IMG/VR virus record: IMGVR_UViG_3300029893_000053
Span: 488-28,251 of that record
Reading direction: 5' to 3' (one strand)
DNA length: 27,764 nt
Source: a virus
Part shown: piece by piece, positions 1 to 27,764 of the stretch
Layout: each line of letters begins with the position of its first letter
How positions within the stretch are numbered: position 1 is the first letter of the stretch
Position numbers and translations under genes: made by a program
The notes under the pieces: generated by a model
Seen by the model: only the letters and a program-made list of their open reading frames with translations
Databases searched by the model: none
What the model was told of the DNA's origin: nothing

Positions 1-477
1 GGACACTTTGTTGTAATGCCCAACATAGAGCTCGCCGTACTTCATGTACGACTCTTTGAGACCGCTGTATACGACGCGAACGCCGTAATCCTTGCAGTGA
101 AGCTGTTCCGCCAAAGACAAGCCCTCAAGTCCATGCAATGAGCGGGCGTTCTCGATGATGTAGTTTTGGAATCGATGCTCATGATTCCCGTACACATAGT
201 GGATCTTGCAGTCCTCGCCCACAGTCGCCCGTAGTTTTGCGAGAAATGCCCTCCCCTCTTTGATTTCTTCAACCATAGATACTTCCTTGAACGGATCATT
301 GACGAAACGTCCAACCGTCTGGCAGTCCAGAAGGTCGCCGTTAATGATGACCACGTCCGGGGAAAACCATTTCAAAAAATCAAACAGGAGCCGAACAACC
401 TTCACATCATGGAAGGGAATGTGCACGTCGTTGATAACGACGCACTTTTCGTAGCTAGCTTGAGTCGGAGCTTTCAT
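1..477 (-). CDS. Calcineurin-like metallophosphoesterase, partial
   Basis: The frame is open from 477 to the left edge with no stop, so the C-terminus lies outside the window. It shows the metallophosphoesterase metal motifs in order: D-x-H in NDVHIPFHD near residue 20, GDxxD in NGDLLD near residue 50 and GNHE in YGNHEHR near residue 95. These families bind two metal ions and hydrolyse phosphomonoesters or diesters; the phage substrate is unknown. The start was set at 477 because AAAGGAGG lies six bases upstream; an in-frame ATG at 483 sits directly on the ribosome site and is less likely. It overlaps the upstream zinc-ribbon gene by 23 bases and is the last readable gene of the late operon. 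Confidence 0.85.
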   Translation of the reverse strand, partial: MKAPTQASYEKCVVINDVHIPFHDVKVVRLLFDFLKWFSPDVVIINGDLLDCQTVGRFVNDPFKEVSMVEEIKEGRAFLAKLRATVGEDCKIHYVYGNHEHRFQNYIIENARSLHGLEGLSLAEQLHCKDYGVRVVYSGLKESYMKYGELYVGHYNKVS

Positions 478-619
478 TTTCATCCTCCTTTGTTATGAGT
501 TTATACCGCCGTATAACCTCGCATGCCTCGCACAGATAGTAGTAGAGGGTGAAGCAAGAAAAGACTCGCTTCATCCCTCCACCACATACTGGGCAATGAA
601 ATGTTACTTCCGTTGCCAT
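455..619 (-). CDS. Small zinc-ribbon protein, 54 aa
   Basis: An unbroken short frame begins at ATG 619, two bases after an excellent AGGAGGGG ribosome site, and ends at TAG 455. The protein has two CxxC knuckles, C9/C12 (CPVC) and C30/C33 (CEAC), the pattern of a one-zinc ribbon, followed by a charged tail ending in several serines. It contains no other recognisable domain. It overlaps the start of the phosphoesterase by 23 bases, which suggests translational coupling. Binding of zinc is inferred from the cysteine spacing; the biological role is unknown. Confidence 0.7.
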   Translation of the reverse strand: MATEVTFHCPVCGGGMKRVFSCFTLYYYLCEACEVIRRYKLITKEDENESSDSS

Positions 620-639
620 AACCCCTCCTTGATTGTGTG

Positions 640-828
640 TCAGACAAGGTACAGGGGCGACAGAATTGAACCAACCACAGCGAAGATCGCCATGTACACC
701 GCATAGAGCGTGCCGGCGATGTATTCACGAAGCGTGAATTGTCGTCTGAATAAGCATTCCCAGACGAACAGTACCAGCAATGCGATGAGTGCAATGCCTG
801 CCACCCATGCCCATAGTCGAGCTACCAT
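640..828 (-). CDS. Small two-helix membrane protein, holin-like size
   Basis: The 62-residue product has two hydrophobic segments, roughly residues 8-26 (GIALIALLVLFVWECLF) and 38-58 (GTLYAVYMAIFAVVGSI), joined by a short basic loop (RRQFTLRE). The ATG at 828 overlaps the stop of the secreted-protein gene by seven bases, and an AGGTG lies just upstream. Size, topology and position near the end of the readable late operon would fit a holin, but no lysin neighbour is visible, so that role is only a possibility. It could equally be a virion or superinfection membrane protein. Confidence 0.6.
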   Translation of the reverse strand: MVARLWAWVAGIALIALLVLFVWECLFRRQFTLREYIAGTLYAVYMAIFAVVGSILSPLYLV

Positions 829-1547
829 CTTGCACCTATGCCTGTTGTGAACCGAAGGGTCTTCGGGTAGGAATAGGTAAGAGTTTGTTCCGTATGGATA
901 AAGCCGATGTCAAACACCAGTATCTTTTGAAACGCTACGCCGTCGTCAGCACCACTATTGGTGTACGGCAACGAGATCGTTTCACCTTCGCCGCCTTCAG
1001 GGTCAAGTAACTTAACCGTGAAGGTGCTTTCTTCGATGTATGCGCGAACTTCATAGCCTGCGCCAACCCTACTTTCTACCTTGAGCTGAAGCCCTTGCCT
1101 CACCGGGAACTTGGTGTTCCATGTGAAGATAGGGATGCTCAATGCCGGTAGGATATAGAAGTCTTTGCGCGTCGTGACCGTCTTGATCGACCCGACCTCA
1201 GCCCCAGACACATCAAGAGTGCCAATACCATCAATAACCAATCCGACTCCGTCAGGAACATGGATTGACTTCTCCTTGGTGGAGAGATGGTAGGAGTCGC
1301 TTGCTGCGAACTCCAGGTGAAATCGGGCAAACTTTTCGAGGTCACTAATCGTGATGATGAAGCCGTCAAACTTTCGCCCTGCACCGTTCCACCCCCAAGT
1401 GTTTTGGAGTGTGATTTCGTGCTCAGGGTGAGTTGCACTCGAGGGGTAAAGGATTTTATCCCAAAACCCTCGTTCTTCAGCAGATGCACCGCTCACCCCT
1501 GCCACAATGGCAACGACGAGGAGCATAGTGAGCAATAGGCGTGCCAT
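822..1547 (-). CDS. Secreted protein of unknown function, 241 aa
   Basis: The start was placed at ATG 1547, because AAAGGAGGGG sits five bases upstream; a longer in-frame version from 1592 would cover the ribosome site. The N-terminus is a classical signal peptide: MARLLL, a hydrophobic core to about residue 19, then a likely cleavage after SGASA near residue 23. The mature part is rich in short alternating hydrophobic stretches, predicted mainly beta, with no catalytic motif or cysteine pairs that I recognise. It is followed by the holin-size membrane gene, overlapping it by seven bases. It may act in the host envelope or on the virion surface; I cannot name a family. Confidence 0.7.
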   Translation of the reverse strand: MARLLLTMLLVVAIVAGVSGASAEERGFWDKILYPSSATHPEHEITLQNTWGWNGAGRKFDGFIITISDLEKFARFHLEFAASDSYHLSTKEKSIHVPDGVGLVIDGIGTLDVSGAEVGSIKTVTTRKDFYILPALSIPIFTWNTKFPVRQGLQLKVESRVGAGYEVRAYIEESTFTVKLLDPEGGEGETISLPYTNSGADDGVAFQKILVFDIGFIHTEQTLTYSYPKTLRFTTGIGARW

Positions 1548-1797
1548 TGTCCCCTCCTTTCTTGATGAGCTCTCGAAGTTCTTTGAGCTCATGTGTGGTA
1601 AATGACCGTTGACTGTTCATGACGATGAAGATGAACTTTTGAACTTCCCCGGTCGTCATGTTTTCAAACAGGTGATGCCATGCCTGATGGAACCACCGAG
1701 GCAGCTTCACGAGATTGTCGGGGTGATCGCTCCCCCGACGACTCCGAGGAGTCTTGTGATGCCACGTCAGCTGATGTTGACTGTTACGCTTCCCCAC
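1477..1797 (-). CDS. Possible HNH-fold small protein (WHHK / AWHHLFEN motif)
   Basis: The start is GTG 1797, chosen because AAAGGAGG lies six bases upstream; a TTG further up would overlap that site. The 106-residue product contains WHHKTPRSRRGS, then DNLVKLP, then FHQAWHHLFENMT around residues 10-55. This order resembles the small HNH-like proteins with an HH-P-SRGG-N-LP-H-WH pattern, but the full set of nuclease residues is not evident, so activity is doubtful. The last 70 bases overlap the next gene in another frame, and the basic cysteine-containing tail may be read only because of that overlap. Function unknown. Confidence 0.6.
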   Translation of the reverse strand: MGKRNSQHQLTWHHKTPRSRRGSDHPDNLVKLPRWFHQAWHHLFENMTTGEVQKFIFIVMNSQRSFTTHELKELRELIKKGGDNGTPIAHYAPRRCHCGRGERCIC

Positions 1798-1936
1798 GGA
1801 TAGCCTCCTTTGCAAGTTGGTATGTTGTTATAAAGAACTGCGCCCCAGCAGCGTAGAAGCACAATACTCCAAAGATTATTGCGCCAGTCCCGATGCCTAG
1901 ACGCAAAAGAACGTCGTCATATTCGTACAGTTTCAC
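1784..1936 (-). CDS. Single-pass small membrane protein, 50 aa
   Basis: A GTG at 1936 has a GGAGG six bases upstream, an ideal spacing that decides the start. The product begins KLYEYDDVLLRL, followed by one hydrophobic helix at about residues 13-38 (TGAIIFGVLCFYAAG), then a charged amphipathic tail ending AKEAIRGEA. The stop at 1784 lies inside the next gene, whose ribosome site is within this coding sequence. It belongs to the group of tiny membrane genes placed between the adhesin and the phosphoesterase. Role unknown; a holin-like or regulatory membrane peptide is possible. Confidence 0.65.
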   Translation of the reverse strand: MKLYEYDDVLLRLGIGTGAIIFGVLCFYAAGAQFFITTYQLAKEAIRGEA

Positions 1937-2141
1937 CAGTAACCTCCGTTGTAGCGGATTTAATTGCTTCTCGTTGTTGGTCTCGCATCTGCACCTTTCC
2001 TGTCAATTCAGCTTTGCGAGTGGTCCAGTACAGGATATTCTTATCGCATTCTTCAATCAGTTTGGTGACCTGGACATCATCAATCTTCTCGTATATCTGA
2101 CCGTCTTTAGCGGTCATTCTCTTTGTGTCTAGTGTTGCCAT
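1917..2141 (-). CDS. Small charged, probably coiled-coil protein, 74 aa
   Basis: The frame begins at ATG 2141, two bases below the stop of the LamG adhesin, with no ribosome site, so it probably depends on translation of the adhesin gene. The sequence is hydrophilic and helical, with a run from about residue 22 to 65 (QVTKLIEECDKNILYW, then AELTGKVQMRDQQREAIKSA) whose heptad-like spacing suggests a coiled coil. There is no signal peptide or membrane segment. Its place directly after the adhesin suggests a tail-fibre accessory or chaperone, which is inference only. Confidence 0.6.
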   Translation of the reverse strand: MATLDTKRMTAKDGQIYEKIDDVQVTKLIEECDKNILYWTTRKAELTGKVQMRDQQREAIKSATTEVTGETVRI

Positions 2142-2142
2142 A

Positions 2143-4974
2143 TTATTTTGTGCTAAATACTCTTAGATACCCTGTATTGCCTCCAGTCTCCACTTCAACC
2201 CAGTCCTGTTCAGTTGCCCCTGTACTTCCTGCGTCCTTAATGCGAAGGCTTTCAGTCTGGAGCGCCATTTCAATTCCACCGTCTCCGTAGATAATGAACT
2301 TATCAGTATCGTTATTGGCGAACTTCATCAATTCAGAAGCAGAAGCAAAGGCGTTAGTAGTGTTGAAGTAAAAGGCATTTCCTACTGCTAGCCCTGCATT
2401 ATAGATAGCAAGGATTTCATCATCAGTAAGAGCATAGTTGTAAAGCATCGCTTGGTCGAGCTGTCCTGTATAGTAACGAGGGAAAGGAGCGTAATCTTGC
2501 GCCCCTAGCACAACCTTCATCGTACTTGCCCCACACGAAACTGTTGTGGTAGTTGCCGTTCCTACGGACACCCCATCAACAAATAACTCAGACCCCGTCC
2601 CTTCTGTGAACCTCGCTGCGACCATGTGCCAATTTCCGTCGTTGTAAGAGCTTGATGAAATAATATTATTAGCACTTCCGCTTGAAGGCTTATGCGAATA
2701 ATTTATCTTGTCGTTCGCATCAAATCTCAATAGCCAACCTGGTGTAATACCGTCGTCGTACTTACTAAAGAAGATGGCGTTCGTTGAGAAATTTGTTGAA
2801 GTCTTTACCCAAATGATAGCGGTATAACTTCCCGTGAAATCAAGCGTGTCGTCGTCTGCAATCTCAACTTTCGCACTTGTTCCGTTAAAGGTAAGCCCGT
2901 TATCTCCTGTGTATCCAAAGGCTCCACTACCTGTCCAAGTAGCGTCCGTGATTGTCCCATTATTCCCTTCTGCTGAACTGTCAGTTGCTGTTGTCCCCGA
3001 TCCGTCATCAAGTTTCAAATGAAGTACCTGCCCTCCTCCTTTAAGTCCATTGATGTAATCATTTTTCATCTCAGTTGCTGTTCTTACATCGTTATACAAA
3101 ATAGCATTATCAATAATACCATCAAAGTCAAAGTTGGGGTCAACCACGCCACCATCAGACGTACGAACGCCAAGCATTAAGCTGCTTGCACCCGACCCTA
3201 CACTGCGGTCTCCAGTCGCTGTAAATGTTCCACTCGCATCAGCTACACCATTGATGTACAACACCCAATTATCGCCGTCAATAGTAAATGCAACATGATA
3301 CTGTGTCCCAGCCACAAGTGTTGTTGTGCTATATACTTTTTGAGCCCCTGTGATATAATTGTCAGCTACGCCAAGTGAGAGCTTGCTGTTCGTAATACCA
3401 AATGAGAACGGCACATGAGCACCCGTCGTCGTATTACGACGAAGCTCTATTATGGTGTAATTTTGTATCCAGTCAGAAGGAGCTGTCCCCGTTACACTCT
3501 CTGGCGTAATCCACGCCTGGAAGGAAATAGCATCAGACAATGTCTGTAGTTCTGCTGGTAGCGTTGTATTCAAATACACCGTCACATAATCCGTGTCTAA
3601 GGACGATTCAAGGTTAAGGGCGTAGTCGCCTGTATAGCCAAATAAGCCAGTGGTAAAGCCTGAGCCACTAATCGCCCCGTGGTTATTCCCTACATAATCA
3701 GCAATGAAGGTTGATTGCGATTGACGATAGCGACGCATAATTTCATCAGCGCTCGGTACTGCGTCAAGCATAGAAAAGTAAGCGATATGACCGTATGCTG
3801 ACCCTATTTGCCCTGATTGACGAACACCTCGACCAAGATGCATATAGTGATTGATAGCTCCGCTTAAGTCAGCAAACCAATCCCCATCATTAGAACCACG
3901 ATATACAGTCAAAGTTTCTTCAACTCCATTTAAATATATTCTATAGCCACTCCCCGTAGACGCAAATACGACATGATACCACGTGTTATCGGATAAACTT
4001 GTTGAACCTAAAATTTGATTGTCGTTTGCGTCGTTATTTGCTTTGTACGAGCGAAGATATAAACGGCTATTACCCGCTGGCGCCCATGAGCCTCCAAGGG
4101 CATATCCAAACATCATTAATTCAACATCACTCCCTGACGACGAATATGTTGCAATCGTCGTTCCCGTCGTTGCTGTTGCTGTCTTAAACCAAAACTCAAG
4201 AGCTCCCGATTGTTGCGTCTTTCCAATGTTAACCGTATCAACACGAGCATAGTCCGTGCTTGTATCAAAGTGTAAACTATTTCCACTCGCAAAAGGAGTT
4301 TCGCTGCTCCACACTGCACCAGTAATTGCTGCGTCATTGTTGTTGTTCGTCGCGTCATCAAGAGTTGTTCCGCTTCCTTCAGTAAACTTATATGCAAGCA
4401 AACAATTAGCGTCATTAGCAACATCAGGCTGAACCCCGTTATCATCCATCTTCCAATAACTCACCACACCAGCATCTGCTGTACTCGGAACACTCTGCGT
4501 TGTTGTGCTTGGTGGCGTTCCCTCTCCTGTTACTGCGCTCTCAAAGCTAATCTTATCCGCACTATCAGTTGTTTTGATTTTATACCCCTGCGTATCTAAA
4601 TCTCCCCCAAGCTGTGGCGTGGTATCTTCTACGACGTTGGCTAGTTTTGCGTCTAATGCTGTCTGCAAGTCCGTTTGGTCGGACAGGGTTCCTGTTATAG
4701 AACCCCATGTCCCACCAGACGCTATGGTTGATGCAATCCATTTGCTCGTTGCGTTATCCCACGTCAAAGCCTGCCCATCAGTTGGGCTGCCCGCATTCAC
4801 ATCGTTGAGATCATTCAAATTAACAGACGAGAAGTCTATTTTAATTCCAGAGCTTGTTCCGCCAACCTTCTCCCACGCCAAAGTGTCTGTATTCCAGTAA
4901 TACAGGTTAGCCTTTTTATGGCCAGACGAAGAGTCGTGCTCACGTCGGATAATTTCAGGGATTTCAGCCTTCAT
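2143..4974 (-). CDS. Triple-LamG receptor-binding / tail adhesin, 943 aa
   Basis: Residues 1-50 form a short module (PEIIRREHDSSSG ... YYWNTDTLAWEKV) shared with the separate protein just upstream. Residues 50-160 carry a phage-fibre style linker with LNDLNDV, GTLSDQTDLQTALDAKL and TTPQLGGDLDTQG. Three concanavalin-like LamG units follow at about 190-418, 430-640 and 649-862. Each has the W-x-H-V or Y-H-V strand, a LYINGV / IYLNGV / LFVDGV hairpin, and a closing ID.A.LYN.. / LDQAMLYNYALTDDEI strand. The last 80 residues resemble fibre-tip segments. LamG folds bind glycans, so this is the likely receptor-binding protein. It starts at ATG 4974, overlapping the previous stop as ATGA. Serine, threonine and asparagine content is high, as in other virion adhesins. 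Confidence 0.85.
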   Translation of the reverse strand: MKAEIPEIIRREHDSSSGHKKANLYYWNTDTLAWEKVGGTSSGIKIDFSSVNLNDLNDVNAGSPTDGQALTWDNATSKWIASTIASGGTWGSITGTLSDQTDLQTALDAKLANVVEDTTPQLGGDLDTQGYKIKTTDSADKISFESAVTGEGTPPSTTTQSVPSTADAGVVSYWKMDDNGVQPDVANDANCLLAYKFTEGSGTTLDDATNNNNDAAITGAVWSSETPFASGNSLHFDTSTDYARVDTVNIGKTQQSGALEFWFKTATATTGTTIATYSSSGSDVELMMFGYALGGSWAPAGNSRLYLRSYKANNDANDNQILGSTSLSDNTWYHVVFASTGSGYRIYLNGVEETLTVYRGSNDGDWFADLSGAINHYMHLGRGVRQSGQIGSAYGHIAYFSMLDAVPSADEIMRRYRQSQSTFIADYVGNNHGAISGSGFTTGLFGYTGDYALNLESSLDTDYVTVYLNTTLPAELQTLSDAISFQAWITPESVTGTAPSDWIQNYTIIELRRNTTTGAHVPFSFGITNSKLSLGVADNYITGAQKVYSTTTLVAGTQYHVAFTIDGDNWVLYINGVADASGTFTATGDRSVGSGASSLMLGVRTSDGGVVDPNFDFDGIIDNAILYNDVRTATEMKNDYINGLKGGGQVLHLKLDDGSGTTATDSSAEGNNGTITDATWTGSGAFGYTGDNGLTFNGTSAKVEIADDDTLDFTGSYTAIIWVKTSTNFSTNAIFFSKYDDGITPGWLLRFDANDKINYSHKPSSGSANNIISSSSYNDGNWHMVAARFTEGTGSELFVDGVSVGTATTTTVSCGASTMKVVLGAQDYAPFPRYYTGQLDQAMLYNYALTDDEILAIYNAGLAVGNAFYFNTTNAFASASELMKFANNDTDKFIIYGDGGIEMALQTESLRIKDAGSTGATEQDWVEVETGGNTGYLRVFSTK

Positions 4975-5120
4975 GCGGTGATTTTGATACCGTTATTTGT
5001 TCCACTGAGCTTGTTCCATTGAAGATCGTTGGTGTCCCAATAGTACGCGTCTTGTTTAATGTTTCCAGAGTCGCTATCGTGCTCCTCTCGGTGTATTTCT
5101 GGTACTTCTGCTTGCGTCAT
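4971..5120 (-). CDS. Stand-alone copy of the adhesin N-terminal module, 49 aa
   Basis: This short gene is joined to its neighbours by ATGA overlaps at both ends. Its product, beginning TQAEVPEIHREEHDSDSG and containing YYWDTNDLQWNKL and NNGIKI, matches the first 45 residues of the adjacent LamG adhesin (AEIPEIIRREHDSSSG, YYWNTDTLAWEKV, SSGIKI) at most positions. It is therefore a paralogue made of only that module. The adhesin N-terminus normally attaches a fibre to the particle, so the free module could be a plug, adaptor or assembly partner using the same site. There is no ribosome site; translation is probably coupled. Confidence 0.75.
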   Translation of the reverse strand: MTQAEVPEIHREEHDSDSGNIKQDAYYWDTNDLQWNKLSGTNNGIKITA

Positions 5121-5287
5121 ACTTTACGTGTTTCGTTTCTTAGCTGTGTTTCCACCGCTTCAAGAGCAAGCACCATGTCACCTTCGTAGTATTCTTCAAG
5201 TAATTCGGCAAACTTCTCAAAGGTAAATTCTACGTACACTTTCCCATCCTCATAAATGATTGCTGGGCGTAATTTAGGCTGCTTCAT
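5117..5287 (-). CDS. Small hypothetical protein, 56 aa
   Basis: The gene starts at ATG 5287 in an ATGA overlap with the upstream gene and ends in another ATGA overlap at 5117. The product has an N-terminal beta part (LRPAIIYEDGKVYVEF) followed by an acidic helix (KFAELLEEYYEGDMVLALEAVETQL) and a basic end. No family is recognised. The perfect coupling on both sides argues that it is real and made in step with the fibre genes. It may be an assembly accessory, but nothing in the sequence proves this. Confidence 0.65.
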   Translation of the reverse strand: MKQPKLRPAIIYEDGKVYVEFTFEKFAELLEEYYEGDMVLALEAVETQLRNETRKV

Positions 5288-5670
5288 AGTTCCATTGCTT
5301 TAATTTGCCCTTGTATTGCCTGTTCTTGTCGTTGTAGCGCAAGATATGTCCAAACCCTTGAAATACGCTCAGTCCCTACATGCTTTCCAATCTTGAGTTC
5401 TACCTCTTGCAACGCAGGTGTTATGTCTTCTTGTGTGTGATCAAGCACCCAGTCATAAATATCACGAGCCTGCTTTAATTCTTTCATTGATGCCCCCTCA
5501 TGAACGCCAAAGTATCGCATAAGCTGAAACGCCCGGATGTCATTATCAAACTCCGCGCGCTCAACAATCCACCCATATCGCTCACCATCACTCTCACTAA
5601 ACCCATAATCCTCCAGCGTATCTGGAGTGGCTTCGAGTGATTTCACTACTTGGGCGTGTTCAAGTATCAT
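5284..5670 (-). CDS. Hypothetical helical protein, 128 aa
   Basis: The product is soluble and largely helical, with acidic N-terminal two thirds and no membrane segment, cysteine or catalytic motif that I recognise. Distinct stretches are DTLEDYGFSESDGERYGW, then FQLMRYFGVHEGASMKELKQA and a C-terminal glutamine-rich helix (LALQRQEQAIQGQIKAM). It starts at ATG 5670 overlapping the glycosyltransferase stop and ends overlapping the next start, both as ATGA, so it belongs to the same translational chain. It lies between a glycosyltransferase and the fibre genes, so a virion or tail-completion protein is possible. Confidence 0.65.
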   Translation of the reverse strand: MILEHAQVVKSLEATPDTLEDYGFSESDGERYGWIVERAEFDNDIRAFQLMRYFGVHEGASMKELKQARDIYDWVLDHTQEDITPALQEVELKIGKHVGTERISRVWTYLALQRQEQAIQGQIKAMEL

Positions 5671-7964
5671 AGGTTGAAGTATTTAGTCCATTTCTCAGCT
5701 ACCGTATCCCAGTCATGCGTCTTGATAACCCACTCTTTCATTGCCTTGCGGTCAAACGAGTCGTTGTTACGCAACGCCGTTACCGCAGATTCAATCATTT
5801 CAGATTGCGCGTCTTTGTCGGAGTAAATGCTATCCGTGTCGATCTTCAATCCAAACTGTACCGTTTCATCGAGCGCAGCAAAGGTTGTTGTCACAGGAAT
5901 TGCACCCGCCATTTGAGCCTTAGCCGCTGAAATACAGTGGATTTCGTAAAATTCCGTAGGATAGAAGAACACCGAGGCTTCTTGATACTTCTTTGCAATC
6001 TCGAAGTGTCCAATGCGTCCATGCGCTGTAACACCATCAGTTTCCTCAATCAGCTTCACGAGCTTCTGCTTCCACGCCATCATGTCAGCGTCGTTGGAAT
6101 ACATCTTGTCAAAGGTGTTCCAGCCGTAGTACCAGTCAAGCGTTGCCTGCGGTACTTGCTTTTTAATCTCCTTAAAGAGCTTAATTGCGCACTCAAGTCC
6201 TCGATCTGGGCTTGAGGTGTAAATCATCTTGTAGGGCTTGCGCTCTACATCTCCGTCAAACTGTGACGGGTCAACCCCATTAGGAATAATGACGAACTTC
6301 TCGTCAGGAACCTCTGGGAAAAGGTCTCTATGCGCCTTACTCTTGACCATGATTTTGTCAATCTTCGCAAGGCGTTCTTTGGTAAACTCACCGGCAGGAA
6401 TAACGTCATGCAGATCAACAAGAACCGTTTTTGCGTTGATACCGAGGTCTACAAAGACCGGGTGTCGCCACAAAACCAAGACATCAAACTTGTCTCGAGG
6501 GTTCCATGACCAAAAAGGCTTCCATTTAATACCGTTCTGCTCAAACTCTTTGTTTCCACACGAGTTATAGACAGTCACGTCATACCCAGCCTTCGCCCAA
6601 CGTGTAGCAAGATGAATAACCGCTTCTTCAGAGCCACCAATACCCGTCTTGAGCGAGTCTGGCGACCAGTTATCAACCGTTTCAGAGCAAAAGATTGTCA
6701 CCTCTTTGCCTGTTGTCTCTGTTTTTACAAAGTGAACGTTGCGCAAATGCGTAGCCATCGGATGGTGCTTAAACTCATCCGGCAAGCTCTCAAGAACCTC
6801 GGCTATTTCTTCTTTTGTAGTCGCTTCTTTAGCTTTTTCAAGAAGCTTCGTAACCGCTTCAAGGTCTTCAACCTCTTTTTTGATTTCGGCATGTACTCTT
6901 TTTAATTCTTTGTTCTTAGGGAAATGCTCAACAGCTTTTGCAAGGCACTCTAACGCCTTTTCAGGCTCTCGGTTCAGGTAATATACCTTCGCAAGTAGCT
7001 GTAATGGGATTAAATCGTACGTTCGAGGGTTGTATGCAATGATCTCGTCTGTTGGTGGGCGCAATTTCATCCCCTCCAAGAGGTAAAATTTGGCGTGTTT
7101 GAGCTTCTTTTCAATAAAAGCAAGGTGGCCAAGGCCAATCCATGCATCTGGATACCAAGGGCGAATACCAAGGGCGTGTAATTCGGCTTCATAAGCGTCG
7201 TCGTAACGCTTCAAGGATGTATACGCAGTCGCCAAACGGTCGTATGCAATATATTTCTCCTCGTCACTATTGCTTCTGCCAATAAACTCATACCAAGCAT
7301 CAATCGCTTCTTCAAAACGGCCGTTCATCATGTATGAATTGGCAAGGTTCCACCATACACGAGGGTCGTCTGGTCGTTTCTCAATCCAATCCTTAGCAAT
7401 TTCAAGGTTTCGAGTTCGAGAATCATCAATATCCTTCTTGTCAGGCTGGTGAATACGCTCAAAAACCGTGGTATATACACTCCCAATCTGGCGTTCTGAG
7501 GTAAAATCTTCATGAATACCAACCCCAGACCACTTGATAGCCCCGTTGTTCTTGATGATCATCGTCTTGAGGTGGCGAACAATACAGTCCCCATCCTCAT
7601 TGAAGTCATAAAAATAATCAGAAACAACGGCATCCTTGTCGGCAACGTCTTCTCGTTGCAGCAGAGGCTTAATAGCGTCTGCATTACGAACAATGTCGTC
7701 TGCATCAAGCCATAAAATCCACTCACCCTTAGCTTGCGAGAAGTTGAAATTGCGTGCCGTGGCAAAATCTCCGTCCCATTTATAGTATGAAATGTGCGCG
7801 CCGTACTTTTGTGCCACCTCTTTACACTGCTTATTACGCCCCGTGATAGTGATACAGATCTCATCAACGTGGTCAGCAACTGTTGCTAGACAGCGGTCAA
7901 GTAATTCTGACTCACGGTCTGTTGGAGCAACAATCATTGCGAGCGAAAGAAATGGTTTACTCAT
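5667..7964 (-). CDS. Three-part glycosyltransferase: GT2 - TPR - GT4
   Basis: Residues 1-200 are a family 2 glycosyltransferase of the TPR-linked type: LSLAMIV near the N-terminus, LDRCLATV, WDGDFATARN, and the nucleotide-sugar motif WLDADD at 85-90. Residues about 200-375 hold tetratricopeptide-like helices (VWWNLANSYMMNGRFEEAI, DAWIGLGHLAF, LQLLAKVYYLN). Residues about 425-765 are a GT-B fold family 4 enzyme: GGSEEAVIHLATRWAKAGYDVTVY, IIPNGVD, YTSSPDRGL, then FFYPTEFYEIHCISAAKAQMAGAIPV with the conserved acidic and glycine-rich sugar-binding loop. Two active sites suggest sequential addition of two sugars. It starts directly after the stop of the 136-residue gene without a ribosome site. 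Acceptor could be a virion protein or a host glycan; the sequence does not say. Confidence 0.85.
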   Translation of the reverse strand: MSKPFLSLAMIVAPTDRESELLDRCLATVADHVDEICITITGRNKQCKEVAQKYGAHISYYKWDGDFATARNFNFSQAKGEWILWLDADDIVRNADAIKPLLQREDVADKDAVVSDYFYDFNEDGDCIVRHLKTMIIKNNGAIKWSGVGIHEDFTSERQIGSVYTTVFERIHQPDKKDIDDSRTRNLEIAKDWIEKRPDDPRVWWNLANSYMMNGRFEEAIDAWYEFIGRSNSDEEKYIAYDRLATAYTSLKRYDDAYEAELHALGIRPWYPDAWIGLGHLAFIEKKLKHAKFYLLEGMKLRPPTDEIIAYNPRTYDLIPLQLLAKVYYLNREPEKALECLAKAVEHFPKNKELKRVHAEIKKEVEDLEAVTKLLEKAKEATTKEEIAEVLESLPDEFKHHPMATHLRNVHFVKTETTGKEVTIFCSETVDNWSPDSLKTGIGGSEEAVIHLATRWAKAGYDVTVYNSCGNKEFEQNGIKWKPFWSWNPRDKFDVLVLWRHPVFVDLGINAKTVLVDLHDVIPAGEFTKERLAKIDKIMVKSKAHRDLFPEVPDEKFVIIPNGVDPSQFDGDVERKPYKMIYTSSPDRGLECAIKLFKEIKKQVPQATLDWYYGWNTFDKMYSNDADMMAWKQKLVKLIEETDGVTAHGRIGHFEIAKKYQEASVFFYPTEFYEIHCISAAKAQMAGAIPVTTTFAALDETVQFGLKIDTDSIYSDKDAQSEMIESAVTALRNNDSFDRKAMKEWVIKTHDWDTVAEKWTKYFNL

Positions 7965-7965
7965 G

Positions 7966-8376
7966 TTAGTATTTTTCTATTACTGAAAATTCAGGATATT
8001 GTTTAATGAACCACTTGGTCTCGTTTACCCCTAACAACTCTTTCTCCTTAGTCAGCCCCTGTCCCGGAACAAGGAAAGGCGGGTCAATAACAGGCTTCAT
8101 CTTCATGCCATCGTCAGGGTCTGGTATCTCGGCGTTAATCATGCGCAAGAGCTTTGTCGGTAACCGTAATGTTTCCCGAGCCCCTTCTTCATGCAAGTCG
8201 GAGTCCTGTTTTTTATCCACCACACCAAACTTGTTAGCCTTAGTGTTTCGCCTCATCGTGTTGTCAGCCACAAAGTACGCATACATAGCCGGTTCTGTGT
8301 TCTTGAAGTATTGAACGCATAGTCCAATCCATCTCCGTCTATCTATTTTCCCCGGCTTAAATGTTTCTATCTTCAT
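7966..8376 (-). CDS. Hypothetical protein downstream of the capsid gene, 136 aa
   Basis: The basic N-terminus (IETFKPGKIDRRRWIGLCVQYF) is followed by an extended, proline-rich middle (PDPDDGMKMKPVIDPPFLVPG) and a short helical end. I see no known domain. In tailed phages the gene after the capsid often encodes a head-completion or decoration protein, but that is only positional reasoning. The start codon directly follows the 3' arm of a strong inverted repeat and has no ribosome site, so its translation may be controlled by that hairpin. Confidence 0.65.
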   Translation of the reverse strand: MKIETFKPGKIDRRRWIGLCVQYFKNTEPAMYAYFVADNTMRRNTKANKFGVVDKKQDSDLHEEGARETLRLPTKLLRMINAEIPDPDDGMKMKPVIDPPFLVPGQGLTKEKELLGVNETKWFIKQYPEFSVIEKY

Positions 8377-8434
8377 ATAATTTGCCCTAGGGCTTGGGCA
8401 GGAGCTAGGACACTCCGCCCAAACCGTAAATTAT
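8377..8434 (-). promoter_or_regulatory. Hairpin between capsid gene and next start codon
   Basis: On the minus strand ATAATTT (8434-8428) pairs with AAATTAT (8383-8377), and inside it TTGGGCGGAG pairs with CTCCTGCCCAA, with one bulged base and an eight-base loop. A second small palindrome, GCCCTAGGGC, sits in the 3' arm. There is no T-run, so this is not a standard terminator. It could slow transcription after the capsid gene, process the mRNA, or mask the start of the next gene, which it directly touches. Confidence 0.6.
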
Positions 8435-8446
8435 ACTTCGCTCAGA

Positions 8447-9367
8447 TTACGCAAGTGCGAAACCGTTAGAGAAGAAGTTTGAGTCCTGGTTGCGAACCTC
8501 AACGGTCAGCTTACCAACGACTGCTCGCTTGTCGTAATCACCGTCACGACCAAGCCCAGTGTCGATGTAAGGTCGTTCAAGGTACGCAATCTTGATTTTG
8601 TCACGATTGATACCAAGGATACGACCAGTAGTGTCTCCACTCTGCTGAACGTAGCGGTGTGTGTGTACGAATACGCGTCCAAACGCTCCACCTTCGAATA
8701 CTGATGCAGTATCGTAGACAACGCGTGAGTCAGCGTCCATGTACTTGGTTGATCCGGCAGTAAAGCCATCAAAGACGGTCTTGAGGTATGAACCCATGAA
8801 CACGTCAGTCACAACAGCTCCGTTTCCGTTGTCCCATACACCCTTCATCAATCCCTTCAAGATTGAAGCAGAGAATACAGTACCAGAAGTGTGAGCAGTA
8901 GTGTTTGTTGACTTAGAGATGGCCTCAATGATTCCGCTCATCTTAGCGATCGTTCCTGAAGCACCAGATACGAGCGTGCTGCGAACGATGTCAAATTCTG
9001 CACCGCTGGCCCATTCTGAAAGTGCTTTTTCAGTCTGGCGAACCAGTTCGTTTTCACCTGAGTAGTGAGCAACCTTCTGTTGAGTACGAGTAACTGCGAA
9101 AGGCTGAACAATGTTTTGAACAATGTTAGCTCGCAATGTTGGAGTCGTACGAGCAGAAAGGGTGTAGTCACCACCTTCGGCTACCGCCAATGATCCAGGA
9201 GTAGCCAATGTATCAGTTTGAACCTGATGTACGGTTGAGATTGCAGAAGTCTTTCCAAGAGAGTTGAGCAAAAAGTTTTCTTTTGCTGTAAGGTTCTCAA
9301 TCATTGGAAGGACATCCTGTACAATCGACGCATCACCGTAAGTACGTAATTGATTGTCAGTTGCCAT
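8447..9367 (-). CDS. Major capsid protein, SU10 type (HK97 fold)
   Basis: The 306-residue protein matches the layout of SU10-like (DUF5309) capsid proteins: an N-terminal arm with SIVQDVLPMIENL and ENFLLNSLG, then ATPGSLAVAEGGDYT, the VQPFAVTRTQQKVAHY segment before the spine helix, a long helix (NELVRQTEKALSEWASGAEFDIVRS), and a C-terminal P-domain with VFVHTHRYV and IAYLERPYIDTGLGRDGDYDKRAVVGKLTVEVRN. It forms the icosahedral shell. The start has GGAG nine bases upstream. It follows the scaffold gene, the usual order in tailed phages, and is followed by the hairpin described above. Confidence 0.85.
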   Translation of the reverse strand: MATDNQLRTYGDASIVQDVLPMIENLTAKENFLLNSLGKTSAISTVHQVQTDTLATPGSLAVAEGGDYTLSARTTPTLRANIVQNIVQPFAVTRTQQKVAHYSGENELVRQTEKALSEWASGAEFDIVRSTLVSGASGTIAKMSGIIEAISKSTNTTAHTSGTVFSASILKGLMKGVWDNGNGAVVTDVFMGSYLKTVFDGFTAGSTKYMDADSRVVYDTASVFEGGAFGRVFVHTHRYVQQSGDTTGRILGINRDKIKIAYLERPYIDTGLGRDGDYDKRAVVGKLTVEVRNQDSNFFSNGFALA

Positions 9368-9394
9368 TTAATGTGTCTCCGGCAAAATCTATTG

Positions 9395-10102
9395 CTAGAG
9401 CTGTCCTGTTTGCTTCAAAAACTCAGCTACGAGTGCTTGCCGGTTCTCCTCTGTGGGGTTTTTCCGTGTAGCCTCTGATAACTGATTAAATCGAGCAGCA
9501 GAACTCTTAGCAACGCGTGATTTTGCGCTTACTATGTTAGATTGTTCTGCTTGCTGGACTTTACTAGAGTTGGTAATAACTTCCTGTAATCCACTTGAGC
9601 GATAAAACTCGTCAAGCGTTTCTCCTGCGCCCTTCGCACCAGCCTCAATGGCTTTAATGTGCGCTTTCGCTTCAGGATATTCTTCAAGGAAGTTTTTGCG
9701 AGCCAATTCAGACTTCATAGCCGCAAGCTCTTTTTTAATACTTGCAGTAGCGTCATCCTCGTCTCGCTCTTCAGCCTGTTCAATCGACCCCAGTAACTGA
9801 GCTTTCGCTTCAGCCGGGGTGAGTCCATTCGTATCGGCGTACCGATTGATGAACTCGTTGTATTCCTTAGCAGCCTTGCGAGCTTCGGCAACTTCTTTGT
9901 CGCCGACAAAACTGTTCAGGTTTTTAAGGTGTTCAATCGCTTCTTCGCGTGTAGCGTATTCGCGACCAGTCACCTTTTTAAGGTCGTCGATTGAGAGAAC
10001 TGAATCCACTCCAGCCTCCACATCCTCTGAACCTGCGTCAGCCTGCTCTAGGGCTTCTGCGTCGGATACAGCAGGGTTTGTCTCGTGATCCATGTGTAGC
10101 AT
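9395..10102 (-). CDS. Capsid scaffolding protein
   Basis: The product is highly charged, lacks cysteine and is mostly helical: an acidic N-terminal region (about 1-40), then helices rich in alanine, glutamate and lysine (EVAEARKAAKEYNEFI, EDDATASIKKELAAMKSELARKNF), and a basic C-terminal helix ending in LVAEFLKQTGQL. These are the usual properties of phage scaffolds, whose C-terminus contacts the capsid. Its position between portal and capsid genes supports the call. Either ATG at 10102 or the one at 10093 could be used; neither has a clear ribosome site. Confidence 0.75.
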   Translation of the reverse strand: MLHMDHETNPAVSDAEALEQADAGSEDVEAGVDSVLSIDDLKKVTGREYATREEAIEHLKNLNSFVGDKEVAEARKAAKEYNEFINRYADTNGLTPAEAKAQLLGSIEQAEERDEDDATASIKKELAAMKSELARKNFLEEYPEAKAHIKAIEAGAKGAGETLDEFYRSSGLQEVITNSSKVQQAEQSNIVSAKSRVAKSSAARFNQLSEATRKNPTEENRQALVAEFLKQTGQL

Positions 10103-10135
10103 TTAATATTAAGGTGCAATGTGGGTGGTAACCCG

Positions 10136-10318
10136 TTAATTGCTGATTTCTTCTAATAGCCCTCGTAGCTCATCAATCCGTGTCTGTCGTGCTACGAATG
10201 TGGCCGTGTCAGGAACATCGCTTATCTTGTCGATACTTGCGATATATTCCTCCATGTACTCTTTGAACTCACCCCATACGGGGTTTGTTTTAATCTTTTG
10301 TTTTAACTCTTTGTTCAT
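10136..10318 (-). CDS. Small helical protein between portal and scaffold, 60 aa
   Basis: The gene starts at ATG 10318 inside an ATGA overlap with the portal stop and has GGGAG about six bases upstream. The product is hydrophilic and probably two helices: KELKQKIKTNPVWGEFKEYMEEYIASI and TFVARQTRIDELRGLLEEIS. No family is recognised. Small genes between portal and scaffold are common in tailed phages and may help portal or scaffold assembly. Confidence 0.7.
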   Translation of the reverse strand: MNKELKQKIKTNPVWGEFKEYMEEYIASIDKISDVPDTATFVARQTRIDELRGLLEEISN

Positions 10319-12186
10319 AACGTTCTCCCTTGCCCAACACGCTCTTCAGCGTTGGCAATTACCTCTTCAGGCGTTGGTTGGCGTTGTGGCTGTTGACCAC
10401 CTCCCTGCGCTTGGAGCTGAGGCATTCCTTGCTGTTGCATTTCGTCAGGCTTCTTGTAGTAGCGACGAATATCCATGCCCAACAAGTCCATCCAGTCTTC
10501 AATCAAGGCATCTACGTCAAAGTTTGGTGAAACTTGTGCAAGGTTAGCAATAGCATCTCTGATGTTTTGCAGTTGCGTGTCCTTGCTCAATTCTTCGTTA
10601 GTGACATGCACCTCGATGTCAAAGTCCGGATTGAACACCTCTTTAACATTCTTCATAAACCGGTCAGCACCCTGATTGCGCATTTGAGACTTCAAGAGCT
10701 CTCGTTGCATAGCAATCTGCTCTGGTGCAGGTGGCTCAAAGTTGTCTTCAACGTACTTAATGATCGCTCGATTAAGGCGTGACGTGATAATTCGCTCATC
10801 AAAGTCTTTAAGGAACTTACTGTCACCGGCAATACGCAAGATCTCCTCTGAGCTTAATAGCTCCTTGATGATTGGTAGGTAATGACGCTCAACAACCCGC
10901 TGAACAAATCGCCCCAAACTTTCTTTAATGAAGTCCCAACGAGTATTAAGGTTCTGATTCTGAATAGTCGCTGACGTCGCTGATGTTGTTGCAGGCAACT
11001 GCTCACCCTGTGCAAGCTCTGTTGCTCCCGTAACACGCTGTGCCACGTTATACAGCTGATTGGTTTCGTTAAGCGACTGGTCGTAGTGGAAGTCTCTATC
11101 TGGGAACGGTCGAATATCCTCACCCAAACGCTTCACAACAATTCCTCCGCTTTCGGTTAATGCTCGCAAGTCCGAAGGCTTGATTCCAGACCCTTCGCGG
11201 ATTTCGTATAACCCCAACCCTTTCGTCAGATTGACGTTCTTACGCATATTCGCCAGTACGTTGGCGTATGCTTGGTGCGAGAACAATGTCTCTGCAATTC
11301 CACGTCCGTACCATCGGTTAGGTACTCGCTTGAGTTGCCACTCTTCGTAGGGTTTGTACTTGTTAGGGTTCTTGTTTTCTTCAATCTCATGCAGTACCCA
11401 TTTACCTCCTGTTGAGCTTGCAACAATGCGCCCATCGACATAGACATCTCGATCTTCTTCCCTGCCAGTCATGAGGTACTTTTCAAAGACACCCCACCGC
11501 TCATACAGCTCAACCATAGGCGTTTCACCTCGTGATTCAGCCTCTAGTCCGTTGTAAAGGGCGACATCTTTGCTTCCTGTAACGTATTCAGCGTTGTTGA
11601 AGTTATACGCCTGAAACTCGTTAATACTCACCACAGCACGCTCAATAACAGACGTAGCGTCTTGGATGTTATTAGCGTTCGGGTCGATGTAAAAGTTGCG
11701 CAAGTCTACAAGGTAGGTGTTCAATTCATTCTTACCAGTCTTATAGTTCTTTGCCTTGAACGCTTTCACCACAGCAGTACCATCAATAGCTGCAAAACGC
11801 TCAACATCATCAAGCAATTCACCAAAACTTACTCTGTGCAAGTAATCCTTGATGATCATGCGAGCAAGGTTCGCAAAGTCTACATGCTCTGGGTTCTTTG
11901 CTTTAATGAAAACGTGCTTAGGGTCAAGGTCAATCGAGTGAACAACAGTATCGACCATAATTTCAGTAATAGGGTCAAATACCTTGTCAGTCGTTGCTCC
12001 AGGGTCTCGGTCTTGTGAGTATTTGCCAAAGTAGTTCTGCCGAGCTCTGTCGACCACTTTCTTCATGTTGATGGCAATCTTGTCGGTAATCCAACACTGA
12101 CCATCCTCCCACTCACGGACTTCCGAAGAAATAATTTGTATCGCCTGCGACTCAATATCGCTTGGCGAGTATTCCTTTTTAATCAT
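10315..12186 (-). CDS. Portal protein, 623 aa
   Basis: The portal is the twelve-subunit ring through which DNA is packaged. The identification rests on length, position directly after the large terminase, and layout. The N-terminal part has DARxN-like basic helices (VVDRARQNYFGKYSQDRDP), then ITEIMVDTVVHSI and FADL-type strands; the centre has LVDLRNFYIDPNANNIQDATSVIERAVVS, typical of podovirus-like portals; and YGRGIAETLFSHQAYANVLANMRKNVNL opens the stem region. The C-terminal end is glutamine and proline rich (about 585-623). It overlaps the terminase by eight bases and the 60-residue gene by four. Confidence 0.85.
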   Translation of the reverse strand: MIKKEYSPSDIESQAIQIISSEVREWEDGQCWITDKIAINMKKVVDRARQNYFGKYSQDRDPGATTDKVFDPITEIMVDTVVHSIDLDPKHVFIKAKNPEHVDFANLARMIIKDYLHRVSFGELLDDVERFAAIDGTAVVKAFKAKNYKTGKNELNTYLVDLRNFYIDPNANNIQDATSVIERAVVSINEFQAYNFNNAEYVTGSKDVALYNGLEAESRGETPMVELYERWGVFEKYLMTGREEDRDVYVDGRIVASSTGGKWVLHEIEENKNPNKYKPYEEWQLKRVPNRWYGRGIAETLFSHQAYANVLANMRKNVNLTKGLGLYEIREGSGIKPSDLRALTESGGIVVKRLGEDIRPFPDRDFHYDQSLNETNQLYNVAQRVTGATELAQGEQLPATTSATSATIQNQNLNTRWDFIKESLGRFVQRVVERHYLPIIKELLSSEEILRIAGDSKFLKDFDERIITSRLNRAIIKYVEDNFEPPAPEQIAMQRELLKSQMRNQGADRFMKNVKEVFNPDFDIEVHVTNEELSKDTQLQNIRDAIANLAQVSPNFDVDALIEDWMDLLGMDIRRYYKKPDEMQQQGMPQLQAQGGGQQPQRQPTPEEVIANAEERVGQGRTL

Positions 12187-13444
12187 AATTCACTTCAAAC
12201 TTCATAATTGGGGAGGGGTTATAGAGTGGATCTCTGCTTGGGGTTGGATCAAAGATACCCCACACAGATAGTGCTACCGCCATAACCGTATCGTCATGCT
12301 TCCCTTCGGGGACAGTCATTGTCACCCGCCCTCCAGACGTTACGTCATAGCGAAATAGCTTTAATTCATTCATGAGCTCGTGCGTATGCTCATTTTTTAC
12401 GAAATACACCTTACGCTGGTCTACAAGCGTCGCTAGGTGTGAAAGCAACGCATTGCGCGAATTATTGGTAAACTTGAACGGCTCAACGCTTAACCCTGCG
12501 TTCATCAGGTCTTCTACAATGGGCTCACCAATACCAGTTGCGTCCATGTACATAACAGGTTGGCCATACTCATGGTATCGAGCCTCAATGCGAGGCTTTT
12601 GAACTGACCAATCAATACGATTGAATCTGTCTACTATCCCAACATGCAGATTATGCACATTACACATACCAATAGCAGTCCAGTCGTTGTACTTCGCAAG
12701 GTCAACACCTCCTTGATACCGGGTGTTGATACCTTTCAGCTCTCCGTCAGTAATGAGTGCGTCAACATCTCGAAAAACTGATGTAGCACTATCCAAGAAC
12801 TCACACTCGAACTCTTGCATATACACCGCCTCAGGCATTTCCTTGCGCGCTGCTTCAAGCCTGTCAGCAGCTACAACGCCACTCTCGCTTGCTTTCAACA
12901 GGAACGACTGCCATTCCCCTATCTTTTGCGTCCCGTTGCTATAAACATTAAAAAAATGATTTCTTCCTTTGGGCGTTCCAATAAACAAACACCATGCGTC
13001 TGCGTGTACCGTCATGATGGGTCGCAATACGGCGTCCCATAACTCCTCTTTCATGTCGCCATACTCGTCACAGATAACGCCTCGAGGGCGTGCTCCACGC
13101 AACGAATCAGGATCATCAGCACCTTTCATCTGAATAATTGAGCCATTCACAAGCTCAATGACTAATTCGGTGTTATTTCTCCCCTTGATCAGCTCTTTGG
13201 GTAAATACTTGAAAATACCGTCAGCAGGTCGCCATACAATGTCCTTTGCCATCTTGTAAGTCGGCGCAAGATACCAAAACACGCTATTGGGCGTTTTTAG
13301 AGCCTGCTTTACAAGCTCATTGATAGCCATGGTCGTCTTGCCAGCTTGTCGGTGAAACACACAAACACGGAACCGTGCTTTACTGTTATGCACCTCGAGC
13401 TGATAAGAGCGTGGTGTGTATGGAATTATGACCTCTCTACCCAT
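12179..13444 (-). CDS. terL: Terminase large subunit
   Basis: This is the ATPase-nuclease motor that packages and cuts DNA. ATPase motifs: a Walker A variant HRQAGKTT at residues 31-38, adenine-binding region with WYLAPTYKMAKDIVW, Walker B VICDEYG at 123-129 and the coupling motif FIGTPKGRN at 154-162. Nuclease RNase H-like motifs: GVDLAKYNDWTA with D248, MYMDATGIGEP with D301, and HDDTVMAVALSVW with D384/D385. All catalytic acidic residues are therefore present. The 421-residue length is normal. It overlaps the preceding glycosyltransferase by eight bases and the portal by eight. Confidence 0.95.
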   Translation of the reverse strand: MGREVIIPYTPRSYQLEVHNSKARFRVCVFHRQAGKTTMAINELVKQALKTPNSVFWYLAPTYKMAKDIVWRPADGIFKYLPKELIKGRNNTELVIELVNGSIIQMKGADDPDSLRGARPRGVICDEYGDMKEELWDAVLRPIMTVHADAWCLFIGTPKGRNHFFNVYSNGTQKIGEWQSFLLKASESGVVAADRLEAARKEMPEAVYMQEFECEFLDSATSVFRDVDALITDGELKGINTRYQGGVDLAKYNDWTAIGMCNVHNLHVGIVDRFNRIDWSVQKPRIEARYHEYGQPVMYMDATGIGEPIVEDLMNAGLSVEPFKFTNNSRNALLSHLATLVDQRKVYFVKNEHTHELMNELKLFRYDVTSGGRVTMTVPEGKHDDTVMAVALSVWGIFDPTPSRDPLYNPSPIMKFEVNYD

Positions 13445-14210
13445 TCAGTAATTCTTTTTGTTTCCAAACTCCCGCAGTCCAGTAATTGTATCCATGCTTT
13501 TGCTCAAACTTGCGACCATTCTCATCATCAAGGGCTTTGTACTTTGCACGCATACCACTATCCCATCGGGTTGCCCCTTCTTTATGCCAAAACATTGAAC
13601 GACCACTCATGACAATCTTCATGCCATGCTTGTCTCTCATGCGAATAAACAGGTCAACATCTTCAAAACCTCCTCCCTTAAACCGTTCGTCAAAAACTTT
13701 CCCGTCTTCTGCAATCTTTTGTAAAATAGACTTCTTGCTGAGCCACAGACCACCTGCCTGCATCCAACCATCTAGCAATCCTCCCTCAGTAATCTTATCC
13801 TTTGAGTATTTCTCAATAGGCACGCCATCAATCACACGCTCCTTGTTGGAAATAAGCCCCGTAATAGCGACATTCTCAAACATCTCAAACGGCTCTGTCA
13901 TGGCCTTGTGCCACCCCTCATACACTTCGATGTCGTTATTAGCGCACACTATCCAACAATCCTCTTCTTCGTTATCAAAAACCCACTGAAACCCGTTGTT
14001 GCAAGTAGGCGCAAACCCCATATTCTCCGGATTATCAATAGCAACGTCTGCCTTTTCCTGCACAATCTTTGCCAATTCAGGTACACCACCGTCATTAACA
14101 GACACGATCGTAACGTCTGACGTATCCTTGAAACTCTTGATAGCATTACAAGCAAGCGTTACAAGCTCTTCTGATACGATATATTGCGGGATGACAACGT
14201 ATGTTTTCAT
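13437..14210 (-). CDS. Family 2 glycosyltransferase
   Basis: The start at ATG 14210 (KTYVVIPQY) fits the family, which begins with the first beta strand; the open frame reaches to 14321 only because a broken small gene upstream is now in phase. Motifs: VSVNDGG near 55, NPENMGFAPTCNNGF, and the nucleotide-binding WIVCANNDIEVYEGW in place of DxD. The acceptor-side GGGFEDVDLFIRM follows near residue 185, then an aromatic end. Acts in the cytoplasm or at the membrane face using an activated sugar. It is the last of the sugar genes before TerL, overlapping it by eight bases. The acceptor is unknown. Confidence 0.8.
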   Translation of the reverse strand: MKTYVVIPQYIVSEELVTLACNAIKSFKDTSDVTIVSVNDGGVPELAKIVQEKADVAIDNPENMGFAPTCNNGFQWVFDNEEEDCWIVCANNDIEVYEGWHKAMTEPFEMFENVAITGLISNKERVIDGVPIEKYSKDKITEGGLLDGWMQAGGLWLSKKSILQKIAEDGKVFDERFKGGGFEDVDLFIRMRDKHGMKIVMSGRSMFWHKEGATRWDSGMRAKYKALDDENGRKFEQKHGYNYWTAGVWKQKELLNG

Positions 14211-14321
14211 ATAGTGACGCAAAGCGTTAAAGTTGCTGCTGAAATCCAGTAAACACCCATTATAGACTGCCGCAGCCCCAATATCAAGTGCTATGAGCGT
14301 AAAAGGGAATAGTTTTGTCAT
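14207..14321 (-). pseudogene. Broken small membrane-protein gene
   Basis: From ATG 14321 the frame reads LFPFTLIALDIGAAAVY, a pattern I associate with small two-helix phage membrane proteins. After that the matching second helix (GVYWISAATLTLCVTI and a stop) is present but in the next frame, ending at TGA 14207 in an ATGA overlap with the glycosyltransferase start. An insertion or deletion of 3n+1 bases near 14262 therefore split the gene and opened the first half into the glycosyltransferase. A sequencing error is the main alternative. Confidence 0.6.
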
Positions 14322-14944
14322 TGAAAATTAGCTTTATGTCGCCGATATATTAAATGCGGTCTTTTGATGTGTGTATGCTTCGCCCCCGCACGCAACATCT
14401 TCCGCCACAACATCCAGTCTTCCTCTGTTTTAACACTCGCCGGGTTGCGCTCATAACCACCCACTTCTTTCGCCAATGCGACACGGTACAAACTTGAACC
14501 ATGGATGTAATTACCCTGCTCAATGTCCCCTTGTGTAAACTTCCAAACATAGTCTTGTGCATTAACTTGTTGTGCAAAATCTTGTGCCTCTGTCCCCCAT
14601 ATCTCTATGTCAGTAGAAACAATGTCAGCCTGATCATTAACCACAACATCGTGCATATCAGCCAAGCAATCACGGTGTAGCCAATTGTCAGCACCAAGCA
14701 TGAGGAGATAATCAGTCTGTGCTCTTTTTTGAACTTCATTGAAATTGTCGATAATACCAAGGTTGTTCTCTCGAACAATGGCTTGTATGCCATATCTTTG
14801 AGCCACTGCCTCTATACCATCGTGCTTGCCATCGTCAACAATGATGACCTCATCTGCTTTGCGTGTCTGTGCTAATACGCTCTCTACGGCATGACTTGCC
14901 AGATGAGCGTAACCGTAACTCATGATTGCGACTGTGATCGTCAT
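14318..14944 (-). CDS. Family 2 glycosyltransferase, short form
   Basis: The 208-residue product shows the compact GT-A fold: TVAIMSYGYAHLASHAVESVLAQTRKADEVIIVDDG at the start, with the donor-binding DDG at 37-39. It continues with NNLGIIDNFNEV and the second acidic motif in LMLGADNWLHRD, where GADN replaces the usual DxD. The acceptor loop TEEDWMLWRKML carries the catalytic-base ED near residue 173. It starts with an ATGA overlap onto the deacetylase stop and ends with an ATGA overlap onto the broken small gene. It forms part of the late sugar cassette. Confidence 0.85.
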   Translation of the reverse strand: MTITVAIMSYGYAHLASHAVESVLAQTRKADEVIIVDDGKHDGIEAVAQRYGIQAIVRENNLGIIDNFNEVQKRAQTDYLLMLGADNWLHRDCLADMHDVVVNDQADIVSTDIEIWGTEAQDFAQQVNAQDYVWKFTQGDIEQGNYIHGSSLYRVALAKEVGGYERNPASVKTEEDWMLWRKMLRAGAKHTHIKRPHLIYRRHKANFQ

Positions 14945-15450
14945 AGGTATTCTCTGGTAATCTGGTAGGGGCTGTTATCCCCCGCAGTGACGCTATACGC
15001 CTTCTCAAAGCCAACCGCCTTCGCCGCCTCAATGACCACATCATTAAAGCGCCCGTAGGGGTAAGCAAGAGTTGCCATAGGAAATGGCGGAGTAATCTCT
15101 TTAACGACCTCGTCATACGAAAGCGTTGTTAAATCTTTATGCGACCATGTGTGCCACCCTAAGTAACACCCCGTATTCACAAGCTCCATAATCTCATTCC
15201 AGTCGCAATACCGCTCAAGAGGTAATTCAGGGTTATCCTTTACATCAAATGCGTTATCTTTACCCACGTAATCACCCATCACAAACAGAATAACGTCCCT
15301 GTTAGCAAGTAAATCCCTATTCTCGTAGACGTTGCGATATACACCGTCAAACGTCAGTATTGCGTTTTTTGGTGCGCTTTGTATTTCCTCCCTTGTGTTG
15401 TAATTGCTGTGCTGTACGCTTCCCACGTTGTGGAGCAGTAGGCACTTCAT
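14941..15450 (-). CDS. Polysaccharide deacetylase family protein (NodB-like)
   Basis: Start ATG 15450 is chosen because it matches the usual family start just before the first strand; an open frame continues to 15501 inside the methyltransferase. Motifs: LTFDGVY (family TFDD), WHTWSHKDLTTLS giving the H-x-x-x-H metal pair, and LAYPYGRFNDVV. These enzymes remove acetyl groups from N-acetylated sugars using a Zn or Co ion held by one aspartate and two histidines. Here the metal-binding second aspartate is replaced by glycine, so activity may be altered or lost. The 169-residue size is that of a minimal domain without a signal peptide, so it would act in the cytoplasm. Confidence 0.75.
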   Translation of the reverse strand: MKCLLLHNVGSVQHSNYNTREEIQSAPKNAILTFDGVYRNVYENRDLLANRDVILFVMGDYVGKDNAFDVKDNPELPLERYCDWNEIMELVNTGCYLGWHTWSHKDLTTLSYDEVVKEITPPFPMATLAYPYGRFNDVVIEAAKAVGFEKAYSVTAGDNSPYQITREYL

Positions 15451-15922
15451 AGATGACGAGGTGTTCAACATATTCTCTATATGGAAAAGTAAACTCTTCA
15501 AGAACTTTGAAGTCTAAGGTATTCACCTCAAGCCCCTCAATGTTACACGTTAAAACAATGCGCCCTGCATGCTTTTTAATAGCTTCTAGTAACGCCTCAA
15601 CCTCATACTCCTTGTACAAAACTCCACACGCTACAATCAGGTCATATTTACCCGACAACTTCTTTACTCGCTTCACCCCTTTAGGGAAGCGACTAGCAGC
15701 TACGTCACTAAGCTCATATCCACATTTAACCTTTGCCGGTAAATCAGCAGTAATCCAACCTTCACCAGCACCAAGATCAAGCCCCTTATCAAACTCCCCA
15801 TACTTTGCAAGCGTGCCAAGAATTGCCTGCTTGCGCATAGTGTCATCAGGGTGTGTCTGGTAACCCCAAGGATCTGGGGTAGTATAAAATTCATTTAATT
15901 GTTCCTCTGTTTGTTTATTCAT
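15347..15922 (-). CDS. SAM-dependent methyltransferase, NodS-like
   Basis: The opening FYTTPDPWGYQTHPDDTMRK resembles the NodS-type start (PDPW ... YE..K). The SAM-binding motif I follows in LDLGAGEGWIT at about 48-58, then GYELSDVAA and YDLIVACGVLY as later class I motifs. NodS enzymes methylate the free amine of a sugar exposed by deacetylation, which is notable because a deacetylase gene follows. The last 34 residues are basic (QRGKRTAQQLQHKGG ... KRTKKRN) and overlap the deacetylase gene by 104 bases in another frame, an unusually long overlap here. The start at 15922 comes just after the previous stop. Confidence 0.75.
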   Translation of the reverse strand: MNKQTEEQLNEFYTTPDPWGYQTHPDDTMRKQAILGTLAKYGEFDKGLDLGAGEGWITADLPAKVKCGYELSDVAASRFPKGVKRVKKLSGKYDLIVACGVLYKEYEVEALLEAIKKHAGRIVLTCNIEGLEVNTLDFKVLEEFTFPYREYVEHLVIYEVPTAPQRGKRTAQQLQHKGGNTKRTKKRNTDV

Positions 15923-15923
15923 T

Positions 15924-16322
15924 TCATGCGTTAATTCTTGCCTGTGCGATATTTACATACTCCTCCTCTCGCTCTATTTCTATAAAATCTCTACCTGTAT
16001 TCTTACATGCCACTCCTGTAGTACCACTTCCCATAAATGGGTCCAAGACACAACCTCCTGTAGGTGTTTTAGTTAGTGTGCATAGATACTCCATTAGTTT
16101 AAGAGGCTTAACTGTGGGGTGGTTGTTTTTAGCTGGTGCTTTTTCACTACCATACTTACCTGATGCTGAATTAACATCTTCAAGATAATCTCCTACTCCA
16201 CCACCACCTCCAGTAGTTTGCTTAATCCCCAACTCCTCACACCCAGCATTCCTCTCTTTCTTACTTGCTTTAGCACAGTAAAAGAATCTTGATGCTCCTC
16301 CTGAAGTTGACTCATTCGTCAT
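15924..16322 (-). CDS. Truncated DNA adenine/cytosine methyltransferase
   Basis: The protein holds only the C-terminal half of the phage beta-type DNA methyltransferases: SGGASRFFYCAKASKKERNAG, then NHPTVKPLKLMEYLC, and the SAM-binding motif DPFMGSGTTGVACKNTGRDFIEIE. The catalytic DPPY motif, which in this class precedes these segments, is missing, and no methyltransferase sequence is found upstream in any frame. It is therefore probably a remnant that can bind SAM but not methylate. It overlaps a 52-residue gene by 11 bases. A DPPY supplied by a separate polypeptide elsewhere cannot be excluded. Confidence 0.8.
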   Translation of the reverse strand: MTNESTSGGASRFFYCAKASKKERNAGCEELGIKQTTGGGGGVGDYLEDVNSASGKYGSEKAPAKNNHPTVKPLKLMEYLCTLTKTPTGGCVLDPFMGSGTTGVACKNTGRDFIEIEREEEYVNIAQARINA

Positions 16323-16470
16323 ATTCTTCTGGTATTGCGTCTATGGTAAATCCTATTGCACTATCCTTACTGTCATTGCCTGCTACAAAGACTGATATTA
16401 CTTCGCCCTCGTTAATAATTGCTTCAGCAAGGCTATTCGCCTCCACTATCCTCGTCACCTTGTACCACAT
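16312..16470 (-). CDS. Small acidic protein, 52 aa
   Basis: The frame runs from ATG 16470, inside the TerS-like gene, to TGA 16312 inside the methyltransferase remnant. It encodes WYKVTRIVEANSLAEAII, then EVISVFVAGN, and ends IDAIPEEYDE. The predicted beta-alpha-beta-beta arrangement and acidic tail look protein-like and resemble small phage proteins of unknown role. It fills the gap between two genes and overlaps both, as is typical here. No ribosome site is clear and function is unknown. Confidence 0.55.
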   Translation of the reverse strand: MWYKVTRIVEANSLAEAIINEGEVISVFVAGNDSKDSAIGFTIDAIPEEYDE

Positions 16471-16828
16471 CTGCCCATTTAATAATGATTGGTGAACCGT
16501 CCTCCCCTGTATGCTCTGTTCTGGTTGAGTAATCCTTGCGCCCTAATGTCTGCAAGGTAAACTTAGTCATATCCGCCTTAATCTTCTCGTCACTTGACAT
16601 GAGGAGCTCCTCTAAATTCCCCTCAGCTAAGGCTAATTTTCGGTCTCTTTTCCACCCGTCAATGAGGTTGCGTAGATTTAGGTAATTGTCTTGCGTCCAT
16701 GCATATAAAGTACCCTCTGGGGTATTGCTAATCTTAGCGATTTCTCGCAGTGTCTTGCCCTCCAGGGTCAGTTTCCGTATTTCCCGCAACATTTCGTTGG
16801 TCAGGCTTGTTGGTCTCCCTCTTTCCAT
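16433..16828 (-). CDS. Probable terminase small subunit (HTH)
   Basis: The N-terminal ERGRPTSLTNEMLREIRKL, then LEGKTLREIAKISNTPEGTLYAWTQ (about 22-48), form a helix-turn-helix of the kind found in small terminases. The following LRNLIDGWKRDRKLALAE and KADMTKFTLQTLGRKDYSTRTEHTGEDG are also typical of these proteins. The small subunit recognises the viral DNA and feeds it to TerL. ATG 16828 is taken as start; a TTG two codons earlier is possible and no clear ribosome site is seen. It is separated from TerL by the sugar and methyltransferase genes, an unusual distance. Confidence 0.75.
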   Translation of the reverse strand: MERGRPTSLTNEMLREIRKLTLEGKTLREIAKISNTPEGTLYAWTQDNYLNLRNLIDGWKRDRKLALAEGNLEELLMSSDEKIKADMTKFTLQTLGRKDYSTRTEHTGEDGSPIIIKWADVVQGDEDSGGE

Positions 16829-16899
16829 TGCCAAATATTTCAGCCCAGCGTTGTTTAGAGATGCCTGTCATTGAGTGCTGGGAACATCTTCCGCCTAGT

Positions 16900-17130
16900 T
16901 CAGGCATTTTCTTTATTATCTTCTTTTGGCTCCTCCTTTGGCTCTTCCTTTGGAGCCTCGCTTCCTAGTGTTAGGTTGTTGAGTGCCCCTTGGAGTGCGT
17001 TGATGATCAGCTGCGCTTCTCCGATTGCTACGTTTCGCTTTACGAGTACGTCCCACATCTCGTTTGCGAGTGCGTTGAGTTCGAGTGCTCGTGCTTCGTT
17101 GCTCCCCACTTCTACTGACTTCTTTGTCAT
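16900..17130 (-). CDS. Small protein with a KEEP-rich tail, 76 aa
   Basis: This is the first gene of the late operon. The product has an N-terminal helix (ARALELNALANEMWDVLVKR), a second helix (GEAQLIINALQGALNNL), and a low-complexity tail with two KEEP units followed by KEDNKENA. It is acidic and lacks cysteine. The helical pair could form a coiled coil or oligomer. No ribosome site is present and the upstream leader contains a strong hairpin at 17197-17222. No family is recognised. Confidence 0.65.
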   Translation of the reverse strand: MTKKSVEVGSNEARALELNALANEMWDVLVKRNVAIGEAQLIINALQGALNNLTLGSEAPKEEPKEEPKEDNKENA

Positions 17131-17196
17131 AAAAAGTAATTATTTGTCTTCCCTGTTTATCGTAATCAAGGTATAAGCCGATCTCTTTGCCCTTGA

Positions 17197-17222
17197 GCCA
17201 CATCGCCCTTGGGCGAGGTGGC
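17197..17222 (-). promoter_or_regulatory. Strong hairpin in the late-operon leader
   Basis: On the minus strand GCCACCTCGCCC is followed by AA and GGGCGATGTGGC, a 12-base-pair stem with one mismatch. It lies about 65 bases before the first late gene and about 40 bases after the possible late promoter. No T-run follows, so it is not an obvious terminator. It could stabilise the late mRNA 5' end, act in antitermination or be processed. Confidence 0.6.
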
Positions 17223-17256
17223 GACCCTTAAACCTTTTTGACCACCCAAAGATATA

Positions 17257-17307
17257 ACTTTATAAAGAAATGCTAATATTGACAAACTTTATAAAGTTAC
17301 ATAGAAT
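17257..17307. promoter_or_regulatory. Overlapping divergent promoters on twin CTTTATAAAG operators
   Basis: On the plus strand TTGACA (17279-17284), 17 bases, then TAGAAT (17302-17307) forms a near-consensus promoter. On the minus strand TTGTCA (17285-17280), 15 bases, then TATAAA (17264-17259) could drive the late operon. CTTTATAAAG occurs at 17258-17267 and 17287-17296, 29 bases centre to centre. The second copy extends to a perfect 14-base palindrome filling the plus spacer and the first covers the minus -10 box, so a dimeric regulator could control both directions. Confidence 0.6.
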
Positions 17308-17384
17308 AAGAATAGAATGAATACCAAGCCATCCTCTGTGCGAGGTTTTCGTCTGCTCGTAGTATCATTTCAGCAAAACAAAAG

Positions 17385-17612
17385 GTGGAAATCCACACGC
17401 CAAAATCCCGCGCTAAACCCTGCTGGGCGTTGGTCTACTACGACCTGAAGTGGAATGAGGGTTTTACCCTGCGCACAAAGCGCACCTCCGAATATTGTAA
17501 AGTGATGGCACAATACGGCGTATGTTCAATGTATCTTTTTTTGTCTACCTACACAGGACACACCTTTCAATACTTATCCACAATCAAAAAGAAGGCTGTT
17601 ACGCCTCCTTGA
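17385..17612 (+). CDS. Possible rightward small protein, 75 aa
   Basis: Beginning at GTG 17385, just after AAAAGG, the frame reads WALVYYDLKWNEGFTLRTKR, then YCKVMAQYGVCSMYLFLSTY and ends at 17612. The composition is protein-like with many aromatic residues and two cysteines, and it lies downstream of the rightward promoter. Against it, the start is not ATG, its 3' end covers the leftward terminator, and no family is recognised. A second 43-residue frame (17317-17448) starts three bases after the expected transcription start. Confidence 0.3.
   Translation: MEIHTPKSRAKPCWALVYYDLKWNEGFTLRTKRTSEYCKVMAQYGVCSMYLFLSTYTGHTFQYLSTIKKKAVTPP
17574..17582 (+). promoter_or_regulatory. Consensus DnaA box (TTATCCACA)
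   Basis: A perfect TTATCCACA nonamer lies in the control region directly beside the early terminator. A second perfect copy in the opposite orientation lies next to the early promoter. Single boxes bind DnaA with high affinity and may serve regulation or replication, but no AT-rich unwinding region or cluster of boxes is seen here. Confidence 0.4.
17586..17610 (-). terminator. Intrinsic terminator of the early operon
   Basis: On the minus strand AAGGAGGC, loop GTAACA and GCCTTCTT form an eight-pair stem with one G-U pair, continuing into a run of five T. The stem includes the stop codon of the last early gene, so termination occurs at the end of that gene. It separates the early operon from the late control region. 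Confidence 0.7.
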
Positions 17613-17805
17613 TAATCTTTCTCATATATTCCACCACATCAACAAAAAGCTCTCTTGTTAGTGGGTATTTGTCTTTGTGGAACAAGTACAACATGCGGGC
17701 TCGTGACCGGGTTGTATTAAAATCAGTCGCAATAACCCCCCAGCTAAACCCTAGTCGTCTGTATCCCACAAGGAGCCTATTACGCTCCGCTTTCTCCTTG
17801 GACAT
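17599..17805 (-). CDS. Small helix-turn-helix protein, last early gene, 68 aa
   Basis: ATG 17805 begins SKEKAERNRLLVGYRRL; the open frame extends to 17883 but that part overlaps the previous gene. The segment RRLGFSWGVIATDFNTTRSRARML (about 16-40) has helix-turn-helix spacing with a G-x-S-W-x-x-I-A core, as in sigma-like or transposase-type HTH proteins. The C-terminus is an amphipathic helix (TRELFVDVVEYMRKIIKEA). It sits next to the late promoter, so a role in late transcription is attractive but unproven. Its stop lies inside the terminator stem. Confidence 0.6.
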   Translation of the reverse strand: MSKEKAERNRLLVGYRRLGFSWGVIATDFNTTRSRARMLYLFHKDKYPLTRELFVDVVEYMRKIIKEA

Positions 17806-18103
17806 CGGCTTTTGGGTAATAGTATTTAGGAAGCTGCGGATCCGCAAGCTCCTTTTCACACTGCCGGTTAAAGAAAAACCCAACCATCCATGGGCTCATC
17901 CCCATTGCATCGGCAATGTCCTGTATCTCCATACCGTCAGCCCTCCGTCTGAAGCAATCAAGCGAGTAAGCATCTACGCTCGAACGCAACTGATGGGCTA
18001 TATCCGACACAGATCTCCCGTGCTTTTGTGACATCTCCTTGTATGTGAGCTCATACACGAAGAAATCCTCAAGTAATACTTCTAGTTGGCTAATGTTGGC
18101 CAT
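17780..18103 (-). CDS. Two-HTH protein, possible late-gene regulator, 107 aa
   Basis: The N-terminal VYELTYKEMSQKHGRSVSDIAHQLRSS (about 16-42) and central MEIQDIADAMGMSPWMVGFFFNRQ (about 57-80) each have helix-turn-helix spacing. Such pairing is seen in small phage transcription factors and sigma-like activators. The tail is tyrosine and proline rich (LPKYYYPKAD). It overlaps the previous gene by 14 bases and the next by 26. Placed at the end of the early operon immediately before the late control region, it could activate late genes; family membership is not certain. Confidence 0.6.
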   Translation of the reverse strand: MANISQLEVLLEDFFVYELTYKEMSQKHGRSVSDIAHQLRSSVDAYSLDCFRRRADGMEIQDIADAMGMSPWMVGFFFNRQCEKELADPQLPKYYYPKADVQGESGA

Positions 18104-18431
18104 ACTCCATGATTATATCCTCCAGGTTAGCTAATATCAGGCTCATGACCTTATCGTAATCTTCACCTATGGCGTATATTGCCTGCCGGAGCTTTTGTGA
18201 CTGCCGCTTTTTATCCTTTGCCTTGATCACCTCACCAGTCTCTTTGAGCACCTCGCCACCAACCACAGCTGCCTTATAATGCACGTCATAAGTGCCGTCC
18301 TGCCTGCTTTTCTGCTCTTGTGAGTATATCTCCACATCAAGCCCAACTCGGTAACTCTTATCCACCTCGATGTCATCAAGGATTGAAAGTGCCCCTGTTG
18401 TTTTGATCAACCTTTCGTTTAAGGTCTTCAT
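18090..18431 (-). CDS. Conserved-looking phage protein, 113 aa, function unknown
   Basis: The product has an N-terminal helix, then beta strands (SYRVGLDVEIYSQEQKS, TYDVHYKAAVVGGEVLK) followed by a basic helix (AKDKKRQSQKLRQAIYAIG) and a C-terminal helical end. There are no cysteines or catalytic motifs. The start at 18431 overlaps the HNH gene by 56 bases; the next in-frame methionine is far downstream, so this start is likely. The basic helix could bind nucleic acid. It lies with SSB and HNH genes, so a recombination or replication accessory role is possible. Confidence 0.6.
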   Translation of the reverse strand: MKTLNERLIKTTGALSILDDIEVDKSYRVGLDVEIYSQEQKSRQDGTYDVHYKAAVVGGEVLKETGEVIKAKDKKRQSQKLRQAIYAIGEDYDKVMSLILANLEDIIMEYGQH

Positions 18432-18759
18432 AAAGTGCTTGTAATTCGTTATCGGTACGCTTTACCACCATATTTCGCCGTCTCTTTAACTCTGCCACTC
18501 TGTCGCTACCATGCGTTGTCAAAAGAAACTCACCAGCTTCAGCGGGGTTCTTGTGCCACCAAAAGTGACATTTGGCGCATAAACAATGTGCATTCTCTTC
18601 GTCCCACCGAAGATACTGGTACGTTCTACTGTAAATGTGTGATGTTTGTAGGGTTTGCGTGTTACCACACCGCTCACACGCCCCCCGTTGTCGAATAAGC
18701 TCACTAAAGACCTTATCCAGCTTGTTTATGAGTCCTTTGCGCTTGGGGCGTTTTGCCAT
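18376..18759 (-). CDS. HNH endonuclease / NinG-like protein, 127 aa
   Basis: A basic N-terminus (KRPKRKGLINKLDK) precedes a zinc-stabilised HNH motif: CERC at 28-31, TSHIYSR with H41, ENAHCLCAKCH with N56, C61/C64 and H65, then H69. The arrangement CxxC ... SH ... N ... CxxCH ... H matches compact HNH nucleases and the phage NinG/Rap group that cut branched DNA. The C-terminus is a long charged helix. It overlaps SSB by one base (TAATG) and lies with single-strand annealing and SSB functions, so a role in recombination is likely. Confidence 0.75.
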   Translation of the reverse strand: MAKRPKRKGLINKLDKVFSELIRQRGACERCGNTQTLQTSHIYSRTYQYLRWDEENAHCLCAKCHFWWHKNPAEAGEFLLTTHGSDRVAELKRRRNMVVKRTDNELQALYEDLKRKVDQNNRGTFNP

Positions 18760-19151
18760 TAAAAAGGAATGCTACTCACGTCTATCTCATCGTTGCCAAC
18801 AACAGGCTCCTCTTGCTGTGGCACGTCATTGTCTTTACGCCCATCAAGGACCTGGAACATATTGACAATCACCTGCGTCTTAAACCGCTTTTCTCCGTTA
18901 GCAGATTCATAGCTTTGGGTCTCCAATCTCCCCTCAATAAACACCTTTGTGCCTCGCCCGGCATACCGAGCAACCACCTCTGCTAACTTCGAAAATGCCA
19001 CACAATTATGGTACTCAGCTCGTTGCTGTCGCTCACCATCCTTGCTCTTGTAGTATTCATTGGTAGCTACTACAAACCGAGTAACCTTCCCACCCCCCAC
19101 AAGCTCCGGATCACGCACTAAGTTCCCCAAAAGAAATACCTTATTTACCAT
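18759..19151 (-). CDS. ssb: Single-stranded DNA-binding protein
   Basis: A typical OB-fold SSB of 130 residues. It opens NKVFLLGNLVRDPEL, continues TRFVVATNEYYKS, AEYHNCVAFSKLAEVVARYAGRGTKVFIEGRLETQSYE and FKTQVIVNMFQVLDG, all family signatures, in about residues 1-107. The short linker ends in the acidic tip DVSSIPF, which resembles the partner-binding end of bacterial SSBs. It coats single-stranded DNA in replication and annealing, working with the ERF protein of the same operon. The start overlaps the preceding gene. Confidence 0.95.
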   Translation of the reverse strand: MVNKVFLLGNLVRDPELVGGGKVTRFVVATNEYYKSKDGERQQRAEYHNCVAFSKLAEVVARYAGRGTKVFIEGRLETQSYESANGEKRFKTQVIVNMFQVLDGRKDNDVPQQEEPVVGNDEIDVSSIPF

Positions 19152-19458
19152 TTTTCTTTTTTAATGATTTATTATATGCGTACAAAATTGCCATATACCC
19201 CACAATATCCAACATGCTATCTTCAATCGTCTCGTCTTTTACCTCATTCTTGCGCTCGAATAAGTTGTTTACCCGCACCAACTTCTCGATCGCACGAGTG
19301 AGTATAGACTTATGCGTACCTACCCCAATGATGTTTGACGAGGCAAAACCTCCAAAAGGGTTAAAGTCATTGCCATAATCAGCGGACTTCTTCTCTACCG
19401 TTACACGAGCTGTATCAAGAAGCTCGCTAACGTGCGCAAGATATTCTTGTCTTTCCAT
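19141..19458 (-). CDS. Nucleotide-modification-associated domain protein (DUF1599-like)
   Basis: The 105-residue product has the core signature KKSADYGNDFNPFGGF near residues 23-38, followed by ILTRAIEKLVRVNNLF and the acidic EVKDETIEDSMLDIVGYMAILYAY near 72-96. This K-x-x-D-Y-G ... R-x-x-x-K-x-x-R ... D-E-(S/T)-x-x-D-x-x-x-D pattern fits the DUF1599 / nucleotide modification domain family often carried by phages. The biochemical role is not established. It overlaps SSB by 11 bases and the next gene by 58. Confidence 0.7.
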   Translation of the reverse strand: MERQEYLAHVSELLDTARVTVEKKSADYGNDFNPFGGFASSNIIGVGTHKSILTRAIEKLVRVNNLFERKNEVKDETIEDSMLDIVGYMAILYAYNKSLKKKNGK

Positions 19459-19607
19459 TTGCCTTTTGGTAATTCTTTAATTTGCTTGCTGTATTTCGCT
19501 GCGTTCTGCACAAGGCGATGATAATCTGTTGCGAGGAAATTATTCTCCTCCTCCTTGAGCATGCCGAGGGCGAAATCATTCACCTTTGATACTATGCTTT
19601 TTGCCAT
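19401..19607 (-). CDS. Small basic early protein, 68 aa
   Basis: The product starts AKSIVSKVNDFALGMLKEEENNFLATDYHRLVQNAAKYSK and ends in a hydrophobic stretch (LASFLIQLV). It is mainly helical. There is an A-rich leader, AAATAACAAAAACAG, rather than a ribosome site. The last 58 bases are shared with the DUF1599-like gene, so its C-terminal part may be imposed by that overlap. No family is recognised. Confidence 0.5.
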   Translation of the reverse strand: MAKSIVSKVNDFALGMLKEEENNFLATDYHRLVQNAAKYSKQIKELPKGKWKDKNILRTLASFLIQLV

Positions 19608-19734
19608 AATCTGTTTTTGTTATTTCTTCTATGATCTTTAGTATCCTCCTGCGATACGGCTTCACATCGACCTTGAGATAAGGGGAGTCACGAAGCTCTT
19701 TGAGGATTTTGTCTATCTCGTGGGAGAGGGTCAT
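19576..19734 (-). CDS. Small charged protein, 52 aa
   Basis: A short frame starts at ATG 19734, in an ATGA overlap with the membrane gene, and ends at 19576. It encodes TLSHEIDKILKELRDSP, then VDVKPYRRRILKIIEEITKT, two amphipathic helices with strong charge, and a basic tail. It shares 32 bases with the next gene. Coupled position and helical periodicity support it; no function can be assigned. Confidence 0.55.
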   Translation of the reverse strand: MTLSHEIDKILKELRDSPYLKVDVKPYRRRILKIIEEITKTDYGKKHSIKGE

Positions 19735-19934
19735 TTGCTATCTATTAGATAATCAATAAAACCACCAAGAGTAAGCAGCAGCATTATCACTACAGCTGCG
19801 GTAATAGCTACCCTACCCCACAGTAGAGCTTCCACCCACACAGCAAATATTGCTGAAACAAATAATAACGCTATAGACAGAAGAAGTAATACCATTATCA
19901 TGGCTAATATTACGCTCAATGATTTCTTAGTCAT
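19731..19934 (-). CDS. Small two-helix membrane protein, 67 aa
   Basis: After a short basic start (TKKS) two hydrophobic segments span about residues 6-31 (LSVILAMIMVLLLLSIALLF) and 39-62 (GRVAITAAVVIMLLLTLGGF), with a short loop containing one acidic and one basic residue. The C-terminus DYLIDSK is probably cytoplasmic. Its size suits a holin or an exclusion protein, but its early-operon position speaks against lysis. No ribosome site is visible. Confidence 0.6.
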   Translation of the reverse strand: MTKKSLSVILAMIMVLLLLSIALLFVSAIFAVWVEALLWGRVAITAAVVIMLLLTLGGFIDYLIDSK

Positions 19935-20039
19935 AGTTGCTTGATTTTATTTATCTGCTCGGTGAGGTAGGTGATTTGCTTCTGTATAATCTCATAGCCA
20001 CTTACTCACATCTCTCATACTTTTTTATAACTTTACTTA

Positions 20040-20285
20040 TTATTTAATTCTTTCATATTTCTTGTGGAAAATGTCTGGCTTACAAGGGTAGAACTCGCCA
20101 TTTAATCCCTTGATAATAAAATCACCAACAGAGGTGTGCATATCACCCTCTAAAGTGTTAATCGTCTCATCAAACGGTACGCCGTCATCTTCAATATCTG
20201 GGAACATGAACCTTAAAATTTCCGTTCCATTCTGACCCGTGTACTGAATAGCCTCTATCTCACATGGCTTTGTTTTGTATCGCAT
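20040..20285 (-). CDS. Conserved phage protein (KPxxIEAIQYTG family-like), 81 aa
   Basis: The protein opens YKTKPCEIEAIQYTGQNGTEILRF, continues TINTLEGDMHTSVGDFIIKGLNGEFYPCKPDIFHKKYE. This resembles a widespread small family in phages of Gram-positive bacteria, with the GD(F/Y)IIKG(x)NGEFYPCKPD(I/V)F core. The fold is probably a small beta barrel. No biochemical function is known to me. It is a free-standing gene in the early operon with short spacers on each side. Confidence 0.75.
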   Translation of the reverse strand: MRYKTKPCEIEAIQYTGQNGTEILRFMFPDIEDDGVPFDETINTLEGDMHTSVGDFIIKGLNGEFYPCKPDIFHKKYERIK

Positions 20286-20332
20286 ATCATATACTTATTA
20301 CTTAATCTCTAATTATCAACCCTTTATGAGCC

Positions 20333-20521
20333 TTACTCCAATTGCGTTCCGCTACATTTATCGGGCAACGCCTCCACCACACTCTCCAGTAGGGCTATTT
20401 GTGAGGCGAGGAGGATGCTTTTTGAACGACCAAGTCGCACCCACCACATACCTCTTTCCGTTTTCCTCTCAAGATTATCAAGATCCTCAATGCTCTTCTT
20501 AACTTGTTCTAGTGGTGTCAT
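20333..20521 (-). CDS. Small helical early protein, 62 aa
   Basis: The start at ATG 20521 overlaps the upstream stop (ATGA); a longer frame from 20536 is less likely. The sequence TPLEQVKKSIEDLDNLERKTERG forms a charged helix, followed by WWVRLGRSKSILLASQIALLESVVEAL, a second helix that is partly hydrophobic. No motif is recognised. It follows a zinc-ribbon gene and precedes a short spacer. Confidence 0.55.
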   Translation of the reverse strand: MTPLEQVKKSIEDLDNLERKTERGMWWVRLGRSKSILLASQIALLESVVEALPDKCSGTQLE

Positions 20522-20745
20522 ACATCCTTCTTGCATTCTTTAGAGTGACCGTGCCTTCCTTCAAAGCTACAGTCCTTGCAGACCTTAGTGTCCTTGGTGA
20601 AGTATTTAGTGGTACCTGCGAAGGAGACTAGCTCCTGTTGAGCTTCATTTGCCCTGCACTCATCACACACGCCTCCATCAAGAGATGGGATGAGGTCTGT
20701 CACCTGCTCACATACCTTACATTCAGTTGTTATTGTGTCTGCCAT
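20518..20745 (-). CDS. Double zinc-ribbon small protein, 75 aa
   Basis: Two metal-binding units are visible. The first is C9/C12 with C27/C30 (CKVC ... CDEC), a classic ribbon. The second is C56/C59 with C71 and histidines H65 and H67 (CKDC ... HGHSKEC). The middle is TTKYFTKDT. It overlaps the previous gene by 23 bases and the next by four. Such proteins usually contact nucleic acid or another protein; the role is unknown. Confidence 0.7.
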   Translation of the reverse strand: MADTITTECKVCEQVTDLIPSLDGGVCDECRANEAQQELVSFAGTTKYFTKDTKVCKDCSFEGRHGHSKECKKDV

Positions 20746-20842
20746 AGGTTATTTCGAAATGTTTAAATGTAAGCTCTCTCGCTTCTATGTGACTATACCC
20801 CATAGCACGAAATTCTTGATATTTTTGCTCTTCTTGTGTCAT
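20723..20842 (-). CDS. Very small protein with UBA-like look, 39 aa
   Basis: The frame begins at ATG 20842, nine bases after the previous stop, and reads TQEEQKYQEFRAMGYSHIEARELTFKHF, ending in an asparagine-rich tail. The QEFRAMGYSHIEARELT stretch looks like a short helical bundle with a MGY turn, reminiscent of small three-helix domains. A longer frame from 20935 is open but overlaps the previous gene. Confidence in the gene is moderate. Confidence 0.5.
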   Translation of the reverse strand: MTQEEQKYQEFRAMGYSHIEARELTFKHFEITYGRHNNN

Positions 20843-20850
20843 AGGCTTTG

Positions 20851-21009
20851 TTATTGTAAAGTAATTGTAAACTGTTCTTGTTGCGTGGAGGTTGTAGTTT
20901 TCACGGAAACCGTCCCAAGTCCACATTGAGGACATCCATTATAATGGAGTGGACAATACTCACATTGACAAGCTCCACACTTTATATTCGAACACACATG
21001 AATTGTCAT
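20851..21009 (-). CDS. Cysteine-rich small protein, 52 aa
   Basis: The start at ATG 21009 is fixed by the AACAAGAGAGGT leader directly upstream. Seven cysteines lie in the first 29 residues, C6, C11, C14, C16, C19, C26 and C29 (CGACQCEYCPLHYNGCPQC), more than a single zinc site needs and suggesting two metals or a metal cluster. The C-terminal tail is threonine and glutamine rich. A redox or metal-binding role is possible; no family is recognised. Confidence 0.65.
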   Translation of the reverse strand: MTIHVCSNIKCGACQCEYCPLHYNGCPQCGLGTVSVKTTTSTQQEQFTITLQ

Positions 21010-21025
21010 ACCTCTCTTGTTATTT
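21010..21025 (-). promoter_or_regulatory. Repeated leader cassette, copy 1
   Basis: AAATAACAAGAGAGGT lies directly before the start of the cysteine-rich gene and includes the stop of the YopX gene. The same block precedes two other neighbouring genes. GAGAGG is the presumed ribosome site. Confidence 0.6.
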
Positions 21026-21388
21026 AATAAGTTCTGGATTCTCATAGATGTTTCCGATGACTTCAATGCCAAACTCTGCGTGAGCAAGTTGGTAGTGGTA
21101 TGTTGGGTCGCCTAATTTGTCTACTATTGCATACATTGAATCTTCTTCTCTCCATTCTACTAAGCCGACGTGGTCAAGAGACCATTCGCCTGATTCATCT
21201 GTATCCCAGTCGTATTTGTTTCTAAATGCAACAATATCCATCTCATAAATCTCCTTGCCGTTCTTGTCGTGGAGACCTGTGAAAGCGTTACTCTCGTACT
21301 TTTCGTAAGGGGCGGTGAACCCATCTGACAAGAAACCCCAATAATGCCATTTGCCATTAACTCGTTGGCGATATTTTATATCCTTCAT
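21020..21388 (-). CDS. YopX family protein, 122 aa
   Basis: The layout matches YopX: KDIKYRQRVNGKWHYWGF at the start, the central signature FTGLHDKNGKEIYEMDIVAF (about 36-56), then VGLVEWREEDSMYAIVD and the closing IEVIGNIYENPEL. YopX proteins are small beta-rich phage proteins of unknown function, common in phages of Firmicutes and in uncultivated phages. The leader is the repeated AAATAACAAGAGAG block, and the stop is embedded in the next copy of it. Confidence 0.85.
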   Translation of the reverse strand: MKDIKYRQRVNGKWHYWGFLSDGFTAPYEKYESNAFTGLHDKNGKEIYEMDIVAFRNKYDWDTDESGEWSLDHVGLVEWREEDSMYAIVDKLGDPTYHYQLAHAEFGIEVIGNIYENPELIK

Positions 21389-21404
21389 ATCTCTCTTGTT
21401 ATTT
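21389..21404 (-). promoter_or_regulatory. Repeated leader cassette, copy 2
   Basis: AAATAACAAGAGAGAT precedes the YopX start, differing at one position from the first copy. It supplies a purine-rich ribosome site close to the ATG. Confidence 0.6.
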
Positions 21405-21417
21405 ATTATTTTTTATG

Positions 21418-21561
21418 TCAAGTAATATTTCGTTTACCAAAAGAAAACAACACGACATAGCACCCGCCGCTTCTTTTGCCTAAAAAATACCCACCTGTAA
21501 TATAATCTTTTGCTAAAAAGTACCTACCTATTTGTTTAATTATCGAATATGTTGCCTTCAT
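21418..21561 (-). CDS. Small basic protein, 47 aa
   Basis: A short frame from ATG 21561 reads KATYSIIKQIGRYFLAKDYI, then GGYFLGKRSGGCYVVLFSFGKRNIT. It is basic and aromatic with strand-like alternation, as in small beta proteins. The start is supported by the AAATAACAAGAGAGGTAT leader shared with its two neighbours. It is the first gene after the gene-free structured region at 21584-21964. Function unknown. Confidence 0.6.
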   Translation of the reverse strand: MKATYSIIKQIGRYFLAKDYITGGYFLGKRSGGCYVVLFSFGKRNIT

Positions 21562-21579
21562 ATACCTCTCTTGTTATTT
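21562..21579 (-). promoter_or_regulatory. Repeated leader cassette, copy 3
   Basis: AAATAACAAGAGAGGTAT joins the 3' end of the structured region to the start of the 47-residue gene. With copies 1 and 2 it marks three consecutive genes with nearly identical translation leaders. Confidence 0.6.
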
Positions 21580-21583
21580 ATGA

Positions 21584-21964
21584 TCCCCATAGGGGAGTAG
21601 GGCTTCCACCTACTGCACATACACCTTGTACTTCAGTATATGCTCTGCCCCCTCGGCTTAGGTAATTAACCGTTCGCATAACAGGGGCGTATTGAGTTCT
21701 CTTGGGAGGGAAACTCAATGCTTTAACGAGCCGTCATACGGTAGCCCAACACATCAAGATTTACTCCCCCTCCCCAATGTTGAGAGCAAACAAGGCAACA
21801 TCACTCACACCATTTCACCCAATCCTGATTATCGGTATTCCGCCTCGATGGTGTACCCGAGAACGGCGAATGTCAGGACGATAGCTTTTGCTACCTGTTA
21901 TTGGAATGAAGAGTGATGAGCTTACCCTCAACACGGGGGAGGGAGAGCCAACCGTTAGTTGGCT
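21584..21964 (-). ncRNA. Candidate structured RNA, gene-free 380-base region
   Basis: No reading frame here is convincing, yet short stems are crowded together: TCCCC/GGGGA (21584-21596), AGTAGG/CCTACT (21596-21614), GCATATAC/GTATGTGC (21643-21615), ATTGAGTT/AACTCAAT (21691-21719), CCGT/ACGG (21731-21741), ATGTTG/CAACAT (21777-21801), GGTAGC/GCTATC (21893-21878) and AGCCAAC/GTTGGCT (21946-21964). In two stems one pair is G-U on the minus strand but A-C on the plus strand, pointing to a leftward transcript. It may be an independent noncoding RNA or a long intergenic leader. No known family is recognised and it has no tRNA features. Confidence 0.5.
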
Positions 21965-21981
21965 GGACTTATTATTAGTGG

Positions 21982-22164
21982 TTAATCTAAAATGCCCATT
22001 TGCCGATAAAATGTTTTTACATCTTTCAGTAAGCCGTCAATCGTCTTTTGTGAGTGTCCGTTTCCTCGTAGGTACTTCTCCAGAACACTCCAACTTACGC
22101 CCGATGTTTTATATTCTTTTAGAGCCGCTCCGACTTTTTCCACCTCTTTGGTAAGTCGCTCCAC
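21982..22164 (-). CDS. Small early protein with possible HTH, 60 aa
   Basis: The frame starts at GTG 22164 (a second GTG at 22143 is possible) and ends just right of the structured RNA region. The product has a charged N-terminal helix (TKEVEKVGAALKEYK) followed by GVSWSVLEKYLRGNGHSQKTIDGLLKDVKTFYRQMGI, whose helix-turn-helix-like spacing suggests a small DNA- or protein-binding domain. It overlaps the previous gene by 46 bases. Function unknown. Confidence 0.55.
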   Translation of the reverse strand: MERLTKEVEKVGAALKEYKTSGVSWSVLEKYLRGNGHSQKTIDGLLKDVKTFYRQMGILD

Positions 22165-22268
22165 TGGCTCGTAAGATGTAATGATGTCCAGATTTGCTGA
22201 CCACCCTTATCAGCGTTATAATACTCAAACGCCTCCTCTATCTCTTTAAGTGTTTTCATGTTTGCCAT
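22119..22268 (-). CDS. Small early protein, 49 aa
   Basis: ATG 22268 was chosen over the longer open frame from 22304 because that version lies wholly within the previous gene. It reads NMKTLKEIEEAFEYYNADKGG, then IWTSLHLTSQWSDLPKRWKKS. The first part is an amphipathic helix and the end is basic and tryptophan rich. An alternative start at 22259 (KTLKEIEE) is possible. No family is recognised. Confidence 0.5.
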   Translation of the reverse strand: MANMKTLKEIEEAFEYYNADKGGQQIWTSLHLTSQWSDLPKRWKKSERL

Positions 22269-22416
22269 TAGTGTATATTCTTTCCACATTTCCGTCGCCG
22301 TCATATTCCTGAATAATGTTGTAGTATTTGCCGTCTATCAAGTGCCATAAATCAATCTTTATAATGTTATGTCGTGAGTCAACGGATAGCACGGGAGGTC
22401 TTATATGCTTTGCCAT
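22246..22416 (-). CDS. Small early protein, 56 aa
   Basis: The start at ATG 22416 is supported by AAGGAG seven bases upstream, one of the few good ribosome sites in the early operon; this AAGGAG overlaps the stop of the preceding gene. The product reads AKHIRPPVLSVDSRHNIIKIDLW, then YYNIIQEYDGDGNVERIYTNGK. It is strand-rich, with a beta-hairpin-like DGDGN turn. Function unknown. Confidence 0.6.
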   Translation of the reverse strand: MAKHIRPPVLSVDSRHNIIKIDLWHLIDGKYYNIIQEYDGDGNVERIYTNGKHENT

Positions 22417-22419
22417 ACC

Positions 22420-22872
22420 CTACTCCTTAATTCTTAACTTACTCACATCAATGCCTTTCAGCTTTGCTACTTCTTCTAGGGTGAGTTCTACAATATTATC
22501 TTGAGGCTCTGCTCCTTTGATTGTCCAACCATCCTTTTCAACCTCTTTGAAGGTATACCAATCCAAGGCTGCGTCTTTATTATCCACGTAAGAAATGAGA
22601 AAAGAATTGTCTGAAACCTCAAGAACGGTTCTGTCGTGTCCACCTGAATCAATCACCCCATCTCCAACCTCAAGTGTCTGCCATGTCTTTGGGGCTGGTT
22701 TGAAGTGTTGGTCAATGAAGTTTTGAGTATTTACAAGCACATACCCACCATCGTCCATGATTGCTATGCGACCATTTGTATAAACTCCTGTCACCTTATA
22801 ATACTTACCTTGAGTGAAGCCATGTGAATTATCCTCCGTGCATTCTAACCATTGTCCTTTTTTGTATTGCAT
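22420..22872 (-). CDS. Probable SH3-like beta protein, 150 aa
   Basis: The first half, YKKGQWLECTEDNSHGFTQGKYYKVTGVYTNGRIAIMDDGGYVLV, is typical of small phage SH3-like barrels (G-K-x-Y-x-V ... I-x-D-D-x-G). The second half has WQTLEVGDGVIDSGG, VLEVSDNSFLISY and a C-terminal helix (ELTLEEVAKLKGID) resembling an end motif of phage proteins that regulate or bind partners. No enzyme motif is present. It is a plausible modular early protein of unknown role. Confidence 0.65.
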   Translation of the reverse strand: MQYKKGQWLECTEDNSHGFTQGKYYKVTGVYTNGRIAIMDDGGYVLVNTQNFIDQHFKPAPKTWQTLEVGDGVIDSGGHDRTVLEVSDNSFLISYVDNKDAALDWYTFKEVEKDGWTIKGAEPQDNIVELTLEEVAKLKGIDVSKLRIKE

Positions 22873-22881
22873 ATTTGTTTT

Positions 22882-23094
22882 TTATCTTACTAAACAGCGT
22901 GGGCAAAACTTGAACAACTCGCCATTCTCTTTGCCTATATGAGCTCTTGACTTGCAGAGAGAATGTGTGTCTGTTATGTATACTGTGATTCCATCCTCTA
23001 CTATCGTCGCTTTCTCAACCTCTCCAAGGTCTTCCCACCCTATTGGTCTTTTAAGAACTTTTGTTTTTTCAGGGAATGCCATATTTATTTCCAT
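22882..23094 (-). CDS. Small protein with C-terminal CPRC, 70 aa
   Basis: The frame starts at ATG 23094 inside the previous gene; the internal ATG at 23082 (AFPEKTKVLKRPIGW) is a good alternative. It has strands ATIVEDGITVYITDT, a cysteine at 47, and CPRC at 64-67 close to the end. The three cysteines and a nearby histidine (H52) could hold one zinc. It is one of several small zinc-type proteins in this operon. Function unknown. Confidence 0.6.
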   Translation of the reverse strand: MEINMAFPEKTKVLKRPIGWEDLGEVEKATIVEDGITVYITDTHSLCKSRAHIGKENGELFKFCPRCLVR

Positions 23095-23576
23095 TTATGA
23101 TGTTTCTTACCATTACATCGCTTCACTTCCCCCTTGATGCGACCACATTGCTTGCAGAGGGGTTTAGATGACGACGTGATTTTATCAGCCGACCCTGAAA
23201 TAACAAGACCATTCAATCCCTCAATACTCCTTAGACGGATTTCATTATCCTTTTCAGGCTCACACTTCCCCTTACAGTAGTATGGGTAGTAGATAAAGTC
23301 TTCGTCACGAAGAAATACAGAGCAGCCAAATAATGAATTTGCTCTAAACTGCGTAGGATTTATAGAATGAACCTGACGCTTCCGCACCTCACCCTCACCT
23401 TTAACGGCGTTGTCTTCAAGAATCTTCCATTTACACTTTTCACAAGTGACAAAGTCATCGTGGTCTACTTTTTCATTGAGAATCTCATCGACAGGAAGTG
23501 ATCTCCTACCGTCTTTAGCGTAGCCAATAACAGCCTCCTGTGTAAGTATTTTCTTTGCTAACCATTTGAACATCAT
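23085..23576 (-). CDS. Multi-cysteine early protein, 163 aa
   Basis: Eight cysteines fall in four groups: C45/C48 (CEKC), C85, C101/C105, and C141/C144 (CKQC) with C154. Together with several histidines these could form two zinc sites. The rest is mixed: a basic helix at the start (FKWLAKKILTQEAVIGYA), a central part with RANSLFGCSVFLRDEDFIYYPYY, and a basic end (KRCNGKKHHKWK) suited to nucleic acid. It overlaps the next gene by ten bases. No known family is recognised. Confidence 0.65.
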   Translation of the reverse strand: MMFKWLAKKILTQEAVIGYAKDGRRSLPVDEILNEKVDHDDFVTCEKCKWKILEDNAVKGEGEVRKRQVHSINPTQFRANSLFGCSVFLRDEDFIYYPYYCKGKCEPEKDNEIRLRSIEGLNGLVISGSADKITSSSKPLCKQCGRIKGEVKRCNGKKHHKWK

Positions 23577-23587
23577 AGGTTTTTTAT

Positions 23588-23869
23588 TTACGATATATCC
23601 TCCTTAGTATCTTTTAATCCCGCCGATCCGAACTCTTTAACGAGGCTTGAGATAATCTGTTGAGCATTCGGTTCGCCTCCTGTAAGTTCTTTGTCACCTT
23701 CCGGATCCGTCTTCGGTACAAAATCCTTTGCAAAAGTTTCGTCCCAAAACTTAATCGCCTTGTCATACTCCTCCCTTGTTAATTCTTTACGCAAGAGCTT
23801 TTGGCCGTAGTAGTTTAATACAGCCCATTTGCCCATTGCCTTTAGTTGCTCAAACTGCTCTTTATTCAT
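23588..23869 (-). CDS. Early helical protein, 93 aa
   Basis: The start overlaps the upstream stop at a TATGAATAA junction that is repeated at the next boundary. The product has NKEQFEQLKAMGKWAVLNYYGQKLLRKELTREEYDKAIKFWDETF, a helical region, then an acidic linker and a final helix (AQQIISSLVKEFGSAGL). There are no cysteines. It looks like a small protein-binding adaptor; no family is recognised. Confidence 0.6.
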   Translation of the reverse strand: MNKEQFEQLKAMGKWAVLNYYGQKLLRKELTREEYDKAIKFWDETFAKDFVPKTDPEGDKELTGGEPNAQQIISSLVKEFGSAGLKDTKEDIS

Positions 23870-24056
23870 AATTCATTCGCTTACATGATGAACACTCTAC
23901 GCCTGCAAATCCCTTACCAACGGTCACTTGTTGAGTGTTGCGACAATGCGGGCAGACAAACTTGCACACAAACTCCTCGTCTTTTGACAAAACCGCAACT
24001 CGATTAAACGTACTTACTCGATGTATATGCGGGTTCGCTGATCTAATGTTATTCAT
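23862..24056 (-). CDS. Zinc-ribbon protein, 64 aa
   Basis: A basic start (RSANPHIHRVSTFNRVAVL) is followed by the zinc ribbon CKFVCPHCRN (C31, C35, C38) and VECSSCKR (C55, C58). CPHC ... CSSC is the standard four-cysteine ribbon, with C31 extra. The stop and the next start share the TATGAATAA junction. Its role is unknown. Confidence 0.7.
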   Translation of the reverse strand: MNNIRSANPHIHRVSTFNRVAVLSKDEEFVCKFVCPHCRNTQQVTVGKGFAGVECSSCKRMNYE

Positions 24057-24564
24057 AGTGGATTGTTACTTCCAAAGATCGTTTACCAAACTCGAGTGCT
24101 CCTCTAATGTCCTTGTCGAATGATAAATCAAACCGACCATCATACTTACGAGCAGTGCGGTCAAGGCAGTAATAGTCACGCCCATCAACTGTAATACGAG
24201 TGTGCAAAGGAATATCCCGAGGGCAAGCGGCAACGTCTTGGCGACCGCAAATGTTATCACCGCTAGCAGCAATGCAAGGCGTTGAATCCGTCTGAGCTTC
24301 AACGGTATTGTACGCGGTAACGGTTGCGGTGATGGTTTTACTTCTTTCATTGGTAGAGTTAAGTGTATAAGCATGGTTGCACTCAACCACAGCAAGATCG
24401 CAGTAATCATCTTCTCCGTGTAGTGGAGCGGAAGTAGGGTTCAAGTAGGTTGTCCCCGGCTCCTCTTGAGAGGCTCCGTTTTGCGCCCCAACCGCTCCTG
24501 CCACAAAGAGAATTGAAATCCATATAATTGCGACCTGTGCTAAGAATAATCTAATGTCTTTCAT
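24049..24564 (-). CDS. Secreted 3D-domain protein (double-psi barrel)
   Basis: A signal-like N-terminus (FLAQVAIIWISILFVAGAVGAQ, about 7-28) leads to a linker and a C-terminal 3D domain at about 77-170: ITATVTAYNTVEAQTDSTPCIAA, IPLHTRITVDGRDYYCLDRT, then RFDLSFDKDIRGALEFGKRSLEVTI. Asp135 and Asp146, with Asp150 nearby, match the aspartates that name the domain. Related 3D proteins include MltA-type lytic transglycosylases, so it may cleave or bind peptidoglycan outside the membrane. Four cysteines in the barrel suggest disulphides. Presence among early genes is odd for lysis and could mean envelope remodelling. Confidence 0.75.
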   Translation of the reverse strand: MKDIRLFLAQVAIIWISILFVAGAVGAQNGASQEEPGTTYLNPTSAPLHGEDDYCDLAVVECNHAYTLNSTNERSKTITATVTAYNTVEAQTDSTPCIAASGDNICGRQDVAACPRDIPLHTRITVDGRDYYCLDRTARKYDGRFDLSFDKDIRGALEFGKRSLEVTIHYE

Positions 24565-24575
24565 TTTTGTTTTTG

Positions 24576-25169
24576 TTAAAAGGGTTGCCCGCTGTTATCA
24601 AGAACTGGAATGGCTTTCTCAAGCGTTGCCCCTGCTTTTTCTTTTTTGTAACACTCAATACATTTTGGATACTGCCCGGTATGCTCTGCTTTACAGAATG
24701 GGCAGACTTTGTACGACAAGGGCTTCTCGTCTGCTGGCATGTTAGCAATGCCCTTTGTCTTCTTCGCTGCTTTTGTGCTGTTGTCTCGTGTATCTGCGTC
24801 CTTCTCATCGTCAATGGCGAATAATCCGTTCAAGGCGTACTTGCGAGCATACGAGCTTGCTGCGCCGGTAATCTGACTTGCGTCCATACCCTTCTTAGTC
24901 TCCTCCTCTCGAGCAAGAGCCGTCGCCCATACTTCTCCACCATCAGCTTCATCAATAAGGGTTGCAGTCGCCTTGACGTAGTACCGATCGCCAACCTGTA
25001 ACATCTCATCCTTGATAAGCAGCGCTACCTTGTTCTTATCAAGTAATGGCTTTACAGCCTCCAAAATATCCTCACACGACCGGTACTTGTACCCACCAAA
25101 GGTATTAGTCTGACCTTTTGGTGCTTTAAGCTCTTGTTGAATAGTCCGTAACTTTGCAATGATTGTCAT
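24576..25169 (-). CDS. erf: ERF-type single-strand annealing protein
   Basis: The N-terminal half matches the ERF family: KLRTIQQELKAPKGQTNTFGGYKYRSCEDILEAVKPLL, VKATATLIDE, and the hallmark ITGAASSYARKYALNGLFAIDDEKDAD (about 97-124). ERF proteins anneal complementary single strands in phage recombination. A C-terminal extension carries a zinc ribbon, CPFC and CIEC near residues 157-172. It works naturally with the SSB and HNH proteins of the same operon. The start at 25169 follows the preceding gene by only four bases. Confidence 0.9.
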   Translation of the reverse strand: MTIIAKLRTIQQELKAPKGQTNTFGGYKYRSCEDILEAVKPLLDKNKVALLIKDEMLQVGDRYYVKATATLIDEADGGEVWATALAREEETKKGMDASQITGAASSYARKYALNGLFAIDDEKDADTRDNSTKAAKKTKGIANMPADEKPLSYKVCPFCKAEHTGQYPKCIECYKKEKAGATLEKAIPVLDNSGQPF

Positions 25170-25173
25170 ACAT

Positions 25174-25335
25174 TTAGAATTGATATTGTAATTGTTGTTC
25201 TTCTAGCATTTCTTCCATGAGCCGGATGATCTCTTCTTCATACAAAGGTAGATAGAAATCGTCCGGGTCAATGTTGTACCGAAAGCAGAATTGCGTTACT
25301 GCTTCGTCGTACAATGGGTGACTTTGTATACGCAT
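25174..25335 (-). CDS. Small acidic protein, 53 aa
   Basis: The frame from ATG 25335 reads RIQSHPLYDEAVTQFCFRYNIDPDDFYLPLYEEEIIRLMEEML and ends QQLQYQF. It is acidic, helical in its second half and lies between the zinc gene and ERF with almost no spacer. Its start has the AAATGTATG context found at two neighbouring genes. It might be a partner or inhibitor of a DNA protein because of its acidity, which is only speculation. Confidence 0.6.
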   Translation of the reverse strand: MRIQSHPLYDEAVTQFCFRYNIDPDDFYLPLYEEEIIRLMEEMLEEQQLQYQF

Positions 25336-25339
25336 ACAT

Positions 25340-25612
25340 TTATCTTAGTTCATCTTTAATATCGTTGATCCGACCTTTCTTTTGGCACTCCCAGCACACA
25401 AACTTCGTAACATCCCAATCCATATACTTCATCGTTGATAGGCTGACGTTATGCTCTCCGCAAGACACACACCGATCAATCTTCTTGCGATACCATGACG
25501 ACCAGCTACGAAACTCATTTGCCTTGAACTGCCCTCTAATATCTGCGGGTATCTCATTCCACCCATCAAGATTCTTTTGAGCCACTAGGCTCTTGTTGAT
25601 TGCTACTGTCAT
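25340..25612 (-). CDS. Zinc-ribbon early protein, 90 aa
   Basis: The start at ATG 25612 fits a TVAINKSLVAQKNLDGWNEIP opening; the longer frame from 25636 has no support. Two pairs of cysteines, C48/C51 (CVSC) and C73/C76 (CWEC), form a ribbon after a tryptophan-rich helix (FRSWSSWYRKKID). The C-terminus is charged. It overlaps the RHH gene by 47 bases. Probably contacts nucleic acid; role unknown. Confidence 0.65.
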   Translation of the reverse strand: MTVAINKSLVAQKNLDGWNEIPADIRGQFKANEFRSWSSWYRKKIDRCVSCGEHNVSLSTMKYMDWDVTKFVCWECQKKGRINDIKDELR

Positions 25613-25772
25613 ACATTTCTTGTAATTCCTTAACACTTATTTCGCCCTTGAACAGATAATCGACCACTGTTATCTGTTTATATCCATACTTCTCACTCAG
25701 CCCTTTAATTGGTACTTTCCAATGCTTTGGTATTCTGATATGAGTAGTATCTTTCTTATCCCACTCTGTCAT
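25566..25772 (-). CDS. Ribbon-helix-helix-like regulator, first early gene, 68 aa
   Basis: The segment DTTHIRIPKHWKVPIKGLSEKYGYKQITVVDYLF (about 8-41) has the alternation of a DNA-contacting strand followed by two helices, as in ribbon-helix-helix proteins. The end is polar and serine rich. As the first gene behind the early promoter it is well placed to repress its own operon. The start at 25772 has no ribosome site and lies behind a leader of about 300 bases. Family assignment is by pattern only. Confidence 0.55.
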   Translation of the reverse strand: MTEWDKKDTTHIRIPKHWKVPIKGLSEKYGYKQITVVDYLFKGEISVKELQEMYDSSNQQEPSGSKES

Positions 25773-25958
25773 ATGCTTCTGTTACCTATTAGGTGTCTAC
25801 ACCCCTCCCCCCGTATTCTTATCTCCAGCAGTTCCCATTGGTTAGTCCTTGTTTGCTTTCTGCTTACAGGGTTGTCCTTTGGTTCCTGGCTTCCTATCCT
25901 CCTCCCTAGATCCTGCTAGGGTCATCGGTAGTCTGCTGTGGATGAAGTTCCCGGGGGT
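25773..25958 (-). other. Rest of the early leader before the first gene
   Basis: This stretch has no convincing reading frame. It carries the hairpin CCCTAG/CTAGGG (25921-25904), a distant CAGCAG/CTGCTG pairing (25938-25933 with 25831-25826) and an ACCTA-T-TAGGT palindrome at 25784-25794. It is purine rich, with several GGAGG-like blocks. No T-rich terminator is seen. Confidence 0.5.
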
Positions 25959-26073
25959 ATGGGGTAAGACTCCCATTCAAGGAGGGGTTCCGTTGAATGA
26001 GGGTCATCTTCATGATCCCCTCCTAATCCAAGTAGCCTGTATACCGGCTTCTTAAATAGGAGTCTCACACCAT
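25959..26073 (-). ncRNA. Early leader RNA with closing stem and H-type pseudoknot
   Basis: A 15-position closing stem joins 26073-26059 (ATGGTGTGAGACTCC) to 25973-25959: 13 Watson-Crick pairs, one G-U and one mismatch. Inside are a hairpin at 26053-26030 (AAG-AGCC with GGCT-CTT) and a pseudoknot. GGAGGGG (26023-26017) pairs with CCCCTCC (25987-25981), and CATTCAA (25999-25993) pairs with TTGAATG (25980-25974). The last three 3' arms abut without gaps, so they can stack. The G-U pair would be A-C on the other strand, supporting this orientation. It begins about six bases from the predicted transcript start. No known family is recognised. Confidence 0.65.
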
Positions 26074-26085
26074 AGTCTTAATTCC

Positions 26086-26114
26086 ATTATAGTTAGCACT
26101 CTTGCCTTTGTCAA
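26086..26114 (-). promoter_or_regulatory. Perfect consensus early promoter
   Basis: On the minus strand TTGACA (26114-26109), exactly 17 bases, then TATAAT (26091-26086). Both boxes match the sigma-70/sigma-A consensus completely. Transcription should begin near 26079 and run left into the early operon. The spacer contains GAGTGCTAA, one half of the CIRCE heat-shock operator; the second half is only partly present. Confidence 0.8.
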
Positions 26115-26132
26115 GCTATATTTGGCGCTTCC

Positions 26133-26141
26133 TGTGGATAA
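26133..26141 (-). promoter_or_regulatory. Consensus DnaA box upstream of the early promoter
   Basis: TTATCCACA reads on the minus strand 19 bases upstream of the -35 box. It is the second perfect box in the window, the other being at 17574-17582. It could let host DnaA modulate the early promoter or mark a replication start. Confidence 0.4.
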
Positions 26142-26161
26142 GTGAACAGAGTACCCTAAAA

Positions 26162-27001
26162 CTAGCCGAAAATACGGCGGTGATGATCCTCTGCCACACG
26201 CTGATTGATTGAAGCGTAGTAACGCAAAGTTGTCCGGTCACTTCTGTGCCGAGCCAAGCATTGAGTGGATTTAATATCAACCCCTTTTTGTAATAGGTGT
26301 GTTACGAAGGTTCTGCGGAACACGTGATGATCAACCTCCCCACCAAGAAGTCTTTTAAGTGCTGCTCTGCTTGTCACCTGTTTTAATCGAGCCGTCCCCT
26401 TGTCATTAACAAACAACGCCTCATGATCATCTGCTCTTAAAAGCAGATACTCTTTGAGCCAATACAGACACCGCTCTGAAAAGTATATATACTGCTCATC
26501 TCCAGTCTTCACGTTTTTCACAACTAAGCTGCGAGTATCCCATGGCACGTCTTTCAAGTTCAACGCCAAGCACTCGCTAATCCGCAACCCCGTTGAATAC
26601 AAAACTTCAAGCAATGCTCTTGTGCGAGCCCCCAACCTATTACGAGGCAACTTCCCCAGTATGCGCTCCAAATCAACCTCGTCTAGCGACACGGGGTTTT
26701 TATATGGTATACTAGGATAGGCTATATCACGGTAATCAAAAGGAATATCCACACCATCTTCTTGCAGATACTTCAAATATGCGCGTATAGTTACTATACA
26801 CTTGAGGTGCGTGTGAGGCTTGCCCCTTCTAACGCCTATTTTGGCGATTTGAGAGGCTTTAAGCGACGAAATGGGTAAATCCCCCACAGAGGGTAGAATA
26901 TACGTCTCAAAAGCCCATTTCTTACTTGTAAAGGTTGTTTCTGAATATCCGATCGCATAACACCAATCAAGATACTCTTGTACTCGTTCTTTGAATAGCA
27001 T
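26162..27001 (-). CDS. int: Tyrosine recombinase / integrase
   Basis: The 279-residue protein has an N-terminal SAM-like DNA-binding part (about 1-85) and a catalytic domain from about 105. Catalytic residues are visible: R140 in TGLRISE, a lysine at about 162-165 in KNVKTG, H226/R229 in HHVFRRTFVTHLL, H252 in LARHRSDRTT and the tyrosine in LRYYA near 261. It is XerC/D-like in size. It would integrate or excise the phage, or resolve dimers. The start is ATG 27001, seven bases from a possible -10 box, so its transcript may be leaderless. No attachment site could be recognised. Confidence 0.9.
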   Translation of the reverse strand: MLFKERVQEYLDWCYAIGYSETTFTSKKWAFETYILPSVGDLPISSLKASQIAKIGVRRGKPHTHLKCIVTIRAYLKYLQEDGVDIPFDYRDIAYPSIPYKNPVSLDEVDLERILGKLPRNRLGARTRALLEVLYSTGLRISECLALNLKDVPWDTRSLVVKNVKTGDEQYIYFSERCLYWLKEYLLLRADDHEALFVNDKGTARLKQVTSRAALKRLLGGEVDHHVFRRTFVTHLLQKGVDIKSTQCLARHRSDRTTLRYYASINQRVAEDHHRRIFG

Positions 27002-27006
27002 CTCTT

Positions 27007-27046
27007 AACCTAACCCATTGACAAAAAGTTGTCAATATGGTAACCT
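27007..27046. promoter_or_regulatory. Divergent promoter with TTGACAA-N4-TTGTCAA palindrome
   Basis: The palindrome at 27018-27035 supplies a -35 box to each strand. Plus: TTGACA (27018-27023), 17 bases, TAACCT (27041-27046), start near the ATG at 27054. Minus: TTGACA (27035-27030), 17 bases, TAGGTT (27012-27007), start near the integrase ATG at 27001. The -10 boxes are weak, fitting an activated or repressed pair. Confidence 0.55.
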
Positions 27047-27053
27047 CACTTAT

Positions 27054-27212
27054 ATGCCAAATGGACTAGAAGACTCTCGGGTCAACGAAATCATTTCGTA
27101 CTGTAAAGACAAGCTCAATCTCTCCCCTGCCGAAATGGAAAGGGTCTTTGCTAAGCTGCCTAAAACAAGGCAGGGCATTCATAAGCGTTTACAAAAAGTT
27201 GACGGAAAATAA
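27054..27212 (+). CDS. Small possible regulator, 52 aa
   Basis: ATG 27054 starts PNGLEDSRVNEIISYCKDKLNL, followed by SPAEMERVFAKLPKTRQGIHKRLQKV. The second part is helical and basic, a possible short DNA-binding helix pair. It is the first rightward gene, divergent from the integrase across a palindromic promoter, the usual position of a repressor or excision-type control protein. An upstream TTG-initiated frame is open but would start in the promoter. The role is inference; no family is recognised. Confidence 0.6.
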   Translation: MPNGLEDSRVNEIISYCKDKLNLSPAEMERVFAKLPKTRQGIHKRLQKVDGK

Positions 27213-27451
27213 TGGAATTTCTAAAGAGTAATGCGCACAGAATCTACTGGGTTACATTCAGCATCATAGCACTTTATTTGTTTTATTTTATTTTTTCTTT
27301 TTATGCTCGTTCAATGATTCAGCTTCAAAGAGAACAGTGCAATCACGCCGCCTATATGATTTACAAAGGGTATGACGATCAGCCAGAAGATGTTGCGTTT
27401 AGAGACTGGCTAACAAGAACAAGAGAGTGCGCGGAAGCTGGACAGCTATAA
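27212..27451 (+). CDS. Single-pass membrane protein, 79 aa
   Basis: It starts at ATG 27212, overlapping the previous stop by one base (TAATG). Residues about 11-34 are a membrane helix (IYWVTFSIIALYLFYFIFSF), followed by a soluble tail with QLQREQCNHAAYMIYKGYD and a second cysteine in TRECAEAG. The two cysteines of the tail could form a disulphide if it lies outside. Position beside the regulator and integrase suggests lysogeny or exclusion functions; no family is recognised. Confidence 0.65.
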   Translation: MEFLKSNAHRIYWVTFSIIALYLFYFIFSFYARSMIQLQREQCNHAAYMIYKGYDDQPEDVAFRDWLTRTRECAEAGQL

Positions 27452-27465
27452 ATACAAAATAACAT

Positions 27466-27764
27466 ATGTTTTGGACAATTTTAACATCAATTATAGTCGC
27501 AGCCCTAATCCTAAAGATCCTCGACAAGCATCCTGATGCACTATTTGGTGTAGCCATTCTTGCCATTGGAGTATTTGTCGTTGCTCTTGTCTTTGTTGTC
27601 GTGCTGTCCGCATGGGATATTATTATATTTGCATCAAGCATAGCAGCTGCCGTGTATTATTATGACAAATCATCAAAATCCGGGAAAATACAGAAGCTAT
27701 TTTCGAGTTTGAATAATTGGTATTTTTGGTTGGTTTTATCCGCCGCCGCCCTTTTTTTAGCATA
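27466..27764 (+). CDS. Membrane protein, partial at right edge
   Basis: Starting at ATG 27466 the frame stays open to the edge. It begins FWTILTSIIVAALILKIL, followed by FGVAILAIGVFVVALVFVVVL and later a third hydrophobic stretch (WYFWLVLSAAALFLA), with a short YYYDKSSKSGK loop between. At least three membrane helices are predicted. It continues the rightward set behind the small membrane gene. The missing C-terminus prevents assignment. Confidence 0.6.
   Translation, partial: MFWTILTSIIVAALILKILDKHPDALFGVAILAIGVFVVALVFVVVLSAWDIIIFASSIAAAVYYYDKSSKSGKIQKLFSSLNNWYFWLVLSAAALFLA

Follow-up and report, generated by a model that had tools for sequence, protein, structure and literature searches.

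The put RNA of phage HK022 is a case of protein-free antitermination, working via the beta' zinc-binding domain. It is a structured RNA that opens the early transcript or lies close to its 5' end, behind a strong sigma-70 promoter. One such RNA, putL, is about 70 nt long, folds into two stem-loops and lies immediately downstream of PL (PMC9378689). Antiterminators consisting of RNA alone recur in mobile elements, and the EAR and canT RNAs, which are RNA-only as well, sit near the 5' part of long operons (PMC11658703). In riboswitches and RNA translational switches, one arm of a P1-type helix also belongs to a second helix, further downstream and close to the ribosome-binding region, while transcription attenuators place two mutually exclusive helices in the leader.

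We analysed a 320-nt leader that has something of each of these. It comes from a phage known as a 28,251-base IMG/VR virus record (IMGVR_UViG_3300029893_000053), of which positions 488-28251, a stretch of 27,764 nucleotides termed here the window, were studied. Like the HK022 put RNAs, the leader begins an early transcript below a strong sigma-70 promoter. Unlike them, it does not come down to two stem-loops in about 70 nt, and against the HK022 early region, which carries put, both blastn and a covariance model of the leader (model R1) gave chance-level matches only. Its place near the 5' part of a long operon is that of the EAR and canT RNAs, and antitermination is a candidate function here; by contrast with them, it has no Rfam match and belongs to different hosts. 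Its closing helix, P1, shares an arm with a downstream helix, P5, near the ribosome-binding region, as in riboswitches, but the leader has no Rfam family match, known ligand or conserved core. P1 and P5 also exclude each other as the helices of an attenuator do, yet neither is an intrinsic terminator. Finally, it adjoins the integrase gene and by inspection has inverted arms that may be read as the core, with its spacer of 6-8 bp, of a tyrosine integrase attP site; relatives have no such site at this place. It is a structured phage leader RNA in the broad sense, and we claim no named family for it.

The phage and its early operon

The phage is of the short-tailed type, with SU10-like capsid and portal proteins, a terminase, glycosyltransferases, an Erf annealing protein and a Xer-like tyrosine integrase. 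Nearly all genes of the window are carried by the minus strand. The closest TerL relative found is 41% identical. One TerL relative sits in a genome whose phylum-mates mostly measure 0.5-1.2 Mb, the best cellular relatives of the integrase (about 40% identical) also belong to such small, Patescibacteria-type genomes, and a long glycosyltransferase is common to this phage and to groundwater phages from Manatee Spring. To judge by these sequences, the host is probably a member of the Patescibacteria. To our knowledge, gene control in phages of this group is essentially unstudied, and the hosts have almost no experimental genetics. As a side observation, a recognisable Shine-Dalgarno sequence of at least four bases precedes just 3 of the 44 window genes surveyed, the strong ones clustering at the left end.

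The leader follows the integrase gene, which ends at 26162, and precedes the first early gene (25772-25566), after which comes the recombination operon with Erf:

26162-27001, minus strand: Xer-like tyrosine integrase, just upstream of the promoter (Pfam 8.2e-31; NCBIfam XerA/XerD-like)
26086-26114, minus strand: sigma-70 consensus promoter TTGACA-N17-TATAAT, matching at 12/12 positions, the only one in the scanned region
25760-26079, minus strand: leader RNA, from the predicted start into gene 1, with a predicted two-state fold (MFE -110.4, z about -4.4 to -4.6)
25566-25772, minus strand: first gene of the early operon, 68 aa, without family match
24576-25169, minus strand: Erf single-strand annealing protein of the early operon (Pfam ERF, 1.5e-43)
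17589-17610, minus strand: intrinsic terminator at the end of the early operon, the only convincing one there (8-bp stem, -11.0, T-rich tail)

The original prediction had placed a perfect consensus promoter directly above the RNA and a single visible terminator in an early operon of about 8 kb, and both are found as described. From the promoter spacing, transcription would start at about 26079, and the closing stem begins at 26074, 5-6 nt further on. The operon spans 25772 to about 17780. A scan of the leader for intrinsic terminators returned no terminator-like site.

Core stems and competing folds

A 115-nt core had been drawn as a 15-position closing stem, an internal hairpin and an H-type pseudoknot of 7 + 7 pairs, the three 3' arms lying end to end. 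The elements of that drawing, and those that compete with them, are the following:

26059-26074, minus strand: 5' arm of the closing stem P1, pairing with 25958-25973 (duplex energy -22.1)
25958-25973, minus strand: 3' arm of P1, common to P1 (state A) and P5 (state B)
26052-26058, minus strand: UAUUUAA, 5' arm of the P1 extension in the MFE fold, rival of CAUUCAA for 25974-25980
26020-26062, minus strand: hairpin H1, CUCCUA-UUUAAGAAGCC/GGUAUACA/GGCUACUUGGAUUAGGAG (-20.3 alone), predicted first stable fold of the nascent RNA
26001-26019, minus strand: hairpin H2, GGGaUCAU-GAAG-AUGACCC, of state B (-7.5 alone)
26017-26023, minus strand: 5' arm of P3, GGAGGGG, inside the Shine-Dalgarno-like AGGAGGGG; its partner in state A is 25981-25987 (-12.2 alone)
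25981-25987, minus strand: 3' arm of P3, CCCCUCC
25993-25999, minus strand: CAUUCAA, 5' arm of H3 (state B), the second pseudoknot stem of the original prediction
25974-25980, minus strand: UUGAAUG, 3' arm of H3 or of the P1 extension
25952-25970, minus strand: 5' arm of P5, GUCUUACCCCAUACCCCCG, overlapping the 3' arm of P1, with CCCCCG as an adjacent putative toehold (downstream duplex -33.7)
25795-25813, minus strand: 3' arm of P5, CGGGGGGAGGGGUGUAGAC, 23-41 nt upstream of the AUG of the first gene

All the drawn stems exist. P1 (26074-26059 with 25973-25958) contains one U.C mismatch and one G-U pair; the internal hairpin is H1, also readable as an inverted repeat around an 8-bp spacer; GGAGGGG/CCCCUCC and CAUUCAA/UUGAAUG provide seven pairs each, and the three 3' arms do abut without an unpaired base. 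On the transcribed strand the core has an MFE of -52.0 kcal/mol (z -6.3, 0/200 shuffles as stable), against -42.6 (z -3.4) on the opposite strand. The view that it is far more ordered than chance stands in this respect; it does not extend to uniqueness in the genome, since by z the stretch comes only sixth in a sliding scan of the window. Pseudoknots of 7+7 pairs whose 3' arms abut are by themselves ordinary (0.35 per strand of shuffled window in a descriptor search), and what is rare is the 15-pair closing stem beside it: the best was 12 pairs among 206 pseudoknot matches in 3.1 Mb of strand sequence. The inverted repeats do exist and exceed what chance would give. The strand preference that had been read from the G-U pair is borne out for the core and lost for the full 320-nt leader, where z is equal on the two strands (-4.41 and -4.39). 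We have dropped this bias as evidence for an RNA; the equality weakens the argument for selection acting on RNA and makes a cause at the DNA level possible.

The pseudoknot itself fares less well. UUGAAUG has two possible partners, UAUUUAA just past the 5' arm of P1 and CAUUCAA in the loop of P3. With the former, P1 grows to some 21 pairs and the energy of the nested fold is -54.0 kcal/mol; the nested part of the pseudoknot amounts to -43.5 kcal/mol, that is, 10.5 above the nested alternative before any pseudoknot term. The second pseudoknot stem is worth roughly -9 by our own estimate from nearest-neighbour sums, so that the pseudoknot could compete only if its initiation penalty were close to nil. 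As an RNA fold it comes out as disfavoured on nested energies, and its stems would fit two competing nested states better. On these energies the drawing is probably a merger of stems from both.

The second state appears when the whole leader is folded. P5 has a stronger duplex than P1 (-33.7 against -22.1), matched by 3/2000 shuffles of the downstream segment, and in the folding models the two helices are mutually exclusive. In RNAs of increasing length the computed order is H1, then H1+H2+H3, then the P1 form from about 114 nt. The pair probability of P1 is 1.00 at 125-270 nt, 0.82 at 307 nt and 0.12 at 320 nt, while that of H3 rises from 0.01 in the 125-nt RNA to 0.85 in the 320-nt RNA, where the 5' domain of state B consists of three adjacent hairpins, H1+H2+H3. 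The 480-nt RNA is a mixture of the two states (0.36 and 0.61). Adjoining P1, a six-pair CCCCCG/CGGGGG helix has a probability of 0.94-0.97 in every longer RNA at 37 C and would act as a toehold for strand invasion. A 21-pair helix of the leader is lost between the 130-nt and the 320-nt folds; complete loss of a helix of at least 20 pairs over the same step occurred in 0/200 shuffles and 2/250 natural segments. Promoter, stems, competing states and length dependence are all computed results, and the balance of the states is close and model-dependent, at differences of 1-2 kcal/mol that energy models do not settle.

Homologue searches and related integrase loci

An Rfam search, with riboswitches, C4 and EAR included, gave 0 matches at the gathering threshold, the others standing at E 0.97 and 3.6. 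DNA patterns (P1 with P3; either arm of P1; the abutting 3' arms) matched in viral contigs only at coding or chance sites, and blastn against phages and plasmids yielded no homologue of the leader. Neither did model R1 in 98 loci, in later loci and in two samples of small genomes (380 and 384), with the reservation that a model built from one sequence is insensitive, that the genome samples carried no positive control and that the collections searched were samples. Because no homologue was found, the stems have no covariation evidence. Neighbour-protein searches with the integrase and the 98-aa protein alone returned no viral relative. Among candidate identities, a tRNA or tmRNA was rejected by search and a known Rfam RNA for want of a match; as for a type III antitoxin RNA, the leader has no tandem repeats and the first three genes gave no toxin match.

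In the loci of three integrase relatives, L178, L200 and L205, the integrase is followed by a consensus-like promoter and then by small early genes, as here. L205 (IMGVR_UViG_3300031862_000049) is the closest viral relative of the integrase (40%). At L205:5150-5264 a second promoter is followed by an RNA, without convincing Rfam match, in which an 18-bp closing stem is exclusive with a 12-bp intrinsic terminator: the closing stem stands at 0.95 up to 112 nt and the terminator at 0.97 at 120 nt. This attenuator-like leader precedes a recombination gene that is Rad52-like by inspection. Both leaders lie between integrase and recombination operon with a promoter just upstream, and in both the 3' arm of the closing stem has a competing downstream partner. 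The competitor in L205 is an intrinsic terminator, whereas here it is a stem without U-run, 23-41 nt before the first gene, and the sequences are unrelated. By analogy of place and logic, L205 has the nearest functional counterpart. No such leader directly follows the post-integrase promoter of L200, and the relatives with 38-40% identical integrases have no matching repeat between integrase and early genes. L179 and L202 display a promoter, a structured RNA and an intrinsic terminator downstream of their integrases (L179:13754-13905, L202:5222-5415). With attenuator-like leaders at related integrase loci as well, RNA control may be common in this phage group.

Some further observations were made at these loci. 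L178 has, at 17420-17536 (minus strand, approximate), a clean H-type pseudoknot of 11 bp (ACCTGACGGGT/ACCCGTCAGGT) and 7 bp (GCCCCGC/GCGGGGC). It lies just past a consensus-like promoter of its own, and an HNH endonuclease gene begins 6 nt further on. We considered it as a second case of the leader and rejected it as a homologue, since comparison with L200 shows it to be part of an insertion, HNH gene included, at the integrase 3' end; the sequence would allow a mobile HNH element with a pseudoknot leader. The integrase leader at L200:5380-5455 has a strong terminator, GGAATCCC...GGGGATTCTTTTT, immediately ahead of the integrase start, and an antiterminator hairpin, GGATTCC...GGAATCC, overlaps it. 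L179, L200, L202 and L205 have in common a loose motif resembling TGGRSYAAGCGKTARAG. In several of these phages a DnaA-box-like sequence, TTATCCACA / TGTGGATAAC, adjoins the post-integrase promoter (window 26133-26141; L200 after the integrase stop; L178).

Competing readings of the leader

The reading that we favour, tentatively and with somewhat less than even confidence, is that of a cis-acting bistable 5' RNA controlling the early operon, as the folding models suggest. The nascent RNA would fold H1 first and at about 125 nt adopt state A, made up of P3 and the extended P1. Once 25813-25795 has been transcribed, CCCCCG/CGGGGG would pair beside P1 and P5 would invade it, freeing the 5' domain for the H1+H2+H3 of state B. 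With the two states nearly equal in energy, the RNA would flip as it reaches the start of the first gene, and a protein, the ribosome, the speed of RNA polymerase or a ligand might bias the choice and so set the expression of the early recombination genes. Both states would form in cells, with a signal choosing between them and expression changing as a result. The lack of a terminator in the leader makes classical attenuation unlikely; the output would more likely be the translation start of gene 1, the stability of the mRNA or a modified polymerase, and the place of P5, 23-41 nt before the first start codon, fits control of translation or stability. The bistable leader is supported by the perfect promoter, the z of -6.3 of the core, the 3/2000 shuffles for P5, the helix-loss statistics, the pair probabilities and the L205 leader. 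It is weakened by the lack of a homologue, the 1-2 kcal/mol limit of the energies, the mixed states at 480 nt, an L205 RNA that shares no sequence with it, and L200, which does without such a leader. The original idea that the early transcript starts with a structured regulatory RNA agrees with the position, the thermodynamics and the L205 analogy; the pseudoknot as its fold is not supported.

A real switch would be a case of RNA-only gating of phage early genes. That it would stand for a new class of early-operon RNA switch in Patescibacteria phages, in which a co-transcriptional flip would gate or time the recombination genes or else arm RNA polymerase against terminators, we hold to be unlikely. 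The two helices offer a clear break-and-restore test, workable in a standard bacterium.

Among the alternatives, a DNA element survives best, unlikely as it is. The repeats would serve the integrase as binding or crossover sites (attP-like, H1 being an 11-8-11 core) or a dimeric regulator as operators, with the RNA fold as a by-product. The element lies directly downstream of a Xer-like integrase; by inspection the arms TTTAAGAAGCC/GGCTACTTGGA of the H1 region flank the 8-bp spacer and about four related copies of CTCCYATTYAAG alternate in orientation; and the full leader folds equally on both strands. However, the repeats start at the predicted transcription start, the fold of the core is more stable on the transcribed strand (-52.0 against -42.6) and the 38-40% integrase relatives have no such repeat at this place.

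Rather unlikely, in our view, is a put- or EAR-like processive antiterminator, a folded 5' RNA that would stay on RNA polymerase and pass distal terminators such as that at 17610 before the late genes, with the pseudoknot, if formed, as the polymerase-binding fold. The place is fitting, at the extreme 5' end of an early operon of about 8 kb that a terminator closes, with putL as a precedent and RNA-only antiterminators recurring in mobile elements (PMC9378689, PMC11658703), but the pseudoknot comes out as disfavoured on nested energies, the leader resembles neither the HK022 early region nor any Rfam family, and a single convincing terminator leaves little visible need. A plain 5' stabiliser, in which a strong stem near the 5' end would slow the decay of the early mRNA and the second state would be incidental, seems improbable: P1 does begin 5-6 nt after the predicted start, and short transcripts already have it complete, but the structure far exceeds that need and the complementarity of P5 is unlikely to arise by chance.

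Control by a leader peptide is more doubtful still. AGGAGGGG, which is the best Shine-Dalgarno match of the leader and is sequestered in P3, and the AUG at 26013 would start a 35-codon frame (MKMTLIQRNPSLNGSLTPYPRELHPQQTTDDPSRI; 25906-26013, minus strand), whose translation would open P3, P1 and P5. However, its codon score of -0.17 is non-coding-like (real genes have a median of +0.13 and a 5th percentile of -0.17), it contains no regulatory codon run, and Shine-Dalgarno sequences are scarce in this phage (the 3/44 genes noted above). Very improbable, finally, is a separate or processed small RNA acting in trans, of the immunity type of P4 CI or P1 C4, which has the post-integrase RNAs of L179 and L202 as parallels and against it the lack of a terminator here and of a match to C4 and other Rfam families.

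A last observation concerns the left end of the window, where a 54-aa zinc-ribbon-like gene (455-619, minus strand) with a strong Shine-Dalgarno sequence has a long hairpin of about 20 bp inside its coding sequence; z for the region is -4.6 on the coding and -1.6 on the opposite strand. The Shine-Dalgarno sequence of the gene at 619, CAATCAAGGAGGGGTT (window 620-641), resembles the antisense of the P4/P3 junction at 19/22 bases, a likeness that is probably due to chance.
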